Under the pieces are notes generated by a model, which saw only the letters and a program-made list of their open reading frames with translations, did not search any database and had not been told where the DNA came from. Made by a program: the position numbers and the translations under genes. From Bacteroidota bacterium (GTDB lineage: Bacteria; Bacteroidota; Bacteroidia; B-17B0; Aurantibacillaceae), in NCBI GenBank assembly GCA_016185125.1, contig JACPOC010000028.1, forward strand, positions 1 through 64,000: a stretch of 64,000 bases of DNA, written 5' to 3'. Positions 1-64,000 of the stretch are shown piece after piece (positions within the stretch are counted from its first letter, which is position 1; each line of letters opens with the position of its first letter).

Positions 1-144
1 AATAAAATTTATATATTTGTGTACGGAAAAGAAAACCTGAGAAGACAGTGGTTGCTTTGCGACCCTGTTTTCAAAGGAAATAATTTAATTTTAACGACGA
101 AATATTCTTTCTAGGGTTCTTTATTAATCATAGGAGGATTATCA

Positions 145-1428
145 GTGTCTTACCAAAATGTGGGGGGTTGTTATTTAAAAATGAAAAACTATAAACCCGC
201 CGAAATTTATACAAGAAAGGCGCTTGATCTTTCAATACAATTAAGAAATCGGGAACAGATGATGGAGAGTTACGTGAACCTTTCTTCTATTTATGAAGCT
301 ATGGGAAATACCGAAAAAGCCTTAGTAAATTACAAGCTGTATCATGCTACAAGTGATACCATTACTATAAGTAAATACGAACAATCAACACTTGAACTTG
401 AAGAACGATTTCAATCAGCAAAATCACAAAAAGAAATAGAACTTCTTTCCAATCTTAATACTTTAAAAACAAAAGAAAACAATACGCAAAAGAATGTGAT
501 AAAAAAAAACCGGATAATAATTATTTGCGGTATTCTGTTAACTATCATCATTGCTTTTTTAGCATTTTTGTTTTATAAAAACTTCAGGAAAACTCAAAAG
601 CTTAACGAATTGCTTACCAACAAAAACGAATTGATCGAGTATCAGAAAAAAGATATTCTCGACAGCATTTTATATGCCAGAAGAATTCAGAATTCAATTT
701 TGCCGCAGGAACAAGAACTTAAAAGAATTCTGCCAAAACATTTTATTATTTATAAACCGAGAAACATTGTTAGCGGCGATTTTTATTGGCTCAATTTGGT
801 AAAAAGTAATTCGCTTTCGCATAAAAATGTTTCGATTTTTGCCATTTGTGATTGCACCGGTCATGGAGTGCCCGGAGCTTTTATGAGTTTGATAAGTTAC
901 ACTTTATTAAATCAAGTAATTAAAGATCCGGAAACTAATAATACAGGCGCAGTATTAAATTATCTAGCAAAAGAATTACCTGTTGCTTTAAAGTCAGAAG
1001 GAAATTCAAGTGATTTGCGCGATGGTTTGGATATTGCGGTGGGCGCTATTGATTATCAAAGTTTAACTTTCGAATGCTCCATGGCTCACATTCCTGTTTA
1101 CATTTGCAACGGAAAAGAATTAAGAGTAATAAAGCCTGATAAACAATCTATTAGTGCCAACAACTATAACAATCAATTTAAATTTAATATAAAAACTGAA
1201 CAGCTTCAAAAAGGGGATCGCATTTATGTTTCCACGGATGGTTTTGCCGATCAGTTTGGCGGCCCCGAAGGTAAAAAATTAAAAAGTAAAGAACTCAAAA
1301 AAATACTTCTGCAAACTCATTACATGCCCCTTCACGAACAAAAAATAAAACTTGAAAGTTTATTTGATTCATGGAAAGCAAACCTTGAGCAGGTGGATGA
1401 CGTTACCTTGATAGGTATAGAAGTTTAA
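145..1428 (+). CDS. TPR / membrane / SpoIIE-type serine phosphatase, apparently missing its N-terminus
   Basis: PP2C-like (SpoIIE family) phosphatase that would dephosphorylate a serine on a partner-switching or other regulatory protein. Residues 1-80 hold about two TPR motifs, 85-120 a coiled coil, about 124-144 one membrane helix, and about 165-427 the SpoIIE domain with GDFYW, CDCTGHGVPGAFMS and STDGFADQFGG. The GTG start at 145 is doubtful. The frame is open back to a TAG at 112-114 and the upstream residues still read like a TPR helix; the AGGAGG before the GTG is part of that coding sequence. Relatives usually carry a signal peptide and several more TPRs, so about 200 residues seem lost. 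Positions 1-111 encode nothing TPR-like in any frame. The gene may be a 5'-truncated remnant. It ends 2 bp from the convergent SRPBCC gene. Confidence 0.8.
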   Translation: MSYQNVGGCYLKMKNYKPAEIYTRKALDLSIQLRNREQMMESYVNLSSIYEAMGNTEKALVNYKLYHATSDTITISKYEQSTLELEERFQSAKSQKEIELLSNLNTLKTKENNTQKNVIKKNRIIIICGILLTIIIAFLAFLFYKNFRKTQKLNELLTNKNELIEYQKKDILDSILYARRIQNSILPQEQELKRILPKHFIIYKPRNIVSGDFYWLNLVKSNSLSHKNVSIFAICDCTGHGVPGAFMSLISYTLLNQVIKDPETNNTGAVLNYLAKELPVALKSEGNSSDLRDGLDIAVGAIDYQSLTFECSMAHIPVYICNGKELRVIKPDKQSISANNYNNQFKFNIKTEQLQKGDRIYVSTDGFADQFGGPEGKKLKSKELKKILLQTHYMPLHEQKIKLESLFDSWKANLEQVDDVTLIGIEV

Positions 1429-1430
1429 AC

Positions 1431-1844
1431 TTAATTTAATTGCAACTCGGATAGTTTTAATGACATGGTGTTAACCAAATTGGTTAAAGGTTTTTGAGCC
1501 ATGCTTTTTATAAAGGGGTTAAGATCTCCCATCAATTCCACTTTACATTCTCCCTTTCCTGCAGGCGTTTCGTTAAACAATACTTTTAAATCAAAATTAA
1601 ATTTAGAAAGGCCTTCGCTGGTGAACATAATAAACTCGTGCGGATTTTTTTCAACCATTTTTATGGTCATGGGTGTTATTCCTTTTATATTGAATGAGCA
1701 TTCATTTTCCGTGTATTTAAAATCTTCAATCTTATCGTGCGGCAAAATAGAATCAAAATTTTTAAAATCACCAATAAATTCAAATAATTTTTTTATCGAG
1801 GAAACTGTATTGTTTGTTTCGCTTGTAATTGTAAAAGATCCCAT
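1431..1844 (-). CDS. SRPBCC (START/Bet v1-like) family protein
   Basis: A 137-residue single-domain protein with the helix-grip pattern: an N-terminal strand, an early helix pair with the motif FIGDFKNFDSILP, several strands, and a long C-terminal helix (about 112-135) that would close a hydrophobic pocket. No catalytic residues can be assigned. It starts 55 bp downstream of pyrE on the same strand and is probably cotranscribed with it, but this does not reveal the ligand. Members of this fold bind lipids or small hydrophobic ligands, or act as cyclases; the function here is unknown. Confidence 0.75.
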   Translation of the reverse strand: MGSFTITSETNNTVSSIKKLFEFIGDFKNFDSILPHDKIEDFKYTENECSFNIKGITPMTIKMVEKNPHEFIMFTSEGLSKFNFDLKVLFNETPAGKGECKVELMGDLNPFIKSMAQKPLTNLVNTMSLKLSELQLN

Positions 1845-1899
1845 AAAGAGTAAAAGTTAATTGAATGGATATATTAAAAAAACATACCTGATAATAATT

Positions 1900-2553
1900 T
1901 TATTTAACTAAAGAACCTGTCCACTCAGATGGATTGGCGCGCCATTGCTTAAGGCTTTCAATATCCTTTTCGTTAATATATTCTTTTTCAAAAGCTTTTT
2001 TGATAAGAACTTCGTAATTAGTTAAAGGTTTTACAATACACTTCGCTTTTTTAAAATTTCGCTCGGCTTCATCAAAACCATATGAAAAAATGGCCGTCAT
2101 GCCTTTTACAATGCAGCCTTTTTCGCGCAATACTTCTACCGCTTTTAAACTGCTTCCTCCTGTGCTTATAAGATCTTCAATTACTACCACGCTTTGACCG
2201 CTTTCAATTTCACCCTCAATCATGTTGGTTAGCCCATGTTTTTTCGCCTCGCTTCTCACATAAACAAAAGGTAATCCCATTTCCTGAGCAACCAATACGC
2301 CAATGGCAATGCCACCAGTGGCAACTCCTGCAATTACATCGGGCTTGCCAAAATGCTTATTTATATTTTCAACAAATTGCATACGAATGTAAGTTCTTAT
2401 TTGTGGATGTGACAAAGTTTTACGGTTATCGCAATAAATTGGGGACTTCCATCCGCTTGCCCAAATAAAAGGATTTTCAGGTTGTAATTTTATAGCTTTT
2501 ATTTGTAACAAAAATTCAGCAACTTTGGAAGCCGGATCATCAAATGCAGTCAT
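1900..2553 (-). CDS. pyrE: Orotate phosphoribosyltransferase
   Basis: Cytosolic pyrimidine-synthesis enzyme that converts orotate and PRPP to orotidine 5'-phosphate. The 217 residues match the usual family length. The type I PRTase PRPP-binding signature VVVIEDLISTGGSS lies at about 122-135, and the catalytic-loop region around 98-108 has the RSEAKKHG sequence typical of OPRTases. The ATG at 2553 is supported by a Bacteroidota -7 box ending only 4 nt upstream, so the mRNA may be leaderless. It probably forms an operon with the SRPBCC gene downstream and is divergent from the Nudix gene. Confidence 0.95.
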   Translation of the reverse strand: MTAFDDPASKVAEFLLQIKAIKLQPENPFIWASGWKSPIYCDNRKTLSHPQIRTYIRMQFVENINKHFGKPDVIAGVATGGIAIGVLVAQEMGLPFVYVRSEAKKHGLTNMIEGEIESGQSVVVIEDLISTGGSSLKAVEVLREKGCIVKGMTAIFSYGFDEAERNFKKAKCIVKPLTNYEVLIKKAFEKEYINEKDIESLKQWRANPSEWTGSLVK

Positions 2554-2557
2554 ACTA

Positions 2558-2565
2558 CAAATTTA
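2558..2565 (-). promoter_or_regulatory. Promoter -7 box of pyrE
   Basis: On the minus strand this reads TAAATTTG, an exact match to the Bacteroidota -7 consensus TAnnTTTG. It ends 4 nt before the pyrE ATG. A TTG lies 22 nt further upstream (2588-2590) as a possible -33 element. Transcription would begin at or near the A of the start codon. Confidence 0.6.
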
Positions 2566-2596
2566 TGCTTAGTTTGACTTAAAAAGGCAAGATATT

Positions 2597-3235
2597 ATGA
2601 ACAAAAAAATATATTTCAATCACAAATTCATTGAGTTTACAGAAGAAATTTCGCAAGAAACCCAAAATCAGCAAATTACATATATTAAAGAATTTTCAGA
2701 AGAAAAGTTAAAGGTTGTTGTAAAAGATCTTTTAAGCGAACTTTTAGAAAATATAAGCGATATAATTGGCTATAACACGCACATTTCTAATTATGAAATG
2801 GTTTTGAATTACTTAAAAAATAAATTTCAGTATATAGAAGCCGGCGGAGGTTTTATAAAAAAAAATAGCGACTATTTATTTATTTACAGGCACAATAAGT
2901 GGGATCTTCCGAAAGGAAAACTTGAAAAGAAAGAAACTATTGAACAATGCGCGGTGCGTGAATGCGAAGAAGAATGTGGTGTAAAAAATTTAAAGATCAA
3001 AAGCCCTTTAAGCTCAACCTATCATGTGTACAAATACAAAGATGGATTTGCTTTAAAACAAACTTATTGGTTTTTTATGACCACCGACTTTGATAAAGCG
3101 TTGAAGCCGCAAACCAAAGAAAAAATAACTGAAGTAAAATGGTTTAATAAAGAACAGATTAGTGAAATTGTTTTTCCCAACAGTTATTTAACCATTAAAG
3201 ATGTTGTTAACGAAGCTTTTGAGAAGGCTTTTTAA
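2597..3235 (+). CDS. Nudix hydrolase
   Basis: Hydrolyses a nucleoside diphosphate linked to another moiety; the substrate is not predictable. The complete Nudix box (G-x5-E-x7-RE-x2-EE-x-G-V) is at residues 107-129, with the metal-binding RECEEE core. The roughly 75 residues before the domain are predicted helical and have no recognisable domain; the usual Nudix fold alone is about 130-150 residues. It is divergent from pyrE, with 43 bp between the start codons, and nearly abuts the convergent hrpB. This is a two-part NUDIX type frequent in Bacteroidota. Confidence 0.88.
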   Translation: MNKKIYFNHKFIEFTEEISQETQNQQITYIKEFSEEKLKVVVKDLLSELLENISDIIGYNTHISNYEMVLNYLKNKFQYIEAGGGFIKKNSDYLFIYRHNKWDLPKGKLEKKETIEQCAVRECEEECGVKNLKIKSPLSSTYHVYKYKDGFALKQTYWFFMTTDFDKALKPQTKEKITEVKWFNKEQISEIVFPNSYLTIKDVVNEAFEKAF

Positions 3236-3243
3236 TCATTTTA

Positions 3244-5727
3244 TTACTTTTTACTGCTTTTACCTTTTGCCACTGCCGGTGCAGTCCACGGGTCTTCGGG
3301 CCATGAATGTTTTGGGTAACGACGCTTTAATTCATTTCTAACTTCGAAATACATATTGTTCCAAAAACTTTTTAAATCGGAAGTTACCTGAACAGGTTTG
3401 TAGCCCGGAGATAATAGATGCATCACCAATTTAATTTTTTTTCGGTTAATAACAGGCGTATCACTTAAGCCGAAAACTTCCTGCAATCTTACAGATAAAA
3501 CTGGCGTGGCTCCATTAGAAAAATACCCAATGCTTATTTTAGAACCGCTGGGTACTTCAATCCTTTGCGGAGCTAATTCGTTTAAGGCTTGCTGCTTTTC
3601 CCATGAAAGAAAATTATATAAACAATCGGCCAGATTAATTCGCTTAAGATCGTCGGGCTTCTTTACGTCTTTCAAATAAGGTCCAAGCCATTCTTTATTA
3701 ATATTTAATAGTTCCTGTGTACTAACGGTTGGCCATTGTTCTTCAGGATTCCATTTTTGCAAACTTAATATGCGATTTTGAAGTTGTTCCATCGCTTCAT
3801 TAAAATCCAAGAGATTTTCACCTTCATTTTTAATAGCTATTGAAATAGTTTCAACAACCTTTTCTTCATTGGGCTTATGCAAGGGCTTTGATTGCAGAAC
3901 TATATTTCCAATTTTCAATTCTTTTATTGTTATTAATCCTCCCTTGCGTGTGTCCCAAATAATAACTTCAGTTTCTTTTACCATTGGCATAAGGTCTTTT
4001 GGATTTAGCGGTGCAGCTAAAAATATTTTTCCCATACCTTCCCGCAAATCCATGTGCGCAATTGCAAGCCATGCTTCATGCGCCAAATCATCCTTGTGCG
4101 AAGTCATTGCCATCTTACCATTAGCTAATTGGTACTGCGCGTTGTTACCTGGTTTGGCGGAAGCAATACGCTCCGGATACGCATAGGCCAATAGCAATCC
4201 AGTTTCATAAACATCCACCGGCCCATTGTCAATTTCTATATTCAGCAGTTTGCGATAAGAAGCCGCCACTTTTTCAATACGCAGAAAACGCCCGATAGAA
4301 TTATTTTTTCTTGCCCTGCGCAAGGCTTCAATTCTTAAATTAATATCTATGCCTGATTCTCTCGGCAAAGGATCTCGTTCTTCTAATACGGCCGCGATAT
4401 CAGTAGAGAGTTGTATGCTTTTACTTTCGTTTGCCATCAATAACATGTGTGCTATACGAGGATGACAGGCCAGGCGATGAATTTTTTTACCATGCTCAGT
4501 TATTTTTTCATTGATAATCGCTTCTAATTGAACTAACGTTTCACAGGCTTGTATTATTGAATTTTTTGGAGGAGGATTTAACCAGGTTAATTGCTGAATA
4601 TCGTTTACACCCCATAGCGCCATATCAAGAACAAGGGATGTAAGATCTGCTTCTAAAATTTCGGGGATCCTGTGCGCTGCTAATCGTTCGTGTGTAGCAA
4701 TAGTCCACATTCGGTAACATACACCGCTGTTCAACCGACCTGCCCTACCCGCCCGCTGATCGGCAGAGTCTTTTGAAATACGAGAAGTTTCAAGCCGTGA
4801 TAATCCATATTTCTGATCAAAACGCGAAGTGCGCCCAAAGCCTGAGTCTACAACAATACGTACGCCTTCAATAGTTAAACTTGTTTCTGCAATAGAGGTG
4901 GCAAGTACAATTTTTCGTATACCATTTTTATCGGGCATTACAGCCCGAATTTGATCCGGCGGAGGAAGTTGTCCGTATAAAGGATGTATTGAAAAGTTGG
5001 GGAACTGCACTTTTAAAATTTCTTCGCATCTTTTTATTTCACCTTCGCCCGGTAAAAATACAAGTAAATCTCCTTCATGTTCTTTAATTGCCATGCTAAC
5101 GGTTCGCGTTGTTAGCTCGGGTAAAAGACTTTCATCGGCATCTTCTGTATAAATAATTTCAACAGGATATTGTTTGCCTTTACTTTCAACAACCTTACAA
5201 TTTAAAAGTGAAGTTAACTGAGGCATGTTGAGTGTGGCGCTCATAATCATGATGCGTAAATCCGGTCTTAACACTTGTTGTGCTTCACGGCATAAAGCCA
5301 AGGCTAAGTCTGCATGCAAACTTCTTTCATGAAATTCATCAAAAATAATAAGTCCAAAATCTTCTAAGGCATTATCGCTATGAAGCATTCGGGTAAGAAT
5401 CCCCTCTGTAACAACTTCAATTTTAGTTTTATTACTCACCTTGTTCTCAAAACGAATCCGGTAACCGATTGTTTCTCCGATAGTATTTCCCCAAAGAGAT
5501 GACATACGTGCCGCAATGGTTTTTACAGCCAGCCGTCTTGGTTCAAGCATAAGAATTTTTTTGTCTTGAAGCCACACTTCTTCTATTAAGGCTAAAGGAA
5601 GCAGAGTACTTTTACCGGCGCCGGGAGGAGCGTTTACAATTAAGGTATTATTGTCTTTTAAGTAATCACGCACTTGTGGAATAATTGCGGTAACAGGAAG
5701 CTTTATTTTAAACGGATTGAAAGACAA
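3244..5727 (-). CDS. hrpB: ATP-dependent RNA helicase HrpB
   Basis: DEAH/RHA-type superfamily 2 helicase. Walker A (NAPPGAGKST, 32-41), the DEFH box (130-133), SATLNM (motif III, about 158) and QRAGRAGR (motif VI, about 325) are all present, followed by the helicase-associated domain and the HrpB-specific C-terminal domain (about 490-820). The 827 residues match HrpB. The first codon is TTG and no better in-frame ATG is visible nearby. HrpB proteins are RNA-dependent NTPases of uncertain cellular role. It is convergent with the Nudix gene. Confidence 0.92.
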   Translation of the reverse strand: MSFNPFKIKLPVTAIIPQVRDYLKDNNTLIVNAPPGAGKSTLLPLALIEEVWLQDKKILMLEPRRLAVKTIAARMSSLWGNTIGETIGYRIRFENKVSNKTKIEVVTEGILTRMLHSDNALEDFGLIIFDEFHERSLHADLALALCREAQQVLRPDLRIMIMSATLNMPQLTSLLNCKVVESKGKQYPVEIIYTEDADESLLPELTTRTVSMAIKEHEGDLLVFLPGEGEIKRCEEILKVQFPNFSIHPLYGQLPPPDQIRAVMPDKNGIRKIVLATSIAETSLTIEGVRIVVDSGFGRTSRFDQKYGLSRLETSRISKDSADQRAGRAGRLNSGVCYRMWTIATHERLAAHRIPEILEADLTSLVLDMALWGVNDIQQLTWLNPPPKNSIIQACETLVQLEAIINEKITEHGKKIHRLACHPRIAHMLLMANESKSIQLSTDIAAVLEERDPLPRESGIDINLRIEALRRARKNNSIGRFLRIEKVAASYRKLLNIEIDNGPVDVYETGLLLAYAYPERIASAKPGNNAQYQLANGKMAMTSHKDDLAHEAWLAIAHMDLREGMGKIFLAAPLNPKDLMPMVKETEVIIWDTRKGGLITIKELKIGNIVLQSKPLHKPNEEKVVETISIAIKNEGENLLDFNEAMEQLQNRILSLQKWNPEEQWPTVSTQELLNINKEWLGPYLKDVKKPDDLKRINLADCLYNFLSWEKQQALNELAPQRIEVPSGSKISIGYFSNGATPVLSVRLQEVFGLSDTPVINRKKIKLVMHLLSPGYKPVQVTSDLKSFWNNMYFEVRNELKRRYPKHSWPEDPWTAPAVAKGKSSKK

Positions 5728-5826
5728 TATTTTAATTTTAGAATGGAATGTAAAATTAAAAAAATAAAAGGCTTACAAATAAATTATATTTTTTAGCAAA
5801 AAATACTAGATGGAACAGAGATTTTT

Positions 5827-7407
5827 TTATCGAATAATCAGCTTACCTTTTCCGATTTTTCCGTCAACTGATCTTTTTATTAAAAGATAAACACCAGGAT
5901 TTATTTCATTTAACAACATTGTATAATAATTTCCGGAAATTAATTCGTGTTCGTTTACTCTGCATAATCTGCCTGTAAAATCATAAAGATAAAAAGCGGC
6001 GTAATCAAAAGATTGGTTTTTATCATTGTAAATATTTACATAATTATCGGCGGGGTTAGGAAAAAGCTCAAGATCATACACACCTGTTTGTTCACTAGAG
6101 CAATTGTAATCCCATCCTTTCAGTTGATCTACAGCCCATTTACGCTGCGAATTAATGAAGGGATAAAGGCCGGGATAATTAACGCGTAGCGCATAACCAG
6201 AACGCGTTAAAGAAACAACATCTTCATTGGTTTGGGTAAGCGATTTTTTAAAAGATTCATACGAATTATACCGATAAGGATCGTTTTTATAAATCGTATC
6301 AATCAATTGATGATGATCTAAAATAAATTTACCTAAATGGTTAAGAGTAAAATTTGTTTGAATCAAATCACAAACATTATTTAAATATTCATCTTTGTAT
6401 TCCTGAATTTCAAAAATGCGTTTTAAAAGCGGACGTTTATCAAATTTATTTGTTGGAACTAAATAACCGGTTAGTAAATCAGTACCACTTAAAAGTTTAA
6501 TATCCTGAAATGTTTCATTTAAATCCCAGGGAATCCATCTGTACTTTCCATCCGGATGTTCATATAATTGAAAATTATTGCCACCGCCCCAGTAGCTATC
6601 CCAGCTTCTAATACACTTTTCTATTGCCAAAATTTTAAGATAACTATGGATGTCAAATTTATTCTCAAAGTATGGCTTAAAGGTGTCGGTATAATTATAA
6701 TTAAGTTGGTTGATAAAGCTTATGAATGAGTACCAATTATCCAAAGTTTCATTGGTGGTTAACTTTAATCCTTGATCTTTATAGGCGGCACTTTCGGAGC
6801 CTTGCCAGGTTAGGGGAACATTTGCGCCTCTGTCTGTTTTAAATAAATTACCGTTATTTTGTGTACTTCCATATTTAAATTTTAAAAAAGTTTTATCTAC
6901 ATTTTCAATTACCAGATACAATCCAATATATTCTGCATTCACCCAAACTTTAGTGTACGAAGTTCGGGAAGCAGGAACTCCGGCGTCGCGAAAAAGTTTT
7001 AAACTGATTACATCATGAAGCAAGGATGGATCGTTAGTAAAGTTATTGAGATTAAGTTTTTTTAAACCATCCAGTGTTTGATTGGTAAATTCATCAAATG
7101 AAATTTTAAGTGGTTTCTTTTTTCCAAAATTTGTAAGGGTATTAGATGAATTTCCTTTTTCTCTAAATCCGCAATTGTTCAAAACGCTTCCATCAAAAAT
7201 CACATTGCACTTACGGTATATTTCGGGGTAGAGTTCGGGTTTTGTAAAGTGGAGTTTAAAATCATTTTCAAGGGTATCAAACCAATTTGGAAGTTCAGTT
7301 TCTATTATCAAAGAATGAATAGTTGTATCATTAAATACATTATTACCGGTTTGGCCAAAAAAGCCAATTTTAAGAAATACAATTATAAAACTTATTTTTA
7401 TTTTCAT
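5827..7407 (-). CDS. CotH kinase family protein with T9SS sorting domain
   Basis: Secreted protein: signal peptide at 1-18, a CotH domain at about 60-400, and a C-terminal T9SS domain (about 445-526, beginning LELFPNPADNYVNIY and ending in a KLIIR-like tail). CotH proteins have an atypical protein-kinase fold; the bacterial spore-coat members phosphorylate coat proteins. Recognisable CotH segments include YIGLYLVIENVDKTF and YRWIPWDLNETFQD, the latter supplying the metal-binding D/N. It probably acts on the cell surface. Its ATG directly follows the stop codon of the upstream lipoprotein gene (TAAATG), which implies translational coupling. Confidence 0.85.
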   Translation of the reverse strand: MKIKISFIIVFLKIGFFGQTGNNVFNDTTIHSLIIETELPNWFDTLENDFKLHFTKPELYPEIYRKCNVIFDGSVLNNCGFREKGNSSNTLTNFGKKKPLKISFDEFTNQTLDGLKKLNLNNFTNDPSLLHDVISLKLFRDAGVPASRTSYTKVWVNAEYIGLYLVIENVDKTFLKFKYGSTQNNGNLFKTDRGANVPLTWQGSESAAYKDQGLKLTTNETLDNWYSFISFINQLNYNYTDTFKPYFENKFDIHSYLKILAIEKCIRSWDSYWGGGNNFQLYEHPDGKYRWIPWDLNETFQDIKLLSGTDLLTGYLVPTNKFDKRPLLKRIFEIQEYKDEYLNNVCDLIQTNFTLNHLGKFILDHHQLIDTIYKNDPYRYNSYESFKKSLTQTNEDVVSLTRSGYALRVNYPGLYPFINSQRKWAVDQLKGWDYNCSSEQTGVYDLELFPNPADNYVNIYNDKNQSFDYAAFYLYDFTGRLCRVNEHELISGNYYTMLLNEINPGVYLLIKRSVDGKIGKGKLIIR

Positions 7408-8169
7408 TTAAGGTAATAGGTGTTCAGAATTTAAAATGTCATAATATCTTTTAAAGTTCCGTTTAAGATAGACTACTCCAATAGTTGCATTAATTCCGGC
7501 TTTATTGTTTTTATTTGCAATATTAAACTGCAGTCCTATTTTAAAGTGAAATCGCAACTGCTCATTTATTTTTTTTTCAATTCCGGCAAAGGGTTCCAGA
7601 GTTAATTGGGAGCCATTGTTGCGTTGCGCGTTCATCAAATTAATTTCTGTTCCAGCAAAAAAAGCGTTGCTACTAAGGTATGAACCTGTGGAAAGGTACT
7701 TTTGATAACCTAATCCGAATTTGTTTACTGAATAAGGCTTTGAAGGGAGAGCAATAATCTGAAAATAAAATAATCTTTTGGAACGCAATGCAAGCCCGCC
7801 CTTAAACTGAAAGCCTATACTTTCAGCAGTTTTGGCCTCATTTTTAAATACTGAAAAATAAGGAGATTTAAAGTATCCAAAATCCGCGCTTATCCATAAG
7901 GATTTAAATTTTTTACCCTGTACCGAATGCACGTTTGCCCATGGAATAAAAAGAACAGATTCATCTATTTTTTGAAGTTTTATTTTTGCGGAATCACATT
8001 GTAATAGTGTTCCCGTTTGAGAATTTCCGTCTTTTAAAACAACTTCATCGGTGATATTTTTTCTATAATTTACGCAACCGCTTATTCCTGTTAAAACGGC
8101 AACTACAAAAAAAAATAATTTTCCTTTGCCCGGAAGGCGAATGTTTTGATTTTGATAAAAGAAAATCAT
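7408..8169 (-). CDS. Hypothetical lipoprotein with beta-rich, barrel-like C-terminus
   Basis: No named family recognised. A hydrophobic signal (about 17-31) ends in the lipobox ISGC, predicting a lipidated cysteine near residue 32. Residues 40-90 form a small beta domain that resembles domains starting with a VVLKDGNSQTGTL-like strand (an SH3-like or 'translocate' type fold). Residues 90-240 have alternating aromatic/hydrophobic strands like an outer-membrane barrel (YFKSPYFSVF, LFYFQIIALP). The stop is directly followed by the ATG of the CotH gene, so the two products probably work together at the envelope. Function unknown. Confidence 0.7.
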   Translation of the reverse strand: MIFFYQNQNIRLPGKGKLFFFVVAVLTGISGCVNYRKNITDEVVLKDGNSQTGTLLQCDSAKIKLQKIDESVLFIPWANVHSVQGKKFKSLWISADFGYFKSPYFSVFKNEAKTAESIGFQFKGGLALRSKRLFYFQIIALPSKPYSVNKFGLGYQKYLSTGSYLSSNAFFAGTEINLMNAQRNNGSQLTLEPFAGIEKKINEQLRFHFKIGLQFNIANKNNKAGINATIGVVYLKRNFKRYYDILNSEHLLP

Positions 8170-8250
8170 TTTATTAAATTACAAAATTTTAAGCCTTGTT
8201 GAAGGATAAAAATTATTTTAACAATTTATTCAACTCAAACACTTAATCGG

Positions 8251-9135
8251 TTATTTTTCAATGATCATAATCTCAACTCTCCTGTTCGCCTGCTCTTCTT
8301 GGGGGGTAGCTTCAAGAGGAAATTTGGGTTTTGAGTGCCCAAACCCTTTGTAGGATAATCTTTTTTCACTAATTCCTTTGCTGATTAAATACTCATAAAT
8401 AGCACGAGCTCTGTTTTCTGAAAGTTTACGCTCACGGGTATCATAATCCAAACCATCTTCTTCACCATCCGTACAGCAAACATGCCCCTGAATTTCAATC
8501 TTCAGTTTTTTATTTACTTCAAGAGTTTTTAAAAGTTTTTCTAAAATTGGCGTAGAATTTTTAGTTATAAAATGTCTTCCCGGTTCAAAATTTAAACCTT
8601 CAACCGCCAGGCTTTCTCCTAAAGACAGATCCTCAATGTTTTTTTTCGTTTGTTTTGACTTTACAACTTCTTTCGGCTTTATGTCTTTTTTGTCAGTATC
8701 AGCTTCGGTTTTTCGGTTAGATTCAATGGCGCCAACTCCTTCTATAAAAACATCAACCCGCCTTTGATAATATTCACCTGCTTTTAAGTTATTATCAGAA
8801 GAAAATTTTTCGCCCTCGCCTGTGCAAGAGATAAAATTCATTAAACCGTTTACGTTTTTTGATTGAAGATAATCCCTTACTGCATTCGCGCGATTTTGCG
8901 AAAGTGTAATGTTATAATTATTAGTATGAAGAAAATCGGCATAGCCTGTTATTTTGATTTTAACGGGCTTTCCCTTAATTGCATTTAACAAAGAGTCGAG
9001 TCGTTTTGAATTAGCCGCACAACTTACTTCATTTATTTTATAAAATAATTGTAAAGTATCAAAAAAAACTTTTGATTGCGCTGAAAGCAAAATGCCTGAA
9101 AAAATAATAAGAATAACTAAAACTCGCTTATTCAT
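8251..9135 (-). CDS. Protein with two OmpA-like peptidoglycan-binding domains
   Basis: Signal peptide at 1-21 (ends ILLSAQ), then two OmpA-type domains at about 25-135 and 175-294 joined by a Lys-rich linker (about 136-168). Each carries the peptidoglycan-binding pattern: TGYADF...LSQNRANAVRDYL in the first, and IQGHVC...LSENRARAIYEYL with RRVEIMI in the second. A duplicated OmpA domain without a barrel suggests a periplasmic wall-anchoring or scaffold protein. The insertion CCTDGEEDG in the second domain occurs in many Bacteroidota OmpA domains. It is monocistronic between the APC permease terminator and the lipoprotein gene. Confidence 0.85.
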   Translation of the reverse strand: MNKRVLVILIIFSGILLSAQSKVFFDTLQLFYKINEVSCAANSKRLDSLLNAIKGKPVKIKITGYADFLHTNNYNITLSQNRANAVRDYLQSKNVNGLMNFISCTGEGEKFSSDNNLKAGEYYQRRVDVFIEGVGAIESNRKTEADTDKKDIKPKEVVKSKQTKKNIEDLSLGESLAVEGLNFEPGRHFITKNSTPILEKLLKTLEVNKKLKIEIQGHVCCTDGEEDGLDYDTRERKLSENRARAIYEYLISKGISEKRLSYKGFGHSKPKFPLEATPQEEQANRRVEIMIIEK

Positions 9136-9178
9136 CCTGTAAAGATAAAAATTATATAATTATTATTGCTGCAAAATA

Positions 9179-9204
9179 AAAAGACCGCCTCACAGCAGTC
9201 TTTT
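9179..9204 (-). terminator. Rho-independent terminator of the APC permease gene
   Basis: Inverted repeat: AAAAGAC plus GC pairs with GC plus GTCTTTT, interrupted by one opposed C/A, with a 6-nt loop. Read on the minus strand it is followed by TATTTT. It lies 24 bp past the permease stop codon, before the OmpA gene. Confidence 0.7.
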
Positions 9205-9227
9205 AAAAACATTATCTTACAAATGGT

Positions 9228-10703
9228 TTATAATTCGGGATTATTTAATTTACTATTTCGCTTACTGTATAAAAAGTAAACTGCAATGCCAATTAATCCC
9301 CATATTACAAAGGCAAACCAGGTTTCCTTTCTTACAAAACACATTAAAAAGATGTTGAACGCCACGCCCAGTGAACCTACAAGATATACAGCCGGAGTAC
9401 GGTAAGGCCTTTCTAATTCCGGCTTTTTATAACGGAGTATCATTACGGCAATACACACCATGGCAAAAGCCAATAATGTACCCATACTGCACATTTCACT
9501 AACTTTTTCAATAGGAGTTAAGGCGGCCACTAACGAAATGATTGCACCAACCAAAATAGTGCTTCTATAAGGAGTTTTAAAGGTTGGATGAAGATTTTTA
9601 AAGAAAGAAGGTAATAATCCGTCTTTTGCCATTCCTAAAAAAATTCGTGTTTGGCCAAGCATCATCACCAACATTACTGAAGTTAATCCTGCTGTTGCTG
9701 CAATTGTAATTATAAATACGGCCCAGTTAATTCCTATCCCTGAAAATGCAGAGGCCACAGGGGCAGCTTTGTCTAATTGATCGTATTTTACCATTCCCGT
9801 TAATACCAGAGAAACTAAAATATATAAAATTGTACAAATAACCAGTGAGGCTATGATCGCAAAGGGAACATCTTTTTTCGGATTAATGGCTTCTCCCGCT
9901 TGAGTAGAAACCGCATCAAAGCCTATGTAAGCGAAAAACACAATTGTAGCCGCCGTTAATACACCTCCAAAACCAAATTTAACTCCTCCGGTAGCCACAC
10001 CATGTTCATCAAGTTTTGGAATTTCAGCCGGAATAAAAGGTGTCCAATTATCTGTATTAATATAAAACGCTCCAACAATAATTACAAATAATACTACTGC
10101 AATTTTTACAATCACAATAATATTATTAGTGTTTGCGGCTTCTTTTATGCCTTTTACCAAGATAGCTGTTACTATCCATGTTATTAAAAATGAAGGAAGA
10201 TTAAACGCAAACGAAGGAGCTTGCATTCCCAGCGCCAGACATTTTTCGGTAGCCGTGGCTAAATCATTACAAAGCCAAATGGGAAATTCAATATGAAATA
10301 AATGCAGCAACTTTACAAAATACCCACTCCAAGCCACAGCTACTGTTGTTGCTCCCATCATGTATTCAAGAATCAAATTCCAGCCAATGAACCAGGCAAA
10401 CAGTTCACCCACTGTACCGTAGGCATAAGCATAAGCACTGCCTTCAACAGGTAACACCGATGCAAATTCTGCATAGCAGAGCGAGGCAAATAAACACCCA
10501 ATTCCCGCAATTACAAATGATAAAGCCAAGGCGGGTCCTGCAAAATCATGAGCCGCTATTCCTGTAAGAGTAAAAATACCTCCTCCAATAATAGCTCCAA
10601 TACCAAGCGAGGTTAATCCCCATCTTGTTAAAACCCTCTTCAGGTCACTTTTTTTCATATCGGCTTCAAAAGCTGATACCGGTTTTACTCTCCAGATTGA
10701 CAT
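9228..10703 (-). CDS. APC superfamily amino acid permease
   Basis: Inner-membrane transporter of the amino acid-polyamine-organocation superfamily, CAT-like branch. About 12-13 hydrophobic helices are visible. The conserved helix-1 motif GIGAIIGGGIFTLTG and the helix-3 region PVEGSAYAYAYG lie in the first third. The ATG at 10703 (MSIWRVKP) is preferred to the TTG at 10742, because the usual short N-terminal segment ending in a KKSDLKRVL-like amphipathic stretch begins there. Substrate cannot be set from sequence; cationic or small neutral amino acids are likely. A terminator hairpin follows the gene. Confidence 0.88.
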   Translation of the reverse strand: MSIWRVKPVSAFEADMKKSDLKRVLTRWGLTSLGIGAIIGGGIFTLTGIAAHDFAGPALALSFVIAGIGCLFASLCYAEFASVLPVEGSAYAYAYGTVGELFAWFIGWNLILEYMMGATTVAVAWSGYFVKLLHLFHIEFPIWLCNDLATATEKCLALGMQAPSFAFNLPSFLITWIVTAILVKGIKEAANTNNIIVIVKIAVVLFVIIVGAFYINTDNWTPFIPAEIPKLDEHGVATGGVKFGFGGVLTAATIVFFAYIGFDAVSTQAGEAINPKKDVPFAIIASLVICTILYILVSLVLTGMVKYDQLDKAAPVASAFSGIGINWAVFIITIAATAGLTSVMLVMMLGQTRIFLGMAKDGLLPSFFKNLHPTFKTPYRSTILVGAIISLVAALTPIEKVSEMCSMGTLLAFAMVCIAVMILRYKKPELERPYRTPAVYLVGSLGVAFNIFLMCFVRKETWFAFVIWGLIGIAVYFLYSKRNSKLNNPEL

Positions 10704-10787
10704 AGTGTTATTGTAATTAAACTTATTATTCAAATTAAACAATTTAAGTTTAAATAACCAAAAAGAAATTGTAAGCCCTTTTAAAAC

Positions 10788-11732
10788 TTATAAGCTAAGC
10801 GTAAAAAATATAAAAGGTGAAAGAAATACCGCGAGGTAAAAAATTAAAATAAAAACCTGCTTAATCACGCTTAAATCGTAGTTAAGTTTAATCTGCAAAA
10901 CTGAATTAATGTGTTGAATCAGCAAGGGCTCAGCTGGGCTATATTGATAATTACCCGGTGTTAAGCCAATGTATTTTTTAGGAAAAGAAAATAAAAGGCA
11001 ATCCCTTATCAACCAATAATCTTTATCGGGCAGGTTGTTATAATCCACATGATAATTTATTTTTTCCTGTTTCAGATACTCGCGGATCTTTTGGTGCTTG
11101 CTTTCGTTATATAATTCTAAGGCAATCAATATAGGAACAATAAGCATAAAAGGACTGTAAAAGAACAGCAAACAAAGACAAATAATGGATATAATGCCAA
11201 ATACCAGACGGATGATGTGATTTTGTCTGAAAAATAAAGCTTCAATAAGCCTCCCTCCATCCAATGGATAAAAAGGCAAACAATTTAAAAGATTAATAAA
11301 GAGGAAAGAATTCCCAAGCATTTTTAAAGTATCGTTCTGAATATCTCTGTTTAAAAAGTAAATAATACTGCCAATAACTATTCCCGGCACCGGGCCTGCC
11401 AGAATAATCACACACAATTGCCATTGAGAAACTTCTTGTTTTTTACCGCTCGTAAAGGCACCTAATAAGGGTACGATAAAAATTTTTACATTACTGTAAT
11501 TGAACATTTTCATAAATAAAAAATGGCCAGATTCGTGAATGATGATTACTACCAGAATTGCGGCTATGTAAGCTATGTTTTGTTCAAACACAAAATAGAA
11601 CAACAGGGCATAAACAAACAGACTAATTAATGAACGTGTGAGTGCATTTGATTTTTTTTCTGTAAGAACAGGTTTTGGGGGAAATCCTCCAACACTATGT
11701 TCAAAATTATGAGTTCCGTTATAATCCTCCAT
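10788..11732 (-). CDS. Site-2 protease (M50 family) membrane metalloprotease
   Basis: Intramembrane zinc metalloprotease homologue. HESGH (about residues 66-70 from the chosen start) is the zinc-binding HExxH, and NCLPFYPLDGGRL (about 150-165) supplies the third ligand in the LDG motif. There are at least five membrane helices plus a cytoplasmic segment (about 205-270). The ATG at 11732 (MEDYNGTH) is preferred over one at 11786: it leaves only a 14-bp overlap with the heme A synthase stop rather than 68 bp. The overlap implies coupling. Substrate unknown; family members activate membrane-tethered factors or process peptides. Confidence 0.8.
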   Translation of the reverse strand: MEDYNGTHNFEHSVGGFPPKPVLTEKKSNALTRSLISLFVYALLFYFVFEQNIAYIAAILVVIIIHESGHFLFMKMFNYSNVKIFIVPLLGAFTSGKKQEVSQWQLCVIILAGPVPGIVIGSIIYFLNRDIQNDTLKMLGNSFLFINLLNCLPFYPLDGGRLIEALFFRQNHIIRLVFGIISIICLCLLFFYSPFMLIVPILIALELYNESKHQKIREYLKQEKINYHVDYNNLPDKDYWLIRDCLLFSFPKKYIGLTPGNYQYSPAEPLLIQHINSVLQIKLNYDLSVIKQVFILIFYLAVFLSPFIFFTLSL

Positions 11733-12798
11733 TAACCGTTTTTTTGGTATTAAATAAATGAAATAATAAATAAATACTGGACGCAAAAAGTAAAAATGCT
11801 CCTGTTTGATGCAGTGCCCCCAAAATTACCGGCACATTGTATATTAAGGTTAAAACTCCAAGAATAAACTGAAGGGTTACTCCGTAAATAAGCAAAGTTA
11901 TTCCAAGATGTTGCTGCTTATTGAGTGATAGCTTATTTGAGCGGTGCCATAGTAATGAAACCAATAAAACAATTAATAAAGCAAAAATGCGGTGCGTAAA
12001 TTGAATGCCGCTGGCGTTCTCAAAAATATTTTCAAAAACAGTTGGCTTCATGTAAACTTGTTCTGCAATCCACTTATCGCCCATTTTTGGCCAGGTATTA
12101 AAAATATGTCCGGGTCTTATTTTAGCGGCATCTCCTTCAACAAATCCTGCAGTAAAAGCACCGAATACAATTTGAATAATCAGAACAATAAAAAACAATA
12201 CAGAAAGACGTTTAAGATTAAAAGAATTATTGGCCGGCGCATTGTTTTTTGAAAATATTAATTGCAATGCAAACCAAAAAGTAAAGGCAAACAAAATAAA
12301 AGCACTCATTAAATGGGTAGCAAGGCGGTAGTGACTAACAGCAGGTTTTTGTTGAAGGCCGCTATAAACCATCCACCAGCCAATAACGGCTTGCATTGCT
12401 CCCAAAAAAAACAATAATCCCAATTTTGGCCACATGCCTCTTGTAATTTTTTTCTTAATAATGAGCCAAACTAAACCCAAAGTAAATACATACATCATTA
12501 AACGCCCGGTCATGCGGTGAATATATTCCCATAAAAAAATAGGTTTAAATTCTTTTAAAGTCATAGAATAATTTACTTTTTCAAATTCCGGACTGCTTTG
12601 ATATTTTTCAAAACGTTTCTGCCACATCTCTTCATTTAAAGGAGGCACCGAACCCATAAAACTCCAATCGGTAATGGAAAGGCCTGAATGCGTTAGCCGC
12701 GTTAAACCTCCTATAATTACCATTATATAAATAAGAAGACAACCCGTTAGTAACCAATATATAACTGCTTTATGAGGAGAGTTTGAAATTACTTTCAT
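11719..12798 (-). CDS. ctaA: Heme A synthase (COX15/CtaA)
   Basis: Integral membrane monooxygenase that oxidises the C8 methyl of heme O to the formyl group of heme A for cytochrome oxidases. The 359-residue protein has about eight helices. Type II (COX15-like) motifs include GGLTRLTHSGLSITDW near residue 30, EYIHRMTGR with its heme His (about 91), SHYRLATHLM (about 160), FTHRIFA (about 269) and LGALHQTGAF (about 330). All four heme-ligand histidines appear present. A -7 box lies 10 nt upstream. It overlaps the M50 protease gene. Confidence 0.93.
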   Translation of the reverse strand: MKVISNSPHKAVIYWLLTGCLLIYIMVIIGGLTRLTHSGLSITDWSFMGSVPPLNEEMWQKRFEKYQSSPEFEKVNYSMTLKEFKPIFLWEYIHRMTGRLMMYVFTLGLVWLIIKKKITRGMWPKLGLLFFLGAMQAVIGWWMVYSGLQQKPAVSHYRLATHLMSAFILFAFTFWFALQLIFSKNNAPANNSFNLKRLSVLFFIVLIIQIVFGAFTAGFVEGDAAKIRPGHIFNTWPKMGDKWIAEQVYMKPTVFENIFENASGIQFTHRIFALLIVLLVSLLWHRSNKLSLNKQQHLGITLLIYGVTLQFILGVLTLIYNVPVILGALHQTGAFLLFASSIYLLFHLFNTKKTVNGGL

Positions 12799-13121
12799 TT
12801 AATGGCTGCAAAATTAATATATTTTTAAAGATGGCTTTTAATAATATATAAGTAGGCTCTTAGACCGTTATAATTACCAATTTTAATATTTTTAACATAT
12901 AATTTGTTCAAAACATCATTAAAAGTTCATAAACTATCACAACCTTTTATAAAATTTTAAGTACAACAATTATAAACCAATCCATAAAAGTAAAAACTAA
13001 ACTAAATAACTTTAATAATTAACAATCCAAAAACCAATGAAAAACAAACCAACAAGCCCTCATGAATTAAAAATTCAAAAAGAACAACTCATGAGTAAAC
13101 CCAACTTAAAACTCCATTACC
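12799..13121. other. Intergenic region and long leader before the PKD adhesin
   Basis: Holds the ctaA promoter at its left end. The rest is an A/C-rich, G-poor leader for the rightward gene, typical of Bacteroidota 5' UTRs without Shine-Dalgarno. TATAATTTG near 12900 resembles a -7 box but is one base off the consensus. A short open frame at 13037-13231 overlaps the adhesin start out of frame and is not convincing. I see no RNA gene. Confidence 0.5.
12809..12816 (-). promoter_or_regulatory. Promoter -7 box of ctaA
   Basis: On the minus strand this reads TAATTTTG, an exact TAnnTTTG match, ending 10 nt before the ctaA ATG. No clear -33 TTTG was found at the expected distance. Confidence 0.5.
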
Positions 13122-16100
13122 ATGAAAACACAACTTTACCTCTACACATTGCTGGCCTTAGCTATTCAGGTAATAGCATACGGCCAGACACAACAACAGT
13201 CAACAACTACTCCAAATCAATCTGCCTTTAATTTATCCTTTTGGGAAGCCTATGCTGATAAATTACATTTAACCTCCGCCGAAAAAAAAGAATTCCTTTC
13301 TGCTCACCAGAGATCATACAAGGCAAACTCAACTACAAGTACTGTCCTTACATCCAACCAAAACAAGCTAAACCCTTATAACCCGCAAAATACATTTGCC
13401 GGTCCGTGTATTAATATTGATTTTGAAAGTGGCACAATGAATGGGTGGATAACTTCAAGCGGCTTTAACCCTGGATTTAATCCCCTTGGCTGCTGCCCTA
13501 ACCCCGGCGGCCAACAAATTGTAACTTCAGGAACCGGTGCAGACCCCGCAGGTGGTTTCCCTGTTACGGCACCCGGAGGTAATTTTTCTTTAAGGTTGGG
13601 CAATAACCTTAACGGTGGAGAGGCGGACAGAATTGAACAAACTTTTTTGGTAAGTGCCGCCAATGCTAACTTCACTTACCGTTATGCTGTTGTTTTTCAA
13701 GACCCAGGCCACACAGCATCTCAGCAGCCTGCTTTTCAAATAGAAATGCTGGATAGTACCGGAACACAAGTGCCTTGTACATTTTATAATGTAGCGGCAG
13801 GAGGAAATATTCCGGGCTTTTTTAATTCTCAAACTCAGGCAGGTGTAGTTTATAAACCTTGGACGAATGTACTTGTAGATCTAACAAATTATATCGGACA
13901 AAATGTAACCATTCGTTTTTCAACCTACGATTGTTCATTAGGAGGCCACTACGGATACGCCTATATAGATGGAAATTGCCAGGCCTTTGTTACAGGTAGC
14001 GCCGATAGTGTATGCGCAGGGAATGTGAAAAATTTCTGTGCTCCTAACGGTTTGGGCTCTTATACTTGGAATGGTCCCGGAATTACAAACGCTGCGTCAC
14101 AATGCGTTAATGCTTTATCTGCGGGTGTTTATACCTGTCAAACAACATTGGTTACCGGCTGCATGGGTCCTGTTTTTACTTATACTTTATTCAATTTTAC
14201 TGATCCTGTTGCTTCCTTTAATAGTATAAGTTCGGGAGCATGCGCACAACAATATACATTTACAAATACATCCAGTATCAGCAATGGATCCATCGCCGGC
14301 TATAACTGGAATTTCGGTATGTCATCCAGCAGTTTGCAACATCCAACTTTATCTTTTCCGAGCCCCGGAACATATTCTGTTTCGCTCATTACCACTTCCA
14401 ACAAGGGATGCACAGATACAGCCATTCAAAACATTACCATCCACCCTTATCCTATAATAAATTTTAACACGCCTGCTTCATGCAAAAACGCCGTAGTTAA
14501 TTTTACAAATAATTCCACTATTACAACAGGGGCTATTGTAAGTTATACTTGGACATTTGGAAATGGTATTACCTCTTCACTAATTAATCCATCTCAAAAT
14601 TATACAGCGCACGGAACTTTTATGGTAACTTTGTCAGCTACCAGCAACCAAGGCTGTATTGCCAGCGGAACCAATTCCATCCTTATACATCCATTGCCAA
14701 TTGTTAATTTTAACGGAAGTAATGTTTGTCAGGGTATTGGCACAAACTTCTTTAATAATTCTTCTATTGCCAGTGGTAACATTACTAATTATGTTTGGGA
14801 TTTTGATAATGACGGCACTCCTGATGATAATAATCCTAACCCAGCTCACCAATATACAAACACTGGTACATATACCGTTAATCTTGTTGCAACAAGTAAT
14901 AACGGTTGCGTGAATGCCATTACTAATACCGTTGCTGTATATGCTAATCCAACTGCTTCTTTTACTTCTAATAACGTTTGTTTTGGAACAGCTACTACAT
15001 TCTCTAACCAAAGTACAATTGGCGGAGGAAGCTCCATCATCACCAACGCTTGGGACTTTGGTGATGCGTCTTACGCTTATCTTGCCAATCCGCAGCACAC
15101 CTATCCTTCATCAGGAAATTATACAGCGCAGTTAACTGTAACTTCCAACAACAATTGTATTCGTATTTTTACTGCTACGGCTTTAGTAAACAGTTTACCA
15201 ACTGTAAATTTCACGTCTAATAATGCTTGTAAGAATCAAACCACCCAATTTGTCAATTCAACCATAATTCCTGGGGGCGTAATTTCTAAATGGCGTTGGG
15301 ATTTTCAAAATGATGGTATCTGGGATGATACCCTTAGCGTAAATCCGGGAACAGTGTATCCAAATTTCGGAATCTTTAACTGCAAACTACAGGCAATAAG
15401 TGATAAGCAATGTAGTTCTCAAAAAATTAATAACGTTATTGTTCATGGAAATCCAATTGCTGATTTTCATACACGCTCCAGCTGTTTAGGAGATGTAACT
15501 ACTTTTACAAACGCATCCACTTCTATGGATGGCGTTATAACAAGTAACCAATGGGACTTTAATGGCGATAATATTTTTGATAATGTGTTTGCCGCGCCTA
15601 CTTTAACTTATGTGGCTAGTGGTGTGTATTTAGTTAAGCTTGAAGTTCAAACACAGTACGGTTGTACCGATGTAAAATCAAAATCTGTTTATGTAAACCC
15701 AAGACCAACACCTAATTTTTCAGCTAAAAACCCTAAAGGATGTCCTGAACTTTGTGTAACATTTACTAATTCGTCCTCTATTGCCACGGGAGCTATTATT
15801 ACAACCCAATGGATGTTTGGCGACGGAAGTTTGCCGGGATATTCTGCTAACCCTACACATTGTTATAAGAGCGGCAATTATGATGTAACGCTTAAAGTAG
15901 TTAGCGATAGTGGTTGTATAAGTAAACTAACGCAACCTAACTTTGTTCAGGTTTACCCAACCCCAATTGCTGCGTTTAAAGTAGAACCGGAAGAAATTGA
16001 TGAAATGGAACCAAACATTTCTGTAACATCGGAAGCAACGGGCGCAAGTATAATTAATTATTATATTAATGATGGATCAAACTATTCACGCTCTAACTTT

Positions 16101-16490
16101 AATCATGTATTAAAAAACGTAGAAAAGATTAAACCAATTATCTATCAGGTAGTTAAAACAGGGTATGGCTGTGCCGATACAACATATAAAGTTTTAAATA
16201 TAAAACCAACCTGGGTTGTTTATATTCCCAATACATTTACCCCAAATGGCGATGGAATTAATGACGGCTTTTCGGCAAAAGGTGTTGGCATATTACAATT
16301 TAATTTACAAATATTTGATCGGTGGGGTCATAAGCTGTTTGAAGCAAATGATATTAACCAATACTGGGATGGTACCAGCAAGGGAAGCGAAGAGCCAATT
16401 AAACAGGATGTGTATGTTTGGAAAGCCTTAGTAAAAGATGTTTTTAACAGGCAGCACGAACTAACGGGACACGTTTCCCTAATAAAATAA
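13122..16490 (+). CDS. Secreted multi-PKD adhesin with gliding-motility-type (type B) T9SS domain
   Basis: Large extracellular protein. Signal peptide 1-21 (ends AIQVIAYGQ), a unique N-terminal region, and a jelly-roll-like domain (about 90-290) whose ...CINIDFESGTMNGW start is typical of CBM/MAM-like modules. A Cys-containing linker is followed by seven to eight PKD repeats (about 365-1030), each of about 80 residues and often with the W-x-F-G-D/N core (WDFGDASY, WMFGDGSL). The final 90 residues are the gliding-motility C-terminal domain (YIPNTFTPNGDGINDGF ... QIFDRWGHKLFE), which sends proteins through T9SS. Likely an adhesin. A hairpin follows the stop. Confidence 0.9.
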   Translation: MKTQLYLYTLLALAIQVIAYGQTQQQSTTTPNQSAFNLSFWEAYADKLHLTSAEKKEFLSAHQRSYKANSTTSTVLTSNQNKLNPYNPQNTFAGPCINIDFESGTMNGWITSSGFNPGFNPLGCCPNPGGQQIVTSGTGADPAGGFPVTAPGGNFSLRLGNNLNGGEADRIEQTFLVSAANANFTYRYAVVFQDPGHTASQQPAFQIEMLDSTGTQVPCTFYNVAAGGNIPGFFNSQTQAGVVYKPWTNVLVDLTNYIGQNVTIRFSTYDCSLGGHYGYAYIDGNCQAFVTGSADSVCAGNVKNFCAPNGLGSYTWNGPGITNAASQCVNALSAGVYTCQTTLVTGCMGPVFTYTLFNFTDPVASFNSISSGACAQQYTFTNTSSISNGSIAGYNWNFGMSSSSLQHPTLSFPSPGTYSVSLITTSNKGCTDTAIQNITIHPYPIINFNTPASCKNAVVNFTNNSTITTGAIVSYTWTFGNGITSSLINPSQNYTAHGTFMVTLSATSNQGCIASGTNSILIHPLPIVNFNGSNVCQGIGTNFFNNSSIASGNITNYVWDFDNDGTPDDNNPNPAHQYTNTGTYTVNLVATSNNGCVNAITNTVAVYANPTASFTSNNVCFGTATTFSNQSTIGGGSSIITNAWDFGDASYAYLANPQHTYPSSGNYTAQLTVTSNNNCIRIFTATALVNSLPTVNFTSNNACKNQTTQFVNSTIIPGGVISKWRWDFQNDGIWDDTLSVNPGTVYPNFGIFNCKLQAISDKQCSSQKINNVIVHGNPIADFHTRSSCLGDVTTFTNASTSMDGVITSNQWDFNGDNIFDNVFAAPTLTYVASGVYLVKLEVQTQYGCTDVKSKSVYVNPRPTPNFSAKNPKGCPELCVTFTNSSSIATGAIITTQWMFGDGSLPGYSANPTHCYKSGNYDVTLKVVSDSGCISKLTQPNFVQVYPTPIAAFKVEPEEIDEMEPNISVTSEATGASIINYYINDGSNYSRSNFNHVLKNVEKIKPIIYQVVKTGYGCADTTYKVLNIKPTWVVYIPNTFTPNGDGINDGFSAKGVGILQFNLQIFDRWGHKLFEANDINQYWDGTSKGSEEPIKQDVYVWKALVKDVFNRQHELTGHVSLIK

Positions 16491-16500
16491 TTTTCAATAC

Positions 16501-16527
16501 GAGCGGGATGTTAATAGCATCCTGCTC
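16501..16527 (+). terminator. Hairpin downstream of the PKD adhesin
   Basis: GAGCGGGATG pairs with CATCCTGCTC (10 bp including one G-T wobble) around a 7-nt loop, 10 bp after the stop codon. The following sequence is not a clean T tract, so termination is likely but not certain. Confidence 0.55.
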
Positions 16528-16622
16528 TGATTGACTTAAAAATTATTTTTTTTGTGATGAGACAGATCTTTGTACTCCATGCCTCGCCTTTTATATTTCT
16601 GAAATCTTTTAATTTACAATAA

Positions 16623-18695
<2,073 letters not shown>

Positions 18696-18866
18696 ATTTT
18701 ACACAAATTCAGACTAAAAATAATTAATCATTTTAATAAAACAGGTGGTAGGTAATACTGATGGATAGAACATTCATTTAAACGGATTACGCCAATTCCG
18801 AGTAAGGAATATTTCTTGAAAAAATTAAGTGGCTTGCATGGTGAAATCCGTGTTAATTGGTGTGTC
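18696..18866. repeat. Intergenic region with dispersed-repeat fragment
   Basis: Contains GTGAAATCCGTGTTAATTGG at 18841-18860, which resembles the arms of the palindromic element at 57924-57988 (GTGAAATTAGTGAAATTTG). ACGGATTACGCCAATTCCG lies at about 18782-18800. These look like degenerate pieces of a dispersed repeat family. The region lies between ligA and the convergent ureohydrolase gene. No gene was found. Confidence 0.4.
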
Positions 18867-19898
18867 TCAATTTCTTCCCTCGCACCCTTTCATAAAATCG
18901 GTGATTAGATAGGCAATTAATTTTCCTGTTTTATTATCTGCTTTAATATGAGATAATATTGGTGCGCCCTCAGCTATATGCAAGTAAACAGCCTGAAGAT
19001 TTTTTGCGCTTTGATAAACAAATTGCCTGGCTTGAACGGGAGAAATGCCACTACTTGTTTTAGCACTGGTGGGCACATTGGTAATAGCATCAAGATCTAT
19101 TTCTACTCCGCACGCTTCACCTTTTACAAAATTGATGCAATTAACAAGCGCGTTTTTATATTCCTGTTCTTCGCGCACAAATATTGATTCATAGGTATTA
19201 TAAAACAAGCGATCAGAATTGATTTTAAAATTATCTAAAGCCCAAGAGGTATTATATTGTTCATGAATTGCTAAAACAGAATACTTTTGAAGATAATTAT
19301 TTTTAAAGGCGTAGCTAAAGCCGTTGCCGCTGTGCCGGCCTTCCATGGGACGGAAATCAAGATGAGGATCACAGTTAACAACATTTATTTTTTTATTAAG
19401 AGCAGATGAAGCCCCGGCAATATTACCAAAAGAATTATTATGCCCACCACCAATTATTATCGGAATTTTGCCTGCTGAAATAATAATCTTAACAACTTCC
19501 GTAACTCTCACATCTAATTCAGTAACCAGATCTCTCAACTTATTTATTTCATGCGCATTTTTTGTATGAATGTTGGCAGCGCGTTCCATCAGGTCATCCA
19601 CATAAATTTCACCTAAAACAATAATTGATTTTGAATTTAAAAAATCATTTGCCTGCTGATTTAAAAAACTTTCCAATGCCGGTTTAAATGCGGTATGAGC
19701 TCCACCCCTACCGTAGTTAGCTCTAACACCAATGTCTTCTGCAATTCCAACGATTACAAAAGTAAACTTTCCATTTTGAATTTCAACTTTCCAATTTTCA
19801 GAAAAGCAGTCAATATTTTCTCCAATTTTTTCTTCGCCTATTCTTAATCGGCTAATACCATTTAGTATTTCTTCCGTGTAAATCTTTACAAATTTCAT
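18867..19898 (-). CDS. Ureohydrolase (arginase/agmatinase) superfamily, formimidoylglutamase-like
   Basis: Dimanganese hydrolase. Metal-binding signatures are present: GGGHNNSF (150-157), CDPHLDFRP (176-184) and VEIDLDAI (about 268-275), matching the H, DxHxD and DxD ligands. The 343 residues fit the Bacteroidota branch usually called formimidoylglutamase, which releases formamide from N-formimidoyl-L-glutamate in histidine breakdown. No other hut gene is nearby, so agmatinase or another guanidino/amidino hydrolase activity cannot be ruled out. The ATG at 19898 sits 4 nt after a perfect -7 box. Confidence 0.8.
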   Translation of the reverse strand: MKFVKIYTEEILNGISRLRIGEEKIGENIDCFSENWKVEIQNGKFTFVIVGIAEDIGVRANYGRGGAHTAFKPALESFLNQQANDFLNSKSIIVLGEIYVDDLMERAANIHTKNAHEINKLRDLVTELDVRVTEVVKIIISAGKIPIIIGGGHNNSFGNIAGASSALNKKINVVNCDPHLDFRPMEGRHSGNGFSYAFKNNYLQKYSVLAIHEQYNTSWALDNFKINSDRLFYNTYESIFVREEQEYKNALVNCINFVKGEACGVEIDLDAITNVPTSAKTSSGISPVQARQFVYQSAKNLQAVYLHIAEGAPILSHIKADNKTGKLIAYLITDFMKGCEGRN

Positions 19899-19902
19899 TA
19901 GA

Positions 19903-19910
19903 CAAAGGTA
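19903..19910 (-). promoter_or_regulatory. Promoter -7 box of the ureohydrolase gene
   Basis: Minus-strand TACCTTTG matches TAnnTTTG exactly and ends 4 nt before the ATG. This is another probable leaderless start. No -33 element is evident. Confidence 0.5.
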
Positions 19911-20062
19911 AAGGAAGTTTTTTGTATTTTTCTTATTTAAGATTAACTACATCGCCCATACTTTTACTTCTCACAATTGATGATGTATGTTACCGCCATT
20001 ATTTTTTAGGCTTGTAACCATCCAAAGCAAAGTAGTTTATAAATTTTTATTACCTTTATTAA

Positions 20063-21838
20063 ATGGCTAAAGCTTTGCTATTGTTTTTTATATTATGCCT
20101 ACATAATATTAATTTGGCACAAACAAGTCCCATTAAAAAATTTAATTGGAGCGATGCCGGTTTAAAAGGCTTGAAACCAACTTATAGTCAAACAGTAAAT
20201 ATTTTAAATTATGGCGGAAACAACACCAATTCAGCTTCTAATAACTCTGCACTTTCAACCGCAATTTCCGCTTTAGCTGGTAAAGGCGGTGTGGTTTATT
20301 TCCCTATGGGTGTTTATAGTTTTACAGGGCAAATTTCAATACCGCGCGATAGTATAACCTTTAAAGGAGCGGGTAGCGATAGTACTCAATTACGTTTCAA
20401 TTTAAGTGGAATTACTAATAACTGTATTAATATTATAGGATCTCAAACCATTTCTGATTCTACTTCTTTTTCAAGTGCTGGAATTCGTGATAGTAATTGG
20501 GTGAATGTTTTAAATTCCTCCATTTTTCAAGCGGGTCAATGGGCTTATTTACAATCCAAGGATAGTACTTATATGCATGATACCTGGGCATATGGCTCTT
20601 TAGGCCAAGTGATGCAGATAAAATCAATTGCAGGAAATAAAATAACCTTTAATTCACCTTTCAGATTTTACTATAAATTATCTCTACAACCGAAGATAAC
20701 AAAACTAAATCCTAAACAAGCTATTGGGTTTGAATGCATGAAGATTCAACGTTTAGATCCAACTACAGATCAAACTTCCATTTTTAATTTTGATAAAGTG
20801 GTTCAATCTTGGGTTCATGGCATTGAAAGTGATTCTACTAATTTTGCGCATATTGAATTAAACCGATGTTCTAATATAGACATTACCAATTCATACTTTC
20901 ATCACGCATTTAATTATGGTGGTGGAGGAAAAGCTTATGGCGTGGCCTTGCAATACAGCGCTAATGAGTGTAAAATTGAAAACAATATTTTTCAAAACTT
21001 AAGACACAGTATACTTTTTCAATCAGGCGCAAATGGTAATGTTTGCGGATATAATTATTCTTTTAACCCTTTCTGGAGTCAGTTTCCCTTGCCCGCCAAC
21101 AGTGCCGGAGATATTGTTTTTCATGGTAACTTTCCTTTTGCTAATTTATGCGAAGGCAACATTAATCAAAATACAGTTATAGATAACGCTCATTTGATAA
21201 ATGGACCCTACAACACCTTATTCCGAAATCGTTCAGAATTATATGGCGTAGTTATGAATAATAATCCGGCCACTGATACCACTCAGTTTCTTGGATTGGA
21301 AGTGACCAATAGCACAAATGGTCAATACCTATTATACGGAAATGGACATGTGCAGGTTGCAAATAATATTAACGGAGTTATCACACCCTCAGGCAGCAAT
21401 ACACTCCCGGAAGTAAGTTTATATTATTCAGGTGCGCAAAAACCTATTTGTTTTAATCCGGGTAATAATAACTGGCCCGTAATTGGTTTGCCTAATACAT
21501 TTAATACCGGAAGCAATTCTGCCAAAGACAGGGTTATGCAAGGTGTATTTGCAACCTGTGCCTGTACCGCTACTTTTACCACTAACAATTTAAAATCTAA
21601 TAGCCATAAGGCTTCTGAAAATTATATTTTTCCCAATCCTGCAACAAATACTTTAAAAATTAAAAATTCATCTAACGTTTTAGAAGTTTTTATTTACACC
21701 GTTGAGAGTCGCTTAATTTTAAACGAAAAGGCCAAAAACATTACAGAAATTGATATAAGTTCATTGGCAAACGGAATTTATCTGATTGGAATAAGAGATA
21801 AAAACGGAATCCGTACATCCAAATTCATAAAAGAATAA
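20063..21838 (+). CDS. Secreted pectate-lyase-like beta-helix protein with T9SS domain
   Basis: Signal peptide 1-19 (ends NINLAQ). A right-handed beta-helix of the pectate lyase 3 type follows (about 40-420), opening with NILNYGGNNTNSASNNSALSTAI and GKGGVVYFPMGVY, the usual entry to this fold. It continues through N-rich rungs (NIDITNSYFHHAFNYGG, CKIENNIFQNLRHSI). The C-terminal T9SS domain (about 520-591) opens with YIFPNPATNTLKI. It is probably a surface or secreted polysaccharide lyase or hydrolase; catalytic residues cannot be assigned. A near-consensus TACCTTTA box ends 4 nt before the ATG. The stand-alone SpoIIE phosphatase starts 26 bp downstream. Confidence 0.82.
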   Translation: MAKALLLFFILCLHNINLAQTSPIKKFNWSDAGLKGLKPTYSQTVNILNYGGNNTNSASNNSALSTAISALAGKGGVVYFPMGVYSFTGQISIPRDSITFKGAGSDSTQLRFNLSGITNNCINIIGSQTISDSTSFSSAGIRDSNWVNVLNSSIFQAGQWAYLQSKDSTYMHDTWAYGSLGQVMQIKSIAGNKITFNSPFRFYYKLSLQPKITKLNPKQAIGFECMKIQRLDPTTDQTSIFNFDKVVQSWVHGIESDSTNFAHIELNRCSNIDITNSYFHHAFNYGGGGKAYGVALQYSANECKIENNIFQNLRHSILFQSGANGNVCGYNYSFNPFWSQFPLPANSAGDIVFHGNFPFANLCEGNINQNTVIDNAHLINGPYNTLFRNRSELYGVVMNNNPATDTTQFLGLEVTNSTNGQYLLYGNGHVQVANNINGVITPSGSNTLPEVSLYYSGAQKPICFNPGNNNWPVIGLPNTFNTGSNSAKDRVMQGVFATCACTATFTTNNLKSNSHKASENYIFPNPATNTLKIKNSSNVLEVFIYTVESRLILNEKAKNITEIDISSLANGIYLIGIRDKNGIRTSKFIKE

Positions 21839-21864
21839 ACAAATTATAATTTTAAATTAATAAT

Positions 21865-22581
21865 ATGACTGAATTAGAAGCAGAAACAAGCACAAAAAGT
21901 TTTTTCATTTTATACAAGCCAAAAGATATTGTAAGCGGTGATTTTTATTACGCCATATCACACAAAGCAAATAATTCTTCGAACGAACTTTTTTATATGT
22001 GCACCGCTGATTGCACCGGCCATGGCGTTCCCGGAGCTTTTATGAGTATGCTTGGCATCTCCTATTTAAATGAATCTATTCTTGAAAAAAATCTTATTCA
22101 TCCAAATGAAATATTAGAAAACATACGTAATGGTATAATTACCTCTTTAAACCCTGAAGGCAGTGAAGAAGAAAGTAAAGACGGTATGGATTGCGTATTA
22201 TGCGCTTATGATTTTGCAAACATGAAACTGGAATTTGCGGCGGCTAATAATCCTTTATGGCATTATAGGAACGGAGAATTAACGGAATATAAAGCGGACA
22301 AAATACCCGTTGGAAAATACGGTGAGCTTCGTCCCTTCAGAAATCAAATTATCGATCTTCAAAAAGGAGATATTATTTATACGTTTACAGATGGCTATGC
22401 CGATCAGTTTGGCGGGCCGCAAGGAAAAAAGTTTAAGTATAAGCAGCTTGAAGAAGTAATTAAATCGGTGGCACACGAATCCATGGAAATTCAAAAAGAA
22501 AAACTTAATACTGCGTTTGAAAAATGGCGCGGTAATCTTGAGCAAATTGATGATGTATGTGTAATAGCAGTTAAAATTTAA
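21865..22581 (+). CDS. Stand-alone SpoIIE-type serine phosphatase
   Basis: A 238-residue SpoIIE/PP2C-like domain with essentially no sensor region. Metal-binding segments are intact: DIVSGDFYYA (about 24-33), ADCTGHGVPGAFMSM (about 50-64), KDGMDCVL (about 105), FTDGYADQFGGPQGKKFKYKQ (about 172-192) and IDDVCVIAVKI at the end. It should be an active cytosolic phosphatase. It closely resembles the catalytic parts of the two larger SpoIIE proteins at the window ends, which carry TPR or propeller sensors; here the input is missing. It is cotranscribed or nearly so with the beta-helix gene and convergent with kdsA. Confidence 0.85.
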   Translation: MTELEAETSTKSFFILYKPKDIVSGDFYYAISHKANNSSNELFYMCTADCTGHGVPGAFMSMLGISYLNESILEKNLIHPNEILENIRNGIITSLNPEGSEEESKDGMDCVLCAYDFANMKLEFAAANNPLWHYRNGELTEYKADKIPVGKYGELRPFRNQIIDLQKGDIIYTFTDGYADQFGGPQGKKFKYKQLEEVIKSVAHESMEIQKEKLNTAFEKWRGNLEQIDDVCVIAVKI

Positions 22582-22596
22582 ATGCCAAAAAATTAA

Positions 22597-23427
22597 TTAC
22601 TGATATTTTCTTACTACATGATGTATTTCCAACAGGGGTTTTAAAAATTCTTCCAAGTCATAAACACATAATTGCGATGCGGCGTCGCATAGCGCTTTTG
22701 AAGGTTCAGGATGCGTTTCAATAAACAAGCCATCCACGCCGCTTGCTACCCCAGCTCTTGAAAGCACAGGTAAAAATTCCCTTGCGCCACCTTTGGCATC
22801 TGAACTTGGAATGCCGTATTTTCTTACACAATGGGTTACATCAAATACAAGCGGATACCCTAAATTGTTCATGTGAAAAAAACTTCTTGGATCAACTATC
22901 AGATCATTATATCCAAACACATATCCTCTTTCTGTTAAAATTATATTGTCATTACCCGCATCTATACATTTTTGTAAAGGGTGCTTCATATTATCAGGTG
23001 CTAAAAACTGACCATGTTTAATATTAACCACCCTGCCTGTTTTAGCCGCAGCCACCAACAAACTGCTTTGCATACATAAATAGGCCGGAATCTGCAATAC
23101 ATCACACACCTCTCCCGCAATGGCTGCTTGCGTGCTTTCATGAATATCCGTTAATAAGGGAAAACCAAATTGCTCCTTAACCTTGGCCAAAACTTTCATA
23201 CCTTTTTCAACGCCGGGGCCATCATAATAATTTAAACTGCTTCGGTTATCTTTCAAAAAGCTGGATTTGTAAATGACTTTTATTTTCAAACGCTCACTAA
23301 CTTCTTTTAGTTTTTCAGCCGTTTTCATCATTATTGTTTCGTCCTCAATCACGCAAGGTCCGCTTATCAAAAACAACTCTTCCGAACCGCATTCAATATC
23401 TCCTACTTTTACTATCTTTTTTGTCAT
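22597..23427 (-). CDS. kdsA: 3-deoxy-8-phosphooctulonate synthase (KDO-8-P synthase)
   Basis: Condenses phosphoenolpyruvate with arabinose 5-phosphate to make KDO-8-phosphate for lipopolysaccharide. The 276 residues match the family. Signatures include LISGPCVIED near 20-29, VIYKSSFLKDNRSS (about 50-63), LLTDIHE, DVLQIPAYLCMQSSLL, NIKHGQFLAP and VFDVTHCVRKYG. The cysteine in SGPCVIED corresponds to the metal-binding Cys of the metal-dependent class. It starts 10 bp after the endonuclease I stop, so it is probably in an operon with it. Confidence 0.95.
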   Translation of the reverse strand: MTKKIVKVGDIECGSEELFLISGPCVIEDETIMMKTAEKLKEVSERLKIKVIYKSSFLKDNRSSLNYYDGPGVEKGMKVLAKVKEQFGFPLLTDIHESTQAAIAGEVCDVLQIPAYLCMQSSLLVAAAKTGRVVNIKHGQFLAPDNMKHPLQKCIDAGNDNIILTERGYVFGYNDLIVDPRSFFHMNNLGYPLVFDVTHCVRKYGIPSSDAKGGAREFLPVLSRAGVASGVDGLFIETHPEPSKALCDAASQLCVYDLEEFLKPLLEIHHVVRKYQ

Positions 23428-23437
23428 AATATTAATT

Positions 23438-24493
23438 CTATAGTTTTATAAACTTTAATCGGGAAATTGAATTAAGTCCGTTTATGTAAATATAATAAAC
23501 GCCCGCGGGCAATTCTTCGCACTCTATGGCCAATTTTTCTTCTAAGATGTCTTTTTTCTCCTTTACTAATTTACCGGTTACATTATAAACTTTATATTCC
23601 ACATCGGCAGTAGCTGAGTGGTTAATAATAAAAACCGAATTACTTGCCGGATTAGGATACAAGCTAAACGCTGAGTTTAAAATGGCAGCCTTCTCAAAAA
23701 TTCCTACAACGTTAGACCAAATACTGTCGGCATAATACGGACGATCTATAAAAGGATTGCGGTTATTCTGATAACGTTTATAAATAGAATCATTTCGCGA
23801 CTTTTCCTTTACACTTACCGGATCTTGTTGATGCCATTGCATTAACACGCTTAATTGCCAAGGAAGTATTTCAGATTTATTTACAGCATCTGAAGTGCCC
23901 CAGGCTCCATCTTCCAGGTAATAACGCGTGGTCATATAAAAATAACCTCTGGCAATATCTCCTTTATACTCATTAATTGGTTCAAAAACAGTTTGGTTAT
24001 ATCCGGCGTTTGTGCATGGACCTAATTTACCGCCGTTCATACTAATATAACTTGCCGAACTTACATTTCCATAGGGAAAATTACTGCGCATGCCATTTAC
24101 TTTTCCATCAATAGGATAAATATGAAAAAGATCAGAATCCGGACCAGGTGTTGCGTTAAACCAGCTTTGCGGCCAACTGTGTTCTCTGTTATAGCAATCC
24201 CCTTCTGAATTATAGTTACCGCATTGATTAGTTATAAAAGTAAACTCATAAGGCAAAGTACCACCCGGAACATCACTGTAAATATCCCACACTTTTCCAT
24301 TTGATTTTTTATCGGTTTTAGGAAAAGCGTTCCAAACTGCGTTATAGGAAATTACCGTGTGATTTTTAATAATATTGTGTAAAGCTATTTTTAAATTATT
24401 TCCGTTAAGCCCCTGCGCCGAATTATAATAACCGGTAGGAATTTGAGCATGAACAAAAAATGATAATAAGGCAAAGAAGGGTAATAGTCGCAT
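23438..24493 (-). CDS. Secreted endonuclease I family nuclease with T9SS domain
   Basis: Extracellular DNase of the EndA/NucM type. Signal peptide 1-16 (ends FFVHAQ). The nuclease domain (about 20-260) has the beta-beta-alpha-metal motif CYNREHSWPQSWF (about 101-113) and DLFHIYPIDGKVNGMRSNFPYG. A short T9SS domain (about 275-351) begins SLYPNPASNSVFI. The ATG at 24493 is preferred because the TTG at 24499 lies inside a perfect -7 box. It likely scavenges phosphate or nucleotides, or acts on environmental DNA. kdsA follows after 10 bp. Confidence 0.87.
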   Translation of the reverse strand: MRLLPFFALLSFFVHAQIPTGYYNSAQGLNGNNLKIALHNIIKNHTVISYNAVWNAFPKTDKKSNGKVWDIYSDVPGGTLPYEFTFITNQCGNYNSEGDCYNREHSWPQSWFNATPGPDSDLFHIYPIDGKVNGMRSNFPYGNVSSASYISMNGGKLGPCTNAGYNQTVFEPINEYKGDIARGYFYMTTRYYLEDGAWGTSDAVNKSEILPWQLSVLMQWHQQDPVSVKEKSRNDSIYKRYQNNRNPFIDRPYYADSIWSNVVGIFEKAAILNSAFSLYPNPASNSVFIINHSATADVEYKVYNVTGKLVKEKKDILEEKLAIECEELPAGVYYIYINGLNSISRLKFIKL

Positions 24494-24496
24494 GAT

Positions 24497-24504
24497 CAAA
24501 GATA
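24497..24504 (-). promoter_or_regulatory. Promoter -7 box of the endonuclease I / kdsA operon
   Basis: Minus-strand TATCTTTG matches TAnnTTTG exactly and ends 3 nt before the ATG at 24493. It overlaps an alternative TTG start and so argues for the ATG. No -33 match was seen. Confidence 0.5.
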
Positions 24505-24640
24505 AGGTTTTTTAAACACATAATATTTTAAAATAAACCCGTGTTACAATATTATTTTATTAAAATTGGCTTGTGCAAAATATATCAATAGGCTTAAAAA
24601 AGCCATGTAAATTTCAATTTACTTTACACAAATAAAATTT

Positions 24641-26008
24641 ATGAGTTTAAGAATTCACCTGATAGCTATTGGCGGAAGTGCCATGCACAATTTGGCTTTA
24701 TCTTTACACGAAAAAGGTTGCAGGGTAACCGGAAGCGATGATGAAATAAATGAACCCAGTAAAAGCCGCCTTGCCATTGCAGGTATCTTACCAAAGGAAA
24801 TAGGTTGGTTTGCTGAAAAAATTACGAAAAACATTCATTCCGTTATTCTGGGGATGCACGCCCGCGCGGATAATCCTGAATTAATACGAGCGAAGGAATT
24901 AGGATTAAAAATTTATTCTTATCCTGAATACATTTATGAGGCCACTAAAGATAAAATACGAATTGTTATTGGGGGAAGTCACGGTAAAACAACTATTACG
25001 GCCATGATTCTTCATGTTATGAATTTTCATAAGATGGAAACGGATTATTTGGTAGGGGCGCAACTGGAAGGTTTTAATACCATGGTGCGTTTAAGTAATA
25101 CTGCTAAATTTGCCGTTATCGAAGGTGATGAATACCTTGCCTCGCCTATCGACAGACGTCCTAAATTTCATTTATACAAACCTAATATAGCGGTATTAAG
25201 CGGCATTGCGTGGGATCACATCAACGTGTTTCCTACATTTGAAAACTATACAGATCAGTTTAAAAAGTTTATTGAACTGATTGAGCCCGGAGGATTTTTA
25301 ATGTATTGTGCCGACGACAATGAACTAAATAAAGTGTGTAATAGCGCTTCCGCCTCAAATGTTACCAAAATCCCCTACTCTGTTCCGGCAAATAAAATAG
25401 TGGATGGAATTACCTATTTGCTGGTAGATAATAATGAAGTGCCTCTTCAGATTTTCGGCGATCATAATTTAATGAACCTCAATGGCGCGCTGTTGGCTTG
25501 TAATAGAATAGGTATAAGCAACTCGAAATTTTATGAAGCCATTCAATCCTTTAAAGGAGCTGCAAAAAGATTGGAGTTAGTTTACAAAAACCAATCCTTT
25601 AATTTTTATAAGGATTTTGCGCACTCTCCCTCTAAATTAAAAGCCACTACCAACGCCGTTAAACAGCAATTTAAGAACCGCACCGTAATTGCTTGTATGG
25701 AATTACATACCTTCAGCAGTTTAAACGAAGAGTTTTTAAAAGAATATAAAGGTGCTATGGATTTAGCCGATGAGGCTATTGTTTATTTTAATCCGCATAC
25801 CATTGCGCATAAAAAATTAAAACAAATAACAACCCAGCAAGTTCATAAAGCATTCTTCCGTAAGGATTTAAAAGTATTTACCCGAAGTGAAGAAGTAACA
25901 GAATACCTTAAAACCCAAACCTGGAACAATAAAGTATTATTAATGATGAGCAGCGGCAATTTTGATGGCGTTGATTTTAAAGAACTGGCAGGGCAACTTG
26001 TTTTGTAG
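24641..26008 (+). CDS. mpl: UDP-MurNAc:L-Ala-gamma-D-Glu-meso-DAP ligase (Mpl)
   Basis: Murein-recycling ligase that joins UDP-N-acetylmuramate to the recovered tripeptide. It is a Mur ligase: N-terminal Rossmann domain (HLIAIGGSAMHNLAL, 6-20), ATP-binding loop GGSHGKTT (111-118), central domain with EGDEYLASPID (about 159-169), and the C-terminal domain. The 455 residues match Mpl. KDFAHSPSKL, in place of the DYAHHP of MurC, is typical of Mpl proteins. It is convergent with the SprB-repeat gene across a repeat-derived hairpin. Confidence 0.92.
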   Translation: MSLRIHLIAIGGSAMHNLALSLHEKGCRVTGSDDEINEPSKSRLAIAGILPKEIGWFAEKITKNIHSVILGMHARADNPELIRAKELGLKIYSYPEYIYEATKDKIRIVIGGSHGKTTITAMILHVMNFHKMETDYLVGAQLEGFNTMVRLSNTAKFAVIEGDEYLASPIDRRPKFHLYKPNIAVLSGIAWDHINVFPTFENYTDQFKKFIELIEPGGFLMYCADDNELNKVCNSASASNVTKIPYSVPANKIVDGITYLLVDNNEVPLQIFGDHNLMNLNGALLACNRIGISNSKFYEAIQSFKGAAKRLELVYKNQSFNFYKDFAHSPSKLKATTNAVKQQFKNRTVIACMELHTFSSLNEEFLKEYKGAMDLADEAIVYFNPHTIAHKKLKQITTQQVHKAFFRKDLKVFTRSEEVTEYLKTQTWNNKVLLMMSSGNFDGVDFKELAGQLVL

Positions 26009-26224
26009 CACTTTAAATGGCACGCTGATAACGCAGATGAGTAAGATTTAAAATGATAAATAAAACTTTTGCGTTCCACCACTCTAAAACTCTACGTTAA
26101 AAAAAGCTCGGTTAAAGATTGCTTCACTCTTTTCGTCGTTCGCAATGACGGTTTTTTTATCCCCGTCATCGCGAGGGAATTTTCTCACGTAAGTTAAACA
26201 AATATTTTCTGAACCTAGTTACGC
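26009..26224. repeat. Intergenic repeat cluster between mpl and the SprB-repeat gene
   Basis: Two repeat pieces. GCACGCTGATAACGCAGATG lies at about 26019-26038. A REP-like palindrome lies at 26117-26180: GATTGCTTCAC..CGCAATGACGG (arm 26141-26151), then CCGTCATCGCG (26163-26173), forming an 11-bp stem with one mismatch over an 11-nt T-rich loop. The same sequence family recurs at 57735-57810. It lies between convergent genes and may act as a bidirectional terminator. Confidence 0.65.
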
Positions 26225-29200
26225 TCACTTTATCACTACAACATGTCCCACGTAATAATGTTGTTTTCCAAAAATATCCTTTAAATTAACCTTCCAGATA
26301 TAAGAATCATCTTGAACAATCTCACCTTTACATTTTCCGTCCCATCCTTCATTATACTTATTTGTATGGAAAATCTGTTCTCCCCAACGGTCAAAAATCA
26401 TTAGGTTATATGTATTTATATTCCACCCTTCGCCTTTCGGCAAAAATGAATCGTTAAGATTATTTTCGTTTGGAGTAAAAACATTGGGAGCATAAAAGGT
26501 AAACAGCGGCAAGCACTCAATAAAACGGAAAGCTGTATCTGCGCATAATCCATTCATTGCTATCAAACTGATCAAGTATTTCCCCGGTTGATTAAAATTA
26601 AAAGAAGGCTTAACTGAAGTTGACGAACCGAGGTTGCCAAAATCCCAGTAATAATAAGTAGCCGCGCTGGAGTGATTATAAAAATTGATCGTAGGGTCTG
26701 AATCCTCGACAGTATATTTATCGGCAGTAAAATCGGCATACGGTTTCTGGAATACCTTTATTGGGTTCTTTAGTGCTATAGTTATTATGCAACCCGCATT
26801 AGTTGTAAATGAATTATAGGCAAAATAAACTCCCTGTTTATCGTAGCAGTGCTGAGGCTGAAATAATGTGCTTGTCGAACCATCGCCAAAAGTCCACAAA
26901 GTTGATTGTATATTAGAGGGTGAAGTTAAAGTGGTATTGGTAAAATTAACACACACCGGGGTACATCCACTGTATTTATCTGCTATAAGTGTAGGTGTTA
27001 CAATTGATTCAACATATATAGTTGTTGTTAATACAGCTGGTTGGCTGCAACCATCAGTTATGCTAACAGTATAAATTGTTGTGTTATTTGCACTCACAGA
27101 AATATTCTGCCCTGAAAGACTTCCGGGTAACCAAATAAATTGATAAGTTCCGGAACCGCCAAGTGCAGATGCTGTTAAGTTCGCGGACGAACCTGAACAA
27201 ATTGTTTTGGATGGAGACATTGAAACAGTTAAGGGAGATGAAACATTAACCATTGCGGTGTCAATAGGAGAATTACATCCGTTAGCATCTACCACTGAAA
27301 GTGTATAAATAACAGAGGCAGTTGCGCTTACTGTAATTGTAGAGCCGCCAGGGTTGTTATTCCAAAAATACGAATAAGGGCCAGTCCCACCACTTACGTT
27401 GCCTGTTAAAACCCCGTTTTGTCCATTACACAATTTAATGGCGTTTACACTGAGTGTTAAAGCAGGTGGCTGCGTGATGTTTGTTGCTAGGGAGAAAAAA
27501 CAGTTGTTCGCATCCAGTATGAATACACTATGAGAGCCTGCACTCAGTTCGGTGTTAACTGAGGCGGTTATTGACGAAGAAGCCCAGTGGTATATATACC
27601 CCGGCGTACCCCCGCTTGCTGTAATTGTTGCAGAGCCATTGCTTCCACCATTACATAATACATTATTATTTGTTATAGTGGCCGTTAAAGCAGAGGCAGG
27701 TTGTGTAATAATTGCATTTGCAGTTACGGTGCAATTATTGGCATCTTTTATAAGCACGGTATAATTTCCGGGTGATAATGCAGACGCCGACGAAGTGTTT
27801 CCTCCAGAAGGACTCCAAGTATAAGTATAGCCTGCTGTTCCACCCGACGAGGTAACAGAAGCCGAACCGTTAGCTGATCCAAAACATAATATATTGGTTA
27901 CTGAAGTAACAGCAGTTAATGGAGATACAGGCTGAGTGACACTTGCGTTTGCAGTTACGGTGCAATTATTGGCATCTTTTATAAGCACGGTATAATTCCC
28001 GGGTGATAAAGGAGACGCCGACGAAGTGTTTCCTCCAGACGGACTCCAAGTATAAGTATAACCTGCTGTTCCACCCGACGAGGTAACAGAAGCCGAACCG
28101 TTAGCTGATCCAAAACATAATATATTGGTTACTGAAGTAACAGCGCTTACCGAAGAGGCAGGTTGCGTGATAAGGACATTGCTAAATGATGTACAGCCCA
28201 AATTATCGGCCACAGAAATAGTATAAATTTGTGAACTTAATCCGGAAGCAACCGCAGAGCCTTGCCCGGCTCCCGGAGCAGGTGACCATGTATAGGAGTA
28301 AGGAGCTGTTCCGCCATTTACGGCAATGCTTGAGGAACCATTTGATCCACCAAAACAGCTAACGTTTGCTTTTGTTACAGTAAAAGTAATTGAACTTGGT
28401 TGAATAATAGTAACTGTTTGATTGAACTGACAATTATTTGCATCTTTAACAAGCACATTGTAATTTCCAGCAGTTAAGTTTGTAGCAAAAGCTGTATTGC
28501 CGCCAGAAGGACTCCATGTATAACTATAACCCGCTGTTCCTCCTGAAGCAGTTACTGAAGCGCTGCCATTAGCCATCCCACAGGTTGCATTTGTATAAAT
28601 AATCGTTGCGTTTAATGGAGCTATAGGTTGTGTGATGTTTGCATTGGCTGTCCCCGTACAATTATTGGCATCTTTTATAAGCACGGTATAATTTCCAGGA
28701 GATAAAGGAGAAGTTAACGAAGAGTTTCCTCCAGACGGACTCCAGGAATAAGTATAACCGGCGGTTCCACCCGAAGCAGAAACAAAGGCTAAACCGTTAG
28801 CTGATCCAAAACATAATATATTGGTTACTGAAGTAACAGCAGTGATAGAAGTGGGTTGGGTGATACTTGCATTTACAGTTACAGTGCAATTATTGGCATC
28901 TTTTATAAGCACGGTATAATTCCCGGGTGATAAAGGAGAAGCCAAAGAAGAGTTGCCTCCCGAAGGACTCCAGGTATAGGTATAACCGGCGGTTCCACCC
29001 GACGAGGTAACAGAAGCCGAACCGTTAGCTGATCCAAAACATAATATATTTGTGGCAGAATTAAAAGCTAATAATGCGCTTGAGGGTTGTGAAATGATCG
29101 TTACTGCTGATGTGGTACAATTAAGAGCGTCCTTAACCAGTACCGTATAGGTCCCCGGGCTAAGCGATGATGCTATATGGCCATTGCCTCCTGTGGGACT

Positions 29201-30301
29201 CCAGGTATAAGTGTAAGGCCCTGTGCCCCAATTCGGAGTAACAGTAGCGCTACCATTTGATAAGCCATTACACGTAACGCTATTACTTGTAACTGTAGCT
29301 GAAACTGTTCCCGCACTAATAATATTTACTGTTAAACTCTGTACGCATCCGTTTGATGAAGTGGCTGAAACCGTATAAACTCCAGCACACAAACCGCTTG
29401 CTGTATTGGCGTTGCCGCCGGTTGGAAGCCATGTATACGTATATGGGGCAATAGCGCCAGAAGCAAGAAGAGTAGCAGAACCATTGCATGTGCATCCAGG
29501 GTTAGATGAAGAAGCTGTTCCTGTAAATGGAAGTAAAGCCGTGCAGAAATTATTCATTGAATTGATCCAGGCACTATTAAGAGCATTATTCGGGCTGCCG
29601 GGTGTTTCGTTCCCTGCGATTGGTAACATAATCCAATTAGTTTGGTTAGAAGGATTATTATCAACTGCATTTGTCATTACAGCTACCATTCCACCGGCAC
29701 CTCCGGAAAAATAAATGATGGGGCTAATTGTATTGTTACCCCAACTTACTGAATGTAATAACCCACCTCCTGAACTTATTACCTGAAAGGAATCATCAGA
29801 GTTTGCCATTGAAATATTAGACCAATTTCCACAATTAACATAGCCTGTTGAAGGATAAATTGAGGATGCTGTGCTTGGTAATGTAGTATGTCTTTCAAGA
29901 AGAGTGCAGTCACTGATAGGGATTACGAGTTTGCAATTTCCATCTGTCATAGAAAGATCAATTGCCGGAACCAAAGGATTTGGATCGGCATCGTTGTAGA
30001 TAAGAATCATTGTGCCAATAGGAATGCAAGACCAAAAAGTAACATTTTTTAAACGAACACAGCCGGCAGCAATTCCTGTTCCTACTCCTGTAGCATGATT
30101 ACCATTATTATCATCAATGATATAATTCCGCAGATCCATGCAAGGAATTGAATTGCAGATTGGTGTACCTGTCACTAAAAGCTCTACGTATTCTTTGGCT
30201 CCGGCTGCGCCCTGGGAAACTTCATTAATAATTAACTGCTGTGACAGGCAGGTAAGCCTAACAAATAAAACCAATAACGCTGTGAATAAACGAATTTTCA
30301 T
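26225..30301 (-). CDS. SprB-repeat adhesin with lamin-tail domain, PKD domains and type B T9SS domain
   Basis: Very large secreted surface protein. The ATG at 30301 places a signal peptide (MKIRLFTALLVLFVRLTCLSQ) at the N-terminus; an upstream GTG at 30361 would bury it. Next come a lamin-tail-like domain (LIINEVSQGA..EYVELLVTG, about 22-130), about eleven SprB repeats of 76 residues (core CFGSANGSASVTSSGGTAGY, then YTWSPSGGN and GNYTVLIKDANNCT), two PKD domains (LWTFGDGSTS, YYWDFGNLGS), and the gliding-type C-terminal domain (FYAPNVFTPNENNLNDSF..IFDRWGEQIF). SprB-like proteins act as mobile adhesins in gliding bacteria. Several repeats are nearly identical. A -7 box lies at 30375-30382. Confidence 0.9.
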   Translation of the reverse strand: MKIRLFTALLVLFVRLTCLSQQLIINEVSQGAAGAKEYVELLVTGTPICNSIPCMDLRNYIIDDNNGNHATGVGTGIAAGCVRLKNVTFWSCIPIGTMILIYNDADPNPLVPAIDLSMTDGNCKLVIPISDCTLLERHTTLPSTASSIYPSTGYVNCGNWSNISMANSDDSFQVISSGGGLLHSVSWGNNTISPIIYFSGGAGGMVAVMTNAVDNNPSNQTNWIMLPIAGNETPGSPNNALNSAWINSMNNFCTALLPFTGTASSSNPGCTCNGSATLLASGAIAPYTYTWLPTGGNANTASGLCAGVYTVSATSSNGCVQSLTVNIISAGTVSATVTSNSVTCNGLSNGSATVTPNWGTGPYTYTWSPTGGNGHIASSLSPGTYTVLVKDALNCTTSAVTIISQPSSALLAFNSATNILCFGSANGSASVTSSGGTAGYTYTWSPSGGNSSLASPLSPGNYTVLIKDANNCTVTVNASITQPTSITAVTSVTNILCFGSANGLAFVSASGGTAGYTYSWSPSGGNSSLTSPLSPGNYTVLIKDANNCTGTANANITQPIAPLNATIIYTNATCGMANGSASVTASGGTAGYSYTWSPSGGNTAFATNLTAGNYNVLVKDANNCQFNQTVTIIQPSSITFTVTKANVSCFGGSNGSSSIAVNGGTAPYSYTWSPAPGAGQGSAVASGLSSQIYTISVADNLGCTSFSNVLITQPASSVSAVTSVTNILCFGSANGSASVTSSGGTAGYTYTWSPSGGNTSSASPLSPGNYTVLIKDANNCTVTANASVTQPVSPLTAVTSVTNILCFGSANGSASVTSSGGTAGYTYTWSPSGGNTSSASALSPGNYTVLIKDANNCTVTANAIITQPASALTATITNNNVLCNGGSNGSATITASGGTPGYIYHWASSSITASVNTELSAGSHSVFILDANNCFFSLATNITQPPALTLSVNAIKLCNGQNGVLTGNVSGGTGPYSYFWNNNPGGSTITVSATASVIYTLSVVDANGCNSPIDTAMVNVSSPLTVSMSPSKTICSGSSANLTASALGGSGTYQFIWLPGSLSGQNISVSANNTTIYTVSITDGCSQPAVLTTTIYVESIVTPTLIADKYSGCTPVCVNFTNTTLTSPSNIQSTLWTFGDGSTSTLFQPQHCYDKQGVYFAYNSFTTNAGCIITIALKNPIKVFQKPYADFTADKYTVEDSDPTINFYNHSSAATYYYWDFGNLGSSTSVKPSFNFNQPGKYLISLIAMNGLCADTAFRFIECLPLFTFYAPNVFTPNENNLNDSFLPKGEGWNINTYNLMIFDRWGEQIFHTNKYNEGWDGKCKGEIVQDDSYIWKVNLKDIFGKQHYYVGHVVVIK
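27700..29080 (-). repeat. Near-identical 228-bp SprB coding repeats
   Basis: Within the adhesin gene, two pairs of adjacent units are almost identical at DNA level with a 228-bp period: about 27722-28177 and about 28645-29095. The segment ATTGGCATCTTTTATAAGC recurs at about 27737, 27965, 28665 and 28893. Units between and outside these are more diverged. This pattern suggests recent duplication or gene conversion. Confidence 0.8.
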
Positions 30302-30374
30302 TTTTAACCATTTTTCAGTGGTTTCGGAACTACAGATTTGCAATTCTTCAAGGGTGTTCACTTTAATTACGGCA

Positions 30375-30382
30375 CAAATTTA
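30375..30382 (-). promoter_or_regulatory. Promoter -7 box of the SprB-repeat adhesin
   Basis: Minus-strand TAAATTTG matches TAnnTTTG, 73 nt upstream of the preferred ATG (30301) and 13 nt upstream of the alternative GTG (30361). Confidence 0.45.
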
Positions 30383-30595
30383 AACACACAAAAGGTTCAT
30401 ATTATTAAGTCAATATTACTTGTATATTATCTTAAAACTAATTTTAATAGGAGTAAACTTAACATCGTATAGCTATTTAATGTTTTTACAATTTCTTAAC
30501 CTTTAAACCTTTTACAGACTTTTTATTTAACGATTAATTAAATCTTAGATTAAAATAACGATATGTAAAGTGATAACATTTGTAAAACAATTTTA

Positions 30596-31393
30596 ATGAA
30601 GACTTTTTATCGAACCATTGTACTCTCCGATATTCATCTGGGAATCCGAGCAAGTAAAGCAAAAGAAGTAGTACATTTTCTCAAACACCACAAATGCAAC
30701 ACGTTAATTTTAAATGGAGACATAGTAGACGGGTGGCAATTACGTAAAAGTGGAAAATGGAAGAAACAACACACCAACTTTTTTAAACACATTATAAATC
30801 TTATATCTAAAAGTAAATGTGATGAAATAATTTATTTACGAGGAAATCATGATGACTTTCTGGACGAGATGCTGCCATTTACACTGGGTAATTTTAAAAT
30901 AAAAAAAAATCATGTTCATTATGGTGTCGAAAAAAAGTATTTTGTAACGCACGGTGATATTTTTGATAATATTACTACGAAACTGAAATGGATAGCAAAG
31001 TTGGGTGATATTGGATATACTTTTTTACTTTGGTTAAACAGGCATTATAATAATTACCGCGAAAAAAAAGGCATGCCGTACTATTCACTTTCTCAGGTTG
31101 TAAAAGCCAAAGTAAAATCAGCCGTTTCATTTATTGACGATTATGAAAATGAACTCGTTAAAGTTGCAAAAGCCAGACGCTGCCAAGGCATAATTTGCGG
31201 GCACATACATCAACCTGCCATCAAAACAATAAAGGGAATTGAGTATCTTAATTCAGGCGACTGGGTAGAAAGCATGACGGCGCTAGTTGAAGATCACCAA
31301 GGTAACTGGAAAATTATTTATTACCAAGACTGGCTTACTTCCTTTAACAATCCAAAGGTTTCGGAAAGCACTTCATTATCAAAAGTTTTTTAA
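30596..31393 (+). CDS. UDP-2,3-diacylglucosamine diphosphatase-like metallophosphoesterase
   Basis: Calcineurin-type phosphoesterase with all metal-binding blocks: SDIHLG (11-16), NGDIVDGW (about 41-48), RGNHDD (about 86-91), THGD (about 122-125) and CGHIHQP (about 201-207). It resembles the LpxH-like branch in Bacteroidota, which hydrolyses UDP-2,3-diacylglucosamine to lipid X in lipid A synthesis. Genuine LpxH and paralogues with other phospholipid or sugar-nucleotide substrates cannot be separated by eye. It heads an operon: the glycosyltransferase starts 7 bp later and the GH1 gene 2 bp after that. Confidence 0.82.
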   Translation: MKTFYRTIVLSDIHLGIRASKAKEVVHFLKHHKCNTLILNGDIVDGWQLRKSGKWKKQHTNFFKHIINLISKSKCDEIIYLRGNHDDFLDEMLPFTLGNFKIKKNHVHYGVEKKYFVTHGDIFDNITTKLKWIAKLGDIGYTFLLWLNRHYNNYREKKGMPYYSLSQVVKAKVKSAVSFIDDYENELVKVAKARRCQGIICGHIHQPAIKTIKGIEYLNSGDWVESMTALVEDHQGNWKIIYYQDWLTSFNNPKVSESTSLSKVF

Positions 31394-31400
31394 TAATAAA

Positions 31401-32441
31401 ATGAAAATATTGTACGCTGTCCAAGGAACTGGCAATGGGCACATTACCCGAGCAATGGAAATTATACCTTATCTTAAAGAAAAGGGCGAGGTGGACATTC
31501 TGGTAAGTGGCATTCAATCCGATATCGAATTACCCTTTAAGGTAAAGTACAGGTTTAACGGGCTTTCATTTATCTTCGGAAAACAAGGCGGAGTGGATAT
31601 TTGGAAGACTTACTGGAAAATGAATTCTATAAAACTTTTAAAAGAAATAAAATCGCTGGAGGTTAAAAAATATGATTTAATTATAAGCGATTTTGAACCC
31701 GTTTCATGCTGGGCCGCATTAAGAGCAGGCAAAAACTGTATAGGCTTAAGCAACCAGGTTGCAACTTTGCACCCGCTTGCGCCAAAACCCAAAAAAAGTG
31801 ATCTCCTTGGTAAACTTGTGCTACAAAATTATGCTCCAACCACCTGTAATTACGGATTTCATTTTAAAGCAGTGGATAAAAATATTTTTACTCCTATTAT
31901 TAGAAAGGAAGTTAGAAAACTAATCCCTACTGATAAAAATCACTATACGGTTTACCTTCCTTCCTATGATGATGACCGAATTATAAAGCATTTAAGAAAA
32001 ATTCCGGAAGTAAACTGGCAGATTTTTTCAAAACACAATAAGAAAAAATACAAGCAGAAAAATATAACTATTTTGCCAATCAGTACCGATTTATTTATTC
32101 AAAGCATTGCCTCTTCACTTGGAGTACTGTGCAATGCAGGTTTCGGTACTACAAGCGAAGCATTGTTTTTAAAAAAGAAATTATTGGTTATTCCCATGAA
32201 AAAACAATACGAACAAAATTGCAATGCTGAAATGCTAAAATTTATGGGAGTTAAAGTAATTAAAAAGCTAAATTCACACAACCTCTATAAAGTTAAAGAT
32301 TGGATAAAAGAACAAAACAATGTTAAGGTAGATTATCCTGATCAGACAAAAGAAATTATAAATACCATTGTTGAAAATCATGCAGGGAAAAGTTCAATAA
32401 ATACTGAGTTTGAATCTTCGCATTATAAAATGTTTCAATAA
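31401..32441 (+). CDS. Glycosyltransferase, GT28-like (MurG/UGT fold)
   Basis: The ATG at 31401 (MKILYAVQGTGNGH) is the natural start: the N-terminal nucleotide-binding Rossmann strand and the GTGNGHITRA loop (9-18) begin there, whereas a start at 31287 would overlap the previous gene by 107 bp. The C-terminal half has the donor-sugar region CNAGFGTTSEALFLKKKLLVIP (about 240-261), characteristic of GT-B enzymes of the MurG/MGDG-synthase group. Acceptor and donor are unknown; a glycolipid product is plausible given the adjacent LpxH-like gene. Length 346 residues. Confidence 0.8.
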   Translation: MKILYAVQGTGNGHITRAMEIIPYLKEKGEVDILVSGIQSDIELPFKVKYRFNGLSFIFGKQGGVDIWKTYWKMNSIKLLKEIKSLEVKKYDLIISDFEPVSCWAALRAGKNCIGLSNQVATLHPLAPKPKKSDLLGKLVLQNYAPTTCNYGFHFKAVDKNIFTPIIRKEVRKLIPTDKNHYTVYLPSYDDDRIIKHLRKIPEVNWQIFSKHNKKKYKQKNITILPISTDLFIQSIASSLGVLCNAGFGTTSEALFLKKKLLVIPMKKQYEQNCNAEMLKFMGVKVIKKLNSHNLYKVKDWIKEQNNVKVDYPDQTKEIINTIVENHAGKSSINTEFESSHYKMFQ

Positions 32442-32443
32442 AA

Positions 32444-33781
32444 ATGGAGGAACTTAAATGCACTGATTTTGGAAATGATTTTATTTGGGGTGTTTCTTCT
32501 TCAGCGCTGCAAATAGAAGGTGGAAACACAGATGGAAAGGGTTTGTCAATTTGGGATGAATTTTCAAAACAAAAAAAAGCAATTCTCAATAATGATACTC
32601 CGGAAGTAGCCTGTGATTTTTACAATCGTTACAGGGATGATATTGCACTTGTTAAAGAACTGGGAATTCCGAATTTTAGGATCTCGTTTTCATGGGCAAG
32701 AATAATGCCTGAAGGAGAAGGTAACGTTAATGCTGCGGGTTTAGCTTTTTACCATAAGGTAATAGATACCTGCAATGAATTGGGAATTGTTCCTTGGGTA
32801 ACATTATATCATTGGGATTTACCGTTAGCCTTGGAAAAAAAAGGCGGATGGACAAACAGAGAAATTATTAATTGGTTTAATAATTATGTTGCTGTTTGCG
32901 TTAATGAATTTAAAGATAAAGTTAAACACTGGATGGTATTGAATGAACCTATGGTATTCACAGGTGCCGGTTATTTCTTAGGCGCACATGCTCCGGGAAA
33001 AAAAGGCTTATCTAATTTTTTACCCGCCATGCATCATGCGGTTTTATGCCAAGCAATTGGTTTAAAAATAATTAAAAAAATACAACCCGAATCGATAGTA
33101 GGCACAACCTTCTCCTGTTCTTATATAACACCAAACTCAACTTCTCAAAAGGACATTAAAGCTGCGGAAAGAATGGATGTTCTTTTAAACAGAGCATTTA
33201 TTGAACCTTCATTAGGCTTAGGTTATCCAATTAAGCAAATTCCATTTTTAAAAAACATAAAGAAATATTTTTTACCCGGAGATGAAGAATTAATGAAAGC
33301 AGGATTCGATTTTATAGGCATACAAAACTATACAAGGGAAGTTGTTAAATACACCCTATGCGTGCCGTATCTCCAATCCAAAATTATTCCGGCTGATAAA
33401 CGCAAAGTTTTTCATACCTTGATGGATTGGGAAGTATATCCAGAGGCTATATACAAAATGATAAAACAATTCAACGCCTATGAAGGAGTGAAAAAAATTC
33501 TTGTAACGGAAAACGGCGCATCCTTCCCTGATGAAGTGTTACAAAACCAAGTGGACGATAAAAATAGGGAGCAATATATTAATGAGAATTTAGAATGCGT
33601 ACTTAGGGCAAAGCGAGAAGGAAATAAAATATATGGATATTTTGTTTGGTCACTGACTGATAATTTTGAATGGGCTGAAGGTTATAAGCAGCGCTTTGGC
33701 TTGATATATGTAAATTTCAACTCTCAAGGGAGAATTATAAAAAATTCAGGGTATTGGTATCGTGATTTCCTGAAATCATAA
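32444..33781 (+). CDS. Glycoside hydrolase family 1 beta-glucosidase
   Basis: Retaining beta-glycosidase with a TIM barrel. The acid/base Glu168 lies in VLNEP and the nucleophile Glu356 in LVTENGAS. FIWGVSSSALQIEG (13-26), SFSWARIMP (81-89) and YGYFVWSLTDNFEWAEGY near the C-terminus are classic GH1 elements. At 445 residues without a signal peptide it is cytosolic. Its ATG lies 2 bp after the glycosyltransferase stop, an unusual pairing that hints the enzyme edits or recycles a glycoside made by its neighbour. Substrate unknown. Confidence 0.92.
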   Translation: MEELKCTDFGNDFIWGVSSSALQIEGGNTDGKGLSIWDEFSKQKKAILNNDTPEVACDFYNRYRDDIALVKELGIPNFRISFSWARIMPEGEGNVNAAGLAFYHKVIDTCNELGIVPWVTLYHWDLPLALEKKGGWTNREIINWFNNYVAVCVNEFKDKVKHWMVLNEPMVFTGAGYFLGAHAPGKKGLSNFLPAMHHAVLCQAIGLKIIKKIQPESIVGTTFSCSYITPNSTSQKDIKAAERMDVLLNRAFIEPSLGLGYPIKQIPFLKNIKKYFLPGDEELMKAGFDFIGIQNYTREVVKYTLCVPYLQSKIIPADKRKVFHTLMDWEVYPEAIYKMIKQFNAYEGVKKILVTENGASFPDEVLQNQVDDKNREQYINENLECVLRAKREGNKIYGYFVWSLTDNFEWAEGYKQRFGLIYVNFNSQGRIIKNSGYWYRDFLKS

Positions 33782-33821
33782 CGCGTTATAATTTACTCAT
33801 CAAAAAATAAAAGAATCTGAA

Positions 33822-34280
33822 TTATTTTTTCGCCTTACTAACGTTTATGAATACAGATTGATGTTCTGAATTCAATTCTCTTTCGTGAGCTTTTAACTGA
33901 AGGCTTTCTAATTTATTCAACAATTCCTTAATGCGGGTTATAAAAATTCCGGGCTTAACGGCCTTATAAATGTACTCAGTGTATTTACAAAATTCTTCTA
34001 TGTATTTATAGGACCCGCTTTTTTCCATTAGGAAGGCAAGACATATATCGCCTTTTTTGTTGCGTTCTTTAAAAAACTCTGATTTTAAAAGGTGATGTGT
34101 TCCTTCAATGGTTGAATCTAATATTATCAAATCCGGTGATTCTTTTACTGAAACAGAGATCGCGTCATCACTGTTATCAGTAACAAAAAGATTATAACCG
34201 GCTTTTTTAATATTGTAACTTAATATTTCAACAATATTAATATCATCTTCTATTAAAAGTATCTTATAAGGTTTGTTCAT
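33822..34280 (-). CDS. Divergent single-domain response regulator
   Basis: Receiver-fold protein with YKILLIEDDINIVEILSYNI at the N-terminus (the EDD acidic pocket) and a probable phosphoacceptor Asp in LIILDSTIEG. The usual D-x-MP after the phosphoacceptor is replaced by STIEG, the switch Thr/Ser region reads AFLMEKSGS, and AVKPG supplies the conserved Lys. After about residue 120 there is only a Lys/Glu-rich helix and no DNA-binding domain. The ATG at 34280 is supported by a -7 box between it and the TTG at 34313. It is divergent from the PstS-like gene. Confidence 0.72.
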   Translation of the reverse strand: MNKPYKILLIEDDINIVEILSYNIKKAGYNLFVTDNSDDAISVSVKESPDLIILDSTIEGTHHLLKSEFFKERNKKGDICLAFLMEKSGSYKYIEEFCKYTEYIYKAVKPGIFITRIKELLNKLESLQLKAHERELNSEHQSVFINVSKAKK

Positions 34281-34296
34281 TAAAAGAGTGGTTTTA

Positions 34297-34304
34297 CAAA
34301 AGTA
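34297..34304 (-). promoter_or_regulatory. Promoter -7 box of the divergent receiver gene
   Basis: Minus-strand TACTTTTG matches TAnnTTTG and ends 16 nt before the ATG at 34280. It lies downstream of the alternative TTG start at 34313, which argues against that start. Confidence 0.5.
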
Positions 34305-34465
34305 CGTATTCAATTATTTTGTTTGGGTTAAATAAATGTTACAGTTGTGCGTAAATATTCATGTCTGTAAAAAGCTGATTGTTAATGTTAATTTTATGTC
34401 AATTCATCTTCTATAAGATAACGTTCTAATAGTGTTGTTTTAATGAAGAGCGAATGTTTGGCCGC

Positions 34466-34473
34466 TAACTTTG
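34466..34473 (+). promoter_or_regulatory. Candidate -7 box for the small membrane ORF / PstS-like gene
   Basis: TAACTTTG matches TAnnTTTG exactly, 12 nt before the ATG at 34486. No TTG lies at the ideal -33 distance. It could drive both the small ORF and the PstS-like gene, as no other -7 box was seen before the latter. Confidence 0.4.
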
Positions 34474-34485
34474 CAAACGACGGCT

Positions 34486-34617
34486 ATGATAAAACATATA
34501 AAAATTAATTTAAACAATAAAGAAAAGATAAAAGAAAACCTTTTGCTCTTCGCACTTTTGCTTCTTATTTTTTCCGCAGTCTTTATCAATAAAAAATTAA
34601 ATTACTATATTAATTGA
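34486..34617 (+). CDS. Possible small single-pass membrane protein (43 aa)
   Basis: A short open frame not resembling any family I know. Residues 1-17 are Lys/Asn-rich, 18-34 form one hydrophobic helix (LLLFALLLLIFSAVF), and the tail is NKKLNYYIN. The charged flank plus single helix looks like a real small membrane protein rather than a random frame, and a -7 box precedes it by 12 nt. It sits in the 465-bp gap between the divergent receiver gene and the PstS-like gene. A second open frame follows (34618-34791) but looks random. Confidence 0.4.
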   Translation: MIKHIKINLNNKEKIKENLLLFALLLLIFSAVFINKKLNYYIN

Positions 34618-34778
34618 ATGCCATTAGGAAAAACCAAATTTTTTAATAAAGACTTAAATATCGTCCTTACATTATTAAATTGTAAATGTTCCGTAAAATT
34701 TAATGCCCAAATCAGAAATAATAAATTCATAACTAAAACTTTAAATAGGCAACATATAAGAGTTGCAACTTTACATTC

Positions 34779-35696
34779 ATGGAAAAAGTAAATAATGTTT
34801 TAAAGGTATTGCTTACACTTTCAATATTTGTTTCATGCAATTCAAAAAAGATTCATGAAAAAGTGCCGCATAAGATAATAATAAAGATAAAAGGTTCAGA
34901 TACGGAATTTGAAATGGTTAAGGCCTTGTGCGCACAATTTAAATCTTCAGATTCTCTTGATTATTCTATTGAAGGTGGTGGAACACAGACGGGTATAATG
35001 GCACTTATTAATGATGAAATTGATATGGCAACTGCATCCAGAGAAATTACCACTAATGAAAGCTGTATGCTTGAAAAGCAAAGCATAAGTGTACTTCCTA
35101 TTATGTTTGCGACTGACGCAGTTGCTATAATTACACATCCACATTTGGGTGTGCATAGTTTAACCCTTAACCAGTTATCGAAAATATATAAGGGAGAAAT
35201 AAATAACTGGAAAAAGGTGGGGGGTCCTAACAGAGAGATTACCCTTTATACAAGAGACAAAAACTCGGGCACTTTCGTTTACTTTAAAAATAAGGTCACG
35301 CATGGCGAAATTAACATCAATGCTAAGGTATGCAGAACCACAAATGAAATTATGGAATATGTAATGATCGACAGTTCCTCTATAGGATATGTAGGTGCAG
35401 GTTTTTTAATGGATAAAAATGGAAAGCCAAGCGGAAAAGTATGGGCAATGCCATTGAGGTTAGATAATAAACAAACATCTTATTCTCCTTATGAAGTCAA
35501 TGAAGTAGCGGCAGGCAATTATCCATTAACACGACCTCTGTATCAATACTATAAGTTACCTGTTAAAAATAAGGTTAAAGATTTCATCCTTTTTGAACTA
35601 TCGCTTAGAGGGCAGGCAATAATTAAACAGTCTGGTTATTTCCCTATAAGTGATTATCAAAAGGAAATAAATAAATTAAATGGGTTTGATTTGTAA
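34779..35696 (+). CDS. PstS-like phosphate-binding lipoprotein
   Basis: Periplasmic substrate-binding protein of the phosphate ABC transporter type. The lipobox FVSC places the lipidated Cys near residue 20. Ligand-loop signatures are KIKGSDTEFEM (about 37-47), EGGGTQTGIMALI (about 65-77), EINNWKKVGG (about 143-152) and YTRDKNSGTFVYF (about 158-170). The SGT loop that binds phosphate oxygens is present. No pstC, pstA or pstB follows, so the protein either serves a transporter encoded elsewhere or acts as a sensor or scavenger. A small gene follows after 1 bp. Confidence 0.85.
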   Translation: MEKVNNVLKVLLTLSIFVSCNSKKIHEKVPHKIIIKIKGSDTEFEMVKALCAQFKSSDSLDYSIEGGGTQTGIMALINDEIDMATASREITTNESCMLEKQSISVLPIMFATDAVAIITHPHLGVHSLTLNQLSKIYKGEINNWKKVGGPNREITLYTRDKNSGTFVYFKNKVTHGEININAKVCRTTNEIMEYVMIDSSSIGYVGAGFLMDKNGKPSGKVWAMPLRLDNKQTSYSPYEVNEVAAGNYPLTRPLYQYYKLPVKNKVKDFILFELSLRGQAIIKQSGYFPISDYQKEINKLNGFDL

Positions 35697-35697
35697 A

Positions 35698-35892
35698 ATG
35701 AATATGAAAAAAAATAGAATAAATTATGCAAGGCTAATTATTGTTAATCCCCAAAAAACAAATTCTGTGGTATGCAACACTTTTTATGCTAAAGAATTAC
35801 TTAATCAGTTAGAGGATAGTCGCTCTCTAACAAAGCTTCATGTCAAAAGACCTAAAAGTCATTCTCTGGTTTATGAATGGTGGGAAAAATAA
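35698..35892 (+). CDS. Small hypothetical protein (64 aa) after the PstS-like gene
   Basis: Not recognised. The ATG at 35698 lies 1 bp after the PstS-like stop, implying cotranslation; an ATG at 35680 would overlap it. No signal peptide or membrane helix is visible. The short protein is basic, with a C-terminal HSLVYEWWEK that could be a folded tail. Its tight spacing supports it as a gene, but composition alone would not. Confidence 0.4.
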   Translation: MNMKKNRINYARLIIVNPQKTNSVVCNTFYAKELLNQLEDSRSLTKLHVKRPKSHSLVYEWWEK

Positions 35893-36235
35893 GGTTCAGT
35901 ATATAAAATTAAAATATAGGATGAACTTTTTTTATATTCATAATAGCTTCTTTGAAGTAACTTAAATTTTGTTTTTGTGTTTGCAATTGTAATCCAAAAT
36001 ACCTTAATAATCACAATTAAAAAGTATCATATTGAAAGCATTGAACTACCTCTTTATTTGCTATATTTAAATCATAACAACCTTACTTACAATAAGTTAG
36101 TTTTTTTTTAATTAAAAACTTTGCCTCACTATTCTTCGCGCAAACTTAACAAGTTAACGTGTTTGCCCAGCCGTAAGTGTTATATTTTTCAGTTGTAGTT
36201 AATAATTTGTACATTTGTATAAAACCAAACCTTTC
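35893..36235. other. Intergenic region before the copper island
   Basis: AT-rich, with no gene visible. TACATTTG at 36210-36217 matches the -7 consensus TAnnTTTG and lies 18 nt before the TTG start chosen for the first island gene. A TTG at 36193-36195 is only 14 nt upstream, too close for a standard -33 box. No inverted repeat suggesting a metal-responsive operator was recognised. Confidence 0.4.
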
Positions 36236-36619
36236 TTGAAAAAATCAATAATTATATTATTCTCTTTGTTTTACCTGGCCATGACGTCGGGTATTTCAAT
36301 TAGTTTACATTATTGTGGTGGAAAACTTAAAAATATTTCTCTTTTTGAGAAAGAAAATGAAGAAGGTTGCTGCGGCAGCAAAATGAAAAGTAAGGGTTGT
36401 TGTAATGAAGAGGCTGCTTTTATAAAAGTAAAAGACGATCAACATTCCGGAAATTATTTTTCATTGGACAATAGTTCCGAAATTACCCTTGCTATTTTAC
36501 CTGTACAACTTTTTTTAGTGATGGACGAAAGTCCTAAATATGGCGGCAAAAATTATCACGCTCCCCCCGTCTTGTACGAAGAACCCTTATACCTGAAACA
36601 CCGGGTATTAATCATCTGA
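36236..36619 (+). CDS. HYC_CC_PP family small protein
   Basis: A short exported protein of the family defined by an HYC motif, a CC pair and a PP motif: LHYCGGKL (about 25-32), EGCCGSK and KGCCNEEA (about 43-61), and APPVLYEEP near the C-terminus. The N-terminus is a signal or anchor helix. The preferred start is the TTG at 36236 (giving MKKSIIILF), as the TTG at 36215 lies inside a -7 box. Cysteine and histidine richness plus its place at the head of a copper-efflux island suggests metal binding; the biochemical function is unknown. Confidence 0.75.
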   Translation: MKKSIIILFSLFYLAMTSGISISLHYCGGKLKNISLFEKENEEGCCGSKMKSKGCCNEEAAFIKVKDDQHSGNYFSLDNSSEITLAILPVQLFLVMDESPKYGGKNYHAPPVLYEEPLYLKHRVLII

Positions 36620-36673
36620 TTTATTTTCTTATCCTTTCCCGGCTGCTAAGCAGTTAATGGGAGTTTCTTGAGT

Positions 36674-36691
36674 TGACTATTATTATAGTCA
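36674..36691 (+). terminator. Weak hairpin with T tract, possible terminator or attenuator
   Basis: TGACTAT pairs with ATAGTCA around a 4-nt TATT loop, followed within 5 nt by an 8-T run interrupted by one A. It sits between the HYC_CC_PP and HMA genes, where it may separate two transcripts or attenuate. Confidence 0.35.
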
Positions 36692-36719
36692 TTGATTATT
36701 TTTTTATATCCTTAAGCTG

Positions 36720-37091
36720 ATGAAAATGAATATTAACTTTTTAATACTGGTATTTCTAATAGGGTTTGCTTCTTGTGCTGAAAATCGTAGCGAATACATT
36801 AAAACAGAAACCAAATTCAGTAACGGCATTGCCCTATCTAACTTTAAAGTGTGGGGTAATTGCGAAATGTGTAAAAAAACAATCGAATCATCCTTAAATG
36901 TACAAGGAGTAAACTATGCGAATTGGAGCCCTGAAACTAAAGGCATAACGGTTTCCTATGATACCTCATTAATATCACTTAACCAAATACAAAAAAATAT
37001 TGCATTGGCAGGGTATGACAACGAAAGTTATAAAGGCAATGATTCAACTTATCAAAATTTACCCGGCTGTTGTCAATACGACAGAAAATAA
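36720..37091 (+). CDS. Periplasmic HMA-domain lipoprotein
   Basis: A signal peptide with lipobox GFASC (Cys about 20) is followed by a heavy-metal-associated domain (about 38-105). The metal-binding loop GNCEMCKKTIE keeps the CxxC that binds Cu(I) or Hg(II) in this family. Most HMA domains are cytosolic; this one would be tethered in the periplasm, where it could pass metal to the efflux pump or oxidases. CC at the C-terminus (PGCCQYDRK) adds potential ligands. First of a run of tightly spaced genes. Confidence 0.82.
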   Translation: MKMNINFLILVFLIGFASCAENRSEYIKTETKFSNGIALSNFKVWGNCEMCKKTIESSLNVQGVNYANWSPETKGITVSYDTSLISLNQIQKNIALAGYDNESYKGNDSTYQNLPGCCQYDRK

Positions 37092-37118
37092 AAAGTATAA
37101 CAATTAAATTTAAAATAA

Positions 37119-37436
37119 ATGAAAACAAAATCAATTTTAATTACAGGAGCTTGTATCGCAATTTTGGGATTAGCAAGCTGCATGAAAAAACCAATGGCAT
37201 GTGTGGATAGCGAATCAAAAACAGGCACAGCGGGGCAAGCGGTTTCGTTTGACGCAAGCTGTTCAATGAATGCGCAGCATTATGAGTGGGACTTTGGCGA
37301 TGGAGCAACTGATATGTCCGGCGCATCTGTATCTCATGTTTATAATAATAAAGGTTCTTATACGGCAAAAGTAAAAGCCATGACAAAAAACATGAAAAAA
37401 GAAAGTTCTAAATCAATTACTGTAAGCATCAATTAA
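37119..37436 (+). CDS. Small PKD-domain lipoprotein
   Basis: A signal peptide with lipobox GLASC (Cys about 21) is followed by one PKD domain (about 28-105) with the classic core YEWDFGDGATDMSGASVSH. Extracellular PKD modules mediate protein or polysaccharide contacts. A single short PKD lipoprotein inside a metal island is unexpected; its partner may be one of the neighbouring oxidases or the metalloprotease, which also carries a PKD-like segment. The gene is followed by a strong terminator-like hairpin. Confidence 0.8.
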   Translation: MKTKSILITGACIAILGLASCMKKPMACVDSESKTGTAGQAVSFDASCSMNAQHYEWDFGDGATDMSGASVSHVYNNKGSYTAKVKAMTKNMKKESSKSITVSIN

Positions 37437-37441
37437 TATAA

Positions 37442-37472
37442 TTAAGCCAAGAATAATCTATTCTTGGCTTAA
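37442..37472. terminator. Perfect 14-bp inverted repeat between the PKD lipoprotein and multicopper oxidase genes
   Basis: TTAAGCCAAGAATA and its exact complement TATTCTTGGCTTAA flank a 3-nt ATC loop, 5 bp after a stop codon and 11 bp before the next ATG. The T-poor 3' side (AATTTTAT) makes it a modest intrinsic terminator. Its symmetry and position fit either terminator/attenuator or mRNA-processing roles. Confidence 0.65.
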
Positions 37473-37483
37473 AATTTTATACA

Positions 37484-38980
37484 ATGAGAAGAAGAAATTT
37501 TTTAAAACTTTCAGGAAGCGCTACATTATTCACCTTGTATGGTGGTATAGGTTGGTTCTTGGAAAGCTGCAAAAAGAAAGGGATGGATATGGCTAAATCT
37601 ATTTCAGTAGTTACTGGTAATTTTGATAACCCCTTACGTATTCTTCCAATAATTAATGGTGCAAGTCCCATTAATTTTACCTCTAAAAGAAACAATACTT
37701 CTTTAATAAAAGGAAAGACTTCTACTGTTTTAGGTTACGCGGATGATATTTTAGCTCCCGTAATCAGAGTAAATAATGGGCAAACTGTTTCTATAAACTT
37801 GCAAAATGAATTAGAGGAAATTACAAATGTTCATTGGCATGGTTTAATAGTCCCTGAAAATATGGATGGCCATCCGCAAAATAAAATTGCTCCCGGATCG
37901 TCCTTTAATTTTAAATTTACAATTAATCAAAAAGCCAGCACCAATTGGTTTCATCCGCACTCGCACATGCTTACCGGAAAACAAGTTTTTAAAGGCCTGG
38001 CCGGGATGTTTATTGTTAATGATGCTGAAGAGGCTGCCTTAAATTTACCAACGGGAGAATTTGAAATACCGTTAATTATTCAAGACAAAAGAATTTATTC
38101 AGATGGAAGTATAAATTATTCGCCTGAATCTATGGATGTAATGAGCGGTTATTTCGGTCAATACATTTGTGTGAACGGTTCTTGGTCGGCTTATCACAAC
38201 ATACAAACTAAAATTTACAGGCTTCGACTATTAAATGCCTCCAATGCCAGGGTGTACAATTTATCTTTAAGTAATGGAATAAATTTTAATGTTATTGGGT
38301 CTGACGGGGGGTTATTAGGTAGTACACAAACAGTAAATAATTTATTATTATCACCGGGCGAAAGACTGGATGTTTTGGTTAATTTTAGTTCTTTATCAGT
38401 AGGGGCAGAATTTTATTTACAAAGCAATTTATTTAACGGGGGCGAATCTCAGGGCTCTGAAACATTTAAAATAATGAAGTTTAATGTTACACAAAAAGTA
38501 ACAGAAACTTTTTCTATTCCTACTGCACTGGCAACATTTTCGCCAATATCATCTTCTCTTTCAATTAAAACAAGAACTTTTGACATTGCTAATAATTCAG
38601 GTGCGCACACGGCAATGAATATGAATATGGGAAGCATGTCTTCCATGCACAAAATTGGCGGCAAGTCATTTAACATGGATCGAATTGACGAAACAGTAAA
38701 CGCGGGAACAACCGAGGTTTGGGAATTTGATAATAGTAACGGAACCGATTTACATCCAATGCATTTACATGGTGTTCATTTTCAGGTTTATTCGAGGGTT
38801 GGGGGCCGCGGAGCAATTCAGCCGCATGAAACCGGATGGAAAGATACGGTGCTATGTATGCCCGGAGAAAAAGTTCAAATAATAATGACATTCCCTAATA
38901 ATCCCGGAAAATTTGTTTTTCACTGTCATAATTTAGAACATGCAGACAGTGGTATGATGTTAAACTATAAAATTATATAA
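37484..38980 (+). CDS. Tat-exported multicopper oxidase (CueO/laccase-like)
   Basis: Three-cupredoxin-domain oxidase that would oxidise Cu(I) to Cu(II) in the periplasm. A twin-arginine signal (RRRNFLKLSG) is followed by a Cys (ESCKKK, about 28) that may be lipidated. All copper-binding blocks are present: VHWHG (first domain), WFHPHSH, HPMHLHG and the T1 block HCHNLEHADSGMM. A short Met-rich stretch (MNMNMGSMSSMH) before the last domain recalls the CueO Met-rich insert that gathers Cu(I). The 498 residues match the family. The barrel gene follows after 1 bp. Confidence 0.92.
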   Translation: MRRRNFLKLSGSATLFTLYGGIGWFLESCKKKGMDMAKSISVVTGNFDNPLRILPIINGASPINFTSKRNNTSLIKGKTSTVLGYADDILAPVIRVNNGQTVSINLQNELEEITNVHWHGLIVPENMDGHPQNKIAPGSSFNFKFTINQKASTNWFHPHSHMLTGKQVFKGLAGMFIVNDAEEAALNLPTGEFEIPLIIQDKRIYSDGSINYSPESMDVMSGYFGQYICVNGSWSAYHNIQTKIYRLRLLNASNARVYNLSLSNGINFNVIGSDGGLLGSTQTVNNLLLSPGERLDVLVNFSSLSVGAEFYLQSNLFNGGESQGSETFKIMKFNVTQKVTETFSIPTALATFSPISSSLSIKTRTFDIANNSGAHTAMNMNMGSMSSMHKIGGKSFNMDRIDETVNAGTTEVWEFDNSNGTDLHPMHLHGVHFQVYSRVGGRGAIQPHETGWKDTVLCMPGEKVQIIMTFPNNPGKFVFHCHNLEHADSGMMLNYKII

Positions 38981-38981
38981 A

Positions 38982-39650
38982 ATGAATAAGCTAATATTAA
39001 TTCTTTCTCTTCTAAATTTCCAAATTGGTTTTTCCCAATCTAATTTTAAAATAGGCCCTTATTACAATTTTGGCGCTTCTTCCTATTATGGAAATAAAAT
39101 GACTTCCATGAGCGCAAATGTAATGGATATGCCTGTCTATTCCACAAAACTTTCCACCGGAATGGGTGTTAAGTTTCAGTATACACTCAAAGAAAAGTGG
39201 GGGGTAACACTTTCTTCCGGATATCAGCAAAGAGGCGCAATGTTTGATAAAGGCCTGTACAGTTATAACCCCAGATATAAGTTTAATTATCTTGACGTTG
39301 CCTTGGGTATGTCCTATCAAACAAAAGAACTTTTCAAAAAAGTAAGATTATACTTTAATGTGGCAGCCACTTATCACAAACTTTTAAATTCGTTACGAGT
39401 TAATAATTATGAGTCATATAATTTAAAAAATGATTCAAAAATGAATGATTTCGGCGCATTAGCAACTGTAGGCTTTAATATACCACGAGTTGAAAAAGAT
39501 GTAATTCAGGTTTCGCTATTTACAAATGCAGGATTTCAAAATGTTTTTAGCGGTGTATTATTAGAAAATGGTCAGATAGGAAAAAACATATTGTTTGGAA
39601 TTCAGGTGGGATATTTATTTGGATGTGAAAGAAAAATTAAAAAAGAATGA
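38982..39650 (+). CDS. Outer membrane beta-barrel protein (PorT-like)
   Basis: Signal peptide 1-18 (ends IGFSQ), then about eight alternating beta strands rich in aromatic residues (FKIGPYYNFGASSYYG, WGVTLSSGYQQRGAMF, VRLYFNVAATYHKL, ILFGIQVGYLFGC). This matches the outer-membrane barrel domain common in Bacteroidota. Met-rich loops (MTSMSANVMDM, residues 40-50) may contact copper. The ATG lies 1 bp after the multicopper oxidase stop, so it is likely coupled. Function unknown; it may be a channel or a surface partner of the oxidase. Confidence 0.75.
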   Translation: MNKLILILSLLNFQIGFSQSNFKIGPYYNFGASSYYGNKMTSMSANVMDMPVYSTKLSTGMGVKFQYTLKEKWGVTLSSGYQQRGAMFDKGLYSYNPRYKFNYLDVALGMSYQTKELFKKVRLYFNVAATYHKLLNSLRVNNYESYNLKNDSKMNDFGALATVGFNIPRVEKDVIQVSLFTNAGFQNVFSGVLLENGQIGKNILFGIQVGYLFGCERKIKKE

Positions 39651-39721
39651 TAACACTATGAGCGTAGACCCACACTACATTTCATAATAGTTTCGGTTAA
39701 TAAAAGATAAGAAAATTGCAA

Positions 39722-40459
39722 ATGAAACATACTTACAAAATTACGGGAATGACCTGCTCCGGTTGTGTAGCAAAAGTACATGATTTATTATCTAATGTAA
39801 AAGGTGTTAGTGCTGTTTCTGTAAATTTAGATCAGTCTGAGGCAGTACTTACAATGGAAAATCACATTTCTACCAATGATCTAAAAGCGTCTTTAAAGGA
39901 TTTTCCTAAGTATCAATTAAATGAAAAAACAGTTGATGCTTCCAAAAGCATTTCCCCTGAGGAAGTTGGCGAAAAAAGCTGGATAGAAACTTATCGTCCT
40001 GTTATATTAATTTTTGCGTACATAACAGGTGTTGTAACAATTAATGAATATGTGCAACCTTTATTCAGTATTACACATTGGATGAATGCCTTCATGGCGG
40101 GTTTCTTTTTAGTATTCTCTTTCTTTAAGCTTCTAAACATTAAAGGCTTTGCCGAAAGTTACTCAATGTACGATATTGTAGCTAAAAAATTTAAATTTTA
40201 TGGATACATATATGTTTTTATTGAGTTAGGCTTGGGCATTTCTTACTTGGTAAAATTTGAGCCTTTCATAACAAATAGTGTTACACTGATAGTGATGAGT
40301 ATTAGTATCATCGGTGTTCTTCAAAGCGTTCTAAATAAAACAAAAATAAAATGTGCCTGCTTAGGCGATGTTTTTAATCTGCCAATGAGTACTATAACAA
40401 TAATTGAAGACGGGCTGATGATATTAATGGCGGGGATAATGCTAATTACATTAACTTAA
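39722..40459 (+). CDS. HMA domain fused to MauE/DoxX-like redox membrane protein
   Basis: An N-terminal HMA domain (about 1-70) with the Cu-binding MTCSGCVAKVHD motif is joined to a four-helix MauE/DoxX-like membrane domain (about 95-245). The membrane part contains a KCACLGDVFNLP segment (about 210-221); the CxC there resembles redox-active thiols of this superfamily. The fusion suggests transfer of metal or electrons across the inner membrane. The ATG at 39722 is preferred to the TTG at 39716. It continues the island, starting about 70 bp after the barrel gene. Confidence 0.8.
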   Translation: MKHTYKITGMTCSGCVAKVHDLLSNVKGVSAVSVNLDQSEAVLTMENHISTNDLKASLKDFPKYQLNEKTVDASKSISPEEVGEKSWIETYRPVILIFAYITGVVTINEYVQPLFSITHWMNAFMAGFFLVFSFFKLLNIKGFAESYSMYDIVAKKFKFYGYIYVFIELGLGISYLVKFEPFITNSVTLIVMSISIIGVLQSVLNKTKIKCACLGDVFNLPMSTITIIEDGLMILMAGIMLITLT

Positions 40460-40504
40460 AACGTCAAAGAAAACACTAACAATTAAATTTTTAAAAAATA
40501 CACT

Positions 40505-42559
40505 ATGAAAATTAAAACTAAACCCACACTTCTCATTCTATTCTTTCTTTCTTCTATTCTAAGGTCTCAAAACCTTGAGCCCTGTTACTTTGATAAGTAT
40601 CAAAGAACAAACAGTACGCAAATAAACAAAGCAGAGCTTGAAATTCAGTCAGGAATAAATAAAGCAGAACAAAAAATTTTAAGCCATAATCCAAATTTAA
40701 AAATTATTCCGGTTGTTGTTCATGTGATTCATGATGGAGGAACCAATAATATATCTGATGCCCAGATTCAAACTCAGATTGATGTTATAAATGAAGATTT
40801 TCGTAAAAAATTCGGGACTAACGGTTTTGGAGCTGGCGTAGACACAGATATAGAATTTTGTCTGGCAAAAAAAGATCCAAACGGAAAATGCACCAATGGT
40901 ATTGTAAGGATTAACAGCCCCTTATCAAACCACCAAACATATCAAAGGAGTTTATTGAAAAATCTTAGTTATTGGGACAATACGCGGTATTTAAATATGT
41001 ATGTTGTCAAAAATATAAATAATGGAGGTGGAATATTAGGATATTCATCCTTTCCGGGTGGGCCTGCTAATGAAGATGGTATAGTTGTACGACATGATTA
41101 TTTCGGAAAGATTGGTACAGCGGCATCTTCACTTGGAAGAACTACTACACATGAAATTGGACATTGGTTTGGTTTGTATCATACATTTAATAACGGTTGC
41201 GGTACAGATACTTGCTCTGGTGGGGATTTAGTATGTGATACACCGCCTGTTGCGAATCCAAATTTTGGTTGCCCGGGAACAGTTAATTCATGTACTATTG
41301 ACAGCAAGCCCGATCAAATACTTAATTATATGGATTACACAAACGATAATTGTAAAAATATTTTTACGGCGGGCCAAAAGTTAAGAATGCAATCTACCTT
41401 AACTACAATACGCGACACTATTTGGAAGGCCTGGAACATTGATTCAACAGGATGCGACAGTGGTTATATAAGTTCTAATTGTAAAGTAATTGCAGATTTC
41501 GTAACTCTTACCCCTACAATTTGTGCAGGAAATAACATTACGTTTTATAATAAATCTCAAAATAACCCTACCAACTATCAATGGTTTTTTCAAGGTGGAA
41601 CACCATCAGTATCTTCTGTTGCTAACCCTACGGTAACGTATTCATCGCTTGGCAGCTTTCAGGTAAAGCTGATAACTACTAATTTTTATGGGACAGATAG
41701 TTTGGTTATTAATAATTATATAAGCGTAACCACTCCTCCTGTGGGGCAGCCATTACCTTATTCTGAAAATTTTGAAGGATTTACATTTCCTCCAAATGGC
41801 ATTACAATTGATAATCCCGATGGAGGAATTACGTGGGAACGTGATACAATTGCAGTCCCCTATCAGGGCGTAGCAAGCGCAAAAATAAATAATCTCATTA
41901 ATACTAATTATGGACAATCAGATGCGCTTATTCTTCCAAGATTTAATTTTACAACCTTTTCAGGTACACCCTATTTATCCTTTAAATGGGCTTACGCAAA
42001 ATCAGACGTAAATTATTCCGATGAATTAATTGTTTTAGTTTCCAGTAACTGCGGGGTTACATGGAGCCAGGTTTTTTATAAAACCGGTACTTCATTAACA
42101 ACAGGCTCAACACAAACAACACCCTATATTCCTACTTCCGCTACTGTATGGAAAGCCGCCAATATAAGCCTTGCATCTTATACTAATTCAAGCAATGTGC
42201 AAATTAAAATTGTAAATGTTACAGATGGAGGAAATAATTTATATGTGGATAACATAAACATTAACGCTCTTACGGTAGGAATTGAAGAAGTAACGGGTTC
42301 AGCACTTTCACTTAATCTATTCCCTAATCCTGCAACAAACGTATTAACTATTGAATACAATCTCCTAAAGCCTGAATCCATTTCAATTAGTATAATGGAT
42401 GTTTCCGGAAAGGTAATTGAAATGTCAGATAATGTAAAAAAGGGTATTGGTCAACAAACAACCACGGTTAATACTACACATTATACAAATGGTATTTATT
42501 TTATCAAAATGAAAATAGGAGAAGAGTACTTCACAAAAAAAATAGTAATAATTAAATAA
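40505..42559 (+). CDS. Secreted M43 (cytophagalysin-like) zinc metalloprotease with T9SS domain
   Basis: Signal peptide about 1-21. The M43 catalytic domain (about 60-300) has the extended zinc motif HEIGHWFGLYH (216-226) and the downstream Met-turn (LNYMDYT). It is followed by a PKD-like segment (about 325-405, NYQWFFQGGTPSVSS), a jelly-roll region (about 415-590) and a T9SS domain (NLFPNPATNVLTIEYNLL, about 603-684). The secreted protease should act outside the cell or on its surface. It is unexpected inside a copper-efflux island; no metal-binding tail or obvious substrate is visible. Confidence 0.88.
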   Translation: MKIKTKPTLLILFFLSSILRSQNLEPCYFDKYQRTNSTQINKAELEIQSGINKAEQKILSHNPNLKIIPVVVHVIHDGGTNNISDAQIQTQIDVINEDFRKKFGTNGFGAGVDTDIEFCLAKKDPNGKCTNGIVRINSPLSNHQTYQRSLLKNLSYWDNTRYLNMYVVKNINNGGGILGYSSFPGGPANEDGIVVRHDYFGKIGTAASSLGRTTTHEIGHWFGLYHTFNNGCGTDTCSGGDLVCDTPPVANPNFGCPGTVNSCTIDSKPDQILNYMDYTNDNCKNIFTAGQKLRMQSTLTTIRDTIWKAWNIDSTGCDSGYISSNCKVIADFVTLTPTICAGNNITFYNKSQNNPTNYQWFFQGGTPSVSSVANPTVTYSSLGSFQVKLITTNFYGTDSLVINNYISVTTPPVGQPLPYSENFEGFTFPPNGITIDNPDGGITWERDTIAVPYQGVASAKINNLINTNYGQSDALILPRFNFTTFSGTPYLSFKWAYAKSDVNYSDELIVLVSSNCGVTWSQVFYKTGTSLTTGSTQTTPYIPTSATVWKAANISLASYTNSSNVQIKIVNVTDGGNNLYVDNININALTVGIEEVTGSALSLNLFPNPATNVLTIEYNLLKPESISISIMDVSGKVIEMSDNVKKGIGQQTTTVNTTHYTNGIYFIKMKIGEEYFTKKIVIIK

Positions 42560-42680
42560 TGCCTCATTTTATTGAGCCAATACGCAAAAAAAAAATTATA
42601 AATAAACAAACCATGAAAACAAACCAACAATTAAAAGGCCGCTTGATGATTTTGATGACTATCACACGCTACAATCGTAA

Positions 42681-43106
42681 ATGAAAATAATACTAATAGC
42701 TTTCTTAATCGCACTTGGGTTAATGCCAGGTGTAACATTGGCTCAGCATGATCACGCTAGCGGGGGTGCGCCTGAACATAAGGCAGAAGCACCGCATGGC
42801 GGCGAAATAAAAGACGTGGGCAAATACCATTTAGAAATAGTTTTTGATCCAATGGCTTCTTTAGAAAAAATGAGCATTTACATTTTAAAGTCAAATTTAA
42901 ATACGCTTAATAGTAAAGATGCTTCCGGAACTATAAGTTTAAACTATAAAAATGGTACCGAGGTAAATACTGAGTTGTTAAATGATAATATAAATAAACT
43001 GTTTTGTGATGTAAAAGATGTGGTTAACCCTTTTAATGCCATCATAAAAATAGTTTATAAAGGAAAATCATATAGTACTACGTTTTTTTATAAAGGAATG
43101 AAATGA
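42681..43106 (+). CDS. Exported His-rich N-terminal protein of the copper island
   Basis: Signal peptide 1-21 (ends GVTLAQ) is followed by a metal-ligand-rich stretch (HDHASGGAPEHKAEAPHGG, 23-41) and a beta-rich domain (about 45-141) of no recognised family. His-rich leaders of this kind bind Cu(II), Ni(II) or Zn(II). Proteins with an APHGG-like start occur beside CusCBA systems in other Bacteroidota. The stop overlaps the next start by 4 bp (ATGA), and a 23-codon upstream frame overlaps its own ATG in the same way. Confidence 0.65.
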   Translation: MKIILIAFLIALGLMPGVTLAQHDHASGGAPEHKAEAPHGGEIKDVGKYHLEIVFDPMASLEKMSIYILKSNLNTLNSKDASGTISLNYKNGTEVNTELLNDNINKLFCDVKDVVNPFNAIIKIVYKGKSYSTTFFYKGMK

Positions 43107-43756
43107 TCGAAGGCTTAAAAAACATCCGTAGAAAAATATTGCGCCTTTTTAAAATGCGGCCAATCCATAAAGTCATCCGCCTATTACAAGTAAATAATTA
43201 TTTGTTAATGGAATATGTATTGGAAGTATTTGGCCACAACGGGGAGTATCACACATTAGATTATGTAGAACATGTTGGCCAACTTGAAATCTGGGAAATA
43301 AATAAAGACTGTGAAAATGACTTAAGAAATAACTTACCAAAGGCAACCATAAAAATAACCGATTCATTTGCGCAAATAAAGAGTACAAATAAAATATATG
43401 ATACTATTTTAATTGATAATCATCAAGGGTTGTTTGGCGATAACAAGTGCGAACACTTTGAGATTATACATTATTGCTTTAAAAAGTTAGCGGACAAGGC
43501 CGTTTTAATCACTAATGTTATTCCTGATTTGCTATTAAGTAAATATAATATTATTGAAGAAAAGTTAAATGAGCATATTGAACGAAGAAAACAATTCTAC
43601 GATCACGCAACCGGAACCTCTATTTCCCGTTCATGCTTTGAAAAAACATATAAAAAAATCGCTTGGAATAATGGCTACCTTATTAAACATATTTTCTTTA
43701 TAAAAAGAAATTATTTAATGACGTATGTAGTTTTATGTTTAGAAAAAATAAAATGA
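43103..43756 (+). CDS. Methyltransferase-fold protein of unknown function
   Basis: 217 residues without a signal peptide. The pattern MEYVLEVFGHNGEYHTLDYV...LEIWEINKDCENDL...ITDSFAQI...YDTILIDNHQG resembles a class I Rossmann methyltransferase or spermidine-synthase fold, but the glycine-rich SAM loop is degenerate (FGHNGEYHT), so SAM binding is doubtful. The start overlaps the previous gene by 4 bp (ATGA), so the two products are coupled. Not assigned to a named family. Confidence 0.6.
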   Translation: MIEGLKNIRRKILRLFKMRPIHKVIRLLQVNNYLLMEYVLEVFGHNGEYHTLDYVEHVGQLEIWEINKDCENDLRNNLPKATIKITDSFAQIKSTNKIYDTILIDNHQGLFGDNKCEHFEIIHYCFKKLADKAVLITNVIPDLLLSKYNIIEEKLNEHIERRKQFYDHATGTSISRSCFEKTYKKIAWNNGYLIKHIFFIKRNYLMTYVVLCLEKIK

Positions 43757-43797
43757 GTAGTAAGTAAAATAACAATACAAAATAATCTACAAAACAA

Positions 43798-44169
43798 ATG
43801 AAAAATACAAACAAACAAAAATTAAGAATAGTAACGATCCTTTCATTTATAGGATTAATAATTTATTCCTGCAACTCTTCTAAAAAAGCCACTTCTTCAG
43901 TAGTATTAACCCCGGGTGAAACGGAACTAAAGGCGATACAGGTGAGATATCCAGCCACTACTTCGGAAACATTAAAGGAAGGTTATGCTGTGTACATCGG
44001 CCCATGCACAACCTGCCATGGTAAAAAAGATATTTTTTCGAGAAGTGAAAAAGAATGGCAGGAAGATATTGATCGTATGGCACCAAAGGCCGAAATAACC
44101 GATAAGGAAAAGGACGCGCTCCGGAAATACATTTTAGCCATGAAAGCTGGCAAGTCAACTACAAAATAA
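43798..44169 (+). CDS. Lipoprotein single-heme cytochrome c
   Basis: The lipobox IYSC (Cys about 25) anchors the protein in the membrane facing the periplasm. One c-type heme site CTTCH lies at 70-74; Met94 in DRMAPKAEIT is a plausible sixth ligand. Helices on either side match small class I cytochromes of about 90 residues. It may take electrons from the copper oxidases or from the membrane protein encoded next, but this is inferred only from gene order. Confidence 0.82.
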   Translation: MKNTNKQKLRIVTILSFIGLIIYSCNSSKKATSSVVLTPGETELKAIQVRYPATTSETLKEGYAVYIGPCTTCHGKKDIFSRSEKEWQEDIDRMAPKAEITDKEKDALRKYILAMKAGKSTTK

Positions 44170-44266
44170 AGAGCCCATAAATTTACATGGACACCAATTT
44201 TTAAAAACAATAGAGGATATTAAAAATATAACCTTGCAATAATTACAAACTACTAAAATACATAAC

Positions 44267-45232
44267 ATGAATTTATTACAAGACTTTCCATCCCTGCACC
44301 CATTAATTATCCACTTTCCAATAGTTCTTATATTAATCGCGGTTCCTTTTCAGGCTTTTCTTGTTTGGAAAAACTATATTCAAATACGTTGGGCAACTGT
44401 TTGTATTATGTCGGCAGCGTTTCTCTCAGCACTTTTAGCAAGTACCGTTTTTCATGCAGAGCCATCAGACGACGCGCCGAAAGAAGCATTAATGATGTTT
44501 GCACAACATGAAAAATTTGCCTTTTATACCCTGTGGATGTCTGGCATAACATTAGTGCTGAAATTGATTGGCGATTTATATAAAATATTCCGCCGATCCT
44601 ATGACATTTTGGTTCTCGCCACTGCTATCATCTCAGCAACTTTTCTTTCAATTGCCGGCCATCATGGTGCCAAACTAACCCATGTGGCAGGTGTAGGGCC
44701 AATGGGGCGATATTTAAGTAAGGAGCATGAGGAGCATGGAGGAATGAAAGGTATGGATCAAATGGGGGAAATGAAAAACGGTGATTTAAAAACTAATGAT
44801 TCCATGCCTGCAATGAAAGATATGCCCTCGAAGGATTCTTCGGAAAATATGAGCAATATGAACATGAATAATCCGAAGAACGATGCCAAAAGCATGGAAA
44901 ACATGAAAGGAAAAAATACAATGAAAAACATGAAAGGCATGGATAAAAACTCCACCGATAACAAGAATATGGAAGGAATGAAAGATATGCCCGGTATGAA
45001 TAGTGGTGGCAAAGAAAAAAAAGAGAATGAAAAAAAAGACATGAAGGGAATGGATGATATGAAAGACATGCCCGGTATGAATATGAATACTGATAATAAA
45101 AAAGAAACAAAGAACGGAATGAGTGGAATGCAAGGCATGGATAATATGAATGGCATGAAAAAAGATCCAAGAGACACAATGCGTTTTGAAGATAATAACC
45201 CGAACAGAAAAAAATTAAAATCAAAAAAATAA
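44267..45232 (+). CDS. DUF2231 membrane protein with a very Met-rich C-terminal tail
   Basis: Residues 1-145 are four membrane helices with the DUF2231 start HPLIIHFPIVLILIAV and further histidines (FHAEP, QHEKF, AGHHGAKLTHVAG) that could bind heme or copper. Residues 150-321 form a hydrophilic tail with about 31 methionines in MxxM, GMKGM and DMPGMN repeats alternating with Lys/Asp/Asn. Such Met motifs bind Cu(I) and Ag(I). The tail probably faces the periplasm as a metal sponge or ferry to the oxidases. The low-complexity DNA also opens three overlapping antisense frames, which are not genes. Confidence 0.8.
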   Translation: MNLLQDFPSLHPLIIHFPIVLILIAVPFQAFLVWKNYIQIRWATVCIMSAAFLSALLASTVFHAEPSDDAPKEALMMFAQHEKFAFYTLWMSGITLVLKLIGDLYKIFRRSYDILVLATAIISATFLSIAGHHGAKLTHVAGVGPMGRYLSKEHEEHGGMKGMDQMGEMKNGDLKTNDSMPAMKDMPSKDSSENMSNMNMNNPKNDAKSMENMKGKNTMKNMKGMDKNSTDNKNMEGMKDMPGMNSGGKEKKENEKKDMKGMDDMKDMPGMNMNTDNKKETKNGMSGMQGMDNMNGMKKDPRDTMRFEDNNPNRKKLKSKK

Positions 45233-45248
45233 AATAACACAAGTTCTA

Positions 45249-47501
45249 ATGAAAAAATTATTCCTGATATTCTTAATGCTCAATTCTTTGGTTGGTTTTA
45301 CTCAGTCAATGGATATGATGAATATGGGAAATCACCAAAGTCAAGTTAAAGCATCTAATGAGGTAAAACATATTGGTAAACGTGTGGTATATAATTTATT
45401 TATAAATGATACTATGGTAAATTTTACAGGTAAGCATCGCATGGCCATTGCGGTTAACGGACAAATTCCCGCTCCATCACTTGAGTTTACCGAAGGAGAT
45501 ACCGCCGTGATTTACGTTCATAACCTAATGAAAATGGAAACTTCCATTCACTGGCATGGAATATTATTTTCTAATGAACAAGATGGTGTTCCATATTTAA
45601 CAACCACACCAATTAAGTCAGCCACAACCCATACATTTTCTTTTCCGCTCATTCAAAGTGGTACATATTGGTATCATTCTCATACAATGCTGCAAGAACA
45701 AAGCGGCTTGTACGGTTCTATTGTAATACATCCAGCACATGAAAAAACTAAATTAAAAGAGTATGTGATGGTTCTTTCGGATTGGACAGATGAAAATCCA
45801 ATGCAGGTATTGCGTTACCTGAAACGAGGCGGTGAATGGTACGCTATTAAAAAAGGAGCAATGCAAAGTTATGGCGAGGCTATTGCCGCCGGTTATTTTA
45901 AAGATAAAGTAAAGCAGGAATGGCAGAGGATGCCGGCAATGGATGTGGCAGATGTGTACTACAATAAATTTTTAACCAATGGGAAAGAAAAAAATTATTT
46001 TAAAGACGCGCGTCCCGGAGAAATAATCAGGCTTCGCATAATTAATGGTTCCGCTTCATCCTATTTTAATCTTCAATACGCGGGTGGAGATATGCGGATA
46101 ATTTCAGCTGATGGAATTAATATTTCACCTTTTTCCATAAATAAATTAGAAATTGCTACCGCCGAAACTTACGACATGCTGATTACTATTCCCGAAAGCG
46201 GTTCTGCCGAATTAAGAGCAACCGCCATGGATGTTACAGGTTATACGTCCACCTATTTTGGAAGCGGTGATATTAGTAAAGCGCCAGACATTCCTAAGCT
46301 TAACTATTTTCAGATGATGCGTGAAATGAACAGCATGGGCAATATGAACATGGGCGCCGGAATGAAAGGTATGAACATGAAAGGAATGGACATGGGCGAA
46401 AAAAATAAAAAGATGGATATGCCTGCCGATACTTCAGCACCAAAAAAAGATCAGCCTATGGATATGCAAAATATGAACGCTATGGGAATGGGAAACATGG
46501 CAGGAATGAATATGGGAATGGGCGGAGATTTCAATTACGATATGTTACGGGCCTTGCATCCCACAACACTCGACTCTTCACGTAAAGTCAGAGAAATTAA
46601 TTTAACGCTTACGGGTAACATGTTGCGATACGTTTGGTCTTTTGATAACAAAACATTATCCGAAGCAGATCTCATCCCTATCAAAAAGGGAGAAAATGTA
46701 CGGATGGTTTTAACCAACACAACCATGATGCGGCATCCGATGCATCTGCACGGCCACTTCTTTCGTTTTATAAACGCGCAGGGAGAATATTCTCCTATAA
46801 AGCACACTTTTGACATTAAGCCAATGGAAACAGTTACCATTGAGTTTGAAGCGGACGAGGACAAAGACTGGTTTTTCCATTGTCATATATTATATCACAT
46901 GATGGGAGGCATGGCCCGAATTGTTAGTTATGAAGGCAGCGAGCAAAATGAGTACGCTAAAACAAAATATAAAAAGCTAAAACGAGAACATAATAAATTA
47001 TACCCTTGGTTTGATTTGTCGGTTCATTCGCAAGGCGCATGGCTAAACGGGAATATTTCTAACAATAAGAACGCGTTGGAATTTGAAGGACGCTTAAGCT
47101 GGACAGGCAATTTTGAAACAGAAACACACTTATTAAGGTATCTTGATAAAAAACAATACCTGGCTTTTTATATAGGTTCTGATTACCGCAAAAACAAAAC
47201 GCTTGAACAATTTAATAAAATTAACAGTAAAGATAACCGGCAGGTTATTGATGTTGGTTTTTATTATCTTCTGCCAATGCTTGTTCGATCGGAATGGCGA
47301 ATTGATAATTATGGTAAATTACGGCTACAATTAGAAAGGCGGGATGTGCCCTTAAGTAATAATTTTTTTATGGATTTACGTGTAAATACAGATAAAGAAT
47401 ATACCATAAGTTTCAGGTACATGATTAAAAAACAATTTTCAATAAGTACTAATTATGACAGTGATTACAAGTGGGGTGCAGGCTTAACATGGCATTATTA
47501 A
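45249..47501 (+). CDS. Multicopper oxidase with Met-rich insert and C-terminal barrel-like extension (CopA/CopB-like fusion)
   Basis: Residues 20-560 form a three-domain copper oxidase: HWHG (about 100), YWYHSHTMLQEQSG (about 141-154), HPMHLHG (about 498) and the T1 block HCHILYHMMGGM (about 543-554). A Met/Gly-rich insert (about 355-430, NMNMGAGMKGMNMKGMDMG and more) resembles the Cu-binding region of CopA. The last roughly 170 residues contain amphipathic beta strands ending in WGAGLTWHY, as expected of a CopB-type outer-membrane barrel. It would oxidise Cu(I) at the outer membrane. It starts 16 bp after the Met-rich gene. Confidence 0.88.
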   Translation: MKKLFLIFLMLNSLVGFTQSMDMMNMGNHQSQVKASNEVKHIGKRVVYNLFINDTMVNFTGKHRMAIAVNGQIPAPSLEFTEGDTAVIYVHNLMKMETSIHWHGILFSNEQDGVPYLTTTPIKSATTHTFSFPLIQSGTYWYHSHTMLQEQSGLYGSIVIHPAHEKTKLKEYVMVLSDWTDENPMQVLRYLKRGGEWYAIKKGAMQSYGEAIAAGYFKDKVKQEWQRMPAMDVADVYYNKFLTNGKEKNYFKDARPGEIIRLRIINGSASSYFNLQYAGGDMRIISADGINISPFSINKLEIATAETYDMLITIPESGSAELRATAMDVTGYTSTYFGSGDISKAPDIPKLNYFQMMREMNSMGNMNMGAGMKGMNMKGMDMGEKNKKMDMPADTSAPKKDQPMDMQNMNAMGMGNMAGMNMGMGGDFNYDMLRALHPTTLDSSRKVREINLTLTGNMLRYVWSFDNKTLSEADLIPIKKGENVRMVLTNTTMMRHPMHLHGHFFRFINAQGEYSPIKHTFDIKPMETVTIEFEADEDKDWFFHCHILYHMMGGMARIVSYEGSEQNEYAKTKYKKLKREHNKLYPWFDLSVHSQGAWLNGNISNNKNALEFEGRLSWTGNFETETHLLRYLDKKQYLAFYIGSDYRKNKTLEQFNKINSKDNRQVIDVGFYYLLPMLVRSEWRIDNYGKLRLQLERRDVPLSNNFFMDLRVNTDKEYTISFRYMIKKQFSISTNYDSDYKWGAGLTWHY

Positions 47502-47675
47502 TTCTACAACATACATATTAAGAGGCAATGAATTTTTATCGAATAAATACTTTTTTATATGCGGGCAACGCTATTATTTATCCGTCAATAAAACTATTTC
47601 ATAAACCAAAAAACATCACAACTATATCCCCCAACCAATCCAATAAAAATTACTAACCAATAAAAAATAAAAACC

Positions 47676-47885
47676 ATGAAAAAATCAATTGTAATCCTTG
47701 CACTAACAAGTTTTTTTGCACTAACCGGATGCAAAAACTCAGGTGAAGAAAAATCAAAAACAGAAGAAACAAAAACAGAACAAAGCGCGGAAGTATATAC
47801 ATGCTCCATGGATCCTGAAGTTGTTTCGGATAAACCCGGAAGTTGCCCCAAATGTAATATGGACTTAGAAAAAAAGACTAAATAA
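47676..47885 (+). CDS. Small HMBD lipoprotein
   Basis: A signal peptide with lipobox LTGC (Cys about 19) is followed by a Lys/Glu-rich linker and one heavy-metal-binding domain, YTCSMDPEVVSDKPGSCPKC, then NMDL (about 42-66). The same motif opens both adaptor proteins further along the island, so this protein is probably a free periplasmic metal carrier for the pump. It starts 7 bp before cusA. Confidence 0.85.
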   Translation: MKKSIVILALTSFFALTGCKNSGEEKSKTEETKTEQSAEVYTCSMDPEVVSDKPGSCPKCNMDLEKKTK

Positions 47886-47892
47886 TTAAATA

Positions 47893-49170
47893 ATGGTAGA
47901 AAAACTAATCTCGTTTTCATTACGCAACCGGTATATAGTTGTGTTAATAGCAACAGTTTTGTTTGCATGGGGTATATATTCTGTGCAACAAAATCCTATT
48001 GATGCAATACCGGATCTCTCTGAGAACCAGGTTATCGTATTTACCGAATGGATGGGAAGAAGCCCGCAAATAATAGAAGATCAGGTAACATACCCGCTTG
48101 TAAGTAATTTGCAAGGCATTCCTAAAATTAAAAATGTACGAGGCTCATCCATGTTTGGAATGAGCTTCGTTTACATCATATTTGAAGATGATGTGGATAT
48201 CTATTGGGCGCGAACAAGGGTTTTGGAGAGGTTAAGTTATGCGCAAAGACTGCTCCCGCAAGGCGTAACACCTACGCTTGGGCCAGATGGTACAGGTGTT
48301 GGTCACGTTTTTTGGTACACACTGGATTCGAAGGATATGGATCTTGGTGAGCAAAGAGCTTTACAGGATTGGTACATAAAACTTGGTTTACAAACAGTAA
48401 AAGGTGTGGCAGAGGTTGCCTCATTTGGAGGGTTTGAAAAACAATATCAGATTGTTCTTGATCCTGTTAAAATGCAATATTACGGCCTCTCATTTATGGA
48501 TGTAATGAATAAGGTTAAAGCAAACAATAATGATGTAGGTGGAAGAAAATTTGAAATGAGCGACATGGCTTATATTATAAGAGGCTTGGGTTATATTAAA
48601 AGCCAAACAGAAATTGAAGATATTGCTTTAAAGCAATTGGAAGGAATTCCTGTAAAAGTTAAAGATATTGGCAGTGTTCAAATGGGTGGCGACCTTCGTC
48701 TTGGCATTTTTGATGATAACGGCAATGGTGAAGTTGTGGGTGGAATTGTAGTTATGCGTTATGGAGAAAATGCAGATAAGGTTATTACCGCAGTAAAAGA
48801 AAAGATGAAAGATATTGAAAAAGGTTTGCCGCAGGGAGTTAAATTTAAAGTTGCCTATGATAGAAGTACGCTGATTGAGGATGCAATTGAATCGGTAAAA
48901 GGTACGCTGATTGAGGAGATGATCATGGTATCCCTTGTGGTTCTGATATTCCTTTTTCATTGGCGTAGCGCTTTAAGTATCATCATTCAAATTCCGGTAA
49001 CAATTGCTGCGAGTTTTATATTATTAAATGCATTTGGGGTATCCTCAAATATTATGTCTCTAACGGGTATAGCCCTTGCAATTGGGGTAATAGTAGACAA
49101 TGGGATTATAATGGTTGAAAATTCATATCGTAATTTATCCGAATTTAAAAAAGACTCATCTCATGACTAA
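47893..49170 (+). CDS. cusA: CusA/CzcA-family RND metal pump, N-terminal part (frame broken)
   Basis: First 425 residues of a heavy-metal RND transporter. Helix 1 (RYIVVLIATVLFAWGIYSV), the first periplasmic pore domain, and helices 2-4 up to IGVIVDNGIIMVENSYR, which includes the proton-relay Asp, are present. The frame then ends after a 6-A run (49147-49152). Removing one A joins it to the next frame as ...NLSEFKKTHLMTNEERIS..., which gives a normal RND of about 1050 residues. The break lies in the cytoplasmic loop between helices 4 and 5. It may be a sequencing error, a real mutation, or a split coupled by the overlap ATGACTAA at 49163-49170. Confidence 0.88.
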   Translation: MVEKLISFSLRNRYIVVLIATVLFAWGIYSVQQNPIDAIPDLSENQVIVFTEWMGRSPQIIEDQVTYPLVSNLQGIPKIKNVRGSSMFGMSFVYIIFEDDVDIYWARTRVLERLSYAQRLLPQGVTPTLGPDGTGVGHVFWYTLDSKDMDLGEQRALQDWYIKLGLQTVKGVAEVASFGGFEKQYQIVLDPVKMQYYGLSFMDVMNKVKANNNDVGGRKFEMSDMAYIIRGLGYIKSQTEIEDIALKQLEGIPVKVKDIGSVQMGGDLRLGIFDDNGNGEVVGGIVVMRYGENADKVITAVKEKMKDIEKGLPQGVKFKVAYDRSTLIEDAIESVKGTLIEEMIMVSLVVLIFLFHWRSALSIIIQIPVTIAASFILLNAFGVSSNIMSLTGIALAIGVIVDNGIIMVENSYRNLSEFKKDSSHD

Positions 49171-51055
49171 CGAAGAAAGAATATCTATTATTGAAAAATC
49201 CTGCAAGCAGGTTTCGCGCGGTGTATTTTATTCTACTATTATTATTATCACTTCCTTTTTACCGGTTTTTCTTTTAACAGGACAGGAAGGTAAACTGTTT
49301 CATCCCTTAGCTTGGACTAAAACTTTTATCCTGGCTATTGATGCCTTTCTTGTTATTACTTTAGCACCAGTTCTCATTTCCTTTTTTATGAAAGGTAAAT
49401 TTAAACCTGAAAGCAGCAATCCAATAACCCGCAATTTAGAAAAAGTCTATACACCTATGATCAGGTGGTGTCTAAAATGGCGAAAGACTACCATAGGTAT
49501 TAATATAGTAGCCTTGATTATCAGTATACCTTTGATGATGAATATGGGAACAGAATTTATGCCTCCCTTAGATGAAGGCTCCTTATTATTTATGCCTGTA
49601 ACTTTACCGGATGTTAGTAATTCTGAAATCAAACGTATTCTCCAAGTACAGGATCGGTTAATCAAATCTGTTCCTGAAGTTGAAAACGTTTTAGGTAAAG
49701 CCGGAAGAGCAAGTACAGCCACTGATAATTCCCCAATTAGTATGATTGAAACTATTATTATTCTTAAGCCAAAATCTAAGTGGCGTAAAGGGTTAACAAA
49801 AGATGCGATTATTAATGAGCTTAATGGTAAGCTTCAAATACCCGGTATAACTAACGGTTGGACACAACCCATTATTAACAGGATAAACATGTTATCTACC
49901 GGAATAAGAACAGATGTAGGAGTAAAAGTGTACGGTCAAAATCTTGATACTATATATGAATTTTCCAAAAAAATCAAGAAACATTTAGAAGGGGTTGATG
50001 GCGTAAAAGATTTATATGTAGAACCAATAACAGGAGGAAAGTATATTGATATAGCTATAAAGAAAAGTGAAATCGGAAGATATGATCTTACGGTGGATGA
50101 TGTTAATTCAGTAATTGAAGGAGCTCTTGGTGGAATGAAATTAACGACTACTATCGAAGGTCGTCAAAGGTTCTCAGTTAACGCACGTTTTGGGCAGGAC
50201 TATCGTAATACTATTTCATCCCTTAAGCAATTACCTGTTCAAACAATGGCATTCGGAACAATCCCATTAGACGCAGTAGCCACAGTTAGCATTACGGAGG
50301 GACCCCCAATGATAAATTCTGAAAACGCTCTTCTTAGGGGAACAGTTTTATTTAATGTAAGGGAGCGAGATCTTGGAAGCACTGTTAAAGAAACTCAGAA
50401 TCGTTTAAATGACATGCTGAAAAAAATGCCTAAAGGATATTTTATAGAATGGAGCGGACAGTGGGAGAATCAGATCCGCGCTAACAGAACCTTAAAAATG
50501 ATAATGCCTATTGTATTGTTGATCATCTTTTTCTGTCTCTACTTCGCTTTTAAATCGGTTCGCGAAGCGTTTTACAGTTTGATAACCATCCCTTTCGCGT
50601 TAATTGGAGGAATCTATATGGTTTATTTTTACGATGTAAATCTCTCTGTTGCTGTTGCAGTGGGATTTATTGCCCTGTTCGGAATTGCAGTAGAAACAGG
50701 TATTGTAATGGTAATTTACCTTAACGACGCCATGCAAAAACTCGTGGAAGCAAAAGCTAAAACAGGTGAGATAATAACTAATGAAGATTTAAAACAATAT
50801 GTTATTTACGGTGCGGCTAAACGCTTACGTCCTAAATTAATGACTGTATCGGTGGCTCTTTTTGGATTAGTGCCTGTACTATGGTCAACCGGAGTTGGCA
50901 GTGATGTTATGATTCCAATTGTGCTGCCTATGATCGGCGGTGTTTTCACCTCTTCCACGCACATATTATTGGTAACACCGCTCATCTTTTTAATGGTAAA
51001 AGAATACGAACTTAAAAAATTTGGTAAAATAGAATTAATACATGCGCAACACTAA
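49163..51055 (+). CDS. cusA: CusA/CzcA-family RND metal pump, C-terminal part (frame broken)
   Basis: C-terminal portion of the same transporter: helices 5-6 (GVFYSTIIIITSFLPVFLLTG), a second periplasmic domain with GTEFMPPLDEGSLLFMPVTL, and helices 7-12, ending VKEYELKKFGKIELIHAQH. The ATG at 49163 (MTNEERIS) overlaps the upstream stop codon by sequence ATGACTAA. An ATG at 49115 also opens the frame but encodes unrelated residues. Metal specificity is inferred as Cu(I)/Ag(I) from context. The TolC-like gene starts 14 bp before its stop. Confidence 0.88.
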   Translation: MTNEERISIIEKSCKQVSRGVFYSTIIIITSFLPVFLLTGQEGKLFHPLAWTKTFILAIDAFLVITLAPVLISFFMKGKFKPESSNPITRNLEKVYTPMIRWCLKWRKTTIGINIVALIISIPLMMNMGTEFMPPLDEGSLLFMPVTLPDVSNSEIKRILQVQDRLIKSVPEVENVLGKAGRASTATDNSPISMIETIIILKPKSKWRKGLTKDAIINELNGKLQIPGITNGWTQPIINRINMLSTGIRTDVGVKVYGQNLDTIYEFSKKIKKHLEGVDGVKDLYVEPITGGKYIDIAIKKSEIGRYDLTVDDVNSVIEGALGGMKLTTTIEGRQRFSVNARFGQDYRNTISSLKQLPVQTMAFGTIPLDAVATVSITEGPPMINSENALLRGTVLFNVRERDLGSTVKETQNRLNDMLKKMPKGYFIEWSGQWENQIRANRTLKMIMPIVLLIIFFCLYFAFKSVREAFYSLITIPFALIGGIYMVYFYDVNLSVAVAVGFIALFGIAVETGIVMVIYLNDAMQKLVEAKAKTGEIITNEDLKQYVIYGAAKRLRPKLMTVSVALFGLVPVLWSTGVGSDVMIPIVLPMIGGVFTSSTHILLVTPLIFLMVKEYELKKFGKIELIHAQH

Positions 51056-52301
51056 AAAATATAGTTTCGTTTTGTTTTTGTGTGCAGCCCTTGCGAGCGC
51101 TCAAAATACAACGTCACTCAATCAAATACTGGATTCGATAAATATAAAAAACCCTGTAGTTAAGATGTTTAACTCAGAAATAAAATCCATGAATGAAGCT
51201 GCTAAAGGTGCTAAAAGCTGGATGGCTCCCGAAGTTGGCGCCGGCTTTTTTATGACACCATATAACCCCATGTATTGGAAAAGTGATAAGGCTATGGGGA
51301 TGCCGTCAATGGGTCAATTCATGCTGTCAGCTCAACAAACATTTCCTAATCGACAACGTATTAATGCTCAGTCGGCTTACATGAACACTATGTCAACCGT
51401 AGAAGAACAAAAAAAGAATTATACTTTGAATTTACTTGTTGCTGAAGCTAAACTCAATTTTTATAACCTTCTTATTACCCAAAAAAAACTTAAAGTTTTA
51501 AATGACAATGAAAGTGTTTTAAATTTTATGATTCAAAGTGCTGAACTGCGTTATAAAAATAACATGGAAAAAATTGGCGCATATTATAAAACTAAGGCTG
51601 CTTTAGGAAAGCTTCAGTCAATGAAATTAATGTTAGAGGCTGAAGTAAGTAAAAACAGAATAGCTCTTAACACTATTTTAAACAGAAGTAAATCAATATC
51701 TTTTAATATCGATACAAATTATGTATTAAAAGAGGCTGATTTATTTGTGCTGGACACCGGTGTTTTTATCAATAACAGAAGTGATCTTAAAGGAATAGAA
51801 AAGCAATTGGAACTTAATCGCTTAAACTTGCATCTAACAAATGCTCAGTTAAAACCTGAATTCGGGCTTAGATATGACCATATGTTTACTTTTGGCGATC
51901 AGCCTCAATTATTTACTCTTATGGGCATGATGAAAATACCACTCGCTCCCTGGTCGTCAAAAATGTACCGCTCACAAGCAACATCCCTTAAATTTAAAAA
52001 CGAAGCATTGTTAAATGAAAGACAGATGAAATTGAATGAAGCAATGGGGATGGCTAACTCTATGAAAGCGGAATATTCTGCTGCATTAAAGAATCTCTCG
52101 TTGTACAATAATCAGATTATTCCTGCTCTTAAGAATAATTTTAAAACTTTTTTAATTGGATACCAGCAAAACACAGAGGAACTTTTTATGCTTTACGATG
52201 CTTGGGAAACATTAAATATGACGCAGATGGCATATCTTGATAAAGTTAAAGAGGCTTTGCTCATGCAAACTGAATTAGAAAAAATAATGGAGGTAAAATA
52301 A
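51042..52301 (+). CDS. cusC: CusC-like outer membrane efflux protein (TolC family)
   Basis: Signal peptide 1-20 (ends LASAQ). The remaining 400 residues are mostly alpha-helical coiled coil with the TolC-family duplicated layout. Met-rich sections (MAPEVGAGFFMTPYNPMYW, AMGMPSMGQFMLS, about 53-97) are likely metal-facing. It completes a tripartite pump with CusA and the adaptors. Its start overlaps cusA by 14 bp, and its stop shares a base with the first adaptor ATG (TAATG), indicating tight coupling. Confidence 0.87.
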   Translation: MRNTKKYSFVLFLCAALASAQNTTSLNQILDSINIKNPVVKMFNSEIKSMNEAAKGAKSWMAPEVGAGFFMTPYNPMYWKSDKAMGMPSMGQFMLSAQQTFPNRQRINAQSAYMNTMSTVEEQKKNYTLNLLVAEAKLNFYNLLITQKKLKVLNDNESVLNFMIQSAELRYKNNMEKIGAYYKTKAALGKLQSMKLMLEAEVSKNRIALNTILNRSKSISFNIDTNYVLKEADLFVLDTGVFINNRSDLKGIEKQLELNRLNLHLTNAQLKPEFGLRYDHMFTFGDQPQLFTLMGMMKIPLAPWSSKMYRSQATSLKFKNEALLNERQMKLNEAMGMANSMKAEYSAALKNLSLYNNQIIPALKNNFKTFLIGYQQNTEELFMLYDAWETLNMTQMAYLDKVKEALLMQTELEKIMEVK

Positions 52302-53548
52302 TGAATACGCGATTAGTATATATCTTATTAGGGGTTATGACGTTTATTAGTTCTTGCCACGAGGAAACTAAAATTCCTGTACCAACAAATAAACAACCAA
52401 TTGCAAAGCAGTTATACACATGTTCAATGCATCCTGAAATCATTCGTGATGCACCGGGTATATGCCCTATATGTGGTATGGATCTTGTGCCAATTGTAAG
52501 CAATGGCGACACCATCAGCAGTGATACGCTTTCTTTTCTGATAAAGCCCGCAGACAAACAGGTCGTTCTTAAAATTGCAGTTATAAGTCCTGAAGAAAAA
52601 ACTATCAAGCCGGAATTTACGTATGAAGGATTTGTAAATTTTATACCACAGGAGAGTAGCACTCTGGCATCTAAAGTAACAGGGCGGATAGAAAAAATAT
52701 ATGTTACCTATAATTATCAGCAAGTAAGCAAGGGGCAGAAACTCATGGAAATTTATAATCCCGAATTACTTACAGAACAAAGTAACTTATTATTTCTTTC
52801 GAAAGAAGACACGGCAAACAATCAAATGATAGCCGCCGCAAGAAACAAATTAAAATTATTGGGCTTAAGCCAGGCCGATCTTAATTTACTTGAAACAAAT
52901 AAAAAGCCTTCCCGTTTAATTCCTGTTTACAGTGCTTACAACGGCTTTGTAACCGAACCTTCACGTCAAAATTCGGGTGCAACAGGAATGGCTCCTTCAG
53001 GTACTTCAGCTTCTTCACAATTAACCATTAAAGAGGGCAGCTATGTTCAAAAAGGGCAAACGGTATTTAGCATTATTAATTCTAATAAATTATGGGCCTT
53101 AATTAATATTCCAATGAATGATCTTTCCTTTATAAAAAAGGGTAATAAAGTCAGAATAAAACCTGAATCTAATTCAGACAATGAATTTGAAGCGGAAATA
53201 AATTACATAGAACCTGTGTTAGACAATACCAAAAAAACAGGCACTGCACGGGTAATTTTTGATAATACAAAATTTAAACTTTCAATTGGCAGCCAATTAA
53301 CAGCAGTAGTATTTGCGGATAGTATTACAGGCTTATGGTTACCACAAAGCGCAGTTATTAATTTAGGAAAGCAAAGAATAGTTCTTTTAAAATCAGGCAT
53401 AGGTTTTAAAGTAAAAGTTATTTCAACATCTAATAATTATAAAGGATTAATTAAAGTTATATCCGGTATCTCAGCCGGCGACCAAGTTGCAATTAATGCC
53501 CAGTTTGTTATGGATAGTGAAAGTTTTATAAAAGAAGAACATCAATGA
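52301..53548 (+). CDS. cusB: CusB-type periplasmic adaptor with N-terminal HMBD
   Basis: A signal with a Cys (ISSC, about 15) suggesting lipidation is followed by an HMBD (LYTCSMHPEIIRDAPGICPI, then CGMDL, about 37-61). Membrane-fusion-protein modules follow: barrel-sandwich halves around a helical hairpin (YEGFVNFIP..ASKVTGRIEKIYV...), beta-barrel and membrane-proximal domains. It would bridge CusA and CusC and deliver Cu(I)/Ag(I) to the pump. The next adaptor overlaps by 4 bp (ATGA). Confidence 0.87.
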   Translation: MNTRLVYILLGVMTFISSCHEETKIPVPTNKQPIAKQLYTCSMHPEIIRDAPGICPICGMDLVPIVSNGDTISSDTLSFLIKPADKQVVLKIAVISPEEKTIKPEFTYEGFVNFIPQESSTLASKVTGRIEKIYVTYNYQQVSKGQKLMEIYNPELLTEQSNLLFLSKEDTANNQMIAAARNKLKLLGLSQADLNLLETNKKPSRLIPVYSAYNGFVTEPSRQNSGATGMAPSGTSASSQLTIKEGSYVQKGQTVFSIINSNKLWALINIPMNDLSFIKKGNKVRIKPESNSDNEFEAEINYIEPVLDNTKKTGTARVIFDNTKFKLSIGSQLTAVVFADSITGLWLPQSAVINLGKQRIVLLKSGIGFKVKVISTSNNYKGLIKVISGISAGDQVAINAQFVMDSESFIKEEHQ

Positions 53549-54741
53549 AAAATATAATTTTATTTTTAACCCTCACCTTAAGTGTCTTATCCTGTAAGCA
53601 GAATAAAAATTCAGAAGATTTTAGTAGTACTGATGAGTATTATACCTGTTCAATGGATCCGCAGGTTATTGCTTATAAACCCGGTATTTGTCCTATTTGT
53701 AAGATGTCTTTAACCAAAGTAAAAAAAAGCCAGAGCCTAAAAAGTGATGAAATTGAACTGAGCGATCAACAAATTCAATTGGGAAATATACAAACAGAAG
53801 CGGTTTCAAAACATATATTATCCGGACAAAACTCAATCACCTCCACGCTAAAAATAAATGAGAGTCTTGTAAGTATTGTTAGCGCAAAAGTAATAGGACG
53901 TATTGATAAGCTGTATTTTAAAAATCCGGGAGACTTTGTTAAAGCAGGCGATTTAATTTTTGATCTGTATAGCGAAGAAATAAATGTTGTGAAGCAGGAG
54001 TATGTGATAGCTTATCAAAATAAAGATAAAAATTCCGGCTTAGGCATTGACTATAATCAATTAGTTGAAGCTGCCAAAGCCAAATTATTACTTTATGGTT
54101 TAACTGAAAATCAAGTTAGTCAGCTTGAACATAATTCGCCAACCGATGTAACATCATTTTATAGCCCCGCCTCGGGTTATATTAGTGAAATGACTCTAAA
54201 CGAAGGGCAGTATGTAATGCTTGGTCAGGAAATAATGAAGTTAGCTGATCTTTCTTCTTTATGGGTGGAGGCTCAAACCTTCAATAGTCAAATCGGAAAA
54301 TTTAACATCGGAACTAAGATTCAAGTTTCTTTTCCCGGAACTGAAATAAAAACTAAAGAAGCCGTAATTGATTTTATAAATCCCGTCTCTTCATCAGGAA
54401 CCCGGTTAACACAGTTTAGAGCCAAAGTAGAAAACAAAGAAAATACACTTAAACCGGGCATGATAGCTTATGTTAATTACCTGGATAAAGAAACGGAAAG
54501 TTTAAGTGTGCCAGCCAATGCAGTTATTAGAGATACTAAGAAAGCCGCTGTGTGGTTAAAGATTTCTAAAAATAAATTCAAATATGTAATGGTGGAAACG
54601 GGAACAGAGTCAAATGGTTTTGTTGAAATTAAATCCGGTATTTCTTTAACCGATACATTAGTAATTTCAGGGGCATATTTGATAAATAGCGAATTTATTT
54701 TTAAAAAAGGTTCAAGCCCAATGGAAGGACATAAAATGTAA
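53545..54741 (+). CDS. Second CusB-type periplasmic adaptor with N-terminal HMBD
   Basis: Related to the preceding adaptor but clearly distinct. The signal and lipobox VLSC (Cys about 14) precede an HMBD (YYTCSMDPQVIAYKPGICPI, then CKMSL, about 32-56; the last part is altered from CGMDL). The adaptor region (SAKVIGRIDKLYFKNPGDFV...YSPASGYISEMTLNEGQYV) follows, to 398 residues. Tandem adaptors beside one CusA/CusC pair may form a hetero-adaptor ring or serve another pump. The downstream spacer has a short 5-bp palindrome (TTAGC-AA-GCTAA, 54756-54767), too weak to call a terminator. Confidence 0.87.
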   Translation: MKNIILFLTLTLSVLSCKQNKNSEDFSSTDEYYTCSMDPQVIAYKPGICPICKMSLTKVKKSQSLKSDEIELSDQQIQLGNIQTEAVSKHILSGQNSITSTLKINESLVSIVSAKVIGRIDKLYFKNPGDFVKAGDLIFDLYSEEINVVKQEYVIAYQNKDKNSGLGIDYNQLVEAAKAKLLLYGLTENQVSQLEHNSPTDVTSFYSPASGYISEMTLNEGQYVMLGQEIMKLADLSSLWVEAQTFNSQIGKFNIGTKIQVSFPGTEIKTKEAVIDFINPVSSSGTRLTQFRAKVENKENTLKPGMIAYVNYLDKETESLSVPANAVIRDTKKAAVWLKISKNKFKYVMVETGTESNGFVEIKSGISLTDTLVISGAYLINSEFIFKKGSSPMEGHKM

Positions 54742-54795
54742 ATGATAGAAGCGAGTTAGCAAGCTAAATTTTACTCTTAAATTTGATACAACATT

Positions 54796-55413
54796 ATGAA
54801 TGATAGAAAAGAACATTGGGAAAAAGTGTTTGCCACTAAAAACGAAAATGAAGTTAGCTGGTTTCAAACCTATCCGAAAACTTCCTTAGAATTTCTGAAA
54901 TTATTTAATCTTCCTTTAGATGCCAATATTATTGATGTGGGGGGTGGCGATAGTTATTTTGTAGATGCTCTTCTTGAAAAAGGTTATAAAAATTTGAGTG
55001 TTCTTGATATTTCTCAAAATGCTTTAGAAAAAGTAAAGCAAAGACTTGGTGAAAAATCTGCCATGGTTAATTGGATTGTAAGCGATATAACGGCGTTTGA
55101 ACCAAAAGTGAAATTTGATTTTTGGCACGATAGAGCAGCGTTCCATTTCCTCACTTCCGAAGAAAAAATAAATAAATATGTTTCCATTGCCGAAAATGCA
55201 ATCAGCGAAAAAGGAGTTCTTATACTTGGCACGTTTTCTGATAATGGACCAAAAAAATGCAGCGGTCTAAGTATTCAGCAATATAACGAATCTTCAATGT
55301 CTGCACGCTTCGAAATAAAGTTTGATAGAATCAAATGCATTACTGAAGATCATACCACGCCTTTTAATACTATTCAAAATTTTCTGTTCTGCAGCTTTCA
55401 AAAAAAATTCTAA
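54796..55413 (+). CDS. Class I SAM-dependent methyltransferase
   Basis: 205 residues with a canonical Rossmann fold. The SAM-binding loop is NIIDVGGGDSYFVDALLEKG (about 46-65), followed by an acidic strand end (SVLDISQNALEKV, about 69-81) and FDFWHDRAAFHFL (about 109-121). The HDRAAFHFL segment is typical of a TPMT-like group found across bacteria, often with unknown small-molecule acceptors. It begins 54 bp after the second adaptor, so it may belong to the island or be the first gene of the next unit. Substrate unknown. Confidence 0.8.
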   Translation: MNDRKEHWEKVFATKNENEVSWFQTYPKTSLEFLKLFNLPLDANIIDVGGGDSYFVDALLEKGYKNLSVLDISQNALEKVKQRLGEKSAMVNWIVSDITAFEPKVKFDFWHDRAAFHFLTSEEKINKYVSIAENAISEKGVLILGTFSDNGPKKCSGLSIQQYNESSMSARFEIKFDRIKCITEDHTTPFNTIQNFLFCSFQKKF

Positions 55414-55418
55414 TTTTG
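55411..55418 (+). promoter_or_regulatory. Candidate -7 box before efp
   Basis: TAATTTTG matches TAnnTTTG; it overlaps the methyltransferase stop codon and lies 55 nt before the efp ATG. No -33 match at the usual spacing. Confidence 0.35.
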
Positions 55419-55473
55419 TATGCAAAAGCGCATTGCATCGTAGTTTTAAAAATAAAAAAAATCTAAATTTTAC

Positions 55474-56028
55474 ATGGCCAATACATCAGATATTTCAAAA
55501 GGTTGTTTTTTAAGATATGATAATGCGTTGTTAAAAGTACTGGAGTACGACCACATTACTCCCGGCAAAGGAAACACCATTTACTCGGTAAAATGCCGCA
55601 ATATTGAAACGGGCAAACAAAGCGAAGTTCGTTTTCGTTCGGGTGAAAAAGTAGATCTTATCAGAGTAGATGAATTAGATCTGCAATACATTTATGCCGA
55701 AAACGATTTTTTGGTGTGCATGAATCAGGAAAACTTCGAACAAATTCATATTCCAAAAATACTGTTTGCCGATACTATAAAATTTTTACAGGAAGGAATG
55801 ATCTTAACCGTTCGCTTTGATGAAAATGAAAAACCTTTAAACGGCGAACTTCCTAAATATGTGGAGTTAACTGTAACGTATACCGAAGATGGCATTAAAG
55901 GCAAGCTCCTTAAATCGGCCGAAGTGGAAGGGGGAATAATCATTCAGGTTCCGTTATTTGTTGCTATTGGCGATAAACTGAAAATAACCACAGAAACAGG
56001 CGAGTACGTGGAACGTGTGGGTAAATGA
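55474..56028 (+). CDS. efp: Translation elongation factor P, divergent
   Basis: Three OB-like domains in 184 residues, the length of EF-P. The tip loop reads HITPGKGNTIYSV with a Lys (residue 32) at the position modified by lysylation in some bacteria; it is flanked unusually, as most Bacteroidota EF-Ps have VKPGKGPAFVR here. Domain III lacks the usual GTKPATLETGA stretch (it reads KLLKSAEVEGGIIIQVPL). This may be a divergent or secondary EF-P paralogue that rescues ribosomes at polyproline. The flavoprotein follows after 12 bp. Confidence 0.85.
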   Translation: MANTSDISKGCFLRYDNALLKVLEYDHITPGKGNTIYSVKCRNIETGKQSEVRFRSGEKVDLIRVDELDLQYIYAENDFLVCMNQENFEQIHIPKILFADTIKFLQEGMILTVRFDENEKPLNGELPKYVELTVTYTEDGIKGKLLKSAEVEGGIIIQVPLFVAIGDKLKITTETGEYVERVGK

Positions 56029-56040
56029 TCCATTAGCAAT

Positions 56041-57183
56041 ATGCAGGAGTTTGATGTTATTATTTGTGGGGCCGGTCCCGCCGGAAGCACCTGCGCCCTT
56101 GGGCTTTTTAATTCGGGTTTAAAAGTTGCCCTTATTGATAAAGATTCTTTTCCCCGCGAAAAAATATGCGGAGATGCTTATGGAGGTTACAGCTTTAAAA
56201 TTTTAAATACCATTTCTCCCGCCTTCGGAAAAAAATTACTTGAACTTAAAGATGGACTGGTTGCAAAACGGGCAAAGTTAATTTCGCCAAAAGGTCATGT
56301 AGTAGAAATAAAACTAAAAGGTTTTTTTGCAAACCTTCCGCGTGTGATATTTGACGATTTTCTTCTGAACATGGTAAAAGAAGAAACCACAACAACTATT
56401 TTTGAAAACACCGCCATTCAAAAAATTGACGTAAGCAATGAGCAGGTTCTTGTAAAAACCTCGCTTGGTAAAGTATTAAAAGCAAAAGTAATTATCGGCT
56501 GCGACGGAAGCCATTCCATTGTGCAATCTGCTCTTACTCACACACGCGAATTAATTACAGATACTTGTCCGGGTTTACGCGCCTATTATAAGAATGTAAA
56601 AAATGTGGAAGCCGATTGCCTTGAAATTCATTTATTATCACAAATACCAAAAGGTTATTTCTGGATATTCCCTTCCACCAACGGACTTGCCAACGTGGGC
56701 ATTGGCTGTGATAAAGAGGTACTCACCAAGCATAAAATTAATTTACGCGCTTCTTTTAATCATATCATCCAAAACATTAGTCCGTTTAAAGAACGTTTTG
56801 TGGAGGCTGAATTAGTGGGAGATATAAAAGGCTGGACTATTCCTATAGGTTATTTTAACAGTAAGCTTCCAATTTCCGGAACCAGAATTTTGCTTTGCGG
56901 AGATGCCGCCGCTTTGGTTGATCCTTCTACCGGCGAAGGCATTGGCCCGGCAATGTCATCAGGACGTTATGCGGCGCAGTTTATAAAAATATGCTTTGAA
57001 GAAAATAATTTTTCGGCAATTTTTATGAAGGGTTACGAAAAATTGATCCGGAAAAAATATTACCGAAATTACTTTTTAAAAACAAGCATCACTGCGCTTT
57101 ACTATAAATTTCCTTTTTTAATGAACTGGGCCATTTATCTTATTGCGAATTGGCCGCTTAAAAAAAATAACATTCATAAATAA
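56041..57183 (+). CDS. Geranylgeranyl-reductase-family FAD oxidoreductase
   Basis: FAD-binding flavoprotein of the group that includes geranylgeranyl reductase and halogenase-like monooxygenases. The dinucleotide-binding loop is DVIICGAGPAGSTCALGLF (4-22). The PxxKxCGD region is FPREKICGDAYGG (about 37-49). The second FAD motif is ILLCGDAAALVDPSTGEGI (about 281-299). In Bacteroidota such enzymes may reduce isoprenoid side chains of quinones or lipids; the substrate is not evident. Probably an operon with efp and the response regulator 16 bp downstream. Confidence 0.85.
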   Translation: MQEFDVIICGAGPAGSTCALGLFNSGLKVALIDKDSFPREKICGDAYGGYSFKILNTISPAFGKKLLELKDGLVAKRAKLISPKGHVVEIKLKGFFANLPRVIFDDFLLNMVKEETTTTIFENTAIQKIDVSNEQVLVKTSLGKVLKAKVIIGCDGSHSIVQSALTHTRELITDTCPGLRAYYKNVKNVEADCLEIHLLSQIPKGYFWIFPSTNGLANVGIGCDKEVLTKHKINLRASFNHIIQNISPFKERFVEAELVGDIKGWTIPIGYFNSKLPISGTRILLCGDAAALVDPSTGEGIGPAMSSGRYAAQFIKICFEENNFSAIFMKGYEKLIRKKYYRNYFLKTSITALYYKFPFLMNWAIYLIANWPLKKNNIHK

Positions 57184-57199
57184 ATACTAATTTTATGGC

Positions 57200-57574
57200 A
57201 TGAATTTTAAAAACATTCTGCTTATTGATGACGATGTAGAAGATCAGGAAATTTTTCTTTCCGCAGCAAAAGAAATTTGGGCACAGGTAAACTGTATTGC
57301 CATAAGTGAAGCTGCAAGCGCGTTAAAAAAATTAAAAAGCAGGGAGATTTTGCCCGATATTATTTTTTTGGATCTTAACATGCCGGTAATGAGCGGCCAG
57401 CAATTTTTAACAGAAATTAAAAAAGACGATTCGTTAAAAGAAATTCCCGTTATTATTTTTACCACCTCCTCGCACGCACCAACAAAAAAAATAACTAAAA
57501 ATTTGGGGGCTTATGATTTTATTACCAAACCCAACCGCTACGAAGAGCTTAAAAAAATACTGGAACCTTTTTAA
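57200..57574 (+). CDS. Single-domain response regulator (CheY-like)
   Basis: 124-residue receiver domain. Acidic pocket LLIDDDVEDQEIF (7-19), phosphoacceptor Asp in IIFLDLNMPVMSG (about 53-65), switch Thr/Ser in IIFTTSSHA and the conserved Lys in ITKPNRYEEL. The DDDVEDQ start is typical of the Rcp1/FrzZ-like receivers paired with phytochrome or PAS kinases. No output domain. A six-PAS kinase lies convergent about 470 bp away and a second receiver lies beyond it. Confidence 0.9.
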   Translation: MNFKNILLIDDDVEDQEIFLSAAKEIWAQVNCIAISEAASALKKLKSREILPDIIFLDLNMPVMSGQQFLTEIKKDDSLKEIPVIIFTTSSHAPTKKITKNLGAYDFITKPNRYEELKKILEPF

Positions 57575-57734
57575 TTTAAGGCGGTTAATTTTCGGAGGCT
57601 TTGCCGTGTATGCATAAAATTTTGCGGATAGTTCTTTGCCGCAGATTTTACAAATAAAAAAATTAAAGTGTTAATCCAGGCCATCCGGTGCAATTATTAT
57701 AATTTCTCAATCTTTGCGGTTCAGCAATGTTAGT

Positions 57735-57810
57735 GATTGCTTCGCGAAAATGCTCGCAAGGACGGTTTGTTTATTATCGTCATTGCGAGACTTTTTCAGT
57801 CGAAGCAATC
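57735..57810. repeat. REP-like 76-nt imperfect palindrome
   Basis: Outer arms GATTGCTTCG (57735-57744) and CGAAGCAATC (57801-57810) are exact complements. Inner arms CTCGCAAGGACG (57753-57764) and CGTCATTGCGAG (57778-57789) pair with one mismatch. The loop is AT-rich. The same sequence family occurs at 26117-26180. Confidence 0.8.
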
Positions 57811-57884
57811 TCAAAAACGTATAGTTCTTTGCCGCAGATATAACAAAGCGGGAAAAAATTGATTAATACTTTATCAAAAGAATT

Positions 57885-57905
57885 CCTCGAAGCTCTGCTT
57901 CGGGG
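57885..57905. repeat. Hairpin repeat, copy 1
   Basis: A 9-bp stem (CCTCGAAGC with GCTTCGGGG, one G-T pair) and a TCT loop. It shares its plan with the hairpin at 58006-58026, including paired stem substitutions. Confidence 0.7.
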
Positions 57906-57923
57906 TTTGTGTTGCTATTTTGG

Positions 57924-57988
57924 CCACAAATTTCACGAATTAACAATATCGATTTATTATTGATAGGTGAAATTAGTGAAATTTGTGG
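57924..57988. repeat. Inverted repeat with 13-bp exact arms
   Basis: CCACAAATTTCAC (57924-57936) is the exact complement of GTGAAATTTGTGG (57976-57988) around a 39-nt AT-rich loop. A related fragment occurs at 18841-18860. Confidence 0.7.
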
Positions 57989-58005
57989 TGAATATTACAC
58001 CCATA

Positions 58006-58026
58006 CCTCGAGGCTCTGCCTCGGGG
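58006..58026. repeat. Hairpin repeat, copy 2
   Basis: A 9-bp stem (CCTCGAGGC with GCCTCGGGG, one G-T pair) and a TCT loop. It differs from copy 1 by paired A-to-G and T-to-C changes on opposite arms, which keep the stem. Confidence 0.7.
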
Positions 58027-58045
58027 TTATTCATTTTTTTATTTT

Positions 58046-61000
58046 TTACTCCACCTCAATATGCGCTTTTGCTTGCTTAAGAGGCAAGGTAATTATAAAC
58101 GTGGCGCCTTTATCAACTTCGCCTTCCGCAGTAATTTTGCCCCCATGGCGCTCGGCAATTTTTTTACATAAAGCCAAACCTAAACCCGTGCCTTCGTAAG
58201 TATCTTTTGAGTGAAGCCTCACAAAAGTTTCAAAAATACGATGGTCGTAAACGGCTTCAAAACCAATGCCGTTATCGCTTACCTTTATTTCAACAAATTG
58301 GCCTTTTTGTTGGGCACTTATGGTAATTACCGGCGGGCGTTTTGGGCTCGAAAACTTTAGGGCATTATTTATAAGATTATAAAATAACTGGTACAGTAAA
58401 ACGCTTGAACCTTCGGGCTTGGGCAAAGTGCTTGCTTTAATGGTAGCTTTTTTTTGCGAAATTAGTATTTCAAGATCACTTTCAGCATTTAAAATAATGG
58501 CGTTAAGATCTACCGCTTCTACCTTTTGTTCGGAAGAATTAACCGATGAAAAAGTTAAAATACCATCAATCATGGCCTGCATGCGCGAGCTGGCGCCAGT
58601 TATTTTATCTAAAAATTCATTGGCCTGTGCCGGAATGGCGTTTTTAAACTCCTCCTGCACGCGGCTGGTAAATATTTTAATTTTACGAAGCGGTTCTTTA
58701 AGATCATGACTGGCAACATGGGCAAACTGCTGAAGGTCTTCGTTAGAACGTTCAAGTTGTTGGGTTCGTTGGCTTACCAATTTTTCCAGTTTTTCTGCTA
58801 TGGTTTTTTGTTCGTGAATATCGGTGGCGGTGCCAACCCATAAGGTAATTTCTCCCTGCTCATTTTTAATAGGATTTGCCCTGCTTAAATGCCAGCGGTA
58901 TTCTCCATCATATCTTTTTTCGCGGTGTTCCGATACAAATACTTCTCCGGTTTTTAACGCGTGTTCAAAATCTTTTGTCATTTTTGCAAGATCATCCGGA
59001 TGAATAACTGCTTGCCATTTATCTCCTTTGCTCTCATCAATTGTTAAGCCTGTATATGCGTACCAGTTATCGTTAAAAAAATTAACCTCGCCGTTAGGAA
59101 GATTAGTCCATGTAATTTGAGGCAATGTTTGCAGCAGCATTTTAAACTTGGCCGAACTTTCTTTTAAAGCCGCTTCGGCCAGTTTTTGTTCGTGTACATC
59201 AAAGCCAACTCCCACAAAGCCGCTAAAATTGCCTTCTTTATCAAATCTTGGATTGCCTTTAAACACAAAGGTGCGGTACTCACCATCATGGCGTTTTAAC
59301 CTTACATTGTGCATGGTAAAAGGCTTTTGGTTTTTAAAAGCCTCGGTGTAAATTTGCAATACTTCGGGCACATCGTCCGGATGCACAATACCATCCCAGG
59401 CTCTGCCCAAAGCTTCATCAAGGGTTTGACCGAGATATTTAAGCCATGTTTTGTTAAAATAGCTAATAGAAGCCTCCTCATTTGGTTCTATGGTAAATAC
59501 AATCATGGGAGATTGATCGGCCAAGGCTTTAAATTCATCTACAGCTTTTTTTTGCTCATCAATGTCGGTATTTGTGCCAACCCATCTTACCACCACACCT
59601 TCATTATTTTTAATTGGAGTAACCCTGGTTAAAAATTGCCTGAACTCACCTTTTGCGCTTTTTAAAGGAAAAACCATTTCAAAAGGTTTTCCGGTGTTAA
59701 TGGAATTTTGCCATCTTTCTACCACTAAAGGTAGCTGAACCGGATCGTGAACCGATTGCCATCCCCAGCCTTCCATATCGCTTGGTGTGGTGCCTGTGTA
59801 TTCGTACCATCTGCGGTTATACCAAAAAATCCACCCGTTAGCATCGGCCATCCAGGCAAGGTTTTGAATGTTATCGGCTAAGGTTTTAAAGCGTTCGGCA
59901 TTTTCATTAATACGGTCTTCGCTTCTTTTTTTATCTTGAATATCGGTATTAGAACCGCACCAATAAATAATTTCTCCTTTTTCGTTTTTTATGGGAACGG
60001 CTCGTACCAAAACCCAGTGAAAGTTTCCACTTTTATGTTTTACCCTGAACTCCGTTTCATAATTTTGGCCGGTTTTAATTGAATGAGCCCATTCAGCGCC
60101 TGCCTTATCTACATCGGCGGCGTGCACATAATCTACCCAGCCGTTACCCAAACTTTTGCTTAAGGGATTTCCATAAAAATCTTCCCATTGATTGCTAATA
60201 AAAGTTAGCCCGCCATTGGTATCGGCCGTCCACACCACCAAAGGAAGCGTGTTGGCTATTTGACGAAAGCGAAATTCGCTGCCTTCAAGCTTTTGCTCTA
60301 TTAATTTTTTATCGGTAATATCGGTAATGGTGCCTGTAAAACGCGTTACCTCATGGGCCTCATTTAAAACTGCTTTTCCCTTGCCTAATATGTAACGCAC
60401 CTCGCCCGATGGACGAACGACGCGGTATTCGATCTCAAACCTCTCGCCTTTTTCGGTATGCGCTTTTAATTTTTCAGCCAGTTTTTCCCTATCCTCGGGA
60501 TGAATGTATTCGTTAATTTTTTGGTGGCTTCGTTCTTGTTCAGGAATGTTAACGCCAATAATTTCGGTGTATCGTTGGTTCCACCAAGCTTTGTCATTTT
60601 TAAAATCCCAGTCCCATAAGCCATCCAGGGTAGCATCAGTAGCTAATCTTAAGCGTTCTTCATTTTCAAAAAGAGCTTTATCGGCGTTGGTTTGCTTGGT
60701 GGTTGGGTGATGTACTACTAAAATTCCTTTTGGCCGGCCATTATCTATAATAGGACTAAAATCCATTTTAAAATAAATAGTTTCCGATACATTCTTGCGG
60801 TTCAGATCAAAAGGCATATTTTCAAAAGAGAGCGTATTTCCTTGATACACCTGGTCTATAACGTTTACTATAAAATCTTTTTCTTCAGCCCAAACATTTG
60901 CAGCTTTTTGGCCTAAGCTTGCGGGATGTTTGGCATCGGCAAATTGAGCATAAGCATCGTTATAAATCATGTGGGCATCTTTTCCCCAAAGAATAAGAAA

Positions 61001-61162
61001 TGGGGCGGGAGATTGTAAAATAATATTTACGGTATTAAGCAATGTTTGCGGCCAGTAACTGATGGCACCTATTTCGGTGTTCAACCAATTGTAATTACGA
61101 ATGAGTTGTGCTGTTTTGCTTTCTCCTAAAATTAACTCCTTAATGTGCACTTCGTTGTTCAT
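58046..61162 (-). CDS. Multi-PAS sensor histidine kinase (six PAS domains)
   Basis: Cytosolic kinase of 1038 residues with no membrane helix. PAS domains sit at about 20-155, 165-285, 292-410, 417-535, 540-660 and 667-785; the last five are PAS_3-like with WNQR/FYNRRWYEYTG-type cores and PAC motifs. HisKA (SHDLKEPLRKIK, phosphoacceptor His819) and a HATPase domain with the N box (NLINNALKFSS, about 929-939), DNGIGF and GTGLGL follow. It should signal through a single-domain receiver, and two candidates flank it. Stacked PAS domains suggest several signals or oligomerisation. Confidence 0.9.
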   Translation of the reverse strand: MNNEVHIKELILGESKTAQLIRNYNWLNTEIGAISYWPQTLLNTVNIILQSPAPFLILWGKDAHMIYNDAYAQFADAKHPASLGQKAANVWAEEKDFIVNVIDQVYQGNTLSFENMPFDLNRKNVSETIYFKMDFSPIIDNGRPKGILVVHHPTTKQTNADKALFENEERLRLATDATLDGLWDWDFKNDKAWWNQRYTEIIGVNIPEQERSHQKINEYIHPEDREKLAEKLKAHTEKGERFEIEYRVVRPSGEVRYILGKGKAVLNEAHEVTRFTGTITDITDKKLIEQKLEGSEFRFRQIANTLPLVVWTADTNGGLTFISNQWEDFYGNPLSKSLGNGWVDYVHAADVDKAGAEWAHSIKTGQNYETEFRVKHKSGNFHWVLVRAVPIKNEKGEIIYWCGSNTDIQDKKRSEDRINENAERFKTLADNIQNLAWMADANGWIFWYNRRWYEYTGTTPSDMEGWGWQSVHDPVQLPLVVERWQNSINTGKPFEMVFPLKSAKGEFRQFLTRVTPIKNNEGVVVRWVGTNTDIDEQKKAVDEFKALADQSPMIVFTIEPNEEASISYFNKTWLKYLGQTLDEALGRAWDGIVHPDDVPEVLQIYTEAFKNQKPFTMHNVRLKRHDGEYRTFVFKGNPRFDKEGNFSGFVGVGFDVHEQKLAEAALKESSAKFKMLLQTLPQITWTNLPNGEVNFFNDNWYAYTGLTIDESKGDKWQAVIHPDDLAKMTKDFEHALKTGEVFVSEHREKRYDGEYRWHLSRANPIKNEQGEITLWVGTATDIHEQKTIAEKLEKLVSQRTQQLERSNEDLQQFAHVASHDLKEPLRKIKIFTSRVQEEFKNAIPAQANEFLDKITGASSRMQAMIDGILTFSSVNSSEQKVEAVDLNAIILNAESDLEILISQKKATIKASTLPKPEGSSVLLYQLFYNLINNALKFSSPKRPPVITISAQQKGQFVEIKVSDNGIGFEAVYDHRIFETFVRLHSKDTYEGTGLGLALCKKIAERHGGKITAEGEVDKGATFIITLPLKQAKAHIEVE

Positions 61163-61276
61163 ATACTCATTACGAGTTGGTTACCCCGCTTATTAAAATT
61201 TTGAGGATAAATATAAAAAATAGTTATAATTAAATAAAGAGAGAAAATAATGTGCCAGGAAAATAAATAAGGGTTG

Positions 61277-61374
61277 AAGAATTATCTTAATGGTTAAAGA
61301 ATTATCTTAATGGTTAAAGAATTATCTTCATCGTTAAATAAGAATTATCTTAATTGTTAAAGAAATATCAACAT
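61277..61374. repeat. 20-bp tandem repeat array upstream of the PAS kinase
   Basis: AAGAATTATCTTAATGGTTA is present twice in exact tandem (61277-61296 and 61297-61316), then once with two changes (61317-61336), then a 23-nt variant (61337-61359), and a decayed fifth copy. It lies in the 229-bp gap between the second receiver gene and the kinase, both leftward. The period of about two helical turns would place repeated sites on one face of the DNA. Confidence 0.8.
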
Positions 61375-61391
61375 AAGGGGAGAGCTCAACT

Positions 61392-61826
61392 TTAAGGAGT
61401 GGCTGCATCCTCTTCACTCTCAAAACATTCCTGACAAATGCTCATCATTACTTTTTTAATATCTTCACTACTAAAACCTTTGCTGAAGAAGCCGGAAGCC
61501 CCTAATTCCATAGCTTTATCCTTATCTGCTTTGCTTTTGCTGGTGGTAATAATATAAATAGGAATATTGGTAATGTTATGATCTCTAATTTCTTTTAAGG
61601 CATTAAAACCGTCCATTAAAGGCATATTAAGGTCAAGTATAATAAGGTCAGGTGCTACCTGCACGTTTTTATACCTGGCTCTTTTTAAAAGATAATCCAT
61701 CAATTCGAGTCCGTTAAAAACAGAAACCACGTCTACCTGAACTTTGCAATCTTCAAAGCCTTCTTTTACCAATGCCTGATCATCTACATCATCATCGGCC
61801 ACAACAATTGTAAATACTTTTCGCAT
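61392..61826 (-). CDS. Single-domain response regulator (CheY-like)
   Basis: 144 residues: acidic pocket TIVVADDDVDDQALV (5-19), phosphoacceptor Asp in LIILDLNMPLMDG (about 66-78), switch Thr in IYIITTSKSK, and the Lys in FFSKGF. A short acidic tail (EDAATP) follows. Same subfamily as the receiver at 57200-57574. It lies upstream of the PAS kinase on the same strand and may be its direct phosphoacceptor. A TATCTTTA near-consensus box lies upstream. Confidence 0.9.
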   Translation of the reverse strand: MRKVFTIVVADDDVDDQALVKEGFEDCKVQVDVVSVFNGLELMDYLLKRARYKNVQVAPDLIILDLNMPLMDGFNALKEIRDHNITNIPIYIITTSKSKADKDKAMELGASGFFSKGFSSEDIKKVMMSICQECFESEEDAATP

Positions 61827-61952
61827 TTTATTAGTTTTTGGTAAACTAAAGATAAAACGGGTTTTAAAGTAAAAGGTTAATATTTCGTTGATATTAACAA
61901 TTGAATGGTTAAAAGCCTAAAAAAAATAGCTAAGGGTTTACCATGATTTTAA

Positions 61953-61960
61953 TATTTTTG
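61953..61960 (+). promoter_or_regulatory. Candidate -7 box for the small 67-aa gene
   Basis: TATTTTTG matches TAnnTTTG, 39 nt before the ATG at 62000. Confidence 0.4.
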
Positions 61961-61999
61961 TGTTTTTATAACCTAATTGTGATGAGTGGGTTATAAATT

Positions 62000-62203
62000 A
62001 TGAAGTGGCTAAACGCGGTTAAAGACGGCTTCCCTAAAGATAAGCAGGAAGTAGTGATCTGTGTAAACGGAGTAAATTACCCTGCCGTTTTTTATGAATT
62101 GGATAAAACCTTTGTGGCCACAGGATATGTTTCTTTAAGATTTACAACCCAAGAGTATGTGATTTATTGGGTGGAGGTAATTAACGGTGATTCTGAAAAA
62201 TGA
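62000..62203 (+). CDS. Small cytosolic protein, DUF551-like
   Basis: 67 residues, all beta-like: MKWLNAVKDGFPKDKQEVVICV, then NGVNYPAVFY and a C-terminal YVIYWVEV strand. The W(L/I)xxKDxxPxxxQEV pattern resembles DUF551-type small domains found in phage and bacteria, whose function is unknown. It has its own candidate promoter and no close neighbour on its strand. I find no metal or catalytic residues. Confidence 0.6.
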   Translation: MKWLNAVKDGFPKDKQEVVICVNGVNYPAVFYELDKTFVATGYVSLRFTTQEYVIYWVEVINGDSEK

Positions 62204-62358
62204 CGTTACCCCCAATGCGCCAGGACAATTCTTCGAGACAAAAATTTCGGTAGACAAAAGAGTTTTTCGTGGACAATATCTCGGCAGACAATTATCGCTT
62301 GGACACAACATCCTCCCTGACATTTATTTTTTTTGCCTCCGGCGCACTTCGCAGACGT

Positions 62359-64000
62359 TTAAATTCTTACTCCAATTAAACAGACATCATCAATCTGTTC
62401 TAAATTTCCTTTCCATTTATCAAACACGTCATTTAGTTTTTGCTTTTGTGTTTGCATTGACTCGGTTGACATTGACAATAATAATTCCTGCAATTTTTTG
62501 TATTTAAATTTTTTTCCGTCCGGACCACCAAACTGATCAGGGAAACCATCGGTAAGAGAATAAACGACATCGCCTTTTTGTAAGTTTAATGTGTGTAAGG
62601 TAAATGGCTCTTTATCTCTCTCGTGTTTACCGATTGGAAAACGGTCAGCTTTTATTTCTATAAGTTCCTTATTCCTGATGATCCAAATTGGATTATTCGC
62701 TGTAGCACAATTCAAAATATTATTTTTAAAATCAAAACACAGCAAACTTCCATCCATACCGTCTTTGCCACCTTCAATACTACCATCTTTTTTTAATGTT
62801 TCAATAATTTTTGTCCGTGTATGATTTAATATTTCATTAGGTAAAAATAAATTTTCAACTTCGACCGCCTTTTCAAGACAAGAAATATTTAAGATGCTCA
62901 TAATTGCTCCCGGTACGCCATGGCCTGTACTATCGGCGGTTACTAGGACGAAATTGTTGTTGCTTAATTTTGTTGCCCAATAAAAATCGCCGCTTACTAC
63001 ATCTTTGGGTTTAAACAAAATAAAATAATCGCTTAAGTTTTCATCTAACATGTTTTTACTCGCTAATAATGCGCGTTGTATTCGCTCGGCATAATTTATG
63101 CTGTCAGTAATTTCTTTGTGTTTTTCTTCTATCAAATGTTTTTGTTCAACCACTTCTGCGGTTCTTTCTTCAACTGTTTGCTCTAATATTTGTTTTTCAA
63201 CCCGTAATTTTTTTTCGCGCCATTTGATGTACGACAAGATTATAGAAACAATTAAAACACCCATCAATGTTCTAAACCACCATGTTTGCCACCAAGGCGG
63301 ACGTACAATAAACTTATATTCAAAAGGCTCGCTCCAATTACCGCTTTGGTTCATGGCTTTTATTTTAAAAATAAAATCGCCACTTGGTAAATTTCCGTAA
63401 GGGGCTTCGGTTCTATCGGTAATTGAACTCCAATCGGGATCGATCCCTTCTAATTTATATTGGTATTTAATGTGGTTGCGGCTTTGCATGTGAATGCCAA
63501 TAAAATTAAAAGTAAGGTTGTTGTTATTGTAAGGCAAACTTAAATGCTCAGGTAAATTGTACCATTTTGTAAGCCCATCAAATTTTATGTCTTTCAATAA
63601 AATGCCGTTGGAAAGCAGGGTATCATTTATTTGTCCTTTAATAATTTCTTTACCTGTGCTATCGGTATAAACAGCTTTTAAATTTGCCCAAGCAATTTCT
63701 TCGCCAAATAATTTTACACTTGTAAGGTTAACAATTGGCGCGGTTGTATCGGCAATATTTCCTTTAGGATTATAACAAGTTAGCACATCAGTTCCCCACC
63801 AAATTCTTCCTTTACTATCCTGCAAAACAGAATTGCGCCGACAATTTAAACCCAAAAAACCATCGTTGTAACCATAGTTATAAAAAAACGCCTCTTTTAC
63901 GGGATTGAAATTCTCATTTTTTTCAGCTAACTTTATTAACTGTACCCGTTCAACTTTACTCAATCCTTTTCGTGTACCAAACCAAATATTTCCTTCCGCA
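62359..64000 (-). CDS. Two-component-propeller / Y_Y_Y / SpoIIE phosphatase, continues past the window edge
   Basis: The gene runs off the right edge. The frame is open to 64000 and the residues before the nominal TTG at 63963 read GNIWFGTRKGLSKVE, a propeller repeat, so that TTG is not the start. A further propeller blade (GRIWWGTDVLTCYNP), a Y_Y_Y domain (about 150-225 of the visible part, YQYKLEGIDPDW), one membrane helix, a coiled coil (EERTAEVVEQKHLIEEKHKE) and a SpoIIE domain (DVVSGDFYWA, ADSTGHGVPGAIMSI, LTDGFPDQFGG, DDVCLIGVRI) follow. It is a sensor phosphatase with a periplasmic propeller. Confidence 0.88.
   Translation of the reverse strand, partial: AEGNIWFGTRKGLSKVERVQLIKLAEKNENFNPVKEAFFYNYGYNDGFLGLNCRRNSVLQDSKGRIWWGTDVLTCYNPKGNIADTTAPIVNLTSVKLFGEEIAWANLKAVYTDSTGKEIIKGQINDTLLSNGILLKDIKFDGLTKWYNLPEHLSLPYNNNNLTFNFIGIHMQSRNHIKYQYKLEGIDPDWSSITDRTEAPYGNLPSGDFIFKIKAMNQSGNWSEPFEYKFIVRPPWWQTWWFRTLMGVLIVSIILSYIKWREKKLRVEKQILEQTVEERTAEVVEQKHLIEEKHKEITDSINYAERIQRALLASKNMLDENLSDYFILFKPKDVVSGDFYWATKLSNNNFVLVTADSTGHGVPGAIMSILNISCLEKAVEVENLFLPNEILNHTRTKIIETLKKDGSIEGGKDGMDGSLLCFDFKNNILNCATANNPIWIIRNKELIEIKADRFPIGKHERDKEPFTLHTLNLQKGDVVYSLTDGFPDQFGGPDGKKFKYKKLQELLLSMSTESMQTQKQKLNDVFDKWKGNLEQIDDVCLIGVRI

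Follow-up and report, generated by a model that had tools for sequence, protein, structure and literature searches.

Among the closest described counterparts of the locus analysed here are PcoB and the multicopper oxidase (MCO) PcoA. A Met/His-rich disordered region of PcoB has been reported to be needed both against copper accumulation and for the level of PcoA, and point mutants of PcoB without Met or without His accumulated copper, yet were not copper-sensitive (PMC12509749). Wherever PcoB occurs, PcoA is reported to occur too, but not vice versa (PMC9210255). SilE, a disordered periplasmic protein, is reported to fold as it takes up as many as eight Ag+ via His/Met motifs, and multiple Ag+ or Cu+ ions are described as bound by SilE and PcoE (PMC5008109). 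Binding of Cu(I) is likewise reported for model compounds that have Met ligands (PMC11840665). A porin-like end on an MCO of this kind, with some similarity to PcoB, has already been described for the Bizionia argentinensis protein G2EDV6 (PMC11213822). For the domain family DUF2231 (PF09990) we found no settled function, the word appearing in a single paper, as a table entry, in a literature search that covered 5.39 million papers of PMC.

In this study we analysed an open reading frame (ORF 44267-45232, + strand, ATG start, 321 aa) lying in a stretch of 64,000 nucleotides of a Bacteroidota bacterium (contig JACPOC010000028.1; hereafter the window), whose product joins a DUF2231-like membrane domain to a Met-rich tail and whose next gene downstream encodes an MCO (Table 1). 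The tail resembles the N-terminal region of PcoB/CopB in being a disordered, Met-containing segment encoded beside a CopA/PcoA-type MCO, and it repeats the asymmetry of PcoB and PcoA in that it is always found with its MCO, and not the reverse. Unlike in PcoB/CopB, however, the segment is C-terminal on a four-helix membrane protein, has DNNPxR at its end and contains only 2 His in the protein analysed here, and it is the oxidase that carries the porin-like part, as a fusion. It shares with PcoE and SilE predicted disorder and a richness in Met with repeated Met motifs, but those proteins are periplasmic, with ten His each, whereas the present one is predicted to be membrane-anchored and is coupled to an MCO. 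With DUF2231 proteins it has in common the four helices, HPxxxHFP at helix 1, a His in helix 3 and GHxG in helix 4, and it differs from them in its Met tail, its constant end, His63, its MCO partner and a score below the Pfam cut-off. The downstream MCO matches G2EDV6 in combining three MCO domains with a porin-like end, whereas the word DUF is absent from the main text of that description, in which no mention of a Met-tailed partner was found (PMC11213822). What is new is the arrangement, the copper-defence parts being known and the MCO-porin fusion already in print; the literature searched (PMC only) yielded no description of a Met-tailed DUF2231 protein.

Table 1. The Met-tailed gene, its parts and its immediate neighbours (positions of the window)
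Feature	Position	Strand	Basis
Lipoprotein-like monoheme cytochrome c, neighbour, judged outside the unit	43798..44169	+	97 bp upstream of the Met-tailed gene
DUF2231-like four-helix membrane domain, residues 1-147	44267..44707	+	Pfam scan, relatives' alignment, AlphaFold2 model
Met-rich tail, predicted disordered, residues 148-321 (174 aa, after GVGPMG; 31 Met, 20 MxxM pairs)	44708..45229	+	Sequence, shuffles, AlphaFold2
Conserved terminal peptide DTMRFEDNNPNR, residues 303-314, then basic end	45173..45208	+	DNNPxR in 26/26 tail-bearing loci
MCO, 750 aa, CopA/PcoA-like, next gene after the Met-tailed gene (16 bp gap)	45249..47501	+	Pfam, TIGR01480 similarity
Met-rich insert of the MCO, about residues 355-428, before the last domain	46311-46532	+	Sequence
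Porin-like C-terminal part of the MCO, residues 585-750, ends in Tyr	47001..47498	+	12 predicted strands, low-confidence model

The four-helix domain and its methionine-rich tail

AlphaFold2, run on an alignment of 29 sequences, models the domain as four helices (residues 11-34, 38-60, 72-104 and 110-140; block-mean pLDDT 76-97), in agreement with the first-pass annotation of this DNA, which had also pointed out the motif HPLIIHFPI (residues 11-19) and other His, found at positions 63, 81, 132, 133 and 139. Its assignment of the protein to DUF2231 stands through the relatives but not through the protein's own score, which amounts to 19.6 bits (E 0.001) against a Pfam cut-off of 26.4. PF09990 is matched at E<=0.01 by 41 of the 43 aligned relatives (best 9.4e-14), and many plasmid relatives carry the annotation DUF2231. 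By these sequence comparisons the kinship is firm by way of the relatives, and the protein is called DUF2231-like because its own score lies under the cut-off. A search of the host's own genome with the DUF2231 profile at E<=0.001 returned zero matches.

Across the 43 aligned relatives, His 16 and His 81 are invariant and His 11 and His 132 nearly so. The four are present in 22-23 of 23 tailed, 19-20 of 20 tail-less and 22 of 22 CxxCH-bearing relatives, the latter all sharing His 139 as well; the CxxCH-bearing proteins were placed by adding them to the existing alignment, and their His positions are only as good as that alignment. Since these four core His are common to the whole family as sampled, they cannot alone mean copper. 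By the same alignment, His63, at the end of helix 2, occurs in all 23 tailed proteins, 14 of 20 tail-less ones and none of the 22 CxxCH-bearing relatives, and may mark the copper branch. DUF2231 domains inside long proteins with one or two CxxCH motifs were seen at loci L031, L033, L036, L043 and L073-L090.

All the conserved His lie close to where helices end, on the face of the membrane that also has the two termini, presumably the periplasmic one. As read from the sequence, loops 1 and 3 are positive and loop 2 is acidic, and in several sister proteins without the tail, helix 1 is preceded by what looks like a signal peptide and then by a stretch rich in His and Met; these loop charges and starts suggest that both ends face the periplasm. 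A weak Pfam match to CopD (PF05425; 15.1 bits against a cut-off of 32.1) was not confirmed by a profile-profile comparison with 10 CopD-matching proteins, 3 of them over the CopD cut-off (probability 2.2%). Fold searches of the domain with Foldseek and VIA-align returned generic four-helix bundles with no family prominent (Foldseek best E 0.14; best structural Z 13.1, within the range that the tool warns of for bundles), and a sequence search of the PDB gave nothing better than one match at E 0.94.

The tail, for which block-mean pLDDT values of 41-59 predict disorder, consists of Met to 17.8%, as against 1.0-4.5% in 23 and 6.7-7.2% in three of the 26 window proteins counted. The earlier estimate of about 31 Met proved exact for residues 148-321, and the reading of MxxM motifs was borne out by an excess of M-x-x-M pairs over the 5.2 found in 2000 residue shuffles, none of which reached 20. 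No MM pair occurs in the tail. Among 23 tails, which range from 149 to 258 residues and from 26 to 55 Met and show imperfect short repeats, the MxxM count was unreached by any of 2000 shuffles in 22, the exception (L062; p about 0.10) carrying an MDHSKM-type repeat instead. This set omits L010, whose tail is broken by a run of N, L100, which has a frameshift, and L102, whose annotated protein accession is identical to that of L095; these three are included in the 26-locus counts for the end motif and the neighbour.

In 12 chosen, partly overlapping pairs of relatives, which exclude the window's own tail, tail dN/dS ranged from 0.06 to 0.33. Met was retained at 86-100% against 61-98% for other tail residues and was higher in 11 of the 12 pairs, a figure that is probably inflated because aligning Met-rich sequence favours Met-to-Met matching. 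These substitution patterns indicate that the tail is under purifying selection and functional. At its end, the motif R-[FY]-x-DNNP-x-R, followed by a polar or basic terminus, was found in 25 of 26 tailed loci, and DNNPxR did not occur elsewhere in six-frame translations of 205 records (1.18 Mb).

The downstream oxidase and its surroundings

The MCO encoded 16 bp downstream contains the Pfam domains PF07732, PF07731 and PF00394. The motifs HWHG, HSH, HPxHLHGH and HCHxLYHM, which we take to be the Cu-ligand motifs of MCOs, are kept in 25 of 25 aligned proteins. With TIGR01480 it aligns over residues 40-560 at 408.4 bits (E 4.9e-122), the curated cut-off of 478.95 not being reached; judged from this score the protein is CopA-like, and it is not filed as copper_res_A. 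Noting the neighbours of Met-tailed relatives, as had been suggested in the first-pass annotation, gave a uniform result: the next gene downstream was an MCO at all 26 tail-bearing loci, each time with a porin-like end, which at the other tailed loci is 60-82% identical to that of the window. In Hymenobacter sp. DG25B (L092 6142-8591) the MCO lies in two ORFs, so that its reading frame starts late, and is annotated as two genes.

The structural model of the MCO is poor (mean pLDDT 47.8, pTM 0.31), and therefore only the strand count and the porin match of its end are used, with caution. In this low-confidence model the C-terminal extension, of about 165-190 residues, has 12 predicted strands, and one VIA-align row pairs it with the mitochondrial porin mVDAC (Z 12.3, 143 aligned, 3.5 A). 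The PcoB/CopB barrel PF05275 was matched neither in the Pfam scan of the MCO end nor in the host's own genome, and a comparison with three CopB proteins by hhalign gave P 0.059 and a probability of 0.9%, so that homology to CopB could not be shown.

A plasmid search with the extension alone returned 25 records, 24 in MCO-annotated genes and one unannotated, and within the class the extension was found at 62 places in 50 of 345 genomes. A DUF2231 gene stands directly upstream at the window, L051 and L058, and 343 bp upstream at L055. Of the remainder, 3 of the 62 were outside the survey, and the 55 places fetched, two of them without upstream sequence, showed no clear DUF2231 within roughly 1-2 kb upstream (one marginal 71-aa match, 14.9 bits). 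The pairing is one-sided: the tail was always found with the MCO, and most MCOs with such an end have no DUF2231 in front. Tail-less DUF2231 genes lie directly upstream of related MCOs at L051, L058, L063 and L065-L070 (at L063 and L065-L070 the MCO end is beyond the fetched stretch), so that pairing does not need the tail and extends beyond the tailed proteins. Over 21 loci, distances between the domains go with those between the MCOs (Mantel r 0.87, 0 of 999 permutations), and much of this correlation is shared descent.

From its gene content the surroundings of the Met-tailed gene are a copper island, otherwise ordinary, with a CueO-type MCO, an outer-membrane-like protein, an HMA-MauE fusion, an HMA protein, an HMBD lipoprotein, an RND pump in two ORFs, a TolC-type protein and two CusB/HlyD-type adaptors. 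The fusion of an HMA domain to a MauE-like membrane domain (39716-40459) has a 48% identical homologue beside an RND part in another genome (L225 780-1484). The two ORFs of the RND pump (47893-49170 and 49115-51055) cover positions 2-417 and 403-1020 of Pfam ACR_tran. At L049 and L050 kilobases separate the two RND parts, whose order differs, and the upstream stretches fetched showed no N-terminal part next to the C-terminal one; the split thus does not look like a simple frameshift. In the middle of the island, a peptidase M43-type protein with PKD and secretion-sorting domains is encoded at 40505-42559; weak matches to its end region lie near copper genes in L052 and L226. Operon membership was judged from gene spacing only, and a promoter and terminator scan of 42500-48000 yielded no usable signal, with 20 promoter-like and 3 terminator-like sites against 25.3 and 4.1 in shuffles.

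A lipoprotein-like cytochrome c is indeed encoded just upstream, as the first-pass annotation had stated, and the gene is a plausible one, but the coupling of the tail to heme that it derived from this neighbour is not supported by the distribution of the gene. No homologue of the cytochrome was found at E<=1e-5 in the 11 tailed genome loci (about 6 kb each side), in L227, or on any plasmid at E<=1e-3. In the host order, by contrast, 70 of 87 genomes contain one, the window's own included, against 2 of 87 with the domain. None of the window's copper proteins occurred within at most 1.5 kb each side of 19 cytochrome loci, among which one response-regulator match was seen (L218). Cytochrome c-annotated genes do lie near copB on two proteobacterial plasmids, and the window cytochrome is without plasmid match at E<=1e-3. 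The constant genomic partner of the tail is the MCO and not the cytochrome. At the level of the domain a weaker link to heme survives, suggested by the four core His being kept in the CxxCH-bearing relatives.

Distribution of the tailed proteins

A scan of one genome per species over 84,980 species, which finds close relatives only, returned 11 relatives, all tailed (in L010 the tail is the one broken by a run of N). They belong to Chitinophagaceae, Sediminibacterium, Lacibacter and Flavihumibacter, and one each is assigned to Chitinophagales and Sphingobacteriales. Among the 19 records returned when plasmids were searched at the protein level, 13 of 13 Hymenobacter plasmids were tailed, whereas six more distant records (Adhaeribacter, Pontibacter, Spirosoma and Fibrella; 29-38% identity) were tail-less. 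One more tailed protein was found in a genome of another family of the class (G577, L062/L227). The tail-bearing loci number 26: the window, the 11 genomes (mostly Chitinophagaceae), G577 and the 13 Hymenobacter plasmids. Absence of the tail from all relatives, which the first-pass annotation had named as refuting its proposal, is contradicted by the genome and Hymenobacter plasmid relatives, more distant relatives being tail-less.

At L048 the domain is 66-67% identical and only a 30-residue tail remnant is left; some 5 kb separate this gene from its MCO, the intervening genes including one for a P-type ATPase, and it represents the single case in which tail loss coincides with loss of the MCO neighbourhood. 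In Hymenobacter qilianensis (L100 5004-6121) a frameshift splits the tail over two ORFs. At L057 (7778-8296) a tail-less DUF2231 gene has near it an ORF of its own for a lipoprotein-like product of 172 residues, about 40 of them Met (MMxHMM type), as though a gene apart could provide the Met store. On the flanks of the tailed gene and its MCO at L227 (5571-10609) are two more small proteins rich in Met, with 28 and 29 Met, together with a 114-aa protein rich in Cys that looks by eye like the four-helix copper-binding proteins annotated on Hymenobacter plasmids.

Within the host order, two genomes out of 87 were found to have the domain, the window's and one more, whose protein is distant and ends soon after the domain. 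The nearest relatives found for the window protein are mostly from Chitinophagaceae. From the rarity in the host order, the gene-MCO pair was probably acquired. The GC content is about 0.37 for the pair, 0.30-0.35 for the preceding 14 kb and 0.36 for the following stretch; this profile is not decisive for transfer, and the rarity in the order is the better hint of acquisition.

Possible roles of the tail

On balance we favour, as a probable though by no means secure reading, a membrane-anchored periplasmic Cu(I) sponge or shuttle working with the adjacent MCO. The four-helix domain would serve as an inner-membrane anchor from which both ends reach into the periplasm, and the disordered tail, by precedent from other Met-rich proteins, could bind several Cu(I) or Ag(I) through its MxxM sites. 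It would thereby lower free periplasmic Cu(I) and raise local Cu(I) at the MCO, which would then oxidise Cu(I) handed over from the tail to Cu(II). As for DNNPxR, its most likely role is that of a docking peptide which would keep the MCO, or the outer-membrane side of its porin-like end, within the tail's reach, the MCO being the candidate partner because it is the one constant neighbour found. The domain, the predicted disorder, the Met periodicity, the selection on the tail, the constant end and the MCO pairing are observed; periplasmic side, metal binding, hand-over and docking are what we infer from them. The membrane-tethered copper ferry of the first-pass annotation is upheld, as far as sequence can do so, by the copper island, the MCO next in every tailed locus, the Met retention and the low dN/dS.

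A chain of 174 residues has, by the standard random-coil estimate, a mean end-to-end distance of about 10 nm, and it is possible that the tail could stretch across the periplasm, bridging to an outer-membrane MCO. A bolder version, which we put forward as tentative and rather doubtful, is a trans-periplasmic relay in which a DUF2231 inner-membrane module, possibly redox-active via its four His, would carry a methionine cable crossing the periplasm, with DNNPxR docked on an outer-membrane-anchored oxidase-porin fusion, so that Cu(I) would be caught, oxidised and released outward by one linked unit.

The coupling of all 26 tails to one kind of MCO, the adjacency of the genes and the constant end peptide would also fit a partner in assembly or stability, in which the chief task of the tail would be to hold the MCO, with its porin-like part, or to make it stable, and the Met load would serve to metallate the enzyme rather than for bulk detoxification; a stabilising effect of this sort on PcoA has been reported for the disordered region of PcoB (PMC12509749). 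Yet tails that vary between 149 and 258 residues and between 26 and 55 Met fit a buffer better than a defined chaperone site, and MCOs with a like end exist without a DUF2231 partner, so that we consider this role unlikely. Still less probable is that the DUF2231 domain is a b-heme redox module exchanging electrons with the copper of the tail, as a cupric reductase or cuprous oxidase. Here the matches to four-helix bundles, which include de novo diheme bundles, are unspecific (best Z 13.1; Foldseek E 0.14). The conservation of His 11, 16, 81 and 132 in tailed, tail-less and CxxCH-bearing relatives, near one bundle end by sequence position, speaks for such a module, but no conserved partner cytochrome was found, and none of the 22 CxxCH-bearing relatives has the His63 that every tailed member shares.

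Two further readings dispense with copper. Met-rich periplasmic peptides have been proposed to act as oxidant sinks, and the high Met content and predicted disorder of the tail would suit Met sacrificed to ROS or HOCl and repaired by methionine sulfoxide reductases. However, the Pfam scan detected no family of these reductases among 18 window neighbours, and the Met are periodic (MxxM) rather than merely abundant and adjoin an MCO in 26 of 26 loci, which leaves this role very improbable. That the tail is slippage-prone repeat DNA without function, to which its variable length and imperfect short repeats might point, is scarcely credible, being largely contradicted by the dN/dS and Met retention of the 12 pairs and by an end peptide present in 26 of 26 loci.

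With the Cu(I) sponge or shuttle as the preferred reading, the tie of a DUF2231 branch with a selected Met tail and a constant end peptide to one kind of oxidase in all 26 loci gives this family a testable job, and the locus lends itself to studying, in a natural setting, how an MCO receives copper from disordered segments rich in Met. If this reading is true, some Bacteroidota would have reached a PcoA-PcoB-like arrangement with the parts joined differently.
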